Below are positions 1-64,000 of a stretch of DNA of 64,000 bases, piece after piece. Numbering within the stretch: position 1 is the first letter of the stretch; every line of letters starts with the position of its first letter. Origin of the DNA: Haliclona indistincta (taxonomy: Eukaryota > Porifera > Demospongiae > Haplosclerida > Chalinidae); the NCBI GenBank assembly GCA_964017065.1, contig OZ024790.1:6308922-6372921 (forward strand), written 5' to 3'. The notes below the pieces were generated by a model. That model saw nothing but the letters and a program-made list of their open reading frames with translations. It was not told the origin of the DNA and did not search any database. A program made the position numbers and the translations under genes.

Positions 1-125
1 GGCGATTCTCACAACAGTAGAGGGCCTGTTTTAGTGCTTGGTAGTCTGCGGAAGATAGGTATAAATACCTTGTGCGATGAAGCAGTAATATGAGATTTAG
101 ATCACCTTGGAAACCGAAATAACTA
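1..125. repeat. Flank block shared with the region after receptor gene 1
   Basis: This stretch resembles 7567-7680: both contain a run beginning acaacagtag/ataacagtag and later gatttagatcacct. It is probably the 3' flank of a further receptor copy to the left of the window, or a dispersed repeat. No coding potential is visible. Confidence 0.4.
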
Positions 126-925
126 GGCACCAAAGGTGCTGATGCCTCGGTGGAATTCCATTGTACACAGCACTGGACTAGCTACAGTAAACTCCACCTA
201 TTATACAAGCTATAGCACAATTCCTGTACAGTAACTATCCACCATTCCACAAACACAGCAACTGCAGATGCATCTATATAGGATTTCTGTTCAGCAATCA
301 CAATGCAGTGCTGTAGTTATGCAATCAGAAGCCAATCAGTGCTAACCACAATTCAACTGGGCATGTCTACAGTGTTTAGCACAGCACACGCATACCACGA
401 GCTAGATAGCTTCCATAGCTTGCTTACATGATTTCTCTGGACCTGCGCTGCTATCCTGTAGTAAAATTCTAACCTATCAGCTTCTAGGTAGTCAACTGTG
501 GATAGCTTTGCATTTGAAGAACTCCAGATCGCCAGCAACAGCCATGATCAATCGCGAGTGAGTAAATAGCGCCATAACTCACGAACTAAGCTTCGTATAA
601 AGTTTTCACATGATCGAAAGCTAGATAATACCGTGTTCTACTTGCATTGCTAGTTTCAGGGCTTAGCTTTCAGCGCGCGCTACAAAACCTAACCAGGTGA
701 CGCAGTAACTCACGAACAGAGCCTTATAACCAAAATCCCTACAATTCATTTTCGAGCAAATATCGATTTTAGCTTGTGTTGCACGTTTCAGCGCTTAGTT
801 TTCAGCGAGCTGCCGACAGACAGATACATACATACATACATACATACATACATACATACATACATGCATACACAAACCGACTACCATATGCCCCGTGGCT
901 CCGCCCACCGAGGCATAAAAATACT
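125..925 (+). mobile_element. Non-autonomous element, GAGGCAT family, copy A
   Basis: The left end reads ccaaaggtgctgatgcctcgg and the right end ccgcccaccgaggcata, so the ends are partly inverted around the motif tgcctcggtgg. Related copies lie at 11720-12250 (opposite strand), 23889-24750 and, decayed, 17330-17600. Short open frames inside are shared between copies but differ in stops, so I treat them as non-coding. A (CATA)n microsatellite at about 824-866 lies within it. Confidence 0.55.
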
Positions 926-974
926 CAGCAACCGACATTACCAGGAAACAATGATATACGGGAACCACAATAAA

Positions 975-1818
975 TCATAATTAGGGACATACGGTAGTGC
1001 ATCCCTATGTAGGGATGGATGGAAAACAAGATGGCTGCTACAGTACAATGTATTAACGTTCGATTGCTGATATTTCGCCTGGTGGTGAATTTTATATGTC
1101 CAAAGACACTTAGATCTGCTCTCTGGCGTTGCCCCATCTTTACAGTAGCAAGGAGATTGCTCGATAACGGTGAAAACCGAGTTTCGTCATCTTCGTTTTC
1201 TTCTTTCTCTCTTCAGCACGCCTAGCGCCTTTACGCGAGCAGTGCCTAGACCAAAACACCCACTATCATTCATGTAATTCTTCTGGCAGATGCCTTTTGA
1301 ATATTGTTTTTAGCGAAACGGCGATATAAATTTTGCAATTTTTCGATCGTAATCCATTGTCAGCTAAGCGTGATTGCACAATACTCACGTGACCAAGCAG
1401 TGTCAAGTGAACGTGACCAAGCACTAACTAGAGTATCGCCGTATGGATCATGGAGAACACATATTGGAGTCTGGAGTCTTCGAAGAACAGTAAGCTCGTG
1501 TAGGATCACCATTCTGCACTTGCCAGATAATTATAACTGCTGTAGAGGTCTACAAACAAGTGTGGGCAGGGCTTGTATGCAGTGCATGCATGCGTGCATG
1601 CGTAGGTGAGTTGATATGTACAGCATATTAGCTGTAAATTAAAAATTAGCCATCAACAACAGGAAAACTAAATTAATGGTGGAAACAAAGACAGCTCAGT
1701 ACGTACATGATATTGAACTGCACTTCGCTGAAAAAGAAAAGGACACAAACAAGAAAATTAAAAAGATTTCTATCGAAATCAAAAGGATGTAGGATGAAGA
1801 AATCTACCACTGGTCACT
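975..1818. repeat. Dispersed repeat, copy 1 (matches 10366-11280)
   Basis: Long collinear similarity to 10366-11280. Both begin with a short hairpin around cggtagtg and pass through shared blocks such as gatatttcgcctggtg and gccatcaacaacaggaaaa. The two copies lie in intergenic DNA before receptor genes 1 and 2. No coding frame is conserved, so this is probably a decayed transposable element or part of an old duplication. Confidence 0.6.
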
Positions 1819-1859
1819 TTTAGAGATGCTGCTTCAAACTATGCTTGGGTTTGACTATC

Positions 1860-2570
1860 CTATCCATGACTCAGCTTATTGATGTTTACAAAATAAAAAA
1901 ATTCTAGTGTATTAATTTCTTCCTTGGTTTATGGAGCTATCACCTCTTCACAATATTGTTTGATTGCCATGGTGATGTTATTTCCTCTCTGGTCACTTGT
2001 AAATGTACAATTATTCGATGTAGCACTTACACAAAAGATGTTTCTTGTAGATAGCTAAAGACAGCAAGTCTTGTTTTGTTGTCTACCAGAAATGAAGTGT
2101 AACTAACCACCTCAATCCACAAGTGCAACAGGTGCCTTCTTGCTACAACTCAACTCAATTGAATTGTGACTGAATCTTCATTTCTCGTAATCACTACTAC
2201 TGCTTGTCAAACTCTCACTACAGTTTACTTAATCCAAAGATCAGTGAATTGGCTGTGTTTCTTTCATTCTTTTTCCGTTTGTTTGTGTCACTTGTTTCAT
2301 TCTTCGCTTTCGCAAAAGTCAAGTTTCCAAGCTCCAGAAAGTTTAGTTGTTCATTGCCTAGTAGGTATCCAGTGTTGGGCAGTACCCTACTCTCTGTATA
2401 TTTTTCCGTTGAACCAGTAGTGACAAATTATCCAGTAAACTCTATAGTACCTCTTCATTGTGACAATATGTCCCTAAGCTACCTCCAGCCATCTCACTAG
2501 GACAATACTGCCTGTTACATTCTTAAATTATTAAATTTCCATTAATATATTGTCATGATCATGGATACAG
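1860..2570 (+). pseudogene. Receptor relic 1 (7TM 3' end)
   Basis: Fragments match the last third of the neighbouring receptor genes: a stretch like the TM6 coding block (gtttgtttgtgtcac, ttcattcttcgctttc) and, after a degenerate gap, the conserved TM7 exit ccctaagctacctccagcc. The frames are broken throughout. The block upstream (1866-1990) matches 23329-23480, so this relic and its flank were duplicated together with a receptor gene. Confidence 0.7.
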
Positions 2571-2769
2571 GTGCATGTTAATAGGCTGCACTCTGAGTGT
2601 GATCCTTGGATCTTCAAGAAGGCTAATCTTTTGAATCTTCTAGCTCTCTTGTGTGACCTTGTTCCATCACCTACATAATTTATTGTTCACACTTTGTAAT
2701 CCTTGTAATATTTGTAACATCGTCATGATTAGCACAGGAAGACAGACTTCCTCGCTCTACTGGCTACAT

Positions 2770-3215
2770 GAGTCAACAGGTGCCTTCTTGCTACAACTCA
2801 ACTCAGTGACTGAATTGTGACTAAATCTTCCTTTCTCGTAATCTCTACTACAGTTTGTCAAACTCTCACTACAGTTTACTTAATCCAAAGATCAGTGAAT
2901 TGGCCGTGTTTGTTTCATTCATTTTCGGTTTGTTTGTATCACTTGTTTCATTCTTCGCTTTTTGAATTCACCAAAGTCAAGTTTCCAAGCTTCAGAAAGT
3001 TTAGTTGTTCATTGCCTTGTATCCAGTGTTGGGCAGTACCCTACTCTCTGTATATTTTTCCGTGGAACCAGTAGTGACAAATTAGGTAGTTTCCTCTATA
3101 GTACCTCTTCATTGTGACAATATGTCCCTAAGCCACCTCCAGCCATCTCACTAGGACGCTACTGCCTGATGCATTCTTAAATTATTAACTTTGCACATTC
3201 GTTTGTCATGATCAT
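2770..3215 (+). pseudogene. Receptor relic 2 (7TM 3' end)
   Basis: A second, tandem copy of relic 1, starting at the repeated sequence caacaggtgccttcttgcta. It again contains the TM6-like and TM7-exit segments, with stops and small indels. It is too degraded to encode a receptor. Together with relic 1 it shows that at least one earlier gene or gene end existed left of receptor gene 1. Confidence 0.7.
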
Positions 3216-3904
3216 GGATACAGGTGCATGTTAATAGGTTGTACTCTGTGTGACTTTTGGATCTTCAAGAAGGCTAATCTTGGCTCTCTTGTGTGACCTT
3301 GTTCCATCACCAACAAATTTTTATTTATTTCCTTTATTTACTTCCTACGTACCTTCACCTGAAACAACAAGTAAATAATAATATTCACGGTTTATTCATA
3401 GATATCGATTGTCAACCGGCTATGCCCAATAGTCGTAATACAAATTTTGTGGCGCGCGCTCACCATCATGGCGGCTAATGAGGACAGTTGTTAGGTACAC
3501 AATCCTGAGCTGTTTTTTTATGCAGGCTGCTGTTGCTAGCTGAATTGAGTCTCTTAGACATCGCGCCATAGACATTTGCATAGATTGTAAGCTATATCGT
3601 TTGTGTAATAGCCGCATATCAACACTTGAGTGGTAGGTCTGGCTAATATTCAAGAAACCAGGCTTTTATTCTCATCTCTCTTGTGTTGCTGTCGCACATA
3701 GTGTACCTAACGCTCACCAGCAGGCGTCCTCTGTCCCACTAATGCTGTTTATGAAACAGCACTCAAACTTGGAATAATAAGAGGAGACCACTAGGTGACT
3801 GTGCACCACACACAAGAACTTTATTACTGAGAGAATTGTAGAAAAAAGAAATGGTAGCTACATAAATTATGAATAATTCTGTTTCCAGTGAAGCGCCACC
3901 TTAA

Positions 3905-4088
3905 TTCACACTTTGTACTACTTGTAATATTTAAAAGCTGTCATGTTAGCAGACAGGCTCGCTCTACTGACTACATGAGTCGTAACAGTAAACACGATTG
4001 AATATCTTAATTATAGGTAGCATGTGCCTCCAGATTAGTATTGAGTTCAAGTCTCGGAATACACGATCAGTGTCTCTCATCAGCTGTC
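3905..4088 (+). promoter_or_regulatory. Conserved proximal upstream block, type A (receptor gene 1)
   Basis: This region aligns almost collinearly with 24998-25198 upstream of receptor gene 4, including cgctctactgactacatgag and gttcaagtctcggaatac next to the start codon. Promoter activity is an inference from position and conservation. No clear core promoter element stands out. Confidence 0.4.
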
Positions 4089-6395
4089 ATGTCTATCTCT
4101 CTGGTCTTTGCTCTACTAGTTAGTCTGTCTCTACCTGTGTCAAGATGTCAGAGAGTTCTTGCTAAAGACTGTCCCATGACTGCTACCAATGGCTCTCTAC
4201 AGCCACTCTATGTGCTGGTGCTAGTCCCGTTCCCAGACTCCAGACCAGGATCTGGGTTTGATGGAGGTCTGAGCAGCCTACCAGGAGCTCGTATTGCTCG
4301 AGATGAGATCAATAATCACAGTGATATACTGGAGGGATATCATATTGAACTAATAGAAGGGAATGCTGAGGCATGCTCTCGTCTGACAGCTCCTGATGGA
4401 CTAGTCAATCTAGTGGAATATGGTCTAGAGGCAAAGTGTTCTCCTGTGGTTGCTATGGCAGGACTCTTATGCTCCTCCCACACAATGGAACTATCACGAG
4501 TTACATCAAGAGGCCAAGTCAGCTTGATAGCTCTAGCAGCAGCCAACTCACCAATATTTGAACTAGAGAGTGATCGATATCCTCACTTGTGGCGGTTCTT
4601 AGAATCAGCTAGTGTCTTTTGTGAAGCTTCTCTGGCACTCATGGCCAAATATGATTGGAGACGAATTAGTGTCGTGCACTCACACGGAGAGATCTTTTTC
4701 TACCACATTGCTCTATATTTTAAATGGAGACTTAACCAGAGTGACGAGTTTAGTTTTGGAGTTGATGGTAATCAAAAAGGAAGTTCTCTGGAAGCTGTGA
4801 AATTTATAAAAGAGAATCAGATTACTGTCATAGCTCTCTCGGTGAACCCAGAGCTAGCAGCACTGATACTGTGCACTGCTTATGATGAAGGACTAGTGTA
4901 TCCACACTACATCTTCTTGATTTTTAGTCTTACCCATGAGATTATTATAAAAAGAGCTCATGGTCCTAACTGCGTGAGAGAGAAGATTACAGCAGCGCTA
5001 CGTGGCCATATTGCTACGTACTCACAAGACGGTCATGATGATTCATCCATTATTCTAGACACCACTGGAGAGGAGTACACTCACTTTGAGGCCAAGTACA
5101 GTCAAGAAGTTGATCGTGTCAAGAATGACTATTTCAAATCTCATGGAGTCCAGCCACAGTTGCTTGAAAGTATTGTTCCAGCTACCGTACTGTATGATCA
5201 GCTGTGGTCTCTGGCACTAGCTATCAACAGGTCTCTACCTGAACTAGAGAGGATCGACATGTCTCTCACACACTACTATACCACTCAACAACAAGTGGTA
5301 CACATCATTGAGAATCATTTATCTAATCTTAGTTTTCAAGGAGCTTCTGGCCATATCCAGTTTGACTCTAAACGAGGTGTGTCCACTCCTATACATTTCT
5401 TTGTCTCTTCCGAGAGTGGCCAGGTCAGACGTGTAGGTGTGTATGACCCTCAGAACACAGCAGACTTTTACATTGACATCAATTCTAGTGATTTACCGAG
5501 CAATCATCTTCCTATTCAATACAATGTTCTACCTCTCTCGTGGACTGTTGTGGCATATGTACTATCCTGTGCTGTGGCACTCTTCACTACAGTTGTCCTT
5601 GTTCTGTATCTTTACTATCGTGATCATAAAGAAGTGAAAGCCACTAGTCCATATCTTAGTATACTAGTATTCATAGGATGCTATCTGCTCTGTATGGCAG
5701 CTGCAGTCGAAGCTACCATAGTTGGTTTCGTGTTTTCTTCTCGATTTCTCATTTTGATTGTCAGTTTAGGAGTTCTACTTCTAATCAATGGTTTTGGACT
5801 GATCTTGTTGGCTATTTTTATTAACATGCTTAGAATTTACATCTTTTTCTTTTTTTGGACAAAAGTAAAACGTTTTAAGGCCATCTTGAGGAGTTGTTCT
5901 TTGTTCTTCATTGTCTTGTTGCTATCAGTTCTACCAAATCTTGTAACTATCATTCTTATTTTGGTTGAACCTCCTCAATTCAAGAATAGTGTAATATTCA
6001 AAACTAACACTGTGGTTTATATGATCCAGGCATCTGTTGCTAACATCCATTTCTCGTATTTCTTTGCGACTTATTTTGGTTTGTTTGTCATTTTAATTTT
6101 ATTTTTTGCCTTTCGTACTCGTAAACTCAATTACCCAAACTTCAAGGACACAAAGAAAGTGATCATGTTCACTTCTATAATGATAATGATTGTCTGTGTT
6201 GGGCTATCCTTTCCTCTCTACTTGTCTCTTCGTGCATCTGGCAATGAGCACTTAGCCAGCCTGGTTTATTGTACAGCTGTCCTCTTCATAGCAACAATAT
6301 GCCTGATGATGCTGTACGTTCCTAAGCTACCTCCAGCCATCTCACTTGGAGAATATTGTCGGCAAAATATCCTCAAAACTCGCTTTGTTTGTTAA
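4089..6395 (+). CDS. GABA-B-like class C receptor, gene 1 (768 aa, intronless)
   Basis: Plasma-membrane family 3/C G-protein-coupled receptor. The ATG at 4089 starts a signal peptide (MSISLVFALL...) and is the start shared by all four paralogues; the open frame further upstream has no ATG. A bilobed Venus-flytrap ligand domain spans about residues 30-465, with the motif CSSHT where GABA-B receptors have their ligand-contacting serine region, and several N-x-S/T sites (NRS, NMS, NLS). There is no cysteine-rich domain between it and TM1, as in GABA-B and unlike mGluRs. Seven helices follow, with RDHKEVKATSPYL between TM1 and TM2 and the class C exit motif VPKL after TM7. The C tail is short (about 25 residues) with no coiled coil. 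TM3 to TM7 diverges strongly from the other three copies. The ligand is unknown; GABA is not implied. Confidence 0.9.
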   Translation: MSISLVFALLVSLSLPVSRCQRVLAKDCPMTATNGSLQPLYVLVLVPFPDSRPGSGFDGGLSSLPGARIARDEINNHSDILEGYHIELIEGNAEACSRLTAPDGLVNLVEYGLEAKCSPVVAMAGLLCSSHTMELSRVTSRGQVSLIALAAANSPIFELESDRYPHLWRFLESASVFCEASLALMAKYDWRRISVVHSHGEIFFYHIALYFKWRLNQSDEFSFGVDGNQKGSSLEAVKFIKENQITVIALSVNPELAALILCTAYDEGLVYPHYIFLIFSLTHEIIIKRAHGPNCVREKITAALRGHIATYSQDGHDDSSIILDTTGEEYTHFEAKYSQEVDRVKNDYFKSHGVQPQLLESIVPATVLYDQLWSLALAINRSLPELERIDMSLTHYYTTQQQVVHIIENHLSNLSFQGASGHIQFDSKRGVSTPIHFFVSSESGQVRRVGVYDPQNTADFYIDINSSDLPSNHLPIQYNVLPLSWTVVAYVLSCAVALFTTVVLVLYLYYRDHKEVKATSPYLSILVFIGCYLLCMAAAVEATIVGFVFSSRFLILIVSLGVLLLINGFGLILLAIFINMLRIYIFFFFWTKVKRFKAILRSCSLFFIVLLLSVLPNLVTIILILVEPPQFKNSVIFKTNTVVYMIQASVANIHFSYFFATYFGLFVILILFFAFRTRKLNYPNFKDTKKVIMFTSIMIMIVCVGLSFPLYLSLRASGNEHLASLVYCTAVLFIATICLMMLYVPKLPPAISLGEYCRQNILKTRFVC

Positions 6396-6450
6396 CAGTG
6401 CTCAATAATGACCAATTTTTGATTTTGATTTATTTTTGTTACAAATGTTA

Positions 6451-7524
6451 CTGCAGTGGACCCTCACTGATCCGAACAACACTTATCCGTACCCTCGCTA
6501 ATCCGAATGAAGATTCTGCTCATTAATATTCACGAATCGTTACATTTTAAAATTATTTGTTGTGTAATAAGGCATATGGTATATTGGTGTTGTATTGAAT
6601 TATGAAAGTAACGGCCGCTACTAGACTACACTGTACTTGACCATGAACAACAATGTGACCACCAACAGCTGTTACTATAGAGGTTGTGCGTGTGACGTCA
6701 CGAATCGAACGCACGTGATGCACACGGCCATTTTGAGTGTCAACTGCAAGAAACAACGCGCTCTGCTCTCGTTTGTAAGCTGCACCGCTCAGTAAAAAAG
6801 TGGATAGCAGTCTTGCTTAGTACCAGGGCTACACAGAAGACGAAGCAAAGAAGTGTGGCAGAGCAAGAATAGCGACTTTCTTTAAACAGACCCTTCAGTG
6901 GCCAGGCTTCGCTCGTACAGTACGTATGAGTCCTTGTAGTCTATACCACGTCAAAGCAGTGTTGTTAGAACGGCTTCAACCATCTGGATACCGTACCTCG
7001 AGCGGAGGCAAGTGCTGCCGTTCCACGAGAGAGCCCTTACTTGGTGCATACAGCTTGTAGTATTCTTGTATTCCACCTAGCAGTGCTTGTTTGCACCATA
7101 GCGTGCTGTACAGCTTTATCTAGCTATCAAAAATGCTGAAGTACTTCTTGCATGCCTGACGCTCAAAATGGCGTCGTAGCAACGGTTACTAACATGAAAA
7201 ATGTGCATCAAAGTTGTATGTGCACAACCTCTATACTACACTGTACTTGACCAAGAACAAGGATGACCATGAACAGCCGCTACTATACTAGTAATACTAC
7301 ACTGTACTTGACCACAAACAACAACTTGACCATGGTGACCACGAACAACACTGGACAGAGAACTGCACAGGCTAGTAGTCACCATTATTGCCATGAAACA
7401 CCAAAATTCATGTAGGGACGTGGTCAGTAGTGAATAAACACGCCCATTTCTCTAATCTGAACAAATTCACTAATCCGAACACCCCCCGGAACAGGGCTGT
7501 TCGGATTAGTGAGGGTCCACTGTA
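6451..7524. mobile_element. Tigger/pogo-like MITE
   Basis: Terminal inverted repeats of about 25 bp: the left end begins cagtggaccctcactgatcc, and the right end is its near reverse complement ending gagggtccactg. The right end is followed by TA; the left is preceded by TG, consistent with a mutated TA target duplication. No transposase frame lies between. CAGTGG...ACCCT-type ends plus TA targets suggest the pogo/Tigger class (inference). Confidence 0.65.
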
Positions 7525-7768
7525 TCATTGCTATACACATGGTCTCGTGTGAGCTTTGTTCATCAGTGGAAATGGCGAATCTGCTGGCTTCTTATAACAG
7601 TAGAGAGCACTTGATAATTAGTACTTCATACCATGAAAATACAAGATTTAGATCACCTAGGCAACCGAAATAGACGTCTTTGTGTTAGGATGTTTGTACC
7701 ATTGGTTCCATTATGAAATCATTCCCATGTTGCCCTCCAGGGTGGGGGCGAAGTAGTTTTGAAATTAT

Positions 7769-8800
7769 TTAAGGTGGCGGGATACCATTTTAATGAGATT
7801 CATGACTTTGCAAGTGGCTATTTCTTTTTAAGCCAAGTCTATCTGTGCAGACGGAGTTGCAGTGTGCGCTTTGTTTGTCTGTAGATAGGCATCGATAATA
7901 GCAAGTTTCAGCCACGTAGTGTTCGCCATCACGGAACGACGAGCTCGCCTGTGAAGACTAAACACGATCGAGTTTATTTTTCTTTAGTTGTGTGAAACGT
8001 ACGAAGCTAAAACTGCTCATGCAAGCTCATCTTCCATTCGTGGAGGAGCCTGTGTATCGATTTCGCCGAGCAATGCTCGTACGCGATACTGCAGCTACGT
8101 ACTGCCAGACAGTACAGAGTACGCAGCTGTAGTATCGCGTGCGAGCATTGCTCGGCGAAATCCATACGCAGGCTCCTCCACAGATAGTAGATGAGCTTGC
8201 ATGAGCAGTTTTAGCTTCGTACGTTTCACACAACTAAAGAAAAATTGTAAATAAAACAGACTTGTTGTATAGTTGAATCAAGTAATTATGTACAAAATGC
8301 GAACTAATTTTTTACAATTTTTCTTTAGTTGTGTGAAACGTACGAAGCTAAAACTGCTCATGCAAGCTCATCTACTATCTGTGGAGGAGCCTGCGTATGG
8401 ATTTTGCCGAGCAATGCTCGCACGCGATACTACAGCTGCGTACTCTGTACTGTCTGGCAGTACGTAGCTGCAGTATCGCGTACGAGCATTGCTCGGCGAA
8501 ATCGATACACAGGCTCCTCCACGAATGGAAGATGAGCTTGCATGAGCAGTTTTAGCTTCGTACGTTTCACACAACTAAAGAAAAATTGTAAAAACTCGAT
8601 CGTGTTTAGTCTTCACAGGCGAGCTCGTCGTTCCGTGATGGCGAACACTACGTGGCTGAAACTTGCTATTATCGATGCCTATCTATAGACAAACAAAGCG
8701 CACACTGCAACTCCGTCTGCACAGATAGACTTGGCTTAAAAAGAAATAGCCACTTGCAAAGTCATGAATCTCATTAAAATGGTATCCCGCCACCTTAAAT
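7769..8800. mobile_element. Hierarchical palindrome element, copy 1
   Basis: The outer arms begin ttaaggtggcgggatacc and end with the reverse complement, so the whole element is a palindrome of about 1 kb with an 80-bp unique spacer at 8239-8320. Each outer arm ends in its own inner palindrome (about 7985-8236 and 8326-8577), built from a roughly 120-bp arm containing tgtgaaacgtacgaagctaa. The same arm therefore occurs four times in alternating orientation. TTAA at the ends suggests a TTAA-target element of the piggyBac type, but there is no transposase. The right end abuts the N gap. Confidence 0.75.
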
Positions 8801-9000
8801 NNNNNNNNNNNNNNNNNNNNNNNNNNNNNNNNNNNNNNNNNNNNNNNNNNNNNNNNNNNNNNNNNNNNNNNNNNNNNNNNNNNNNNNNNNNNNNNNNNNN
8901 NNNNNNNNNNNNNNNNNNNNNNNNNNNNNNNNNNNNNNNNNNNNNNNNNNNNNNNNNNNNNNNNNNNNNNNNNNNNNNNNNNNNNNNNNNNNNNNNNNNN
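8801..9000. other. Assembly gap (200 N)
   Basis: Exactly 200 unknown bases. The gap sits between two nearly identical palindromic elements, the sort of structure that breaks assemblies, so its length is probably nominal. Confidence 0.98.
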
Positions 9001-9127
9001 ACGCAGAAAAAGTCCACCAGTACCGAGTCTACAGTAAACTGCGAGCCAACCACAGCTGTATTAGTACATACATGACATGATGATATTCATAGTGCGCATT
9101 ATATGCGCAATATTGTATGCACTAAAT

Positions 9128-10140
9128 AGGGTACCGCCACGACTTTGCAAGGGGCTATTTCTTTTTAAGCCAAGTCTATCTGTGCAGACGGAGTTGCAGT
9201 GTGCGCTTTGTTTGTCTATAGATAGGCATCGATAATAGCAAGTTCCAGCCACGTAGTGTTCGCCATCACGGAACGACGAGCTCGCCTGTGAAGACTAAAC
9301 ACGATCGAGTTTTTACAATTTTTCTTTAGTTGTGTGAAAAGTACGAAGCTAAAACTGCTCTTGCAAGCTCATCTTCCATTCGTGGAGGAGCCTGCGTATC
9401 GATTTCGCCGAGCAATGCTCGTACGCGATACTGCAGCTACGTACTGCCAGACAGTACAGAGTACGCAGCTGTAGTATCGCGTGCGAGCATTGCTCGGCGA
9501 AATCCATACGCAGGCTCCTCCACAGATAGTAGATGAGCTTGCATGAGCAGTTTTAGCTTCGTACGTTTCACACAACTAAAGAAAAATTGTAAATAAAACA
9601 GACTTGTTGTATAGTTGAATCAAGTAATTATGTACAAAATGCGAACTAATTTTTTACAATTTTTCTTTAGTTGTGTGAAACGTACGAAGCTAAAACTGCT
9701 CATGCAAGCTCATCTACTATCTGTGGAGGAGCCTGCGTATGGATTTCGCCGAGCAATGCTCGCACGCGATACTACAGCTGCGTACTCTGTACTGTCTGGC
9801 AGTACGTAGCTGCAGTATCGCGTACGAGCATTGCTCGGCGAAATCGATACACAGGCTCCTCCACGAATGGAAGATGAGCTTGCATGAGCAGTTTTAGCTT
9901 CGTACGTTTCACACAACTAAAGAAAAATTGTAAAAACTCGATCGTGTTTAGTCTTCACAGGCGAGCTCGTCGTTCCGTGATGGCGAACACTACGTGGCTG
10001 AAACTTGCTATTATCGATGCCTATCTATAGACAAACAAAGCGCACACTGCAACTCCGTCTGCACAGATAGACTTGGCTTAAAAAGAAATAGCCACTTGCA
10101 AAGTCATGAATCTCATTAAAATGGTATCCCCGCCACCTTA
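9128..10140. mobile_element. Hierarchical palindrome element, copy 2
   Basis: Second copy of the element at 7769-8800 in the same orientation, with the same inner palindromes and central spacer. Its left terminus is shortened: the outer end goes directly from gtaccgccac to gactttgcaag, missing the segment around ttttaatgagattcat. The right terminus is complete and ends ccccgccaccttaa. Short open frames occur symmetrically on both strands only because the sequence is palindromic. Confidence 0.75.
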
Positions 10141-10365
10141 AGTAAAGTACAAGACTTACAGAAAATACTGAAGTACAAGTACAAGTACAAGTACATACTT
10201 AATACAAGTACAAGTACAGTTTTAACTGTGAGCTTGTCAAGTTTGTTGAAAGAATGACTTCATGTTCATGCATGTTATTTCACTGTTCACACTAAACTTC
10301 AAGTACTTGTAAGTACATTAAGTATTCAAATTACATTTAAGTACAAGTACATCCATAAAACTGAT

Positions 10366-11280
10366 ATTAGGGAGACACGGTAGTGTCTCCCTATGTAGGG
10401 TTGAACGAGAAAACAAGATGGCGGCTACATACAATGTATTAGCGTTCAAATGCTGATATTTCGCCTGGTGATGAATTTTATACGTCCAAAGACACTTAAA
10501 TCTGCTATCTGGCGTTGCCCCATCTTACAGTAGCAAGGAGATTGCTCGAGATTGTTACTAAAGTGACGAACCTGGAAACGGTGAAAATCGAGTTTCGTCA
10601 TCTTCGTTTTCTTCTTCTTTCTTTCTTTCTTTCTTCAGCGCGCCTAGCGCCTTTATGCGAGCAGTGAAGAGACCAAAACACCCACGAACAGTCGTGAAAT
10701 TATCCTGGCAGGTGCCTTTTGAACTTAGTTTTTAGCGAAACGGCGATATAAATTCCGCGACTTCTCGATCGTGATCCATTGTCAGCTAAGTGTTAGACGC
10801 CATTAATAATTATAGTGATTGCGCAATACGCACGTGACCAAGCTGTGGTTAGCGCACGTGACCAAGCACAAGCTTGAGTATCGCCACGCCGTATAGATCA
10901 CGGAGAACACATATTTGTCTGGAGTCTTCGAAGAACGGTAAGCTAGCATGCGCAGAATCACCATTCTGCCTTGCCAGATAATTATAACCGCCGTAAACAA
11001 GTGTGGGCGGGGCTCGTATGCACTGTATTCATGCATGCGTAGGCGAGCTGATATCTACAGCATAAGAATTATTTAGCTACAAGTTTAAAATTGTTAATAA
11101 TAAAGAAAAGCCATCAACAACAGGAAAACCAAACCAATGGTGGAAACAAAGATGGCACAGTAATTGCATGATATTGAACTGCACTTCACTGAAAAAGAAA
11201 AAAGGACACAAACAAGAAAATTAAAAAGATTTCTATCGAAATCAAAAGGATGTAGGGTTGTGAAATCTACCACTGGTCAA
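10366..11280. repeat. Dispersed repeat, copy 2 (matches 975-1818)
   Basis: Collinear with copy 1, including gatatttcgcctggtg and accaatggtggaaacaaa. Its start forms a short hairpin (ggagacacggtagtgtctcc). Its 3' end is the left arm of the long inverted repeat at 11214-11592. Confidence 0.6.
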
Positions 11281-11592
11281 CAATGTAAACTAACAAGGAA
11301 CAAGCATGAAATGGTAACACGATTGACTTGCTAACAGACCATAGATCCCTACATCAGTGGCTGTACATAAGCTATCACAAGCTGAATTCACGTCAGGTGT
11401 CAGTCAACAGCAACTAGCCGAACTAGCTATAGCCTACCACAGCAGCCACTGATGTAGGGATCTATGGTCTGTTAGCAAGTCAATCGTGTTACCATTTCAT
11501 GCTTGTTCCTTGTTAGTTTACATTGTTGACCAGTGGTAGATTTCACAACCCTACATCCTTTTGATTTCGATAGAAATCTTTTTAATTTTCTT
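11214..11592. repeat. Long inverted repeat, 149-bp arms
   Basis: The left arm 11214-11362 and right arm 11444-11592 are near-perfect reverse complements (for example gctaacagaccatagatccc against its complement), separated by 81 bp. The left arm continues dispersed repeat copy 2. This is a candidate foldback element or the result of an inverted duplication. Confidence 0.8.
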
Positions 11593-11719
11593 ATAGGACT
11601 TAAGTATAGGTACAAGTACAGCAAATTGTACTTAAGTGTCCTTAAGTACAAGTACCAATGTACTTGGCCCCAACCCTGCTGCCTCCTAGACTGACTACTG
11701 TGTGCCTCTTGACCCCACT

Positions 11720-12250
11720 CATTGAGGCATAATTTTGCCTCGGTGGGCGGAGCCACGAGGCATACAGTACAGTAGTCGTGTAAGCAAGCTATGGACGCTA
11801 TCTCATTTATCTCGATCATATGGCTGTTGCTGACAATCTGGAGTTCTTCAAAGGCAAAGCTATCCACAGTTGACTACTTAGAAGCTGATAGGTTAGAATT
11901 TCACTACAGGATAGCAGCGCAGGTCTAGAGAAATTGTGTGAGGAAGCTATGGAAGCTATCTCACTGCTATTCAGTAAGCATGGGTTGTACTGAACATTGT
12001 AGTCTGTAGACACGCCCAGTTGAATTGTGGTCAGCACTAATTGGCTTCTGCTTTGTGATTACTGTACAGAAAGGTATAACAGCTGCAGTTTACTGAAATG
12101 TTTGCTGTTCAGAAATCATGTATACATGCATCTACAGCTGTTGCTGTTTTTGTAGAATGATGCATAGTTGTATTTGTGCATAGATATTTGTTATGACTTT
12201 TAGTTTTATGACTGCACCGAGGCATCAGCACCTTGGTGCTTTCATTAGTA
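11720..12250 (-). mobile_element. GAGGCAT-family element, copy C (reverse)
   Basis: Reverse-oriented relative of the elements at 125-925 and 23889-24750. It contains cctcggtgggcggagccacg near one end and accgaggcatcagcaccttg near the other, plus an internal segment shared with copy A (ctatccacagttgactac). No protein is conserved. Confidence 0.55.
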
Positions 12251-12259
12251 TTATGTTTC

Positions 12260-13190
12260 AACTAATTTTTTTTAAGTCAGGAAAGATGATAATTATGGTA
12301 CAATAGCACGACAATGAAAATGAAAAGAAAATATAATAGTTCAGGTTAGTATAGGACCAGGAAATACATATTAGTCAACGAGTGACCCATCCCTCAGCCA
12401 CCACCAAGACTGGATCTGTGGTAAGCAGGTTGGTGAAGTTGATTTTTGAATGTCTGGACCCCCTCAAACATGTGATGGTCGAACGTAGCAGGGAGGAACA
12501 CAGTCTGCACCTTAGTAGTCGGATGATCGTACTGTATGACTTGTTTAGCTTATTGGCAATCATGTCAGCGACTCGCTTGTAAACAACTTGCACGGTCGGT
12601 CAGGAGCTGTCAGACGAGTGGGCCATCGGACGAGTGGGCCAATGGAGCTGTCTGACAGCTCCAGGGTATTGAAGACAAGTGGAGCGAAGCTGCCATTCTC
12701 GATCAATCTTTGTGAATCGATCTTTTCCCACCATTGGCCTAAGCTATTATTTCATCATACAGTATCTGTACAGTACCTTCACCAGACCAATACTACTGAC
12801 ATTCAGTTTTATCATTGATACCCAGTCACTTACCTAGTTATCGATCCTATATTGCGCAGATAGAAACAACATTGCAAGTGCATATACCCATTAGCATCTG
12901 TCGGTTACTGTCCCAGACCCCCGGCTATGTGTACATCCTTTGTTGCAAAATCTTCTGTATGAAGATATGTACTTAAATATACAGACAAACACGGCAACAT
13001 ATCCTGTGTGTATACTGAAACAACATTAGTCAAAACAGTATTACTGTATGATCTGACTGACTTGGTGTATATAGACCTCTTCCTTGAACTATTGACAGTG
13101 TTTTTACTTCTTACCGTTGGCTTACTTCTTACCAAGATTTTTCTAACCTCAGATTGGTTATAACTGCTTAATTCCTAGACAGTGTGTCTT
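12260..13190. other. Intergenic DNA before receptor gene 2
   Basis: No coding region is supported. The segment from about 12950 onward (cagacaaacacggcaac, tctgactgacttggtgtata, gacctcttccttgaactatt) is shared with 18580-18720 upstream of receptor gene 3, so the upstream flank was duplicated along with the genes. A short inverted motif (gagctgtcagacgag/ctgtctgacagctcc) lies near 12604-12663. Confidence 0.5.
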
Positions 13191-13192
13191 GT

Positions 13193-13323
13193 ACTTCCGA
13201 CTACCTGAGAGTCAGTGAATGACTTCGTAGCTTGTCTGAATCCATACATGATATTTCTTAGTATTAAGTGGTTTCAAAATTAGTAATCAACTCAACGTAC
13301 TGCGTGACCAGTGTCTCTTGGAC
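13193..13323 (+). promoter_or_regulatory. Conserved proximal upstream block, type B (receptor gene 2)
   Basis: Nearly identical to the sequence before receptor gene 3 (18774-18793 plus 19452-19562), including ctgagagtcagtgaatga and gtgtctcttgg just before the ATG. It differs from the type A block of genes 1 and 4. It also preserves the empty target site of the element inserted at 18794. Promoter function is inferred. Confidence 0.4.
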
Positions 13324-15633
13324 ATGTTTATCTCTCTGGTCTTTGCTCTACTAGTTAGTCTGTCTCTACCTGTGTCAAGATGTCAGAGAGTTCTTGCTAA
13401 AGACTGTCCCATGACTGCTACCAATGGCTCTCTACAGCCACTCTATGTGCTGGTGCTAGTCCCGTTCCCAGACTCCAGACCAGGATCTGGGTTTGATGAA
13501 GGTCTGAGCAGCCTACCAGGAGCTCGTATTGCTCGAGATGAGATCAATAATCACAGTGATATACTGGAGGGATATCATATTGAACTAATAGAAGGGAATG
13601 CTGAGGCATGCTCTCGTCTGACAGCTCCTGATGGACTAGTCAATCTAGTGGAGTATGGTGTAGAGGCAAAGTGCTCTCCTGTGGTTGCTGTGGCAGGACT
13701 CATATGCTCCTCCCACACATTGGAGCTATCACGAGTTATATCAAGAGGCCAAGTCAGCTTGATAGCTCTAGCAGTAGCCAACTCACCAATATTTGAACAA
13801 GAGAACGATCGATATCCTCACTTGTGGCGGTTCTTAGAATCAGCTAGTGTCTTTGGTGATGCTGCTCTGTCGCTCGTGGCCAAATATGATTGGAGACGAA
13901 TTGGTGTCGTGCACTCACATGGACAAATCTTTTTCAATGACGTTGCTCTGTTTTTAAAAACAAGACTAAGGAACCAGAGTGATGTTTTCAGTTTTGGTAT
14001 AGATGTTATTCCGAATAGAAATTCTCGTGATATATTGAAATTTATCTCAGAGAAGGAGATTACTGTCATAGCTCTCTCAGTGAATCCAGAGCTAGCAGCA
14101 CTGATACTGTGCACTGCTTATGATGAAGGACTAGTGTATCCACACTACATCTTCTTGATTTTCAGTCAAACTCACGAGATCATTCTAAGTGAAGCTTATG
14201 GTCCTAACTGTGCAAGAGAGAAGATTACAGCTGCGTTGCGTGGCCATATTCTTATGTACACTCAGCAAGTCCCTGATGATTCATCCATTATTCTAGACAC
14301 CACTGGAGAGGAGTACACTCACTTTGAGGCCAAGTACAGTCAAGAAGTTGATCGTGTCAAGAGAGACTATTTCGAATCTCATGGAGTCCACCAACAGTTG
14401 CTTGATAGTCCTGACGAAGCTACCGTACTGTATGATCAGCTGTGGTCTCTGGCACTAGCTATCAACAGGTCTCTACCTGAACTAGAGAGGATCAACATGT
14501 CTCTCACACACTATACCACTCATCAACAACAAGTGACACACATCATTGAGAATCATTTATCAAATCTTAGTTTTCAAGGAGCTTCTGGCCATGTCCAGTT
14601 TGACTCTAAGCGAGGTGTGTCCACACCTTTAGAACTCTTTGTCTCTTCCGAGAGTGGCCAGGTCAGACGTGTAGGTGTGTATGACCCTCGGAGCACAGCA
14701 GACTTTCACATTGACATCGATTCAAGTGATTTACCGAGAGATCATCTTCCTATTCAATACATTGTTCTACCTCTCTCATTGACTGTTGTGGCATATGTAC
14801 TATCTTGTGCTGTGGCACTCTTCACTACAGTTGTCCTTGTTCTGTATCTTTACTATCGTGATCATAAAGAAGTGAAAGCCACTAGTCCATATCTTAGTAT
14901 ACTAGTATTCATAGGATGCTATCTGCTCTGTATGGCAGCTGCAGTCGAAGCTACCAAAGTCGCTTTTGTGTTGTCTTCTCAATTTTTCTCTTTTATTGTC
15001 AGCATTCTTATTCTACTCCTAGTCAATGGTATTGGTCTAATCTTGTTGACTGTCTTCATCAACATGCTTCGTATATACCAGATATTCTTCTCATGGATGA
15101 AGGAGCTAGGAGCTGTTTGGAAGAGTTGTTCAATGGTATTTATTGTTTTGTTACTGTCAGTTCTACCTAATCTTCTACTTCTCATCCTTATTCTGGTTGA
15201 ACCTCCTCGATTCGATAGTCGTGTTGCTATGGCAACTCCCACAATGGTTTATATGGTCCGATCAACAGTTGCTAATCTTCATTTCGCTGCTTTTCTTTCA
15301 CTTTATTTCGGTTTGTTTGTGTTGTTAATTTTGTTCTTCGCTTTTCGAACTCGCAAGATCAATCACCCAAGTTTCAAAGACACTAAGAAAGTGGTCTTGT
15401 TCATTGCCTTGTTGATTATCTGTGTTGGATTGTCCTCTCCTCTCTATAGTTCTCTTCGTCAGTCAAACAATGAGCACCTAGCTAGCTTGGTTCTCAGTGC
15501 AGCTATCCTCTTAATTCCGATGATGTGTGTGATGATACTGTATGTCCCTAAGCTACCTCCAGCCATCTCACTAGGACTATATTGTTGGTGCAAATTTAAG
15601 ACAACATTCTTTAATACATGCTGTGATGATTAA
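13324..15633 (+). CDS. GABA-B-like class C receptor, gene 2 (769 aa, intronless)
   Basis: Same architecture as gene 1. The start is the ATG at 13324 (MFISLVFALLV), a signal peptide of about 19 residues; the frame extends two codons further but without an ATG. The Venus-flytrap domain is about residues 30-470, TM1 starts near 482, VPKL is near 740, and the C tail ends in a cysteine pair plus two aspartates. The second ligand lobe carries the cassette RLRNQSDVFSFGIDVIPN, shared with gene 4 but not with genes 1 and 3. The N-terminal lobe and TM1-TM2 are almost identical at DNA level to all paralogues. A polyadenylation-type AATAAA lies at 15847-15852. Coupling and ligand are not deducible; the receptor is expected to act as a dimer at the cell surface, as is usual for class C. 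Confidence 0.9.
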   Translation: MFISLVFALLVSLSLPVSRCQRVLAKDCPMTATNGSLQPLYVLVLVPFPDSRPGSGFDEGLSSLPGARIARDEINNHSDILEGYHIELIEGNAEACSRLTAPDGLVNLVEYGVEAKCSPVVAVAGLICSSHTLELSRVISRGQVSLIALAVANSPIFEQENDRYPHLWRFLESASVFGDAALSLVAKYDWRRIGVVHSHGQIFFNDVALFLKTRLRNQSDVFSFGIDVIPNRNSRDILKFISEKEITVIALSVNPELAALILCTAYDEGLVYPHYIFLIFSQTHEIILSEAYGPNCAREKITAALRGHILMYTQQVPDDSSIILDTTGEEYTHFEAKYSQEVDRVKRDYFESHGVHQQLLDSPDEATVLYDQLWSLALAINRSLPELERINMSLTHYTTHQQQVTHIIENHLSNLSFQGASGHVQFDSKRGVSTPLELFVSSESGQVRRVGVYDPRSTADFHIDIDSSDLPRDHLPIQYIVLPLSLTVVAYVLSCAVALFTTVVLVLYLYYRDHKEVKATSPYLSILVFIGCYLLCMAAAVEATKVAFVLSSQFFSFIVSILILLLVNGIGLILLTVFINMLRIYQIFFSWMKELGAVWKSCSMVFIVLLLSVLPNLLLLILILVEPPRFDSRVAMATPTMVYMVRSTVANLHFAAFLSLYFGLFVLLILFFAFRTRKINHPSFKDTKKVVLFIALLIICVGLSSPLYSSLRQSNNEHLASLVLSAAILLIPMMCVMILYVPKLPPAISLGLYCWCKFKTTFFNTCCDD

Positions 15634-15639
15634 TTTGTG

Positions 15640-16880
15640 TTAATTTATTGTTCTTGTGTGGCAGTTAATCCATTAAACTTCAGACTAGTTTTACAGCGTA
15701 CAATCGTTGTCTGCCAAGACAAATTGTTCATTGCTAATTGGAAGAGTTAGTTATACATTATAATAATTATAGTTCCTTGATGGGATGTTTGTTGAACATA
15801 CCTTTCTTCTTGTACGTAGATTGCTTGTCTTACTAATAATGGTATAAATAAAAGAATCATCTATATTTAAAAGAAGCTCTCAGGTTTGAATGCTTCTGAG
15901 AGAGAAAGCATCCCAGAAATCTGGGACCAGCTGGAAATCGAACTCGGAGCTTTCTATTTCAAGGTGGATTGCTCTGGTTTCCTTTACATGTGTTTTAAAC
16001 TGAATTTGCAATAGTAAAGGATCTAGGCTGCTCTTGTTAATTAAAGAATTCTTGTCAACATGTACACTGCCTTTAATCTAGAGGAGCCACTTTTGTGTTC
16101 TGTGGTTAACAAGTATGTTTTGTATTCAGAATAAGTAGCTATAGTTGCTATTGGACTGAAATTTGCTATGAGTGTTCACACATAATTCCGTAGTGTGTGC
16201 AGAAAATCTGAACTGATTATGCTAGTTGACAGTGAAGTTGTTGCTGCTTGTGTACCACGCATCGGTTTGCAATTAGGAAAAAATGTGTTAGGGCCAGGGA
16301 AAAAGTATGGAGCAGAGTTAAGAAAATTCCCTTTGCAGTCTGCTTGAAAGACTATTCAGTTTTAATCTCAGCAAGTTAGAGAGCTTAACTTCAAAGTATA
16401 GTGAAGTATGAGCCCTAAATGTACCAGAAATTGGTGATTTTTTGGTGATAAAAAAATCAGCACATATTTGCAAGTTAAGAAAAGCCACTTGATATCTGGA
16501 TAGCCAGATACTTGTACTTTTCACTAGTTTTTAAACTAGCGCGACTTGTCCATTCGTGCGCAAACGCAGTCATCGAGAACATCAACTTTTAGCTGTGACT
16601 TCGATTCTCTGCCGTGTTATAATGATATTTATCCTATTATGAGCGTTTATCGATTACGTATTCTGCGTGCGTTGCGCCGCTAACCATCGAGCGGCAAGAA
16701 TGGCGCCGTTCAAAAGCTGCGCTTTACCCGTTCTTAAGCGTGCTTCTACAGCATAGATATTAACCGAGGTAATAATAACCACCAAGCCTCATTGTGGCGC
16801 TAGACTATGGCTGCTGTGATGTAGGTGTGGTTCGTCGTGACGTCGTACAAATTATAGTGATGTCACAAACATGTATTAGC
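15640..16880. repeat. 3' flank shared with receptor gene 3
   Basis: Collinear with 21873-23170 (for example gaatgcttctgagagagaaa and ctagttgacagt) and partly with 27500-28240 after gene 4. This shows that the duplicated unit was receptor plus about 1.2 kb of 3' DNA. The frame seen at 22337-22591 in the sister copy is broken here by stops near 16130, so no gene is called. Confidence 0.7.
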
Positions 16881-16915
16881 TTCAGTGGGAGAGAGCTGTA
16901 GAGCTTCGTGTGGGT

Positions 16916-17120
16916 GCTCTCTGATGCCCTAGAGGGGCTGTGGTGCTCTCTGATGCCCTAGAGGGGCTGTGGTGCTCTCTGATGCCCTAGAGGGGCTGTG
17001 GTGCTCTCTGATGCCCTAGAGAGGCTGTGGTGCTCTCTGATGCCCTAGAGCTAGGGCTGTGGTGCTCTCTGATGCCCTAGAGGGGCTGTGGTGCCTGTGA
17101 TGCTCCAGAGGGGCTGGTGC
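16916..17120. repeat. 29-bp minisatellite
   Basis: About six to seven tandem units of roughly 29 bp built on ctctgatgccctagagggg. The fifth unit is slightly longer and the last degenerate. The equivalent position downstream of gene 3 (about 23165-23190) lacks the array, so it expanded after the duplication. Confidence 0.9.
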
Positions 17121-17329
17121 CCTGTGATTTCATCTATTATAGTGGAATTAAAGCGTTATTACAATACACCGCACATTATGCCCTAGTGGGTGGGGTCACT
17201 TGCTTTTAAATCGATATTTGTGTTGCTTGTATTTTGGAATTTTCTGAATAAGCCTACCAGTGACTAGTGGAATCAATAGCAAATTGAAGAGAAGTGTTTG
17301 TACATGTTACTACAGGTACTATCATGCTC

Positions 17330-17600
17330 AGAGATACCCAGTTGAGTTATTCACACATTGTGGTTATCCCATCGAGAGATCAGGAAATACTGTATAGCAA
17401 CTGACATGACCCAATGATGTGCTTGAAACACAATGCACAGGGAATCGCCAAGCACTAATGCAATTTTAGTGATCAGCACTGTTTGGCTTCTGTTTACACT
17501 GTGCTTATTGTCAGGATACCATTCCATTCCCTTGCAGCATCCATCCTGTCTCATTGTGCATACTCACATGCACCAAGGGCATCAACACCTTTATATTATA
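17330..17600 (-). mobile_element. Decayed GAGGCAT-family element, copy D
   Basis: Partial match on the reverse strand to elements at 125-925 and 11720-12250, most clearly caccaagggcatcaacacct at one end and a degenerate middle. Boundaries are uncertain. Confidence 0.35.
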
Positions 17601-17879
17601 ATGAACACATAATTATGTAGGCATGCACATAGCTGCTTCAATTTCATCATAATACTAACTGACTAAACAGTTGTTAGCACACTACAGAAGACCTTGAGAG
17701 CTAGATGATTCCAAAGCCTTAACATAGGGCATGACATAATATCGATGACATACATGTGAGTACAGGACTAAAGGTTAGAGAAATAAAGGATTATGTAATC
17801 ATGTTTCAACACCAGACAGGTGTGGTTTTGAGGACACTGTAGACAAACACAAGAATATATTCTGTGTGCATAGTATCAG

Positions 17880-18530
17880 TTATAGCTGACCAGGAGTAAC
17901 GATTTATCTGTTATAGCGATGGAATCACGAATAATCAATAGCAAAATGGTACCTTACCATACAAATTGTATTGGATATAGCGATCTCGGCTATAGCGATA
18001 AACCTGGTATAACGATAGGAAGACGCGAGGCAAGACGCACGATTCTATATAAAAGCAGATCACTTTTAGCAATTGCCCCCTACGCCCACATTGGCGTGTC
18101 TATGAGAACATGTGCTGAAGAGCCTGAGCTACGACGGATCGCGATCAATCAATCGCAGCATCGCACCAGCACTTCACCTAGGCCTATCTATACATGTTAG
18201 CTGTTAGTGCTATGCTGGTCAATGGTGTACTTTGTGTTTCTCACTCGTCTACAAAGATGTGTGGTCTACATTTGTTGTAGAGAAGCAGAGCTGAAGGTGA
18301 TACCTGTATTTACCACGCTTGATGATAACCTTCAGCATTTGATAGAACTTTCCATGGCTGCTACAGTAGCAGAGCAAGCTGCATGGCTGCCGTGCGTGCG
18401 TATATTACTTCCAAATGATGTCGTTATTATTATTAATCTATGAATATTAATCAGTATCGAGCGTAACGATATACAGCTTATTACGGTAGAATCACCCAAA
18501 ATCAAAGACACACTATAACCAATACTGTGT
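17880..18530. mobile_element. Probable inserted element upstream of receptor gene 3
   Basis: This segment has no counterpart in the upstream flank of gene 2. It is bracketed by repeated flank sequence: caggtgtg.ttttgagga followed by acaaacacaagaa occurs at about 17817 and again at about 18550. It is rich in ttatagcgat-type motifs. Ends and class are not resolved. Confidence 0.35.
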
Positions 18531-18793
18531 AGAAAGTTTTACCACCAAACAGGTGTGATTTTGAGGATATGTACATACATTCACAGACAAACACAAGAAC
18601 ATAAGCAGAACACAAGAACGAACACATACTGTGCATAGGGGTTAAAACAACATGAGGTATTATTGTATGATCTGACTGATTTGGTGTATAATAGACCTCT
18701 TCCTTGAACTATTGGCACTTATCGTTGGCTTACTTGTTACCAAGATTTACTAACCTCTCAGATTGGTCATAACTTGTGCTTCCAACTACCTGA

Positions 18794-19451
18794 GGCTGCG
18801 TTTACACGGTGACGCTTTCAGCTGAAAACGCGCAAAAACGCAAACTTTTCTTTGCGGGTGTGCCTTTTGTTTACACGACAACGACGAAAACGAGTGGCGT
18901 TTTTAAGCGAAGCATTATCAAAACGAAGACGGTTCTCAAAGTGGAAACTTTCAAAAACGATAAAACAGAAACGACAATTTTCATCGTGTAAACAGCAAAA
19001 ATGGGAAGCGCACGCGTTATCGAAAAGAATTTCAACTTGAGATGCCGAAATAGAGCTTCTTTTACTCGTGCTGCTGCTAAGCTGCTTATTGGTTTTGCGA
19101 CAATGATCGAATACGGACGTCTCCGTGCCCATAGCTAGAGCGAGGAATAGAACCGTGATAGAACTACCGGAATGATTTTCGTTGGAAAAATTGGCAGTCT
19201 TCTTCGCAGGAGGCTTGGGCACTTGGAAGCAGCCTCTTTCAAGTTGTTTTTGGGTGGCATCGTCGATCATGCACGCACATCGCCTAGCTGTAAGTTGTCT
19301 GTTCACATCATGCCTATAATGGGTGTGGTTAATGAGATGAGAACGCATGCGTTTTCATTCTCGTTTTTAAAACTGTTTACACGATGACGGGTATTGTGAC
19401 GGTTGAGATCCAGTGTGTTTTCATTGCTATTGTCACCGTGTAAACGCAGCC
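18794..19451. mobile_element. PIF/Harbinger-like MITE with TGA target duplication
   Basis: 658 bp with inverted ends ggctgcgtttacacggtgac / its reverse complement. It is flanked by TGA at 18791-18793 and 19452-19454. The paralogous upstream region of gene 2 has the unoccupied site ctacctgagagtcag at about 13203, proving the 3-bp duplication. The 3-bp TNA-type target suggests PIF/Harbinger (inference). An open frame of about 176 codons inside on the minus strand looks fortuitous. Confidence 0.8.
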
Positions 19452-19562
19452 TGAGAGTCAGTGAATGATTTCATATCTTGTCTGAATCCATAAATGGTAT
19501 TGGTTAGTATTTAAGTGGCTTCAAAATTAGTCAACTTACTGCGTGAACAGTGTCTCTTGGCC
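19452..19562 (+). promoter_or_regulatory. Proximal upstream block, type B (receptor gene 3)
   Basis: Matches the block before gene 2 up to the start codon. The element at 18794-19451 separates it from the rest of the conserved upstream flank, leaving only about 110 bp in place. Confidence 0.35.
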
Positions 19563-21872
19563 ATGTTTATCTCTCTGGTCTTTGCTCTACTAGTTAGTCT
19601 GTCTCTACCTGTGTCAAGATGTCAGAGAGTTCTTGCTAAAGACTGTCCCATGACTGCTACCAACGGCTCTCTACAGCCACTCTATGTGCTGGTGCTAGTC
19701 CCGTTCCCAGACTACTCCAGACCCGGATCTGGGTTTGATGGAGGTCTGAGCAGTCTACCAGGAGCTCGTATTGCTCGAGATGAGATCAATAATCACAGTG
19801 ATATACTGGAGGGATATCATATTGAACTAATAGAAGGGAATGCTGAGGCATGCACTCGTCTGACAGCTCCTGATGGACTAGTCAATCTAGTGGAATATTT
19901 TATAGAGGCAAAGTGCTCTCCTGTGGTTGCTGTGGCAGGACTCGTATGTTCCTCCCACACATTGGAGCTATCACGAGTTGCATCAAGAGGCCAAGTCAGC
20001 TTGATAGCTCTAGCAGCAGCCAACTCACCAATATTTGAACTAGAGAGCGATCGATATCCTCACTTGTGGCGGTTCTTAGGATCAGCTAGTGTCTATGGTG
20101 AAGCTTCTCTGGCACTCATGAACAAATATGATTGGAGACGAATTGGTGTCGTTCATTTAAACGGACATATATTTTTATACCACATTGCTCAATATTTTAA
20201 AGTGAGACTTAACCAGAGTGACGAGTTTAGTTTTGGAGTTGATGGTAATCAAAAAGGAAGTTCTCTGGAGGCTGTGAAATTTATAAAAGAGAATCAGATT
20301 ACTGTTATAGCTCTCTCAGTGAACCCAGAGCTAGCAGCACTGATACTGTGCACTGCTTATGATGAAGGACTAGTGTATCCACACTACATCTTCTTGATTT
20401 TCAGTCGAACTCACGAGAGCATTCTACCTGAAGCTTATGGTCCTAACTGCACGAGAGAGAAGATTACAGCAGCATTGCGTGGCCATATTCTTATGTACAC
20501 TCAGCAAGTCCCTGATGATTCATCCATTATTCTAGACACCACTGGAGAGGAGTACACTCACTTAGAGGCCAAGTACAGACAAGAAGCTGATCTTGTCAAG
20601 AGAGACTATTTCAAATCTCATGGAGTCCAGCCACAGTTGCTTGATAGTCTTGACGAAGCTACCGCACTGTATGATCAGCTGTGGTCTCTGGCACTAGCTA
20701 TCAACAGGTCTCTACCTGAACTAGAGAGGATCAACATGTCTCTCACACACTATACCACTCATCAACAACAAGTGACACACATCATTGAGAATCATTTATC
20801 AAATCTTAGTTTTCAAGGAGCTTCTGGCCATGTCCAGTTTGACTCTAAGCGAGGTGTGTCCACTCCTGTACAATTCTTTGTCTCTTCTGAGAGTGGCCAG
20901 GTCAGACGTGTAGGTGTGTATGACCCTCGGAACACAGCAGACTTTCACATTGACATCAATTCAAGTGATTTACCGAGAGATCGTCTTCCTATTCAATACA
21001 TTGTTCTGCCTCTCTCATTGACTGTTGTGGCATATGTACTATCTTGTGCTGTGGCACTCTTCACTACAGTTGTCCTTGTTCTGTATCTTTACTATCGTGA
21101 TCATAAAGAAGTGAAAGCCACTAGTCCATATCTTAGTATACTAGTATTCATAGGATGCTATCTGCTCTGTATGGCAGCTGCAGTCGAAGCTACCATAGTT
21201 GCTTTCGTGTTTTCTTTTCGAATTCTCGCTTTGATTGTCAGCATTCGTATTCTACTCCTAGTCAACGGTATTGGTCTAATCTTGTTGACTATCTTCATCA
21301 ACATGCTTCGTATATATCAGATATTCTTCTCATGGATGAAGGAGCTAGGAGCTGTTTGGAAGAGTTGTTCAATGCTCTTTATTGTTTTGTTACTGTCAGT
21401 TCTACCTAATCTTCTACTTCTCATCCTTATTCTTGTTGAACCTCCTCGATTGAATGATCGTGTTGCTATAGTAACTCCCACAGTGGTTTATATGGTCCGA
21501 TCGACAGTTGCTAATCTTCATTTTGCAGCTTTTCTTTCGCTTTATTTCGGTTTGTTTGTGTTGTTAATTTTGTTCTTCGCTTTTCGAACTCGCAAGATCA
21601 ATCACCCAAATTTCAAAGACACTAAGAAAGTGGTCTTGTTCATTGCCTTGTTGATTATCTGTGTTGGATTGTCCTCTCCTCTCTATAGTTCTCTTCGTCA
21701 GTCAAACAATGAGCTCCTAGCTAGCTTGGTTCTCAGTGCAGCTATCCTCTTAATTCCGATGATGTGTGTGGTGATACTGTATGTCCCTAAGCTACCTCCA
21801 GCCATCTCACTAGGACTATATTGTTGGTGCAAATTTAAGACATCATTCTTTAATACATGCTGTGATGATTAA
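19563..21872 (+). CDS. GABA-B-like class C receptor, gene 3 (769 aa, intronless)
   Basis: Starts at the ATG at 19563 (MFISLVF); the upstream in-frame extension lacks an ATG. Signal peptide, Venus-flytrap domain, no cysteine-rich domain, seven helices, VPKL exit and a short CC-ending tail, as in gene 2. It has one extra residue (PDYSRPGSG) in the first lobe. The second-lobe cassette RLNQSDEFSFGVDGNQKG matches gene 1 rather than gene 2, while TM3 to the C terminus matches genes 2 and 4. This mixture indicates recombination or gene conversion. The Venus-flytrap face differs from the paralogues around residues 190-210 (VVHLNGHIFLYHI), so ligand preference may differ. Function beyond class C receptor is unknown. 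Confidence 0.9.
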   Translation: MFISLVFALLVSLSLPVSRCQRVLAKDCPMTATNGSLQPLYVLVLVPFPDYSRPGSGFDGGLSSLPGARIARDEINNHSDILEGYHIELIEGNAEACTRLTAPDGLVNLVEYFIEAKCSPVVAVAGLVCSSHTLELSRVASRGQVSLIALAAANSPIFELESDRYPHLWRFLGSASVYGEASLALMNKYDWRRIGVVHLNGHIFLYHIAQYFKVRLNQSDEFSFGVDGNQKGSSLEAVKFIKENQITVIALSVNPELAALILCTAYDEGLVYPHYIFLIFSRTHESILPEAYGPNCTREKITAALRGHILMYTQQVPDDSSIILDTTGEEYTHLEAKYRQEADLVKRDYFKSHGVQPQLLDSLDEATALYDQLWSLALAINRSLPELERINMSLTHYTTHQQQVTHIIENHLSNLSFQGASGHVQFDSKRGVSTPVQFFVSSESGQVRRVGVYDPRNTADFHIDINSSDLPRDRLPIQYIVLPLSLTVVAYVLSCAVALFTTVVLVLYLYYRDHKEVKATSPYLSILVFIGCYLLCMAAAVEATIVAFVFSFRILALIVSIRILLLVNGIGLILLTIFINMLRIYQIFFSWMKELGAVWKSCSMLFIVLLLSVLPNLLLLILILVEPPRLNDRVAIVTPTVVYMVRSTVANLHFAAFLSLYFGLFVLLILFFAFRTRKINHPNFKDTKKVVLFIALLIICVGLSSPLYSSLRQSNNELLASLVLSAAILLIPMMCVVILYVPKLPPAISLGLYCWCKFKTSFFNTCCDD

Positions 21873-23170
21873 TTTGTCGTTAATTTATTGTTCTTGTGTG
21901 GTTATTATTACAGGTAATGTATTAAACTTCAGACTAGTTTTACAGCGTACAATCGTTGTCTGCCAAGACACATTGTTCATTGCTAATTGGAAGAGTTAGT
22001 TATACATTATAATAATTATAGTTCCTTGATGGGATGTTTGTTGAACATACCTTTTTTCTTGTACGTAGATGGCTTGTCCTACTAATAATGGTATAATATA
22101 TAAAAGAATCATCTATATTTAAAAGAAGCTCTCAGGTTTGAATGCTTCTGAGAGAGAAAGCATCCCAGAAATCTGGGACCAGCTGGAAATCGAACTCAGA
22201 GCTTTCTATTTCAAGGTGGATTGCTTTGGTTTCCTTCACATGTGTTTTAAACTGAATTTGCAATAGTAAAGCATCAAAGCTACACTTGCTAATTAAAGAA
22301 TTATTGTCAACATGTACAGTGCCTTTATTCTAGAGGATGTGTTTTGTAGTTGACAAGTATGTTTTGTATTCAGAATCAGTAGCTGTAGTTGCTATTGGAC
22401 TGAAATTTGCTATGAGTGTTCTCACAGCATTCCGTAGTGTGTGTAGAAAATTTGGACTGAATATGCTAGTTGACAGTAAAGTTGTTGCTGCTTGTGTACC
22501 AGGCATTGGTTTGCAATTAGGAAAATATGTGTTAGGGCTAGGAAAAAAGTATGGAGCTGAGTTAAGAAAATTCCCTTTGCAATCTGCTTGAAAGACTATT
22601 CAGTTTTAATCTCAGCAAGTTAGAGAGCTTAACTTCAAGCATAGTGAAGTATGAGCCCTAAATGTACCAGAAATTGGTGATTTTTGGTGATAAAAGTGTT
22701 AAGGCTGAAATCAGCTCATCTTTGCGAGTTGAGAAAAACCACTTGATATCTGGATAGCCAGATACTTGTAGTTTTCACTAGTTTTTAAACTAGCGCGACT
22801 TGTCCATCCATGCGCAAACGCAGTCATCGTGAACACCAACTTTTAGCCGTGACTTCGATTCTCTACCGTGTTATAATGATATTCATCCAATATGAGCGTT
22901 TATCGATTACGTATTCTGCGTGCGGTGCGCCGCTAACCATTGAGCGGCAAGAATGGCTCCGCTCAAAAGCTGTGTTTTGCGCTTTACCCGTTTTTAAGCG
23001 TGCTTCTACAGCATAGATGTTAGCTAAGCTCGAGGAAATAATAACCGCCAAGCCTCGTTGTGGCGCTAGACTGTGGCTGCTGTGTCGTAGGTGTGGTTCG
23101 TCGTGACGTCATACAAATTATAGTGATGTCACAAACACGGCGCTATTGTATTAGCTTCAATGGGAGAGAG
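21873..23170. repeat. 3' flank shared with receptor gene 2
   Basis: Collinear with 15634-16900. A frame of 84 codons at 22337-22591 (containing LDVDS-like and GIGLQLGKYVLGLGKKYG stretches) is open here but interrupted in the sister copy. I do not recognise it and do not call it a gene. The region carries no receptor coding sequence. Confidence 0.6.
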
Positions 23171-23328
23171 CTGTAGAGCATCGTGTGTCTTGCATTTCTC
23201 ATGCTCATAGTTGCAATCTGCATTAATGCAATAGAAAGAGCTATGTATAAAGTTGTGTGGACTAACTACACACACAACTCTGGGAATAAAAAGTGGCTCT
23301 TCTAGATTAAGACCACTGTATACTAGCC

Positions 23329-24860
23329 ATGACTCGGCTTCTTGCTGTTTACAAAATACAAAATTTCTACTTTTAGTAGTGTTTCTTTGCGTATGAATTT
23401 CCCCCTTGCTTTATGGAGCTATCACCTCTTCACAATATTGTTTGATTGCCATGGTGATGTTATTTCCTCTCTGGTTGGTTATCGCTTGTAAATGTACAAT
23501 TATTCGATGTAGCACAACAGATGTTTCTGTAGATAGCTAAGGACAGCAAGTCTTGTTGTCTACCAGAAATGAAGTCTAACCACCTCAATCCACAAGTGAT
23601 CTCAGTCAACAGGTGCCTTCTTGCTGCAACTCAACTTAGTTGAATTGTGAGCGACTGAATCTCATTTTCTCGTAGTCACTACTACTGTTTGTCAAATACT
23701 TAATCCAAAGATCAGTGAATTGGCCGTGTTTCTTTCGTTCTTTTTCGGTTTGTTTGTGTCACTTGTTTCATTCTTCGCTTTCAAGTTTCCTAACTTCAGA
23801 AAGTGTACTTGTTCATTGCCTTGTTAGTATCCAGTGCTGAGCCGTCCACTACTCTCAAATATTTTTCCGTGGAGCCAGTAGTGAAAAATGCACCATTGGT
23901 GCTGGTTATGCCTCGGTGGATGATAAATTTGAGCATGTACAGCAAGTCATAATAATAATCATATAATTATTATCATTAAAAACTATGTATATTGCCATAA
24001 CGAGTGTATGCTACAGCTTGTACTGTATCATTCACATGTGACATGCCTTATGTGTATTCTTATTAACAGTACTGTTAAAGAAGAACCAAAGGTACAATGC
24101 CACCATGAAATGTCACCATTTCACATACACAGTAAACTGCAGCTAGTATACCTTTCTGTACAGCAATCACAATGCAGTATAATAGTTATGCAATGAGAAG
24201 CCAATCAGTGCTGACCACTAAATCAACTGGGCATGTCTATAATGTTTCGTTCGAGTCGCGGTTCGAGTGCAGGGCACAGCACACGAGCGAGATAGCGTCC
24301 ATAGCTTGCTTACACAATTGCTGTAGTGAAATTCTAACCTATCAGCTTCTTGGCAGTCAACTGTACTGGATTGCTTTTGCCTTTGATGAACTCCACAGCC
24401 ATGATAGATCGCGAGTGAGCAAATTGCGCCATAACTCGTGAACTAAGCTTCGTATAAAGTTTTCCAATGTTCTAAAGCGAGATAATACCGTTTTCTACTT
24501 GGATTGCTAGTTTCAGAGCTTAACTTTCAGCGTGCGCTACAAAACTGAACCAGCCGTGAGCAATTCACGCGGTAACTTACGCACCAAACTTTAAAATTGA
24601 AATTCAAATCCGAGCAAGTATCGATTTCTACCTGTGTTGCTTGTTTCAGCAATTAGTTTTCAGCGAGCTACGAGAAATCATTGCGACAGACAACTGACTG
24701 ACAACACGACTACTGTATGCCTCGTGGCTTCGCCCAACGAGGCATAAAAATTAACCAGTTTACTCTATAGTACCTCTTCATTGTGACAATATGTCCCTAA
24801 GCTACATCTCACTAGGACGATATTGTTGTCACACTGCCTCCTGATACATTCTTAAATTTG
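23329..24860 (+). pseudogene. Receptor relic 3, split by a transposable element
   Basis: Matches relics 1 and 2 and their flank: shared upstream block 23329-23480, TM6-like remnants (ttcggtttgtttgtgtcac) at about 23740, and the TM7 exit atgtccctaagctac at about 24790. An element of the GAGGCAT family (23889-24750) sits between the two halves. Frames are broken. The relic plus the type A promoter block precedes gene 4 exactly as relics 1 and 2 precede gene 1. Confidence 0.7.
23889..24750 (+). mobile_element. GAGGCAT-family element, copy B
   Basis: Inserted within receptor relic 3. The left end is ccattggtgctggttatgcc and the right end cgtggcttcgcccaacgagg, then cata. Compared with relic 1, where the sequence continues uninterrupted, this defines the element's extent to within a few bases. 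Confidence 0.6.
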
Positions 24861-24997
24861 CATTAATAGCTTGTCACGATCATGGATACAGGTGCATGTT
24901 AATAGGTTGCACTCTGAGTGTGATCCTTGGATCTTCAAGAAGGCCAATCTTGGAGTCTACTTGCTTTCTTGTGTGACCTTGTTCCAACACCTACATA

Positions 24998-25198
24998 ATT
25001 TATTGTTCACACTTTGTAATCCTTGTAATATTTGTGACATTTAAAAGCCGTCATTTTAGCACAGAAAGACAGAAAGTCTCGCTCTACTGACTACATGAGT
25101 CATAACATGATTATATAAGTAGCAAATGCCTCCAGAATTAGTATTTAGTTCAAGTCTCGGAATACATGATCAGTGTCTCTCATCTCTCATCAGTTGTC
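24998..25198 (+). promoter_or_regulatory. Conserved proximal upstream block, type A (receptor gene 4)
   Basis: Aligns with 3905-4088 before gene 1. An upstream in-frame ATG exists here at 25166 (aatacatgatc), but gene 1 has aatacacgatc, so the shared ATG at 25199 is preferred as the start. Confidence 0.4.
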
Positions 25199-27517
25199 AT
25201 GTCTATCTCTCTGGTCTTTGCTCTACTAGTTAGTCTGTCCCTACCTGTGTCAAGATGTCAGAGAGTTCTTGCTAAAGACTGTCCCATGACTGCTACCAAT
25301 GGCTCTCTACAGCCACTCTATGTGCTGGTGCTAGTACCGTTCCCAGACTCCAGACCGGGATCTGGGTTTGATGGAGGTCTAAGCAGCCTACCAGGAGCTC
25401 GTATTGCTCGAGATGAGATCAATAATCACAGTGATATACTGGAGGGATATCATATTGAACTAATAGAAGGGAATGCTGAGGCATGCTCTCGTCTGACAGC
25501 TCCTGATGGACTAGTCAATCTAGTGGAATATGGTCTAGAGGCAAAGTGTTCTCCTGTGGTTGCTGTGGCAGGACTCTTATGCTCCTCCCACACAATGGAG
25601 CTATCACGAGTTATATCAAGAGGCCAAGTCAGCTTGATAACTCTAGCAGCAGCCAACTCACCAATATTTGAACTAAAGAGCGATCGATATCCTCACTTGT
25701 GGCAGTTCTTAGGATCAGCTAGTGTCTATGGTGAAACCGCTCTGGCACTCATGGCCAAATATGATTGGAGACGAATTGGTGTCGTGCACTCACATGGACA
25801 AATCTTTTTCAATGACGTTGCTCTGTTTTTAAAAACAAGACTAAGGAACCAGAGGAACCAGAGTGATGTTTTCAGTTTTGGTATAGATGTTATTCCGAAT
25901 AGAAATTCTCGTGATATATTGAAATTTATCAAAGAGAAGGAGATTACTGTCATAGCTCTCTCAGTGAGCCCAGAGCTAGCAGCACTGATACTGTGCACTG
26001 CTTATGATGAAGGACTAGTGTATCCACACTACATCTTCTTGATTTTCAGTCAAACTCACGAGATCATTCTAAGTGAAGCTTATGGTCCTAACTGTGCAAG
26101 AGAGAAGATTACAGCAGCGTTGCGTGGCCATATTCTTATGTACACTCAGCAAGTCCCTGATGATTCATCCATTATTCTAGACACCACTGGAGAGGAGTAC
26201 ACTCACTTTGAGGCCAAGTACAGTCAAGAAGCTGATCGCGTCAAGATAGACTATTTCAAATCTCATGGAGTCCACCAACAGTTGCTTGATAGTCCTGACG
26301 AAGCTACCGTACTGTATGATCAGCTGTGGTCTCTGGCACTAGCTATCAACAGGTCTCTACCTGAACTAGAGAGGATCAACATGTCTCTCACACACTATAC
26401 CACTCATCAACAACAAGTGACACACATCATTGAGAATCATTTATCAAATCTTAGTTTTCAAGGAGCTTCTGGCCATGTCCAGTTTGACTCTAAGCGAGGT
26501 GTGTCCACACCTTTAGAACTCTTTGTCTCTTCCGAGAGTGGCCAGGTCAGACGTGTAGGTGTGTATGACCCTCGGAGCACAGCAGACTTTCACATTGACA
26601 TCGATTCAAGTGATTTACCGAGAGATCGTCTTCCTATTCAATACATTGTTCTACCTCTCTCATTGACTGTTGTGGCATATGTACTATCTTGTGCTGTGGC
26701 ACTCTTCACTACAGTTGTCCTTGTTCTGTATCTTTACTATCGTGATCATAAAGAAGTGAAAGCCACTAGTCCACATCCTAGTGTACTAGTATTCATAGGA
26801 TGCTATCTGCTCTGTATAGCAGCTGCAGTCGAAGCTACCAAAGTCGCTTTTGTGTTGTCTTCTCAATTTTTCTCTTTTATTGTCAGCATTCGTATTCTAC
26901 TCCTTGTCAATGGTATTGGTCTAATCTTGTTGACTATCTTCATCAACATGCTTCGTATATACCAGATATTCTTCTCATGGATGAAGGAGCTAGGAGCTGT
27001 TTGGAAGAGTTGTTCAATGGTATTTATTGTTTTGTTACTGTCAGTTCTACCTAATCTTCTACTTCTCATCCTTATTCTGGTTGAACCTCCTCGATTCGAT
27101 AGTCGTGTTGCTATGGCAACTCTCACAATGGTTTATATGGTCCGATCAACAGTTGCTAATCTTCATTTCGCCGCTTTTCTTTCACTTTATTTCGGTTTGT
27201 TTGTGTTGTTAATTTTGTTCTTCGCTTTTCGAACTCGCAAGATCAATCACCCAAATTTCAAGGACACTAAGAAAGTAGTCTTGTTCATTGCCTTGTTGAT
27301 TGTCTGTGTTGGATTGTCCTCTCCTCTCTATAATTCTCTTCTTCGGTCAAGCAATGAGCTCCTAGCTAGCTTGGTTCTCAGTGCAGCTATCCTCTTAATT
27401 CCGATGATGTGTGTGGTGATACTGTATGTCCCTAAGCTACCTCCTGCCATCTCACTGGGACGATATTGTTGGTGCAAATTTAGGACAATATTCTTTAATA
27501 CATGCTGTGATGATTAA
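25199..27517 (+). CDS. GABA-B-like class C receptor, gene 4 (772 aa, intronless)
   Basis: The start at 25199 (MSISLVF) matches gene 1; an in-frame ATG at 25166 would add 11 residues ahead of the signal peptide. The first ligand lobe resembles gene 1 (EYGLEAKCSPVV, GLLCSSHTMELSR), but from about residue 185 on the protein resembles gene 2, including cassette RLRNQ...FGIDVIPN, TM3 onward and the CC-type tail. A 9-base tandem duplication gives RNQRNQ in the cassette. The segment between TM1 and TM2 has private changes (ATSPHPSVLVF against ATSPYLSILVF). It has the usual class C features: seven helices, VPKL exit, short tail without coiled coil. It appears to be a gene 1/gene 2 chimera by ectopic recombination. 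Confidence 0.9.
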   Translation: MSISLVFALLVSLSLPVSRCQRVLAKDCPMTATNGSLQPLYVLVLVPFPDSRPGSGFDGGLSSLPGARIARDEINNHSDILEGYHIELIEGNAEACSRLTAPDGLVNLVEYGLEAKCSPVVAVAGLLCSSHTMELSRVISRGQVSLITLAAANSPIFELKSDRYPHLWQFLGSASVYGETALALMAKYDWRRIGVVHSHGQIFFNDVALFLKTRLRNQRNQSDVFSFGIDVIPNRNSRDILKFIKEKEITVIALSVSPELAALILCTAYDEGLVYPHYIFLIFSQTHEIILSEAYGPNCAREKITAALRGHILMYTQQVPDDSSIILDTTGEEYTHFEAKYSQEADRVKIDYFKSHGVHQQLLDSPDEATVLYDQLWSLALAINRSLPELERINMSLTHYTTHQQQVTHIIENHLSNLSFQGASGHVQFDSKRGVSTPLELFVSSESGQVRRVGVYDPRSTADFHIDIDSSDLPRDRLPIQYIVLPLSLTVVAYVLSCAVALFTTVVLVLYLYYRDHKEVKATSPHPSVLVFIGCYLLCIAAAVEATKVAFVLSSQFFSFIVSIRILLLVNGIGLILLTIFINMLRIYQIFFSWMKELGAVWKSCSMVFIVLLLSVLPNLLLLILILVEPPRFDSRVAMATLTMVYMVRSTVANLHFAAFLSLYFGLFVLLILFFAFRTRKINHPNFKDTKKVVLFIALLIVCVGLSSPLYNSLLRSSNELLASLVLSAAILLIPMMCVVILYVPKLPPAISLGRYCWCKFRTIFFNTCCDD

Positions 27518-28240
27518 TTTGTCGTTAATTTATTGCTCTTGTGTAGTTATTACAGGTATTGTATTAATATTGTTACTGAACTTCAGACTGGTTTTTGCAG
27601 CATACAATCATTGTCTACCAAGACACATTGTTCATCACTAGTAGTTATACATGTCACAGTATTTTGACCAGTGGCAGATTCAGGGGCGGGCCTGGCCAAT
27701 AGTTCCCAACTGAGATTTAATTCTTACTATCTCGGGTGTTTCTCTATGTGCAATCTCTTGTTTCAAGAGCATGATTAATGTGCCAATACCTGCGTTTCCT
27801 CATACAAAAGCAATTGATTACGGCCATCATGAATATTAATTAGCACATTTTTGTGGCGCTTCACGTCATAGCCCATTCTACAATTTTTTTCTAATCTGCC
27901 AATGATTTTATCAGTAATAGTGGCTAGTGCATTTGAATATTTTAGGTTTAGAATTTTTGTGGCGGCCCAAAAATTTTATAATGAGTGGTCTTAATGTTAT
28001 AATGATAATGAGTTGTCCAAGATGAAAAGATGGCTAGTGGCTCTCCTATTAGTAATGGTGGTATTTAAAAGAAGCTCTCAGGTTTGAATGCTTTTGAGAG
28101 AGAAAGAATCCCAGAAAATTTGGGACCAGCTGGAAATTGAACTCAGAGTTCTCTTCTAGGTGGCTGCTCTGGTTTCCTTCGCATGTGTTTTAAATTTGAA
28201 TTTGCAAAAGTAAAGCATCACAGCTGCACTCACTAATTAA
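27518..28240. repeat. 3' flank of receptor gene 4, partly shared
   Basis: Segments near 27520-27640 and 28060-28240 match the 3' flanks of genes 2 and 3 (tctcaggtttgaatgctt, ggaccagctggaaatt). The middle, about 27650-28050, is unique. No gene is seen. Confidence 0.5.
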
Positions 28241-28611
28241 AGAATTCTTGTTATATACTCCACCCTTTCTTCAAAGACACCGCCAGTGGAACAAATCGGA
28301 TGTTCCATTAAAACCAGTGCCCAAGAGTGTAACAAACGAATTGTTACACGGCAAATTCCCAATGCAAATGTATGCACTGGGAGCTCAGAGTGGTACAACT
28401 GTATTGTACCACTCATGGGCGGGTCTGGTGGCAACCATGAATAAATCTCATGGCGCATAGCAGGACAGTGGTGCCCGCATTGCCAACAATTTAGGTAAGG
28501 CGCATGACAGCAGCCCTAATACCGCAAGGTGAAGAGCTGTATCGCGCGCACCTTATATGCACAAAAAATCACGCTCGCGCTAGTGGGACTAGCGCGAGTA
28601 TAATAACAAAA

Positions 28612-28778
28612 CTATTAATGTATGTCTCCTCGTGTAACATCGGATTTGTCCGCACTCGCTTCCGGTCTCGATGTAAAAATAGACCACTCGGGCTACGCCC
28701 TCGTGGTCTATTTTTACATCTCGACCGCAAGCTCGTGCGTACAAATCCGATGTTACACGCGGAGCCATACATTAACTA
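28612..28778. repeat. Large near-perfect hairpin
   Basis: The arms contain cgtgtaacatcggatttgtc and gatgtaaaaatagaccac and their reverse complements, with a tiny loop at about 28695-28702. A smaller perfect hairpin (ctcgcgctagt/actagcgcgag) lies just upstream at 28573-28598. No coding content is conserved. Confidence 0.8.
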
Positions 28779-28789
28779 TTACTTGTCAA

Positions 28790-29500
28790 CACAATATACA
28801 CATGTTTGATGTTTTGTACAGGTCGTGTATCACTGACCTCTTCTTCCTGTCACTTGTTGTGTCTGTGTTGATCAGACGTGTGTCTCTGTCAAGATACAGT
28901 GTTCACAACTAGTAATAGACTTGTTGTCAGTTCACACTTATAATTGATGTGACCGTGCTTCCTCTTGTTGTGAGTCTACATGTTTGAACAAGACCAATTT
29001 ATTGCACCAATAATGTACACAAGTTGTCTTAGTATGGACTTTTTCTGTTACTGAAGTGAATGTCTCTCTGTATGTGAGCACTTCTTGCTCCTGTTGCAAT
29101 AGGAAAGAAAGCACGGCCATAGTTTGCTACATGTACTCAGACATATGTTGCTGTGAGGGCACGAGCATAATGTAAACAAGCTTAAAGACACACACTGACT
29201 ATGTCTAAACTGCTGGTTACTTGAAGCAAGGCACAGAAAGTATGTACTGTGTAGGTGAATTAATGCGTTACATGACATGCCCATTGTGGTTCATAATAAT
29301 ACTATAAGCTGGTTCTGATTGGGTACAAGGATTTGTCTGCCACACCCTTTTAATGAAAATCACGGCAACAGTCACCTTAGTATTAACAATATTAATTGAC
29401 TTTCATTACCATATAAGGTACTCTCTAATCTATGAATATGATATTCAAAACAGGCACACCCAGTCATATAGCAGGCTATCGCTTAGCAACGGCTGTTTTA
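28790..29500. other. Intergenic DNA before the B-box/NHL gene
   Basis: No open frame with recognisable content and no repeat shared with the rest of the window. It must contain the promoter of the gene starting at 29507, but I see no distinctive element. Confidence 0.4.
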
Positions 29501-29506
29501 TCAACA

Positions 29507-31920
29507 ATGGCTGAACCAAGTGATGTCCCTGAGAGCGATACTAGTGTCGAACCGGCTTCTTTGAGCACCCGAAGCAGTGCCTCAAATCTCGCTAGTCAAC
29601 AAGATGGTGACACTTCAGATGACCAAGCCCAGTCTTTTGAAGAAGAGCCTTCAGCTAGTGAGTCTACATTAAAGGTGAGCTCTGAACTACTGTAGCCAGC
29701 GAGCTGTCAAGATTCATCCACTGTTTCTAGGGATCATCTGCTAATGAAACAGACGAGGAGGAGGAAGATGAAGAAGAATCTAGCGAAGAGAACCCAGCGA
29801 TAGAAGCTGCTGTGCAGGAGCTGAGCAATGTAGAGGAGTCTCCAGATCAGCCATCACAGCAGTCTTCCCAAGGCTCTCTCACACCTCCTGAGGAAGAGCC
29901 TGCTCTGCCTCAAGCAGCCGTATCAGAAGTGCCTTCCCCACCTCAAGCTGTCACACCTGAAGTGCCTGCTCCGCCTCAAGCTGTCAAGGAAGAGGTTGTC
30001 CCTTCCCCTCCTGTTCAACCACAAACTGTTGAAGAACCACCTCCCGCCATTGCCCAGGCTTCAGTTGAGTCTCCTCCTCCTGTTGAGCAACCTGTAGTGG
30101 TCCAAGCTACCCAACAAGTAACGCGACAGAGAAGCGCTAATCTTCAAACTCCTGACAAAGTACAAGAGAAGGAATGTCCAAAGCATCACATGGTCGAGCA
30201 GATATTCTCTGACAAGTTTAACAAACCAATATGTCCAGGATGTTTACGAGACGGGCACGACAAACACGAATGGCATCCGAAGAGCGACTATGTTAATCAG
30301 ATAGCCGGCAAAGCTGAAGATATTGCAATTATCCGTCAGAAGATGGCGGAAATGATCAGTGACTCAGATCAACGTATGGAGCAAACTAGCGCACAGCAAG
30401 CAAGTGTGAAGGATTTTATCGACAAACAAGCCAACCGCCTACACAGTCTAATCGACAACGAACATGCTGCTTTGCTAAAGATGACAGAAGATGCTTCTAG
30501 CCGACAAACATCTCTTCTCCAGCAGCGCAAGGACATTGCTCTCCAGTTTGACCAGTTCTTTGTCGATGCCTCAGCTCACTGTGACCCAGACAATGCCCCA
30601 GAGGCTGTGCAGTTCTACAAGCAACTGATTGAGAGTATTGAGGCTAATCTTGATGATGCGAAGAAGTCTTTTGAGACGCCATTGCCTGCTGAAGCACAGG
30701 TTAGTGCTGCTATGAAAGATTCTCCAACAGAAGTGGTTCTTCAAAGCGCCAAGTCTCAGTTTGGTCAGGTTGTATCCATGCGCCAGCCAGCCGGTCCTGC
30801 CGATATTAGTGTCACCGGTTCTGGAGCAAAGCGGGCTATTGTTGGGATACAAGCTACTTTCACTATAACCACTATTAAAAATCCTGACAAGCTGCCTTGT
30901 ATCTTTTCATCATCGGTATTAATAGCTCTTTTAGCTCGAGACAACAAGAAGACCACTAGAATTGATTGTGTCTGCAAGAAAGAGGCAGAAGATAGAGTTA
31001 TAGTTAGCTACACAGCTAGCAAGCCAGGTGTGTACAGCCTTCAGATCAAGGTCGGTCAGGAATGCGTGTTCTCTCGTCCTACCACTGTCCTTGTGTCACC
31101 TCCTATTGCTTACGAGAAGAAGGTGACTGCTGTAAAGCGACTGCACGGCCCTAGTGGTATAGTGGTGAATAGTAACGGGTTGCTAGCTATCGCAGAGACC
31201 ACTGGAAACGCCATCACAATGAAGGAGCTGGGAAAGTCTCGTAAACGTTTCGGCAAGAAAGGATCTAATGATGGGCAGCTTATGAACCCAACTGGAGTGG
31301 CTTATACTCTTGGTCAAGCTCAGATCTTGGTTGCTGACACTGGTAACCATCGCTTGCAGAGGTTTGACTACAAAGGTCAGCTGATGGCTTCAGTGGGATC
31401 TAAAGGTGAGGGTGAGCTCCAGTTCAACACTCCGTTAGACGTTGCTGTGGATTCTAACAAGAGAGTGTATGTAGCTGAAGCTGGTAATGGCCGCATTCAG
31501 GTCCTCTCATCTGATTTCTACTTCCAGCAGTTCATCCGCTGTCCTCAAGGAGCGATTCCAACCAGTGTGAGCGTAGATTCTGAGAACATGCTCTATGTCT
31601 GCTACAAAGAGCTGTACGTTCAGAAGCTGCACCCAGACGGGCAGTATATCTGCAATATTGGGGCGGTTCACCTCACCAACCCCTCATGTTTATTCATTAG
31701 TCAGTTTGATGTTGTCTACGTTGGAGATCGAGCCACTAATAGCATCATCATATTCTCACCCAGCGGGGAGTTCCTTCAACAGATCGATAACCGCAGTGAA
31801 TCGGTTCAACCATCAGAGTTTGGGACCCCAGGTGGGATAGCCGTGGACACCAAGAACAACCTCTATGTCAGTGATTACGATAATGGCCGCCTTCTCATCT
31901 TCAGACAAGCTAAAGAGTAA
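29507..31920 (+). CDS. B-box / filamin-like / NHL-repeat protein, RING-less (785 aa)
   Basis: Two exons, 29507-29674 and 29731-31920, joined in phase 0 across a 56-bp intron (gtgagc...tttctag). The ATG at 29507 is in a good context (caacaatgg); another in-frame ATG at 29432 is possible. Residues 1-200 are acidic, serine- and proline-rich and probably disordered. A B-box zinc finger starts at residue 205 (ECPKHH, CPGC, DGHDKHE), followed by a helical coiled-coil region to about 360. A filamin/Ig-like segment lies at about 405-505 (GAKRAIVGIQATF) and NHL beta-propeller repeats at about 520-785 (GQLMNPTGVAY, NHRLQRFD, GRIQVL). The domain order is that of TRIM2/3/71-type proteins without RING, so E3 ligase activity is not expected; RNA or protein binding through NHL is known in the family. 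It faces its RING-bearing relative. Confidence 0.88.
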
Positions 31921-31973
31921 AGAGTACCACGCTTGATTGAGTTGACTACAGTAGGTTATGTCCCTTTATAAAT

Positions 31974-31979
31974 TTTATT
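31974..31979 (-). terminator. Polyadenylation-type AATAAA for the minus-strand TRIM gene
   Basis: AATAAA on the minus strand, about 110 bp beyond the stop of the 32090-34225 gene. It lies within the 3' flank of the convergent plus-strand gene, so the two transcripts probably overlap at their ends. Confidence 0.45.
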
Positions 31980-32089
31980 ATGCACAGGTTTTGTATAAAG
32001 ACAAACATAATAGAATAACGCACTAAGCTGTATCTAGTTGATATTTAGTTTGTTGTATATATTTGAAATTGTACTAAAATGGTTTTGTT

Positions 32090-34225
32090 TTATAACTTGA
32101 TAAGTCGTCCATTTTCTGCGTCGCTGATGTATAGATGATTTTCATCGTCCACTGCTAGTCCTGCAGGCCTCCCCAGCTGAATGGATGCTGTTCTTGATCC
32201 TCTGCGACCGAACTGATGCACCAGATCTCCATTACTGCTGAATACCGATACGCTTTTACTGCCCTCATCACCGACAAACACGAGATCGAGGCGACTTACA
32301 CACATGCATGTTGGTCGAGAGAGCTGAGTTGCTCCGAAGTTTGTCAGCGCTTGGCCGTTTGGGTGGTACTTTTGGACGCAGTGTAGTTCCCGATAACATA
32401 CATAGAGCATGCCCTCAGAGTCAACCCCAAGTCCTGTGGGTGTGGCTCCAGTTAGGCAAGGTATCGATCGTCTGTAACCCAGCTCAGAGGTCAGCACTTG
32501 TATTCGATTGTTGCCCAAGTCAGCAACATACACTGTTCCTTTGCTGTCTACTGCAATGGCGGCTGGTGTGTTGAACTGCCCATCTCCCTTGCCTCTCTTG
32601 CCAGCGATAGCTACGGGCTGTCCGCATAGATCGAATTTCTGGATGCGATGGTTGCCGAGATCAGTCACTAAGAAATGACATGAATCTGGAGTAAATACAG
32701 CATGTGATGGCGTGAAGAACTGGCCGTCTCCCACTCCTTTCTTGCCGACATTTTTTCTCTTCTTTCCCGGCGAATAAAGCTTCACCTGACACGTCTTAGA
32801 CTTGACTAGCGCCATTGTTTGTCCTGTCTTGCCCACAGCTATAGCCTTCATCTGCTTCTTGCCTTGCTTGAGTAACTGAGGCTTCTGTTCCATTTCTACT
32901 AGCGATGGACCGACTTCAACAGTGAAGGGAGTTCCTTCTAGCGGTACATCATTCAAGAACAGCTTCAGGACGTGCTGGCCGTGTTGTGTTGGTGTGTAGG
33001 TCAGCTTACAGCTGCTACCATCACATTCTCTCTGACATGTGCCCACCACTATCTCGCCTTCCTTCGGTTCCAGACTACAGATGATGTCATCAGTGAGCAT
33101 TGGTAGGGGCTCTCCCTCGGTCGGGACGACGACTACCTTGAAATGAGTCGGTAGACCTGCAATCGCTCTTTCAGCTCCTTTCCCTTCAATGCTCATGTCC
33201 TTGCTCTGTGCTGATGGGCGGAGTATCACTTGACCCATGTACTTGTTGAAGGCAGCCTTGTTCTCTTGTGACTGTGCCTGCCAGAGGGCAAGGTTCACCT
33301 TAAGCTCCACTGGAATAGTCTTGTCTTTCGGCAAGAACGTCGCTAAGATCTGGTCCAGCTTCTTGGCACATTCTCGATACACTATAACTGGTTTCTGGCT
33401 GACTTCATCGGCCATTTGTTCGCTAGCCATTTCGTAGAAAGCTGCCAGTAGCTTGTATTGTTGCTGTGACCTCTCACTGTGTAGCTTCAGCATCTTCAGC
33501 TGTTTCTCTGACAGGCTACTTGCTGCTCGAAGTAACTGTTTCTTCTTAGACTCTAGCTCTTCATGAAGTATTTTAAACACTGCCTCTATTTCTTCTGGAA
33601 TCTCTTGCTGTCTTTGTTTGACTATCTTCAGCCGTTTCTCGCAGGTTACCGGAATATTCTGCAGCTGGTGTAGGGTCTGGTAGGCTAGGGAGAGCTGCTC
33701 TGTCACCTGGGTAGTGAACTCACCCGCCGGGCCCCATTGGTGCTGCATGTGCTCTCCATGCAAGCAGTTAGTACAGATATCCTCCTTACACGTGTGACAG
33801 TAGATATTGAGAAGTTGACGATGTTGCTCGCAGTGTGTGACTATGGGAGATACTTGTGAGAGCGGTCTTGCTGGAGCCAGGTTGATGAAGCTGCCATCGA
33901 AACTGTTAGTGATGTCAGTAGGTGTTGGTGAGGGACCATCTGTGGTGCTGCTGGTTCTAAGCAATGTCTCTCTAAACTCACTCAGGAGGACCAGGTTGGT
34001 GGATGATGGTAGCTCATCGATGGAGGACACTCTAGTTTGACAGCTACACACAGGGCACAGTATCTCCTTGCCTCCCCCATGGCTGGTCTTGAGGAGCGGT
34101 TCCAGGCAGCTAAAACAAGCAGCATGATGACAAGACAGACTGCGTGGCTGTGTAAGCCATGATGAGCAACAAGGACACACTAGTAGCTCAGCCAGCACAT
34201 TCTCTCCCCAGGAGCTTCTCTCCAT
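32090..34225 (-). CDS. TRIM-NHL protein: RING, B-box, coiled coil, filamin, NHL (711 aa)
   Basis: Single exon on the minus strand. The RING finger lies at about residues 17-61 (CPCC, CHHAACFSC, CPVC), so ubiquitin E3 ligase activity is plausible. A B-box is at about 131-168 (CEQHRQ, CHTC, CTNC, HMQHQW), a coiled coil at about 180-290, and a filamin-like segment at about 340-440 (GKGAERAIAGLPTHF). NHL repeats fill the C terminus (GQFFTPSHAVF, NHRIQKFD, GQFNTPAAIAVD, NNRIQVL). This order matches TRIM2/TRIM3/TRIM71. The convergent neighbour 170 bp away has the same layout minus RING, so the two are probably paralogues from an inverted duplication, one having lost or replaced its N terminus. Substrates are unknown. 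Confidence 0.88.
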   Translation of the reverse strand: MERSSWGENVLAELLVCPCCSSWLTQPRSLSCHHAACFSCLEPLLKTSHGGGKEILCPVCSCQTRVSSIDELPSSTNLVLLSEFRETLLRTSSTTDGPSPTPTDITNSFDGSFINLAPARPLSQVSPIVTHCEQHRQLLNIYCHTCKEDICTNCLHGEHMQHQWGPAGEFTTQVTEQLSLAYQTLHQLQNIPVTCEKRLKIVKQRQQEIPEEIEAVFKILHEELESKKKQLLRAASSLSEKQLKMLKLHSERSQQQYKLLAAFYEMASEQMADEVSQKPVIVYRECAKKLDQILATFLPKDKTIPVELKVNLALWQAQSQENKAAFNKYMGQVILRPSAQSKDMSIEGKGAERAIAGLPTHFKVVVVPTEGEPLPMLTDDIICSLEPKEGEIVVGTCQRECDGSSCKLTYTPTQHGQHVLKLFLNDVPLEGTPFTVEVGPSLVEMEQKPQLLKQGKKQMKAIAVGKTGQTMALVKSKTCQVKLYSPGKKRKNVGKKGVGDGQFFTPSHAVFTPDSCHFLVTDLGNHRIQKFDLCGQPVAIAGKRGKGDGQFNTPAAIAVDSKGTVYVADLGNNRIQVLTSELGYRRSIPCLTGATPTGLGVDSEGMLYVCYRELHCVQKYHPNGQALTNFGATQLSRPTCMCVSRLDLVFVGDEGSKSVSVFSSNGDLVHQFGRRGSRTASIQLGRPAGLAVDDENHLYISDAENGRLIKL

Positions 34226-34900
34226 TCTCTGTCAGTAGCTAGTACGTGCACAGTCCTGGTCTATGGCGTGTTAATGGCTTCAGTAGATTGCTATGGCTTG
34301 TGTTGTAATACACAGCTATATGGTGTGGGCATGATGGATTAAATTACGTAACCATAGCGTCTGCACTGAACTATAAAGCATGCCGGCAGCTGTGTGGTTA
34401 CCAGGAATGCTGTGGTTGCTAGGCTGTCCTTGAAATAGTGTTGATGTCTCTAATTACTGAATTATGTGCATTCCTATTATGACACCATTGCTTAATTGAT
34501 CAAGAGTTCCTTTGTGGTTCACAGTACTTAGCTTGTAATTGGATTAGTGTCAGTTTACTTAGAACTAGTAAACTTGAAGTCTAAAGTTTGTACGTATGCA
34601 ATTTCATGCTCTGACAAAATTTGTGACCGCCCAAGCGAAATCCTGTCATTCGTAAATTTACAACGTTTTTCAGTATAGAGCAATAACGCATTAGAAATTG
34701 TATTGAGAGATACTGTTTTGGCAACGTTCAATGGTCTCACAAACAAAAATAGTAAAAGGTCTTAAAACTTTTTAAGGTTGTTCCTCGTACCAAAGAGAGT
34801 AAAATTACAGCTTTAACAAAAATGTAAAATGTTTGACAAATGACTTGGAGTTGTCGACACAGAAAGTACCACTTCTGTCTTGAAATGAATGTTTTTAGTA
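34226..34900. other. Intergenic DNA between TRIM gene and HEATR1 exons
   Basis: No HEATR1-like exon or other recognisable coding segment is seen. The TRIM promoter must lie at the left edge. The segment is too short to hold the missing half of HEATR1. Confidence 0.5.
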
Positions 34901-34901
34901 C

Positions 34902-35042
34902 AGTGGAACCACTCCATAACGAACAAGTTGGGCAAATGTGTTTTATATAGAGGTGTCCCTTACATGGAGGTTCAAACTGCATTGTGCAGTGTTATATACA
35001 TCAGCAATTTGTCCATGGAGGTGTCCGTTAAGAGATGTTCCA
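34902..35042. mobile_element. Small MITE, CAGTGGAACC family
   Basis: Inverted ends cagtggaaccactccataac (after TA) and gttaagagatgttccacttt. About 140 bp. Related in its ends to the element at 39846-40001 inside HEATR1. It lies immediately before the first visible HEATR1 exon. Confidence 0.55.
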
Positions 35043-35068
35043 CTTTAAACTGAGTTTTCTCTATCCAG

Positions 35069-38000
35069 GAAAAGCACCAGAAAACAACCCTCACAAGAGA
35101 CTGCAGATGATGTATCGGGACTGCTCGGTGTGCACACACATGTGTACGATAACGAAGGCTCTGATGTGGGTGGAGTGTCGTTGCCATGGAGACGAGTCTC
35201 GTTAGTGCTTGAGGTGGTGCAGAACAAATGTGGGGACATGCAAGACAGCCAACAACTGGTGTCACACCTGTTCTCTCTCCTATCATGGTGAGCACTCTCC
35301 TCACACACATCCTAGCTCTCTCTCTCCCTCTCCCTCCCTCCCTCTCTCTCTCTCTCTCTCCCTCTCTCTCTCTCTCTCTCCCTCCCTCTCTCTCTCACTC
35401 TCTCTCTCTCCTTCTTACTCACTGATTATCTCTTGTGTTCTCGTGGTGCTGTTCAGGTGTTTAGAGGTTGATGATAAATTGATGAGCAGTTTCGAGTATA
35501 TTCAGCAGTTAATTCTCACATCATTGCTCAACATCTGCACAACATGGGGATTACATAACACTCGTGGTGCGTTTCTCTCTCTTATCCCGATCTCCATATA
35601 CTCAGACAACATACTTCCTCATCTCCCCCCTCTCTCTCTCTCTCTCTCTCTAGCTATTCCTGCTGCTAATTTCAATGTTGAACTTATCGTGAAGTGTGTC
35701 CGTATCTCTACTAATCCTCACACTCATCAAACAGCTCTGTTGCTACTATCATCAGCTGCTGCCGTATTCCCAGTATGACTCTCTAATTATACAAACACTC
35801 TGTAATATTAAACTAGTAAAGACATAAAGCTCACTCACTTACTCACTAACCCACCCATCCATCCATCCATCCATCCATCCATCCATCCATCCATCCATCC
35901 ATCCATCCATCCATCCATCCATCCATCCATCCATCCATCCATCCATCCATCCATCCATCCACCCACCCATGCACTCACCCACCCACCCACCCACCCACTC
36001 ACTCACCTACTCACTCACTCATTTTCTCTGTCTAACTCACTCACTCTCTTCACAGACTCATATTCTTCATAATGTGATGCCTATATTCACGTTCATGGGA
36101 GCCAGTCTGCTTCGTCGTGACGACCAGTACAGCTTACATGTCATCAAGAAAACAGTGGACATCATTATACCAGCTTTGATAAAGGTAACCCCTCTCTCCC
36201 TCCCTCCTAACTATCCACTTATTTCTCTCTCCTTCTCTCTCTGTTCTGTCTAGAGCGGCTCTATGAAGCGTTCCTCCACTCTCCTTTCAACAGTAACTGA
36301 TATTATTCGTGTATTTGTGGATGCTGTTCCTCATGTCCCTCATCATCGTCGTCTGCCATTATTCTCTCATCTTCTCTCAACTATTGGTCCTCAAGACTAC
36401 CTGTACATTGCTCTGGGGCTACTGGTAGAGAAGCACGTGGTCCTGCCTACTGGAAAAGAACTGGTTTGTGACTGTGCAGTTAATACGAAAGCTAAAAGGC
36501 TACAAATTTTCCACTTCTGTCAATAATCTTATATACTGTACAGCATGGAAATTTTGTGTGAAGTTTTTAAATTGTAGTACAATTTTTAATTTAGTACACA
36601 CGAGAATTAATTTTTAAATGTATGCATTATGTACGGTATGTACATTTTGTATTAGGTAACTGTCTGATTGTGTTGTGTAGGCATCAGATGAAGCTCATCT
36701 TGATGGGAAATTTATGGCTGCACTATCCAGGGAGCATGGTCCACTAGTACAGCTGTTGTCCTGCTTGAAACTGCTAGAATATCTGAGGAATCTACCGGAA
36801 GACAAACCAGAGAGTGAGGAACAGAGAGAGGAGAAAAGGAGGGAGAATTTATGTAATTCTTTTTTTTCTAGATGCTCGTAAAGCTCGTCAGCTTCCTGCC
36901 AGTGTTACGCTGCTGTTCAACATTGCCCTACACTCTCAGAAGCAGCTACGTCAGTTCAAGTATTCTCTAGTCTCACTAGTCAACACTGTGCTCAGTGGAT
37001 TGAGCTACCCTGATATACAGCGATCACAAGACATGAAGGATGAGGACAAGAAACAACTAATAATGAGGTATGGGATATAGCAAGCTACAGACAATGCACC
37101 CTTTTCTTTTTCTCTTCTCTCCTTACTTTCTCCTTCCATTCTCTCTTTCTTTTCTCCCTCCCTCCCTCCCCTCTCTCTCCCTCTCTCCCTCCCTCCCTCT
37201 CTCTCCGTCCCTCTCTCTCTCCCTCCTCTCTCTCTCTCTCTCAAACTCTCTAGAATATTCCGTGAGGCTCTATACTACACCACCAGCCTTTCTCAGTCTC
37301 AGACTCATTCCAGTGACGAAGCCACAAACCGGTTCTGGCAAGCAATGCTGAAGAGGACATGTGACACCATCGATGGCGTTACATCTCTGCTCACCCTGGA
37401 CCCGTTCTTAAGCATCGTGTATCAGCTCTTGGTTGAGACAGAGGGTGACGTACAGAAGAAGTCTTTGAGTATGCTGAACACAAAGCTTGAGAGCTTGAAG
37501 AATAGACATCTCAACAGCCAAGTGGATGTAGGTTACACGATAATAATATTGTGCCGTTTGTAACTTCTCCTCTCCTTTTTCTCTTTGCTAGGCTACCCTT
37601 CTAGAGGTTGTGGACGTTGTGATGGGTGTGGCTTTGACTGAGTCAGTTGCCATGACAACCAGACAGAATGCTCTTTACAGTCTGAAGCTGCTGATACAGC
37701 GTCTTGCTTCACAACACAATGACAAGTTCATCAAGGTATGACTATAAGTTAGACGATAGATTCTCAGTGTCTATTTTACCTCTCGCGCATCTAAGTCGGT
37801 TTCCAAAGTGAGATAAAGTTCGTAGACACCAAGAATCCATCGTCCTGTGCGCTACCAAACGAAGCGTTTAAGATAATAGAGAACCCAGAGAAGTCGCCAG
37901 AGTTGAACAAAGGCGCGTGTTTCAAACAACAGCAGTCCAATCTCGCGTGGTTTTCGATGTGTTGTAGTTATTAATGATGTGGTTAATTGTACGTTGCATA

Positions 38001-40332
38001 CATAACTCATGAATAATATTAACTCATGGATAATAGTGATGGATCATGAATAATTCATATATTTGTCTGCAGGTGACTGGGAGTCTACTTGATATTCTAG
38101 AGCAGCATTCTGAGCTGGTGTGTAGTGATGGTCTTCTGTGCATTGCTGAGCTATGTCTTGCTCTTGTGGCTCGAGTGATACCACTGTTGCCGAGAATACT
38201 AGCCTGCTTCATGACCTACTGTGGACAAGTTACTGATGGGTAGGACTCATTCACTCACCCACTCACTCACTCACTTACTCACCCACTCACTTACTCACCC
38301 AATCACACACACATGAACTCGCCTACTCTATCTCTCTCTCTCTCCTAGCAAGGAGCAGTTACACATCAGTGCTCTATCATCACTGTGTGTAGTTGTAGAA
38401 ACTCTTCCTCAATTCCTCAGCTCTACTCTTCCAGATATGGTGGTCAAGGTTTGCTTTGTTGATACACATATGTAAACTAACAGCTGCATAATATTTATTT
38501 AAAAATGTTAATTATTCTATCTATACAGAGCTGTCATAGTCATCTTGTCAATAATAACTGTACACAGCTGACACAGCAAGCTAGCAAGCTAAGGTATGCC
38601 TTTCTCTCTACACCATGTGTTCAAAATGGTGAAATGTTGTACAGGAAGTTGTTAGCTAATCAGATCCCAGCCCGGGTGTTCCTTCCCGCCATAGTGAAAT
38701 GCTACAATGCACTGTGGGACAGCAGCAAGGTAGTTGTTCTATTAATAGATCAGTTTATTACCATATATGGTGTTTTCAGTCATCTGTGATGGCATTGGTT
38801 GATATGTTGTCTGTGAGCATTGAGCGACTGACGAGGGAGGAAGTGAGGTCACATTCCCAAATTATGGTGGACACATTCCTGGTCATGCTTGATTACCGGT
38901 CTGTGAAACAAGGAGTGAGTGACTACGCGGTAACGTGTATCATGATGTCATGGTACACTACAGGTTGAGCTCACTAGTATTCTAGAAGTGGAGAAGAGTG
39001 TTATTAATTCACTTGCGTGTCTTGTTATAAAGCTATCAGAAGCTTCATTTAGACCAATATTTCTCAAGGTCAGCCTCTTAAAACAAACACACACGCACAC
39101 ACGCACACGCACACCAAACACATGCAGCATACTTGTATTATCTTAAACTCCACCCTCTTTTTGCAGTTGCTGGACTGGTCTACTCACTTGGACTCGCACC
39201 GCAAGCGAGCAATCACATTCTACCACCTCACTAACATGTGAGTACGTGTAGTGCCATAATCTGCTAATGCACTGCTCACTCTTTACAGCATTGCTGAGAA
39301 ATTGAAGAGCTTGTTTCTACTCTTCGCTGGTCACCTGGTCCAGAATGCTGCTGAGTTACTGGATGCTTGTAATGATAGCAAACAAGGTTTGACACGAGGC
39401 TTGACCTTTCTCGCTCATTTTCCTTGTTCTCCAGACGAACTCTACTTTGAGGATCAAATTGATCACAGCGACGAAGAGAGAACAGAAATGACGACTCTGC
39501 TGCTACGATTCATACTGGACACACTCCACAAGTGTCTTCTTTATGATAAAGGAAGTTTCTTGACAAAGAACAACTTCAAAACACTCTTGAAGCCTCTTGT
39601 TGACCAGGTACTTTGACATGGTGTACGTTGCTTGACAGCACATCTCCTTCTTGTTCGTCAGGTCAGCAATCATCATGGAGGCGATGCTTGTTATCAGGAT
39701 AGAGTGAGTCATCAGTTAGTGGCGTGTGTGTCACAGCTAGCCGTAGCTGCTGGTAAAGACACTCTCTGGAAGCAACTCAACAATGAGCTACTACTGATAA
39801 CCAGACACTCTAAACCAGAGGTAGACAAGAAATAGTATAGCTCTGCAGTGGAACCAGTCATCCTTGACAACCACAATCAGTACCCTGAATGAAGAATTGT
39901 CCTTATTTCAGGAGTTATCACATAAAAATGCATAATTTGGGATCACATGCAGTGTTTATTATTTCAGGGATGTTTATATGGTCAAGGAAATGGTTCCACT
40001 GTATTGCATGAACACAGAGTGCATGCAGATTCAACTATCTTAGTGCAGAATTTAAGTATTGTTGTGTTGTGTTGCGTTTAGGTAAAGATTGCAGTGTTGA
40101 AGATCGTTCGTGAGATATACTCCAAGCTTGGTGAGGAGTTTACTGTGCTTCTTCCCGAGACCATTCCGTTTCTTGCTGAGCTGATGGAAGGTGAGTGGTG
40201 ATACACCGCAGCTCTCTAGTAACCATTGGTTCTCTTGTTGCAGATGAGTCACTAGATGTAGAGAAGCAAGCTCACACTGTTATAGTACTGATCGAAGAGA
40301 TTGTGGGAGAGTCTGTACAACAATACTTCTAA
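35069..40332 (+). CDS. HEATR1 / UTP10 C-terminal half, 20 exons, 5' incomplete
   Basis: HEAT-repeat protein of the small-subunit processome, acting in the nucleolus in pre-rRNA transcription and processing. Exons: 35069-35287, 35457-35566, 35654-35772, 36056-36184, 36254-36463, 36681-36813, 36872-37067, 37254-37527, 37592-37735, 38073-38239, 38349-38448, 38529-38593, 38645-38729, 38780-38914, 38964-39068, 39167-39237, 39289-39607, 39662-39820, 40082-40190, 40244-40332; all phases agree and the stop is TAA. The roughly 980 residues include [20 protein letters not shown] and [16 protein letters not shown], recognisable from animal HEATR1. HEATR1 proteins are about 2,100 residues, so the N-terminal half is absent. 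The first exon has a proper acceptor (ctatccag), but no donor exon is visible upstream before the divergent TRIM gene. Either upstream exons lie elsewhere or this is a 5'-truncated copy. Intact frames argue against a dead gene. Confidence 0.88.
35300..35420. repeat. CT-rich low-complexity tract in HEATR1 intron 1
   Basis: Repeated ctctctctc/ccctccctc runs directly after the donor at 35288. Similar tracts lie at 35625-35650 and 37150-37250, each near an acceptor, where they may serve as the pyrimidine tract. Confidence 0.8.
35853..35995. repeat. (CATC)n microsatellite
   Basis: About 27 units of catc, flanked by caccc/cactc variants, in HEATR1 intron 3 (35773-36055). Confidence 0.95.
39846..40001. 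mobile_element. 156-bp MITE in HEATR1 intron 18
   Basis: Inverted ends cagtggaaccagtcatcctt and ggaaatggttccactg. Copies sit at the same intron position in the HEATR1 relics (about 45122-45294, 46665-46808, 52003-52171), so the insertion predates the segmental duplication. Confidence 0.75.
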
Positions 40333-40449
40333 CTAATAATAATTATTATAGGAAATGTATTGAACTGCTTATGAAACATCTATGAATAATTATAATTAAT
40401 TTGATATTATCATTATCGTGGATCCGCTCTAATCCAGTAGTTCCCTGAA

Positions 40450-43400
40450 ATGGAGGACAACACAAAAGCTGAGAAAAGTAAGTTCATGTTAGTCGGTACA
40501 CGTGCGCCGCAGAAAGTGAATTGCGGTACATTTATTTCTATGATTTCCAAGAGTTTGTGAGGAAGAATACACTACGTGGAGATCTGTACCATGACGGACG
40601 GATGTGTCCTGTGTATTGTATATCCATTGTATTAGTAAGTATAATACAATCATGCATGCGAGCTGCACTAAACTGGGAAACACTATCTACAGGCGCCTCT
40701 ACCTAGTCTACCAGTGATAATAACTGGGATATGGGCATTAGTAAGATACTGTACACTCTCTAGTACACTGTCACACTCTGTTATAATTCAAGGTCCAGTG
40801 CACAATGTTCTTTCCCATCACAACTCAAGCCAGCATCTCTGTGATCATAATATCAGTCCTGGTCATCATCGTGGGTGTGCTCATGATTGCTGTAGTTGTT
40901 GGGTTTGTACTATTTGTGCACTACGAGAGAGCATCAAAACACGGACAGTATTATATAGGATACTATTCCTTAAGCATATTAAAACTAGGAATGGTAAGTA
41001 CATGTATACATAAACATTAATTGCAATGATAATTATTGTTGCTTATAAAATTTAGCCTATTGGTATTCTACTCGTTCTTGATGTGATATTACTATCTCTT
41101 GGTATTGCAGCAGGTGCTCTGATTCCTAGTGTGAGTGATTATACATCATGTTTGTATAATCATAGACAGCATAGTGATGGGCAATTCTAGATCTGGCATT
41201 TTAGAATATCAGCTCGTTCAATCCTTGTTGTAATCATACATCAGTCATGAATATAATTATTAATGGGTGGCTTGTAGCTCACCCACTTTCGTAATTGCAA
41301 CAAAATGTACTTTTCTCAAATGCTTTCTCATTTGAACTCTATCACTTTGTGAGTTCTGCCCCATACACATGCACATTAGCTTTCAGATATGAGAGAAATT
41401 TCTTGTTTATAAAAACACTTCAGTACAAAGAAAATTTTGCCACAGTGACCCCTACAAGAAGTAAAGTTAGCTATTAATTTGTTGTAAATTTTTACCTCAG
41501 TTACTGACCATGTAATGGCTTACTCTCATCAACAAAGCACTATTAAGTCAGAAGTTAGAAAATGAACGCATTTTGGACAGCCTCCTCGTGGTCTCTTCAT
41601 GAAAGTTACCACAATGAACTGACATGTCATAGTCTGAGCTTCATTGGTATTGGATATCATATCCTGCATGCTTGGCTCAATAAAAGTGATTTGCACGTCT
41701 TCATGGCCTTCTGTCTCTCTCGCAGCACTGTTTTTTCATAAAAATCTCTTAACCTCTTGCTAGATAATGACACTGGTGTACTTAGCTTGTTGGAAGTGTA
41801 AATCTTTACTTGCATGCACTTGCCTAACTCTAAAATGATATAATAATTTAGCCACCAATAGTATAACCGTTATATTCATTGTATTATAATAGCTGTCAGA
41901 GAGTATTGGAACTAGTGCCAACATTTCATTATTCACCATCCACGACTCTCAAGGAATCAGGGATGCTTGGGATGCTGCTCAAAACACAGTGAGCTAAAAT
42001 GTTTAATCTTCATTACATTTTGATGTATAATTATAGCTAAAATGTTGTGGAGCAATGAATTTCAGTGATTATGAACAAGTTTTCAACAACTTCTCTGTAC
42101 TAGTCTCTTGCTGTGACACCACCAACCCACTGGCCAATGAGATAACATGTCCAGATATTGTCATGGACACTAACGTGACCACTGAGCTAATATACACTGA
42201 GGTACTGCATCATTGCAGTGTTATAACAATATCCACCTCCTCTTATCTTACTGCAGGGCTGTGTTCCTCAGTTAGTGTCTTACTTTCATTATATTCACAG
42301 TGTTGTTGCTGGAGTTAGTATCTTTGCAGGAGCAATACCGGTATATTGTATAGTAATGCTGTATTTATTTCCCTTCTTTGATTAAGATAATTGGAGGATG
42401 GTATATATTTTCTATGATTGGTAATGATAATAATTTTCATCTCATGCCGCGATGTCAATTTCTATAATGCTTTATAAAGGATTTAATATAAACTATAAAG
42501 CACTGAGGAAGAAATCGGACATCAGTGATTGTACATTGAAAACTTTTGGATTCAATTTGGTTAGTTTCTTAGTTAGCCCTCGCATTGTATTATAGTATTA
42601 AACATTGATGCAGGTATTTAGTTTTGGCTTCATTATTGTTGCAGTGCAGGCGTTGGTGAGCAATGCTATAAAAATTATTATGCATCAATCTAATGGCTAC
42701 ACCATAGCTATACTTTGTAAATCTCTCTGACTCTCTATATTCATGCAGGTACGAAATGTGTTATTTTATTATCCTATCACTGCACCAGCTAATACTTTGA
42801 TAATAATATCAGTTCTGCTCATCATTGCTGGTGGACTCATGATTTGTGCATATACTCTCCTGATATATTCAAACACAACATTTTCTGAAAACTGTGGTTG
42901 CTATATTTTGTTCTGTATCAGATGTGTTACTGTACGTTTTTATAATACCAGAATAATTCCAGGATGACTTTTCTTCACACACTATGCATGCAGGTCCTTT
43001 TCATGATCATATTCCCACTTGTTGTTGGTGGTGTAGCAGCTGGTACGAGTGGACTGGTGAGTATCATGATTGACAGACTGTATATTTTGCTTGTTCTGTT
43101 GTCTTCAGACCAGTATTGAGCTAAAAAGTACATTACACAAATATCTTGATAGTCAGCCAGTTCAAGAGACTTGGAACGAGTTACAGAAAAATGTCAGAAA
43201 AATTAATCTGCATGTAACTATAATAATGACAGTGTTTATAATGCAGATGGAGTGTTGTGGAGTGGATCACTTCACTGATTATGAAACAGTGTTTAGTAAT
43301 TTCTCTGTACCAGTGTCATGCTGTAACACCACTAATCCACTAGCCAGTGAGTGTCCTGATATTGTGAGGAATTCTCAGCAGATGATCAACCAGACTGGTC

Positions 43401-43670
43401 TATTATACTCTGAAGTCAGTGCCTGCAGTGTGCAGTCCATCTTGTCACTAACTCATTATCTGTTACTATAGGGTTGTGTCTCTCATTTGGAGTCATTCTT
43501 CAACAACATGTTCACTGTTATTGCTGTAGTCACTATTATTATTGCAAGCATACAGGTAAATATGTGCATGCCTATAAATGTACTATAGTCACAATATCCT
43601 GTCTTTTTGTCAGCTCCTCGCAATGCTAGTTTGGTCATGGTATCTCCTCAATTCCACAGTGGATCTATAA
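40450..43670 (+). CDS. Twin tetraspanin T1: two fused tetraspanin modules (524 aa, 17 exons)
   Basis: Exons: 40450-40477, 40552-40634, 40693-40740, 40793-40993, 41056-41130, 41893-41988, 42037-42201, 42257-42340, 42387-42420, 42480-42559, 42614-42655, 42749-42931, 42994-43056, 43109-43192, 43247-43414, 43472-43555, 43614-43670. Every junction keeps frame; most introns are phase 0. Module 1 has helices in CISIVLAPLPSL/PVIITGIWAL, ISVIIISVLVIIVGVLMI, ILLVLDVILLSLGIAAGAL and after its loop; module 2 repeats the same exon order from exon 10 on. Each large extracellular loop has CCG, SCC, one more Cys and GC: LEL1 KCCGAMNFSDYE, LEL2 ECCGVDHFTDYE with PVSCC. Known tetraspanins have four helices and one loop and organise membrane microdomains; this would have eight and two. 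No start codon, promoter or stop separates the modules. It starts 117 bp after the HEATR1 stop. An alternative exon 2 acceptor at 40513 is also in frame. Confidence 0.82.
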
Positions 43671-44526
43671 CCTAAGCTAGTATCAACCATGACTCCAACG
43701 TCAATACCAAAGTTGCTGTTTGTCATGACATAATGAGTTGTCATGCTGTCTTCTAGCAAGTTACTGTGTTATCATCAATACAATAATTACGAATCTTTTA
43801 TCAACAACTATTATGAAAATTAAATAAGCTAATCCGGATAGCAATGGGACAAAACTTGTTCTGAGATTGTTCACATTTTAGGAATTGACACTGCCCAATT
43901 GGCATTGTCCACCTAATTCAAATGCATATCTCATAACTAAGAAGGTAAAAACATCAGAAGTTTTATTTGTAAACTGAAATTGATTTTATTTGACATGAAA
44001 GGAATAATGTTGGTCTAAATGAAAAACTACACTTGGTTTTGACTTTCTCACCAGTAAGCATACTCCATCAAAGAAGCCATCTCCCTCTCTGATCCAATGC
44101 TCAAGTACTGGCATTTGAATACCTCTAAAGTCAACACTTAAAAATTAATGAGTACTGCGATTTCTGAGTGTTGAAAATTTCAGTCAATTTCTGGAATATC
44201 TAGCCCTTTATTATTTCCGCTATTATTATTATTATTATTTTGAGCTTTATATAGTTTCATGAAGAAAATACGTAAAATAAATGTGAGTGAGATATAAGTG
44301 ATGTGAGTTGTACTGAAAACATGCAGTACCTAACTTGCTAGAGGCCTAGGTTATGTCTATAGTGCACAATCTATAGTTCTTAAAATTCACGATCTTGTTC
44401 ATTTGCATTTCACAGACTCTTCGAACATTTTGTTAACTAACATTTTTACCATAGGATAATTCGATCTCAAAACTGCCCATAATTTTCATAGCCAATGCTG
44501 ATTTTTGAAGTAGACTATTCGTCTGT
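43671..44526. other. Spacer after T1
   Basis: No coding region. The same sequence follows T2 (50349-51650, for example atggcattgtccacctaattc-type blocks), so it belongs to the duplicated 6.9-kb unit. A (TTA)n run lies near 44220. Confidence 0.5.
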
Positions 44527-45624
44527 AGCAAGGAGCAGTTATGCACCTATCAATGTTAAGCCCCACTACCCTCCTCCCGGGCATGCGGGTGGGGTTTTGA
44601 TAGGGGCTTTGAACGGAAGCTGAGCCCAATGGGTGGAGATTTTAAACAGTAAAACCACTGAAACGGGTGGGAGTTGACACAACAATGGGGAGTTGACACA
44701 ACAGCTTGCCCTGGGGGTGGGGAAATTGATTTTTGGTAAGATCAAAACCCCACCATGCCCCCACCCATGCCCGGGAGGGGGTAGTGGGGCTTAACATTGA
44801 TAGGTGCATTACACATCAGTGCTCGGTCATCACTGTGTATCTAAACTTCACTACATGTGTAGTCATTGAGCATCTCTTTAGTGGATCAGGTATACACTTG
44901 AAATGAGGTTTATTCTTGACAGCTGCATGCATAGCCCCTTCTTGTTCATCAGGTCAGCAATCATCATGGAGGTGATCAGGATAGAGTGAGTCATCAGTTA
45001 GTGGCGTGTGTGTCACAGCTAGCTGTAGCTGCTGGTAAAGACACTCTCTGGAAGCAACTCAACAATGAGATACTACTGACAACCAGACACTCAAAACCAG
45101 AGTTAGCTATTGACAAAAAGTAGCACTGTAGTGAAACCTCTCAGATACAGTCATCCTTGACACCAATACAATCAGTGCCCTGAATAATGAGGTGTCCTGA
45201 TTTCAGGAGTTATTACATGATTTAAGATGACATGCAGTGTTTCGTTTTATTACACGGTCAGGGGTATCCAGATAGTCAAGAAAGAGTTCAACTGTATTGC
45301 ATGAACACAGAGTGCATGCAGATTCAACTAATCTAGTGTGGAATTTAAGTTGCTTAAAAATTAATAATAGGTAAAGATTGCAGTGTTGAAGATAGTTTGT
45401 GAAATATATTCGATGAGTTTTGCTCCTTCCCGAGACAATCCCATTTCTTGCTGAGCTGATGGAAGGTGAGTAGTGATACACTAAACCAACTCACTACTAA
45501 CCAGCATACATGTGGTTCTCTTGTTGCAGATAAGTCACTGGATGTTGAGAAACAAGCTCACGTGCACTCTGTTATAGTACTGATTGAAGAAATTGTGGGA
45601 GCGTCTGTACAACAATACTTATGA
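44527..45624 (+). pseudogene. HEATR1 3'-end relic H1
   Basis: Contains remnants of HEATR1 exon 11 (agcaaggagcagtta, then cacatcagtgctc after an inserted element), exon 18 (about 44954-45103, with a 9-base deletion and a lost donor), exon 19 (about 45372-45466, with a deletion that breaks frame) and exon 20 (about 45531-45624). The intron MITE is also present. It cannot encode HEATR1. Confidence 0.8.
44542..44808. mobile_element. 267-bp palindromic MITE with TTA target duplication
   Basis: Inverted ends tgcacctatcaatgttaagc / reverse complement, flanked by TTA at 44539-44541 and 44809-44811. The empty site cagttacacatcag is preserved in HEATR1 (about 38357) and in relic H3 (about 51669). A 3-bp TTA target suggests PIF/Harbinger (inference). 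Confidence 0.85.
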
Positions 45625-45784
45625 CTCATTGATTACATTAAGTTTTGACGTGCGTATACATTACGAATTAATAATTATTGAGTTATCATCTTATCTGAAT
45701 CGTAAAATTAGTATTTTCGTAAATTAAAGAAAACACACCAAGTGAAAAAATTAAGAAATATTTGCTGTTGCAATGTTTTGCAAA

Positions 45785-45880
45785 TGATTTACTGTAATTC
45801 CCAAGAGTTTGAAAGGGACAACACACTTCAAGCAAGAGACAGCCTCGTGCACTGTATTCTATATCCATTTCAACAATAAG
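45785..45880 (+). pseudogene. Tetraspanin exon 2 relic t1
   Basis: Matches T1 exon 2 and its acceptor (cccaag then agtttgaaagggacaac), with later divergence. It follows HEATR1 relic H1 just as T1 follows HEATR1. The remaining exons are not found. Confidence 0.6.
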
Positions 45881-46309
45881 TATACATGATTATCATGCAT
45901 GAACTGTACTGAACTGGGCAACATTATAATTCTACGTTACGGGCAGTACTACAGCACATTGCAGGTAGGTTGTCAGAAGCAATTGCAAGCAGACAGAGTA
46001 AAGTTTGTGGTTTGACAGTTTACACACAGTGCACTGTTTGGCACTGCCTGTTTGTCGTAGATTGTAATCATTGTTTCAAACCACAAGCTTTACAGTAGTA
46101 GTTTTGTTGTGGTGCTTCAGTGTCAATGTGCTAGATGAACTGTAACAACTTATAGCAAACACCAGATCTGCTGAATTATTAATTTTTTTTATTCATGGTC
46201 AATAATGTTGTATTGTAATTAATACTTCTCGCCTAGCTGGTCGTGTGACGGCATCAATGACAGTCGACTCACTGTCCATCCTATGTTTTACTAACCCACT
46301 CACCCAATT

Positions 46310-47138
46310 AATCTACTCAGTTACACATCCGTGCTTTATCGTCACTGTGTGTGCATGTGGTTGTAGAAGCACTATTCTAGTAAACAACACCACGTCACGA
46401 AGGTGTACAATAGGCTTCACTATATGTATACTTTTGAAGCTACACTTATGGATTAGGATATACACTTGAAGTAATATTGACAGCTGTATGTATAGCGCCT
46501 TCTTGTTTATCAGGTTATGGATGTTATCAGGATAGAGTTAGTGGCGTGTGTGTCACAGCTAGCTGTAGCTGCTGGTAAAGACACTCTCTGGAAGCAACTC
46601 AACAACGAGCTACTACTGACAACCAGAAACTCTAAACCAGAGGTAGACAAGAAGTATAGCACTGCAGTGGAAACAGTCATCCTTGACAACCACAAGCAGT
46701 GCTCTGAATAAAGAGTTGTCCTGATTTCAGGAGTTATTAGACTACATAAAAATGCATAATTTGGGATCACATGCAGTGTTTTATATGGTCAAGGAAATGG
46801 TTCCACTGTATTGCATGAACACAGAGTGCATTCAGATTCAACTAACTTAGTGTGGAATTTAAGTGTTGTTGTGTTGTGTTTAGGTATATAAAGATTGCAG
46901 TGTTGAAGATCGTTCGTGAGATATACTCCGAGCTTGGTGAGGAGTTTACTGTGCTTCTTCCCGAGACCATTCCGTTTCTAGCTGAGCTGATGGAAGGTGA
47001 GTGGTGATACACTGCAGCTCACTAGTAACCATTGGTTCTCTTGTTGCAGATGAGTCACTGGATGTAGAGAAGCAAGCTCACTCTGTCATAGTACTGATCG
47101 AAGAGATTGTGGGAGAGTCTGTACAACAATACTTTTAA
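46310..47138 (+). pseudogene. HEATR1 3'-end relic H2
   Basis: Remnants of exon 11 (about 46313-46372), exon 18 (46515-46642, internal deletion), the intron MITE (46665-46808), exon 19 (46891-46996, with an extra tata near the start) and exon 20 (47050-47138, frame open to TAA). It lies 131 bp before T2, the same arrangement as HEATR1 to T1. Confidence 0.8.
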
Positions 47139-47269
47139 CTAATAATATTATTATGGGAAATGTATTGAAGTGCGTATGAAATATCTATGAATATTCAGTG
47201 AATATGATCAATTTGATGATTATTATCGTGGATCCGCTCTGATCCAGACGTTTGTAGCAGTTCCCTGAA

Positions 47270-50200
47270 ATGAAGGACAACACAAAAGCTGAGAAAAGTA
47301 AGTTCATGTTAGTCGGTACACGTGCTCCGCGGAAAGTGAATATTTCTATGATTTCCAAGGGTTTCTGAGGGACAACACACTACGTGGAGATCTGTACCAT
47401 GACATATATATGTGGCCTGTGTATTGTATATCCATTGTATTAGTAAGTATAATACAATCATGCATTCAAGCTGTACTGAACTGGGAAACACTATCTACAG
47501 GCGCCTCTACCTAGTCTACCAGTGATAATAACTGGGATATGGGCATTAGTAAGATACTGTACACTCTCTAGTACACTGTCACACTCTGTTATAATTCAAG
47601 GTCCAGTGCACAATGTTCTTTCCCATCACAACTCAAGCCAGCATCTCTGTGATCACAATATCAGTCCTGGTCATCATCGTGGGTCTACTCATGATTGCTG
47701 TTCTTGTTGGGTTTGTACTTTTTGTGCGCTATGAGAGAGCATCAAAACACAGACAGTATTATGTAGGACGACATCACTTAAGCTTATTAAAACTAGGAAT
47801 GGTAAGCACACATAAACATTAATTGGAATGTTAATTATTGTTGCTTATAATATTATTTATTTAGCCTATTGCTATTCTATTCGTTCTTGATGGGGTCTTA
47901 CTATCTCTTGGTATTGCAGCAGGTGCTCTGATCCCTAGTGTGAGTGACTATACACCATGTTCGGTATAAGTATACGATAGCATAGTGATGGGTAACTCTA
48001 GATCTGGCATTTTAGCATATCAGCGCGTGCAATCCTTGTTGTAATCATTCATCAGTCATGAATATAATTATTAATGGGTCGCTTGTAGCTCACCCACTTT
48101 CGTAATTGCAACACGGCCAGAAGATGAACAGACAGCATCATGCTGTAGTTTTACAATAAGAATATCTATTTTTCCAGTGACAAAATGCACTTTTCTCAAA
48201 TGCTTTCTCATTTGAATGCTATCACTTTGAGAGTTTTGTCCCATACACATGCATATTAGCTTTCAGATACGAGAGAAATTTCTTGATTATAAGAACACTT
48301 CAGTACAGAGAAATGTTGCCACAGTGACCCCTACAAGAATAAAGTTAGCTATTAATTTATTATAAATTTTTACCTCTTGCTAGATAATGACACTGGTGTA
48401 CTTAGCTTGTTGGAAGTGTACTGAAATCTTCACTTGCATGCACTTGCCTAACTCTAAAATGGCATAGTAATTTAGCCACCAATAGTATAACCATTATACT
48501 TCATTGTATTATAATAGCTGTCAGAGAGTATTGGAACTAGTGCCAACATTTCATTATTCACCATCCACGACTCTCAAGGAGCCAGGAATGCTTGGGATGC
48601 TGCTCAAAACACAGTTAGTAAGATAAAGATATGTTAGTTTAATCTTTATTACATTTTGATGTATAATTATAGCTAAGATGTTGTGGAGCAATGAATTTCA
48701 GTGATTATGAACAAGTTTTCAACAACTTCTCTGTACCAGTCTCTTGCTGTGACACCACCAACCCACTGGTCAATGAGACAACATGTCCAGATATTGTCAT
48801 GGACACTAACATGACCACTGAGCTAATATACACTGAGGTACTGCATCATTGCAGTGTTATAAACAATATCCACCTCCTCTTATCTTACTGCAGGGCTGTG
48901 TTCCTCAGTTAGTGTCTTACTTTCATTATATTCACAGTGTTGTTGCTGGAGTTAGTATCTTTGCAGGAGCAATACCGGTATACTGTATAGCAATGCTGTA
49001 TTTATTTCCCCTTCTTTGATTAATTGTGTGTAGATAATTGGAGGATGGTATATATTCTCTATGATTGGTAATGATAATAATTTTCATCTCATGCATGTCA
49101 ATTTCTATAATGCATTATAAAGGTTTTAATATAAATTGTAAAAGACTGTCCGGAGAACGTTGTACATTGATAACTTTTGGATTCAATTTGGTTAGTTTCT
49201 TAGTTAGCCCTCGCATTGTATTATAGTATTAAACATTGATACAGGTATTTAGTTTTGGCTTCATTATTGTTGCAGTGCAGGCGTTGGTGAGCAATGCAAC
49301 AATACATGCAATTATTGAGCAATGCAATTATATTATGCATCAATCTAATGGCTACACCATAGCTATACTTTGTATATCTCTCTGACTCTCTATATTCATG
49401 CAGGTACGAGATGTGTTATATTATTATCCTATCACTGCACCAGCTAATACTAATGTGATAATAATATCAGTTCTGCTCATCATTGCTGGTGGACTCATGA
49501 TTGGTGCATATACCATCCTGATATATTCATCAGTAAGATTATTTGACACCTGGTTTTGTTCTGGTTCGGAAGGTTTTGTTCTGGTTCGGAAGGTTTTGTT
49601 CTGTATCGGATGTGTTACTGTACGTTTATATAATTCCAGGATGTCTTTACTTCACACACTATGCATGCAGGTCTTTTTTATGATCATATTCTCACTTGTT
49701 GTTGGTGGTGTAGCAGCTGGTATGAGTGGACCGGTGAGTATCATGATTGACACACTGTATATTTTGCTTGTTCTGTTGTCTACAGACCAGTATTGAGCTA
49801 GAAAGTACATTACATCAATATCTTGATAATCAACCAGTTCAAGAGACTTGGAACGAGTTACAGAAAAATGTCTGAAAATTAATCTGTATGTAACTATGAC
49901 AGTGTTTATCATTCAGATGGAGTGTTGTGGAGTGGATCACTTCACTGATTATGAAACAGTGTTTAGTAATTTCTCTGTACCAGTGTCATGCTGTAACACC
50001 ACTAATCCACTAGCCAGTGAATGTCCTGATATTGTGAGGAATTCTCAGCAGATGATCAACCAAACTGGTCTAATATACTCTGAAGTCAGTGCCTGCAGTG
50101 TGCGGTCCATCTTGTCACTAACTTATTATCTGTTACTATAGGGTTGTGTGTCTCATTTGGAGTCATTCTTCAACAACATGTTCACTGTTATTGTTGCAGT

Positions 50201-50348
50201 CACTATTACTATAGCAAGCATACAAGTAAATATGCATGGATGCCTATAAATGTACTATAGTCACAATATCCTGTCTTTTTGTCAGCTCCTTGCAATGCTA
50301 ATTTGGTTGTGGTATATCATCACTTCCATACTGGATCTATATAACTAA
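47270..50348 (+). CDS. Twin tetraspanin T2 (533 aa, 17 exons)
   Basis: Exons: 47270-47297, 47360-47442, 47501-47548, 47601-47801, 47865-47939, 48518-48613, 48673-48837, 48894-48977, 49034-49067, 49123-49190, 49245-49286, 49404-49619, 49671-49733, 49786-49869, 49917-50084, 50142-50225, 50286-50348. The frame is continuous through both modules, as in T1. LEL1 has RCCGAMNFSDYE and PVSCC; LEL2 has ECCGVDHFTDYE and PVSCC. Exon 12 is 11 codons longer than in T1 because a 20-bp segment (ggttttgttctggttcggaa) is tandemly repeated. The C terminus gains two residues (YN). The exon 2 acceptor used in T1's longer model is destroyed here (ccgcgg), which supports the downstream acceptor ccaag. Expected at the plasma or an internal membrane; no partner can be inferred. 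Confidence 0.8.
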
Positions 50349-51655
50349 GCTAGTATCAACCACGACTCCAACATCAATACCAAAGTTAATGGTTGTCATG
50401 ACACTGTGAGTGACATGAGTTGTTATACTGTCTTCTAGTAAATTATTGTGTTATCATCAATATAATAATTACGAATATTTTATTAACAAGTATTATGAAA
50501 ATTAAATAAGCTAATCCGGATAACAATGGGACAAAAATTGTTCTGAGGTTGTTCGTATTTTAGGGAGTGACACTGCCCCATTGGCATTGTCCACCTAATT
50601 CAAATGCATATCATAACTAAGATAGGTACATCAGAAGTTTTTATGAGAAAGCTGATCATGAAATTGATTTAATTGTCATGAAAGGAATAATGTTGGTCTA
50701 AATGAAACACTACACTTGGTTTTGAATTTCTCACCGGTAAGCTGCCGGTAAGCATCAATTATTCACTCCATCAAAGAAGCTATCTCCCTCTCTGATCCAA
50801 TGCTCAAGTACTGGCATTTGAATACCTCTAAAGTCAACACTTAAAAGAGTACTGCGATTTCTGAGTGTTGAAAATTTCAGTCAATTTCTGGAATATCTAG
50901 CCCTTTATTATTTCCGCTATTATTATTATTATTATTATTATTTTGAGCTTTATAATTATAGTATCATGAAGAAAAGAAGTAAAATAAATGTGAACGAGAT
51001 AAGTGATGAGAGTTGTACTGAAAACATGCAGTAGCTAACTTGCTAGAGAAGTAGGCTATGTCTATAGTCCACAATCTATAGTTCTTAAAAATCCACGATC
51101 TTGTTCATTTGCATTTCACAGACTCTCAGAATATTTTGTTAATTGCAGTATTGTGAATTGTTATTGTTTCAATACATGTGCAAAGTTGGAACAGAGACAA
51201 AAGTGTCAAGTAATGTATTCGGGTTGTAAAAAGGTTTCATAATCACCTGATATGTTATACCAAGTTGATTAGCTATCCTATTGAAGCTCTGCCCTGCATG
51301 CAATCACTGCTGTCAACTTATGAGTCATTTCGGCTGCCTATACAGAGATACTGTAGCACAAAATAGTAAATTCAACATGTTCAACTTGAGTGTTCACAAT
51401 TTTCAACAAAACCATCAATGGTTTTCTATCAAGAACCGTCCTCAAAATGAAATTGAGGCTTAAATCTTGTGTCACTTGAGGACTATTGTTAGTTTCAAGA
51501 ACTTCTTTTTAACTATTTCTCCATTCAAAGGAAGCCATCTCACCACCAGTGCTCCTTGATCACTTGTCCACACTTTCCTCCGTAGGATAATTCGATCTCA
51601 AAACTGCTCATAAGTTTCATAGCCAATGCTGATTTTTGAAGTAGACTATTCGTCT
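50349..51655. other. Spacer after T2
   Basis: Collinear with 43671-44526 after T1, plus about 450 bp (51130-51590) absent there. No supported gene. A (TTA)n run lies at 50921-50942. Confidence 0.5.
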
Positions 51656-51657
51656 CT

Positions 51658-52503
51658 AGCAAGGAGCAGTTACACATCAGTGCTCCATCATCACTGTGTA
51701 CCTCACCACCCCATACCATCTCCAACTACACCATAAACGTCATGTATAGTCATTGGGCATCTGTTTAGTGGATCAGGTATACACTTGAAGTGAGGTTTAT
51801 TTGCATGCATAGTGTCTTCTTGTTCATCAGGTCAGCAATCATCATGGAGGTGATCGGGATAGAGTGAGTCATCAGTTAGTGGCGTGTGTGTCACAGCTAG
51901 CTGTAGCTGCTGGTAAAGACACTCTCTGGAAGCAACTCAACAATGAGCTATACTGACAACCAGACACTCTAAACCAGAGGTAGCTATTGACAAAAAGTAG
52001 CACTGCAGTGAAACCTCTCAGATACAGTCATCCTTGACACCTACAATCAGTGCCCTGAATAAAGAGGTGTCCTGATTTCAGGAGTTATTACATAATTTGG
52101 AATGACATGCAGTGTTACGTTTTATTACACGGTCAGGGGTATCCAGATAGTCAAGAAAGAGTTCAACTGTATTGCATGAACACAGAGTGCATGCAGATTC
52201 AACTAAACTATAGTGCGGAATTTAAGTTGCTTAAAAATTAATAATAGGTAAAGATTGCAGTGTTGAAGATAGTTTGTGAAATATATATTCGATGAGTTTT
52301 GCTCCTTCCCGAGACAATCCCATTTCTTGCTGAGCTGATGGAAGGTGAGTAGTCATACACTAAACCAACTCATTACTAACCAGCATACATGTGGTTCTCT
52401 TGTTGCAGATAAGTCACTGGATGTTGAGAAACAAGCTCACGTGCACTCTGTTATAGTACTGATTGAAGAAATTGTGGGAGCGTCTGTACAACAATACTTA
52501 TGA
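51658..52503 (+). pseudogene. HEATR1 3'-end relic H3
   Basis: Close sister of H1: the exon 11 remnant is uninterrupted (gcaaggagcagttacacatc), exon 18 is at about 51833-51980 with a small deletion, the intron MITE follows, then frame-broken exon 19 and exon 20 ending at about 52503. Confidence 0.8.
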
Positions 52504-52669
52504 CTCATTGATTACATTAAGTTTTGACGTGCGTATACATTACGAATTAATAATTATTGAGTTATCATCTTATCTGAATCGTAAAATTAGTATTTTCGTA
52601 AATTAAGGAAAACACACCAAGTGAAAAAATTAAGAAATATTTGCTGTTGGAATGTTTTGCAAATGATTT

Positions 52670-52760
52670 ACTGTAATTCCCAAGAGTTTGAAAGGGACAA
52701 CACACTTCAAGCAAGAGACAGCCTCGTGCACTGTATTCTATATCCATTTCAACAATAAGT
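52670..52760 (+). pseudogene. Tetraspanin exon 2 relic t2
   Basis: Near-identical to relic t1 (tcccaagagtttgaaaggga) and equally isolated. It marks the same internal position of the second repeat unit. Confidence 0.6.
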
Positions 52761-53149
52761 ATACATAATTATCATGCATGAACTGTACTGAACTGGGCAA
52801 CATTATAATTCTACGTTACGGGCAGTACTACAGCGCATTGCAGGTAGGTTGTCAGAAGCAATTGCAAGCAGACAGAGTAAAGCTTGTGGTTTGACAGTTT
52901 ACACTCAGTGCACTGTTTGGCACTGCCTGTTTGTCGTAGATTGTAATCATTGTTTCAAAACCACAAGATTCACATTGGTTAGAATTTAACAGTAGTAGTT
53001 TTGTTGTGGTGCTTCAGTGTCAATGTGCTAGATGAACTATAACGACTTATAGCAAACACCAGATCTGCTGAATTATTTTTTTATTCATGGTCATAACGTT
53101 GTGTTGTAATTAAAAATTCTCGCCTAGCTGGTCGTGTGACGGCATCAAT

Positions 53150-53890
53150 GACACTCGACTCATTGTCTATCCTATCTTTTACTCACCCACTCACCCAATC
53201 TACTCAGTTACACATCCGTGCTTCATCGTCACTGTGTGTGCATGTGGTTGTAGAAGCACTATTATACTCTCCAAGATAATTATTATGATAGAGTATGATT
53301 TGTTGATATTCTAGTAAATAACACCAGCCTCACCAGGTGTACCATAGGCTTCACTACATGTATACTTTTGAAGCCACACTTATAGTGGATCAGGTACATA
53401 CACTTGAAGTATTATTGACAGCTGTATGTATAGCGCCTTCTTGTTTATCAGGTTATGGATGTTATCAGAGTTAGAGTTAGTGGCGTGTGTGTCACAGCTA
53501 GCTGTTGCTGCTGGTAAAGACACTCTCTCAACAATGAGTTACTACTGACAACCAGTCATTCAAAACCAGAGGTAAACAGAGACAGCCGGACTACATCGCA
53601 GAGAGCAGATTTATTTAATGCAGAAAAATTGATGTTTATGTACATTGTATTTAGGTAGTCGAATTATAAAAGTTTCAGTGTAAAGTTGAAGATAGTTCGT
53701 GAAACATGCTCCATACTTGCTGAGGAGTTTGGGTTCTTCCTGAGCTAGACCATACCATTTCTTGCTAAGCTGTGGAGAGTGAGTAGTGTATCAGCTCAGT
53801 ACTGACCACTAGTTCTCTTCTTGATTGAGGTTCAACAAGCTAGCTCACTCTGTTGAGTGAGTCTGTATACAACAATGTTTAATGTTTACT
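53150..53890 (+). pseudogene. HEATR1 3'-end relic H4
   Basis: Most decayed copy, sister of H2: an exon 11-like segment near 53200, exon 18-like at about 53455-53573 with deletions, exon 19-like at about 53665-53780, and only a trace of exon 20. It precedes T3 as H2 precedes T2. Confidence 0.65.
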
Positions 53891-54521
53891 AGAAGTATCA
53901 CTGTTGTAATGCAAGGGTGTAAGCAAGGCGGCTGGGGCTGAAGCCACCAGATTTCATATCAGAAAACTCTTTGTACAAAATTATATACTTGACTTATAAA
54001 TGAATTATTTCAGTTGTGACTCACTAGAAGTGTCCCAAATAAACCCAATTTACTATCACTAAACATGGAAATACAGTTGAAAACACCAACAATTAAAATG
54101 GTAACTCATTAATAATAAGGAGAAAATTTTCGGGCCCTATACGGTGCCATTTTCGCCGCCGAAACTTTCTTGGTATGGGCGTGAATTTAGCTGCTTCCGG
54201 TATCATGGATAGTCAGGTCATGGAGTTGTCTAGATCTGTTCCCAAAATGTAGGACACAACATACATTGAAAAAAGTACGTTACCGTGCTAGTCTACATGT
54301 ATTATTTTTGTATGAGAATGCCGCTTTTGGCGCTAGCGGCAACTCCGTTTGTACTTGCAAAGATAAAAATAGTTTCTTCTGGTTTCTCTGAAGAGTTTGA
54401 AAAGGAAAACACACTACGTGGATTACTGTGCAGTGAAGGCCGCTATGTTCATGCAATTTATTATATATCAATTATATTGGTAAGCAGAATTCATTATCCT
54501 TGACCTTGTGATGTGAACTAG

Positions 54522-56163
54522 TAGTGAGGCGGCAGAGCAGAACAATCGTGCATTTTGTGATAAAAGCATCAAATTTGGTACAGTGGTAGATAATAGCACT
54601 ATAATGAAATACAGATATTGGGCCACCACAGAATTTTCAGTTTAAGTATAAAATTCACTAATTAATATCTGCAATAATAATTATGCGCATAATCAAGTAA
54701 AAACTTTTACTACATTGGATAGTATGAAAAGTTGATTCTAATGATAAAAATGAATACAAAAATGATATACTAGCTAATCATGAAACTTAATAATAGCAAT
54801 AAAACCAAAAAAATAAAATACTCTATAATGAGATTGTTAATTTTGAAAACATGTTACCTTTACATGCAAGCAATGTGTGCATGCAAGTTGATTAACTTTG
54901 TTGCAATTACATCACTTTACACTGCTTTGTGTATGATAGAAGCAGCTTAAAGCTTTTGGTTCATGTTTACATTCTGTTTTTTATCACTGAGAAGCGGCAT
55001 GTTCAAGAAAGTAATTAATCTACCCATTCTTTTTCTTATAACCTGTTGATAATGCATTTGATGATGTGCTTGTATAGAATATATAGAATTATAGAATTTG
55101 CAACAACTCTGAATCTACTAATCTACATTAAAATGGTTTTGAACTAGCCTTGGAGGGTTAGCTAATGCTTCTCAGAAAGCAAATTAATTGATAATGAAAA
55201 CCTCAGTTTAGTAACTCATCTGGGCCAGTAAAGTTGTATGGTGCAAACTAGGTCTGATTAAGCAGATGGCTGTATTACAAGGTGTAAAACTCATTGCAGT
55301 TGGGACTCTAGGATGTGGCCATACTAGAGAGGTGACCATTGACAGTTAGCTCAGCTAGGTTTCAAGGTACTGTCAAATAGTCAATTTTGCAACATTTTAT
55401 ACCTGCTTTAATATCAAGCTCCACACCATGCACTGTATCTGCTAGCATAATAATACAGTTACAATGAAACTACATTGATATTAATTATGAGCTAAGTTGC
55501 ATAAAACTAAAATATGTAATTAACAGTAAGGACTGCTAGTGCTGCTAAATAAGGTGGTTACATGTATTGTCTTGCCACTAAAATTGGGATTTGACAATTG
55601 TATTGCACAAAGTGCTTGATGTATCTGTATCTTTTCATGGCTTCAAACATAATGTCTTAAAATGACTATAATTATCTCAGTGCTGCTGGCTTACTCTTAC
55701 TTTAGCTCAAAATTGTTCATTTATTATAAACTTCAGACTGTCTCTACTGCAGCATAATTTCTAAACACTTTGAGTAACAAGGGTAAGAAGATTACTGCTT
55801 TATATACACGAATTAGCTAACCAAATTAAATGAATTATTCATGAGACATTAAGTAATTCACTTTTCTATTCTTATTTTGTCTTGAGGTTGTAGTGCACAA
55901 TTACAAACATCATCAATGCATTTAGTGATTCCAATTCTTCCATAATTGTAAAGTTTTGCATTTTGGATTGTTGAAAATTGTTTAAAATTATGTCCGACAT
56001 AATTAACCATTAATTAACATTTTTAAGAACAAGGGTTAAAATTATAGTGTGGCCCAATATCCAAATCTTTTTGTAACACCTTTAGTAACATGTATAGCAA
56101 GTTTGGTGCTTTTATCACAAAATGCACAATTGTTGTGTATTTTTAAGCTTTGCCACCTCACTA
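54522..56163. mobile_element. Long-TIR element in T3 intron 2
   Basis: The left end tagtgaggcggcagagcag and right end ctttgccacctcactat are inverted. The inverted similarity extends about 100 bp inward (cattttgtgataaaagca on one side, its complement on the other). The interior of about 1.4 kb has no transposase frame. Confidence 0.6.
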
Positions 56164-57632
56164 TAGCGTTTACATTGCCACATGGAGTTGTGCCAGGACG
56201 TAGGCTATGCCAGCACGGTACCAGCTCACCAAAAGTGGTGTGGCGTAAACACGAAATTACATAAGATCGGTGCCGTGGTAACTGGACCCGTACCCGTTTT
56301 CGATTCAAAAGCGTTCTGGCACGGATTTGGTACCTGTTCGCCTACGTTTAGCATGCACGTGTCACAGTACGTGGCGGGCCGTATTGACGTTGGTTGTGTC
56401 TATAGACACCAATTCGTTGGTGTCAATAACGGCCACCAAAACGCTATGACACCAATATAAACCATTGGTGACAACTATAAAGGCTTGTTTGTAACATTGA
56501 CCAGTCGGTGGTTCAGCAGTTTAGTACGATGGCTAGTAATGCAATCGTTCAGGGCTCGATTTTCGCTGTAACTTGTTTTTTTAATTGTTTTAGAAGAGAA
56601 CTTAGTTTTTACCTACAATGTAATTGCTTGATGATCCTTAGTGAGGGCCAGAGGCCCTGTTTAGAACGACCCTCCCGACGATCCTTAGGCTAGCCAAGGG
56701 CCGAAGCCCCGGTTTAGGACAGCCCTCCCAACGATCCTTATAGGCCACTGTATTATCTAATTATGCATGAAATGCAAGGAGCACATAAAATAGCTAACAG
56801 TTAATAGTCAAAATGCGATCCAATAATATGAAAATAAAGGGTAGATAAGTTGTTTAAATAAAGTAAGATTAGTACAATTGATAGCTTCTAATGGTAAATT
56901 GTAAGTAATATTTATAGTACAGTAGGCAGGTCTGTACGCACTTTAGCGGACCCGAGGCCGAGGGGTAACAGAACAAAAGAAAGAATATTTATTTTGATTA
57001 GTGCGAGCAAAAGGAACTTTGAATTGATTTACAGAAACACTAGATCTTAATCTTGAAAGAAATAAAAGAGGAGGAAGAAGATCAGGAGGAAAATAAACAA
57101 TTATTGTGAATAATTTTAAAGAGAGTGGTCAGGGACTGGAAAGATCGGCGGTCTTGAAGAAATTGTAGCTTAGACAGATCAAGAAGGTCTTGGTAGGTTG
57201 AGGACCATTTCTTATAAAAACTCTTAGGGCAACCAGTCTTACCAAGGCCCGAAGGCCCAGTTTAGGATGACCCTCCCAACTTTGTATAGTTAAGAGAAGT
57301 TTTTTTAGGGTTTAGGGTTTAGGTTGGTGTCAATAACGTTTTGGTGGCCGTTATTGACACCAACGAATTGGTGTCAATAGACACAATCAAAAATTGTTAG
57401 GCCGCGTGCACACGTGCCCTTTCCTTGGTATAGTGGCGGAAACATCCTCGGCCTCGGGCCCGCTAAAGTGCGTACAGACCTGCCTACTGTATACTATAAA
57501 TATTACTTATTGCAACGCCCGGTAAACAAAAAGTATCCACCTTCTTGATTGACTTGGACTCGCAAACAAGCGGCCAGGACAGCACCAGCTCGGCTCAGGC
57601 ACGACACCGTGTGGCAGTGTAAACGCGGTATA
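56163..57632. mobile_element. Second inverted-repeat element in T3 intron 2
   Basis: Ends atagcgtttacattgccac and gtggcagtgtaaacgcggta are inverted. Inner inverted segments carry ttggtgtcaataacg at about 56412 and 57326-57385. It directly abuts the preceding element and contains the nested element at 56920-57489. Confidence 0.6.
56920..57489. mobile_element. 570-bp MITE with TA flanks, nested
   Basis: Inverted ends cagtaggcaggtctgtacgc / reverse complement, flanked by TA on both sides, suggesting a Tc1/mariner-type target. Similarity of the outer flanks (taagtaatatttata against tataaatattactta) extends the inverted repeat beyond the TA, so the host element may be palindromic there. Confidence 0.65.
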
Positions 57633-58940
57633 AGAAAAATAATACTTGAATATCATTAATTTATTATGTTATTCTTGGATACAGGCAGCACTACCTAGTC
57701 TACCAATGATAACTGGGATATGGGCATTAGTAAGATACCTGTATACACTCTCTAGTACACTGTCACACTGTTATAATTCAAGGTCCAGTGCACAACGTTC
57801 TTTCCTATCACAACTCAAGCCAGCATCTCTGTGATCATAATATCAGTCCTGGTCATCATCATGGGTGTGCTCATGGTTGCTATAGTTGTTGGGATTGGAC
57901 TATTTGTGCAGTATGAGAGAGCAGCGAAATCTAACATAGGCCAAGACAGACATAGTATCATACAGCTAGCATTGGTATTCAACATGTATGGCCTTGGCAT
58001 GCTTATTTATTCATTTCTGTATAGCCTATTACTATTCTACTCGTTCTTGATGGGGTCTTACTATCTCTTGGTATTGCAGCAGGTGCTCTGATCCCTAGTG
58101 TGAGTAATGACATCATATACTGTGTTTGTCAGGCATTGTATTATAATAGCTGTCAGAGAGTATTGGAACTAGTGCCAACATTTCATTATTCACCATCCAC
58201 GACTCTCAAGTAGCCAGAGATGCTTGGGATGTTGCTCAAAGCACAGTAAATTATCACGAGGGTTTTGCTAAAATTAATGTGTTCACTATAGTTAAGATGT
58301 TGTGGAGCAGCGAATTTCGGTGATTATGAACAAGTTTTCAACAACATCTCTGTACCAGTCTCTTGCTGTGACACCACCAACCCACTGGTCAATGAGACAA
58401 CATGTCCAGATATTGTCATGGACACTAACGTGACCACTGAGCTAATATACACTGAGGTACTGCATCATTGCAGTGTTATAACAATATCCACCTCCTCTTA
58501 TCTTACTGCAGGGCTGTGTTCCTCAGTTAGTGTCTTACTTTCGTTATATTCACAGTGTTGTTGCTGGAGTTAGTATCATTATAGGAGGAATACCGGTAAT
58601 ATATTTAGTATATTAGTTGTTATGCCTTTAGCTGTGCATATAATTTTTTTATTACCACAGGTTATTGGAGGAATGATTGTATTTTCTTTCGGTAAGTACT
58701 AAATAATAATAATTTTATTTGTGTGCACCTGATTTAAACAGGCAATGTTATTGCTGTATTCCTGAATTTTAACACAAGAATCAAGAAATACTTATTAACT
58801 ACCTCTGCACTTATTTTGGTTGGTGAACTTTAAACCACTTTATTCCATTGTGGACCATCTAAATCAATGTAGATATTTGGTATCGCTTATGTAATTGTTG
58901 GAGTATGGGCATTGGTAAGAATTTAGTGTCTATATACCGT

Positions 58941-59240
58941 CAGGAGCGCATATAAACAAGGGAGCATGTAACTCTGAACACTACCCCATATAACGGCGAA
59001 ATCCTAATGGCGGACTTGCTATTTTAGTTACTTCCATATAAAGTATAAATGTGACGTTTGCGGATGTAATAACTAGTACACGCCCGTTATTAATAATATA
59101 CCGGGTGGAGGCGCGGTTGAAATTATAGACCTTATATGGATTATAGTTCTTATATGGAAACTATTATTTTTAGAACAGCAGCCATGTTAGGATTTCGCCG
59201 TTTACAGAGTTACATGCTCCCTTGTTTATATGCGCTCCTG
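58941..59240. mobile_element. 300-bp hAT-like MITE in T3 intron 11
   Basis: Inverted ends caggagcgcatataaacaag / reverse complement, about 40 bp long, flanked by the direct repeat ataccgt (58934-58940 and 59241-59247). A 7-8 bp target duplication and a CAG start suggest hAT (inference). It lies between exons 11 and 12 of T3 and is absent from T1 and T2. Confidence 0.8.
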
Positions 59241-60248
59241 ATACCGTACACACTATGTTAGTGTTAGTCACACACATTTTTCACAGGTACAAGATGTGTT
59301 ATTTTACTATTCTATCACTGCACCAGCTAATACTAATGTGTTGATAGTATCAGTTCTGCTCATCATTGCTGGTGGACTCATGATTGGTGTTGGTATTTGC
59401 CAGATAGTAACAACCGCAAAGATCATCAAAGACAATCATGATATAACTAAACATGACAGATGCAAATACCTCTACTGTGTTGAATGTGTACGTTATAATG
59501 GTTAATACAATCATTGGTTTACTTGATATTGTACAGTGGTTTGCTGTTCCGTGTATTCCATTCTTGATCATACTAGCACTTGTTGTTGGTAGTGTAGCAG
59601 CTGGTATGAGTGGATCGGTGAGTGTGTTGAGCCGGTATATGCACTGCTAACATGCATGGTTGATCTATACCAATACCAGACCAATATAGAGCTAAGCAGT
59701 ACATTACACAATTATCTTGATAACCAGACTATACAAGAAACTTGGAATAATATACAGGAAAATGTCAGTTAGACTAATTAGCTACTATTATTTATAGTGA
59801 TAAATTATTACGCTTTTATTTTACGATGCAGATGGAGTGTTGTGGAGTGGATCACTTCACTGATTATGAAACAGTGTTTAGTAATTTCTCTGTACCTGTG
59901 TCATGCTGTAACACCACTAATCCACTAGCCAGTGAATGTCCTGATATTGTGAGGAATTCTCAGTAGATGATCAACCAAGCTGGTCTAATATACTCTGAAG
60001 TCAGCTAGTGCTTGCAGTGTGTGGTCCATCTATTATCATTACTACAGGGTTGTGAGTCTCATTTGGAGTCATTCTTCAACAACATGTTCACTGTTATTGC
60101 TGCAGTCACTATTACCATTGCAGGCTTACAGGTATTTGCATCCACTACATGTACAGTCAGGAACTATCATTTCATACTTTCTAAAATTCAGATTGCTGCA
60201 GCTATGATTTGGGGTTGGGGTTTAACCATTGCTATGATCAGACTATAG

Positions 60249-61355
60249 GTACAACTAGATACCAAAGAAGTCCTTAACTCTGCATTGTGGTAAATATCAT
60301 ATGTCATTCGCTATGTATGTACTGCTAATTTTATTTTCAATACTTTTTACATGATTTTGTCCATTACCATGATGTATTGTTGCCTTGTTCAGCACATGCA
60401 TGATGTCATAATGACACCAGTGTTAATAATAAAGAAAATAATTAGCATCATGACATAGGCACTCATCAGTAGCACTGTCACACGAGCTCGCACACGTAGC
60501 ATTTCACACACTACAGTGTTATGTGCTGAGTTGAACAGAGACAACAATGTACATTTAAGAAATATATTTGGAGTGTAGAAAGGTTTCAATCTCCTGACTT
60601 GTATTCACCTCTCTGTTTATTTTAATCGTTAAAATTTCTTAAAGCATGCCCATATTGTGTTTTCGTCAGTAAGAAGAATGAATTGTAATATTTTCACATG
60701 ACCCATTCTTCTTATGACTCATAGTTTAATCTTATAAGGAGGAGTCAGTAAGAAGAGCTCTATAGTATAGTGCTGCACCAGTCACTGCTCATTTAACTTT
60801 CTTTATTGTCTAATGCAATAGTCAAAGTAAATCACAGTATTTCATAGGATTCATATGCACTGTATAGTGCACTAATAAATAAAATGAGGCTAATCCTAAG
60901 AAGAAAACAGACTGTAGTGTGCAGGGAGTATAACGAAAGGTTACAGTGAGAGGGTATGATGACAGTTAGGACAGGATATGAAAAGTACAGGGATCAGTGG
61001 AGTTAAAGTAATGAGATTGTTGCTGATTTTATGGATAGCATTTTCTGTAGAGAGAGTCTCTTCTATAGTGGTTCCACGGATGTTAACCAGCAGAAGTAAA
61101 GGTTCGAAGAGAGGGAAGTGGAAGTGAAGCATGAGTTTGCTAACTGAGAGGAAGGTCTAGATAATTATACTATAGAATCTCAAGTGTTGCTCAGTGGACC
61201 CACGGCTGTCTAATTGATCAACCCATGGTTGATTTAGTTGTCTCCATTTACACTCGAAATTAACAGTAGTGTCTCCTTGCATCTACAATATTTATGCTTG
61301 CATGCACACCGTATCACTACATGTATCAATATGATCACTATACCATCAGGTCTGA
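60249..61355. other. Spacer after T3
   Basis: No supported gene and little similarity to the spacers after T1 and T2, so the duplicated unit ends or is rearranged here. Confidence 0.4.
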
Positions 61356-61359
61356 TCAG

Positions 61360-62337
61360 TTAGGAACTAAGCTGTGCATTGTTAATACATCAGTATCTTG
61401 ATGATCAGACAGATTTGACCTGGAATGATTCGCAGAAAAATTTATTTGCGAGGCTGTTGTCAGTTTATATGTAATTATTTTACAATGCAGATGAAGAAAC
61501 AGCCAGCATCCCTGTGATCATGATATCAGACCTGGTTGCTAATTGCTTCCTAATTGCTTGGGTATGTACTACTAGTCCAACTCGAGAAACCATCAAAGCC
61601 CAATCCGCTTGGATGTGATGCTGATTTTAAGGATTAGTGTATAAAGATTATTCTATAGTATTTTGTAACGGTGTAGCTATAAAATACAGCGCTGGCACAC
61701 TATCTCTATAGCCTATAGTCAACCTTATCATTTTAGCTTGATGGAGTCTAGCAGCTGGTATATATGAGTGGATCGGTGAGTGTGTAGAGTACATTATATT
61801 CATGTGAGTGATTTAGTGCTCTTATGTTAAAAAACTAGATGATACATTGCACAGATATCTTGATGACCAAACTTTTTAGGAGTTTTGGAATTGCTAAACA
61901 ATACTATAATTATTAATACCTCATCTAGATGGGATGCTGTGGATCACTTCACTGATTATGAAACAGTGTTTAGTAATTTCTCTGTACCTGTGTCATGCTG
62001 TAACTCCACTAATCCACTAGCCAGTGAATGTCCTGATATTGTGAGGAATTCTCAGGAGATGATCAACCAAACTGGTCTAATATACTCTGAAGTCAGTGCC
62101 TGCAGTGTGCTGTCCATCTTGTCACTAACTCATTATCTGTTACTATAGGGTTGTGTGTCTCATTTGGAGTCATTCTTCAACAACATGTTCACTGTTATTG
62201 CTGCAGTCACTATTGCTATAGCAAGCTTACAAGTAAATATGCATGCGTACTATAGTCACATTATCTTGTCTCTTTGTCAGCTCCTTACAATGCTATTTTG
62301 GTTATGGTATATCATCAATTCCATAGTGGATCTATAA
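61360..62337 (+). pseudogene. Tetraspanin relic T4
   Basis: Scattered exon remnants in order: exon 14-like (about 61370-61440), exon 4-like (ccagcatccctgtgatcatg at about 61504), exon 13-like (about 61740-61775), and exon 14-like again with a stop (about 61840-61895). Exons 15 (from 61929), 16 (62149-62232) and 17 (62281-62337, ending TAA) are better preserved. In exon 15, five bases after CCG are missing, shifting the frame. It is not functional as a tetraspanin. Confidence 0.75.
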
Positions 62338-62845
62338 CCTAAGCTAGTCAACCATGACTCCAACATCAATACCAAAGTTAATGTTTGTCATGACACTGTG
62401 AGTGACATGAGTTGTTATACAGTCTTCTAGTAAATTACTATGTTATCATCAATACAATAATTACGAATAATTTTATTTTATTAACAAGTATTATGAAATT
62501 AAATAAGCTAATCCGGATAGCAATGGGACAAAAATTATTCTGAGGTTGTTCGTATTTTAGAGAGTGACACTGCCCCATTGACAACCTAATTCAAATGCAT
62601 ATCATAACATTAGGTAAAACCTGCTATGCACTGTGCCAGCAATGTGCAGCACTTTAAATTGCATCTTTGTCTACTCAGCTTGTTGCAGTATTAATTTCCT
62701 CATCATGGTACAGTATTATGAGTTAAAGCAGCAAGACATTGGTAAAACAATTTTTTTACCATGAACCAATGATTTCACTGTAAATTTGATTGAGATCTAC
62801 AATTATTTGGTATAGTTGTGTGATGACAGTGTTATCTAGCATCGC
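62338..62845. other. Spacer between T4 relic and minus-strand gene
   Basis: The first 260 bp resemble the 3' DNA after T1 and T2 (ctaatccggatagcaatggg). The rest is unremarkable and must include the 3' UTR of the minus-strand gene. Confidence 0.4.
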
Positions 62846-63901
62846 TCATGGTCTCCTTCGAGAAGATGATCCTGAGGCAGGTGATGGGATCAGAGAGGAT
62901 GAGTATGAGCTGGCAGGTGATGAGGGACCATACTCAGGAGTCACCTGATGAGAGAGAGAAGATACCATGAAGAGAGAGAGGGAGGGGAGAGGGAGGGAGA
63001 GAGGGAGGGAGGGGAGAGAGAGAGAGGGAGGGAGGGGAGAGAGAGAGAGGGAGGGAGGGGAGAGAGAGAGAGGGAGGGAGAGAGAGAGAGAGGGAGAGAG
63101 ACAGGGAGGGAGGGAGAGGCATCACTCACAGGACCACTGTCCTCATTATCTGACTCCATTATCATGGGGACTCTCTCGTGCTTCTTGGGGCGACTTTTAC
63201 GAGAATGACGCGACTATGAAATCACAATAGAGAAGGAAGCTAGTTTGAGCAAAACCAACCAGACATACCTTGGCTTTACTGCTTCTCTGCTGCCGAGTTG
63301 ATGAGACTGTACGTAGCGAGCAGAACAGAGTTAAATAAACTATTGTGACGGCTAGTACATTCATAACAAAATGAATCGCTTCACACAATCAATTAATTAT
63401 ACTTCAAAATGACATATTATTCATGCACCAATGGTTATTTAAATCGTAGTACTATCGAAATAATTATTATAACCAAAAGCTAAACTGCTAATACTGTAGA
63501 ACTGGAAATTTTCGCGTATCCAAATTTTGTTCTATCAAACTTTCGGTGCATCTAATTTTTGTCATTAGATTGGATGCGCAAATAGTGCACATTGATTAAA
63601 GCAATGTGCGTAAAATTTTCGAGTATTTAATTTTCGTCGCAAGGACAAACGCCGAAAATATTGACGCCGAAAATTTCCAGATTTACGGTAATACGAATAG
63701 CACACTCACCATCAGAAGTATCTGATAAATAACCTTCACCCTAATAACAACAGGAATGATGAACACAACGCAATCTGAAGCAGCTTCACTCACCTCTCCA
63801 GCTTGTTCATCATCACTCGCACCAAAGTCGTAAGCACCCGATTCAATCTCTGCTCTTGCTGAAAGAAACCCTTTCTCCAACACAAAAGAATCGGAGTAGA
63901 T
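62846..63901 (-). CDS. Unrecognised Ser/acidic-rich protein, C-terminal exons, 5' incomplete
   Basis: Five minus-strand exons chain in frame: 63794-63901, 63710-63740, 63269-63306, 63130-63213, 62846-62944 (stop TGA at 62846-62848), all with GT-AG introns. The encoded tail of about 110 residues starts IYSDSFVLEKGFLSARAEIE, runs through an acidic stretch (GASDDEQAGEGEGYLSDTSD), a basic stretch (RHSRKSRPKKHER) and a serine-rich end (SSSLIPSPASGSSSRRRP). Such composition suggests a disordered nuclear tail. I do not recognise the family; the rest of the gene lies beyond the right edge. Confidence 0.65.
62950..63116. repeat. (GAGAGGGAGG)n purine tract
   Basis: Purine-rich degenerate repeat in the last intron of the minus-strand gene, where it provides the pyrimidine tract on the transcribed strand. 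Long open frames on both strands here are low-complexity artefacts. Confidence 0.9.
63492..63690. mobile_element. MITE in an intron of the minus-strand gene
   Basis: About 199 bp with inverted ends tactgtagaactggaaattt and aaatttccagatttacggta and several internal tttcg/cgaaa motifs. It lies entirely inside the intron between exons 63269-63306 and 63710-63740. Confidence 0.6.
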
Positions 63902-64000
63902 CTGTTCAACAGGGAACACATGTTAAACTTTTACTCAACTAGTAAAATTTTGATGTATTGTCATAGCAACAACCCCCACCCACTTGACCACACCCTCACC

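Follow-up and report, generated by a model that had tools for sequence, protein, structure and literature searches.

A gene family of Haliclona indistincta that probably encodes eight-helix tandem tetraspanins made of two unlike modules

The stretch of DNA analysed here, referred to as the window, comprises 64,000 nucleotides (C8:6308922-6372921) of a 144 Mb genome in 46 contigs. It contains a twin tetraspanin gene, copy A, together with two further copies and a fragment. These features are given below with their exons and with the evidence on which each line is based.

40450..43670, + strand: twin tetraspanin gene, copy A; 17 exons, 524 aa, open exon model with two PF00335 stretches
40450..40477, + strand: exon 1, copy A; start codon and phase-1 donor (exon model)
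40552..40634, + strand: exon 2, copy A; N-tail and start of TM1, acceptor shared with copy B (exon model)
40693..40740, + strand: exon 3, copy A; TM1 (exon model, hydropathy)
40793..40993, + strand: exon 4, copy A; small loop and TM2 (exon model, hydropathy)
41056..41130, + strand: exon 5, copy A; TM3 (exon model, hydropathy)
41893..41988, + strand: exon 6, copy A; first part of large loop 1 (exon model)
42037..42201, + strand: exon 7, copy A; large loop 1 with CCG and SCC (exon model, hydropathy)
42257..42340, + strand: exon 8, copy A; GC and TM4 (exon model, hydropathy)
42387..42420, + strand: exon 9, copy A; end of TM4 and phase-1 donor, with the same donor phase in 20/20 tabulated loci (exon model)
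42421..42479, + strand: joining intron, copy A; 59 nt (sequence letters, junction table, splice-site scoring)
42480..42559, + strand: exon 10, copy A; inter-module linker and start of TM5 (exon model, junction table)
42614..42655, + strand: exon 11, copy A; TM5 (exon model, hydropathy)
42749..42931, + strand: exon 12, copy A; small loop 2 and TM6 (exon model)
42994..43056, + strand: exon 13, copy A; TM7 (exon model)
43109..43192, + strand: exon 14, copy A; first part of large loop 2 (exon model)
43247..43414, + strand: exon 15, copy A; large loop 2 with CCG and SCC (exon model)
43472..43555, + strand: exon 16, copy A; GC and TM8 (exon model)
43614..43670, + strand: exon 17, copy A; stop codon (exon model)
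47270..50348, + strand: twin copy B; same 17 exons, 533 aa, open (exon model, spliced aligner)
57685..60248, + strand: twin copy C; exons 3-17 in frame, with a TAG at 59964-59966 in exon 15
61939..62336, + strand: copy D fragment; module-2 end alone, like exons 15-17

All introns of copy A are GT-AG, and its exons join in frame into 524 residues followed by a stop codon, as the preliminary description of this locus had stated. The parallel that it drew between exons 2-9 and exons 10-17 also holds, the two series having identical order and phases. The exon lengths are 83, 48, 201, 75, 96, 165, 84 and 34 nt in the first half and 80, 42, 183, 63, 84, 168, 84 and 57 nt in the second. Exon 12 of copy B (49533-49592) is 33 nt longer and includes a short direct repeat, and the aligner spliced part of it out. 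Exons 1-2 of copy C were not found.

The tail exons of a BP28CT-domain gene, which we take to be of the HEATR1/UTP10 type, are located at 39170-40333 and are repeated near 44929-45629, 46522-47137, 51816-52634 and 53475-53823. As these tail exons recur alongside the twin copies, the duplicated unit carried the 3' end of its neighbour. Between copies A and B, an inverted repeat at 44527-44823, with 54-nt arms that are 81% complementary and 189 nt apart, looks like a short mobile element. Another, at 58940-59241 within intron 11 of copy C, has 42-nt arms that are 95% complementary and separated by 218 nt; it has the appearance of a recently inserted element. A long, purine-rich GGGAGGGAGAGA tract occupies 62940-63120. 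Elsewhere in the assembly, contig G000:C46 is mitochondrial: it carries COX1, with two internal TGA, and an atp9-like frame, a content in keeping with a sponge.

Two stretches of copy A match the Pfam family PF00335 (113 bits), as do two stretches of copy B (110.6 bits), and the halves of copy A scored singly reach 52 and 73 bits, for a cut-off of 32.1. Hydropathy gives exactly eight hydrophobic segments in copy A, and each half contains one CCG (residues 180 and 425) and one SCC (residues 201 and 446), in agreement with the two sets of four helices and the two cysteine loops first proposed. The GC pairs at residues 233-234 and 479-480 are invariant across a seven-row alignment. Eight segments are also observed in copy B and in five of seven other models, with 11 in L043 and 9 in L050 at the same cut-off. 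In L052 and L054, CCG is seen in module 2 alone in one model set, and other alignments add module 1. Glycosylation motifs are present in both large loops of copy A. The four helices expected of a tetraspanin are found in each module, not in the whole twin protein. The chain would run from module 1 (TM1-4) through a short cytosolic linker to module 2 (TM5-8), with both large loops probably outside.

The two halves are related, as had been noted, with 34-38% identity when module 1 and module 2 of copy A are aligned. Across seven diverse twins, the best-kept exons are those carrying the large-loop cysteines (62% and 71% identical in pairwise comparison); the large-loop exons as a whole lie at 55-71% and TM4 at 56%. 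The linker is the least kept part, with 24% identity and 52% gapped positions, and exons 12 and 13 are variable too, with 36% identity each. The linkers of L043 to L047 and L051 contain several cysteines, which could be acylated.

The junction between the halves was tabulated at 20 loci (17 kept loci of the genome plus copies A, B and C), its boundaries being picked by hand and eye with the phase as a guide. Exon 9 comprises 31-37 nt and ends in a phase-1 GT donor at 20/20 loci. Exon 10 comprises 38-143 nt and closes to phase 0, with an open joined frame, at all 20, and exon 11 measures 42 or 45 nt throughout. The linker diverges while the donor phase of exon 9 and the frame of exon 10 recur. 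In a less biased test, reading back from the end of exon 10, the coding frame is the longest open frame at 19/20 loci; the lone exception is L050. For L054, a later alignment favoured a longer exon 10 (83 nt), which is still in phase. The splice sites of 19 joining introns (L051, with an intron of over 400 nt, was left out of the scoring) rank at the 92nd background percentile for donors and at the 80th for acceptors, which is similar to the 86th percentile of both donors and acceptors in 279 other introns of the family. Some junction acceptors are weak, that of L042 ranking at the 44th percentile.

The joining intron of copy A measures 59 nt (42421-42479), close to the 60 bp estimated previously, and its length is 46-98 nt at 18/20 tabulated loci. 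This leaves little space for a terminator and a promoter, so that separate promoters and terminators for the two halves fit badly. The sequence therefore favours a single transcription unit in which exons 9 and 10 would be spliced to give a single-chain tandem tetraspanin. It had been stated that no ATG, stop or spacer separates the two halves. This is correct for the spliced exons but not for the joining intron, which contains a TAA at 42465-42467 in frame with exon 9 and an ATG at 42467-42469 in frame with exon 10, overlapping as TAATG. With such a stop and restart, retained-intron forms are possible, and two of them have to be considered.

If the intron were always kept, the gene would consist of two overlapping cistrons, module 1 terminating at the TAA at 42465 and module 2 restarting at the ATG at 42467 by termination-reinitiation. 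The TAATG, in frame on both sides in copy A, supports this reading, and a contiguous in-frame ATG ahead of exon 10 is also present in copy B, L047, L048 and L051. The other 15 of the 20 loci lack it, however, and in copy C the reading hits a TAA just ahead of exon 10. GT and AG are kept at 20/20 loci, and the introns of copies A and B (59 and 55 nt) differ by 4 nt. We consider two cistrons highly improbable.

Alternatively, both forms could be made: splicing would yield the twin, retention would give a tetraspanin of module 1 alone that ends in a short new tail, and intron 9 would act as a switch. Reading on from exon 9 leads to a stop at all 20 loci, with tails of about 2-70 residues, and single-module proteins of the twin family do exist. 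A stop would, however, be expected by chance in most introns of such length and composition, so that 20 stops in 20 loci are weak evidence. A switch of this kind is conceivable, although we regard it as unlikely.

The twin architecture is not restricted to the window. The twin protein gives at least 118 exon-level matches across the genome, 82 of 219 candidates having been scored. Twenty genomic stretches were fetched and modelled with a splice-aware aligner written for the purpose; the exons of copy B were recovered blind, save exon 12, which was split in two. In total, 22 twin loci were modelled, namely 17 kept loci, copies A, B and C, and two copies within the fetched stretches. The kept loci score 928-1699, against an opposite-strand background of 154-221 where reported (cut at 150); L040 (score 1084) has no recognisable module-1 start. 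Three loci were left out of the junction table: L053 (score 415, 2 stops, 4 frameshifts), L057 (391, degraded) and L058, which has one module with a stop and lacks a clear second one. On visual inspection L014 contains sequence resembling exons 9-11, and its module-2 score is 145, compared with 41-53 in the other loci tried; we regard it as a decayed twin and left it out of the count.

As the fused layout is repeated across a gene family, a one-off accident or an error of the gene model is unlikely. Nothing was found in favour of a collapsed or chimeric assembly of adjacent single genes, which has a negligible probability in our view, since the same layout occurs at 22 loci on C2, C4, C6, C8, C9 and C10, with modules that differ by up to 58-60%. 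These are not 22 independent events, because close copies are found among them (L040/L041, L039/L042, L043 to L045, L046/L047 and A/B). A second L044 copy (L044 6101-8791) is identical to the first over exons 9-11 (316/316 bases) and adds little at the junction. Its module 1 is like that of L045 (L045 1411 onward) and its exons 9-11 are those of the first L044 copy. Such a mosaic points to gene conversion or unequal crossing-over within the array. The genome also contains single-module relatives. In the six that were checked, TM4 runs to the stop within one exon, and the 0.7-1.5 kb searched downstream gives module-2 scores of 41-49; the models of three (L012, L020 and L036) show apparent frameshifts.

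The history of the two modules was examined with a 56-row tree, which included 10 of 18 single-module proteins from ENA contigs and five of the six genome singles (L036 was omitted); module 1 of L040 was omitted and that of L049 was taken from a different model set. In it, the 20 module-2 rows fall together as a single clade (100/100), and the module-1 subgroups mirror the module-2 subgroups. The distances within module 1 and within module 2 are correlated, with a Mantel r of 0.921 for 19 loci and 0.877 for 12 representatives (0/9999 permutations each). The single module-2 clade, the mirrored subgroups and the correlated distances indicate that both modules of the twin were inherited together, and we propose that the multigene family arose from a twin ancestor and was spread by tandem and dispersed duplication.

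The module-1 rows do not form one clade in the best tree, where L056 and L052/L054/L055 group outside. The five genome singles fall within a module-1 group (99/94) and thus sit within the module-1 lineage; module 1 as a clade without them is rejected by the AU test (p 0.013). The ENA singles are placed with module 2 (97/99). The AU test rejects neither a clade of module 1 together with the singles (p 0.417) nor a clade of every row from this genome (p 0.227). The origin of the twin is not settled, the tree being compatible both with an internal duplication and with the fusion of two genes that were already different.

If the tandem tetraspanin copies were a decaying array, and the joined frame an artefact of gene modelling, the damage in copies C and D and the stops or frameshifts in several dispersed copies would be accounted for. 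In about half of the twin copies, the first L044 copy among them, the models contain stops or apparent frameshifts, although some of these may be modelling faults in variable exons. In the comparison of copies A and B, dN/dS is 1.16 (0.62-2.63) in module 1 and 0.83 (0.50-1.53) in module 2, which also fits decay; being near 1 in recent pairs, these ratios do not demonstrate recent constraint. Frameshifted models were skipped in this analysis, which removed 6/13 pairs for module 1 and 5/13 for module 2. By contrast, 9 of 20 models are open over their modelled part (A, B, L043, L045, L047, L050, L052, L054 and L056, of which L047 and L056 are without a modelled start exon), as are L042 with its junction exons inserted and the second L044 copy. 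Older pairs (L048-L050, L052-L055 and L054-L055) give module-2 dN/dS values of 0.33-0.56, and the value between the two modules of copy A is 0.38. Together with the exon 10 frame, open at every tabulated locus, and with the co-divergence of the modules, this makes decay a very doubtful explanation. We regard one fused gene, encoding an eight-helix tandem tetraspanin protein, as very probable from the sequence.

Tetraspanins are known as four-helix, one-loop proteins. Each twin module conforms to PF00335, with its four hydrophobic segments, small and large loops, CCG/SCC/GC cysteines and score above the Pfam cut-off. The sponge twin differs from the family in that it holds two unlike modules in one chain via a short linker. 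Profile matches were obtained to the solved TSPAN15, TSPAN7, CD53 and peripherin-2. Among worked cases, PRPH2-ROM1 comes closest: there two different tetraspanins act as a 1:1 pair, in which each partner is a separate four-helix bundle and chain-chain contacts are named at the dimer interface (PMC9645710). The same text describes the pair as non-covalent and formed from two proteins, with disulfides that join dimers into oligomers (PMC9645710). The twin pair would instead be fixed by its chain.

A search of a database of 5.8 billion proteins returned 18 single-module proteins and one jellyfish twin among the matches scored, and a profile of seven twins returned 25 single-module proteins (18 of them recognised by sequence, the remainder by length and alignment) and the same jellyfish twin. 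A length-gated search gave the jellyfish protein, P0019, and one EukProt protein, P0027. These searches scored roughly 8000 candidates that share most words, so that rarer twins may be missed. Among viral contigs, 41 pattern matches included 0 relatives.

The jellyfish protein (Rhopilema esculentum LOC135690892, P0019, 484 aa) and P0027 (744 aa) are both predicted proteins with two PF00335 stretches. In contrast to the sponge twins, both halves of P0019 fall into one group (100/100), which indicates a separate origin. The tetraspanin sequence of P0027 follows an unrelated start and is nearly that of P0019 (97% identity in the alignment), so that the two are probably one gene annotated twice; they represent one predicted gene and not a family. 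The singles from ENA contigs (P0001-P0018 and P0020-P0026) are 32-47% identical to the twin, P0018 being the lowest, and the 18 examined by sequence share its large-loop motif. They differ in having 282-335 aa, the length of one module, and the ten in the tree form their own clade (98/99). Fold prediction with AF2 gave a pLDDT of 41.7 for P0019 with one other row and of 63.7 for P0002 with 24 relatives, the latter with 0 PDB matches at E<=0.001.

The preliminary description knew of no described family of this kind. No twin tetraspanin family was found among the matches listed in the open-licence literature, and to that extent the statement stands, but public databases do contain the predicted two-domain protein P0019. 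The search for proteins with two Tetraspanin domains that it had suggested was productive in this genome, with 22 twin loci, and yielded singles and the jellyfish twin of separate origin elsewhere. Its view of a covalent dimer that bypasses homodimer assembly is retained in part. The fused eight-helix gene, and a family with a conserved junction, agree with it; the homodimer does not, the modules being only 34-38% identical. Such a degree of identity points to a fixed pair of two different modules, and in our reading the twins are covalent hetero-tandem tetraspanins whose family is lineage-specific and expanding.

Whether the chain serves as a fixed scaffold, holding a 1:1 pair of different modules in the manner of a tetraspanin scaffold, is in our view an evenly balanced question. 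In such a scaffold, the conserved large loops would probably form the contact surface between the modules, and the fast-changing, often cysteine-bearing linker might be a cytosolic docking or acylation site. A more far-reaching proposal is that of a rapidly diversifying hetero-tandem family whose joining intron lets each gene produce either an eight-helix twin or a four-helix single form, and which could serve variable cell-surface recognition or adhesion. It is suggested by the tandem arrays, the many loci, the dN/dS near 1 in recent copies, and the variable linker and small loops around a conserved large-loop core, and we put it forward as a speculation that is unlikely to be correct.

Tetraspanins are regarded as units of four helices that select their partners by lateral assembly. 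A family that locks two unlike units in one chain would offer a direct handle on whether tetraspanins work as dimers and on which faces touch, and these natural twins would be comparable in use to engineered tandem dimers. If the joining intron is sometimes retained, single and paired function could be tested within the same gene. The twins also illustrate how a gene-family architecture can be fixed, and afterwards multiplied, by fusion or duplication.
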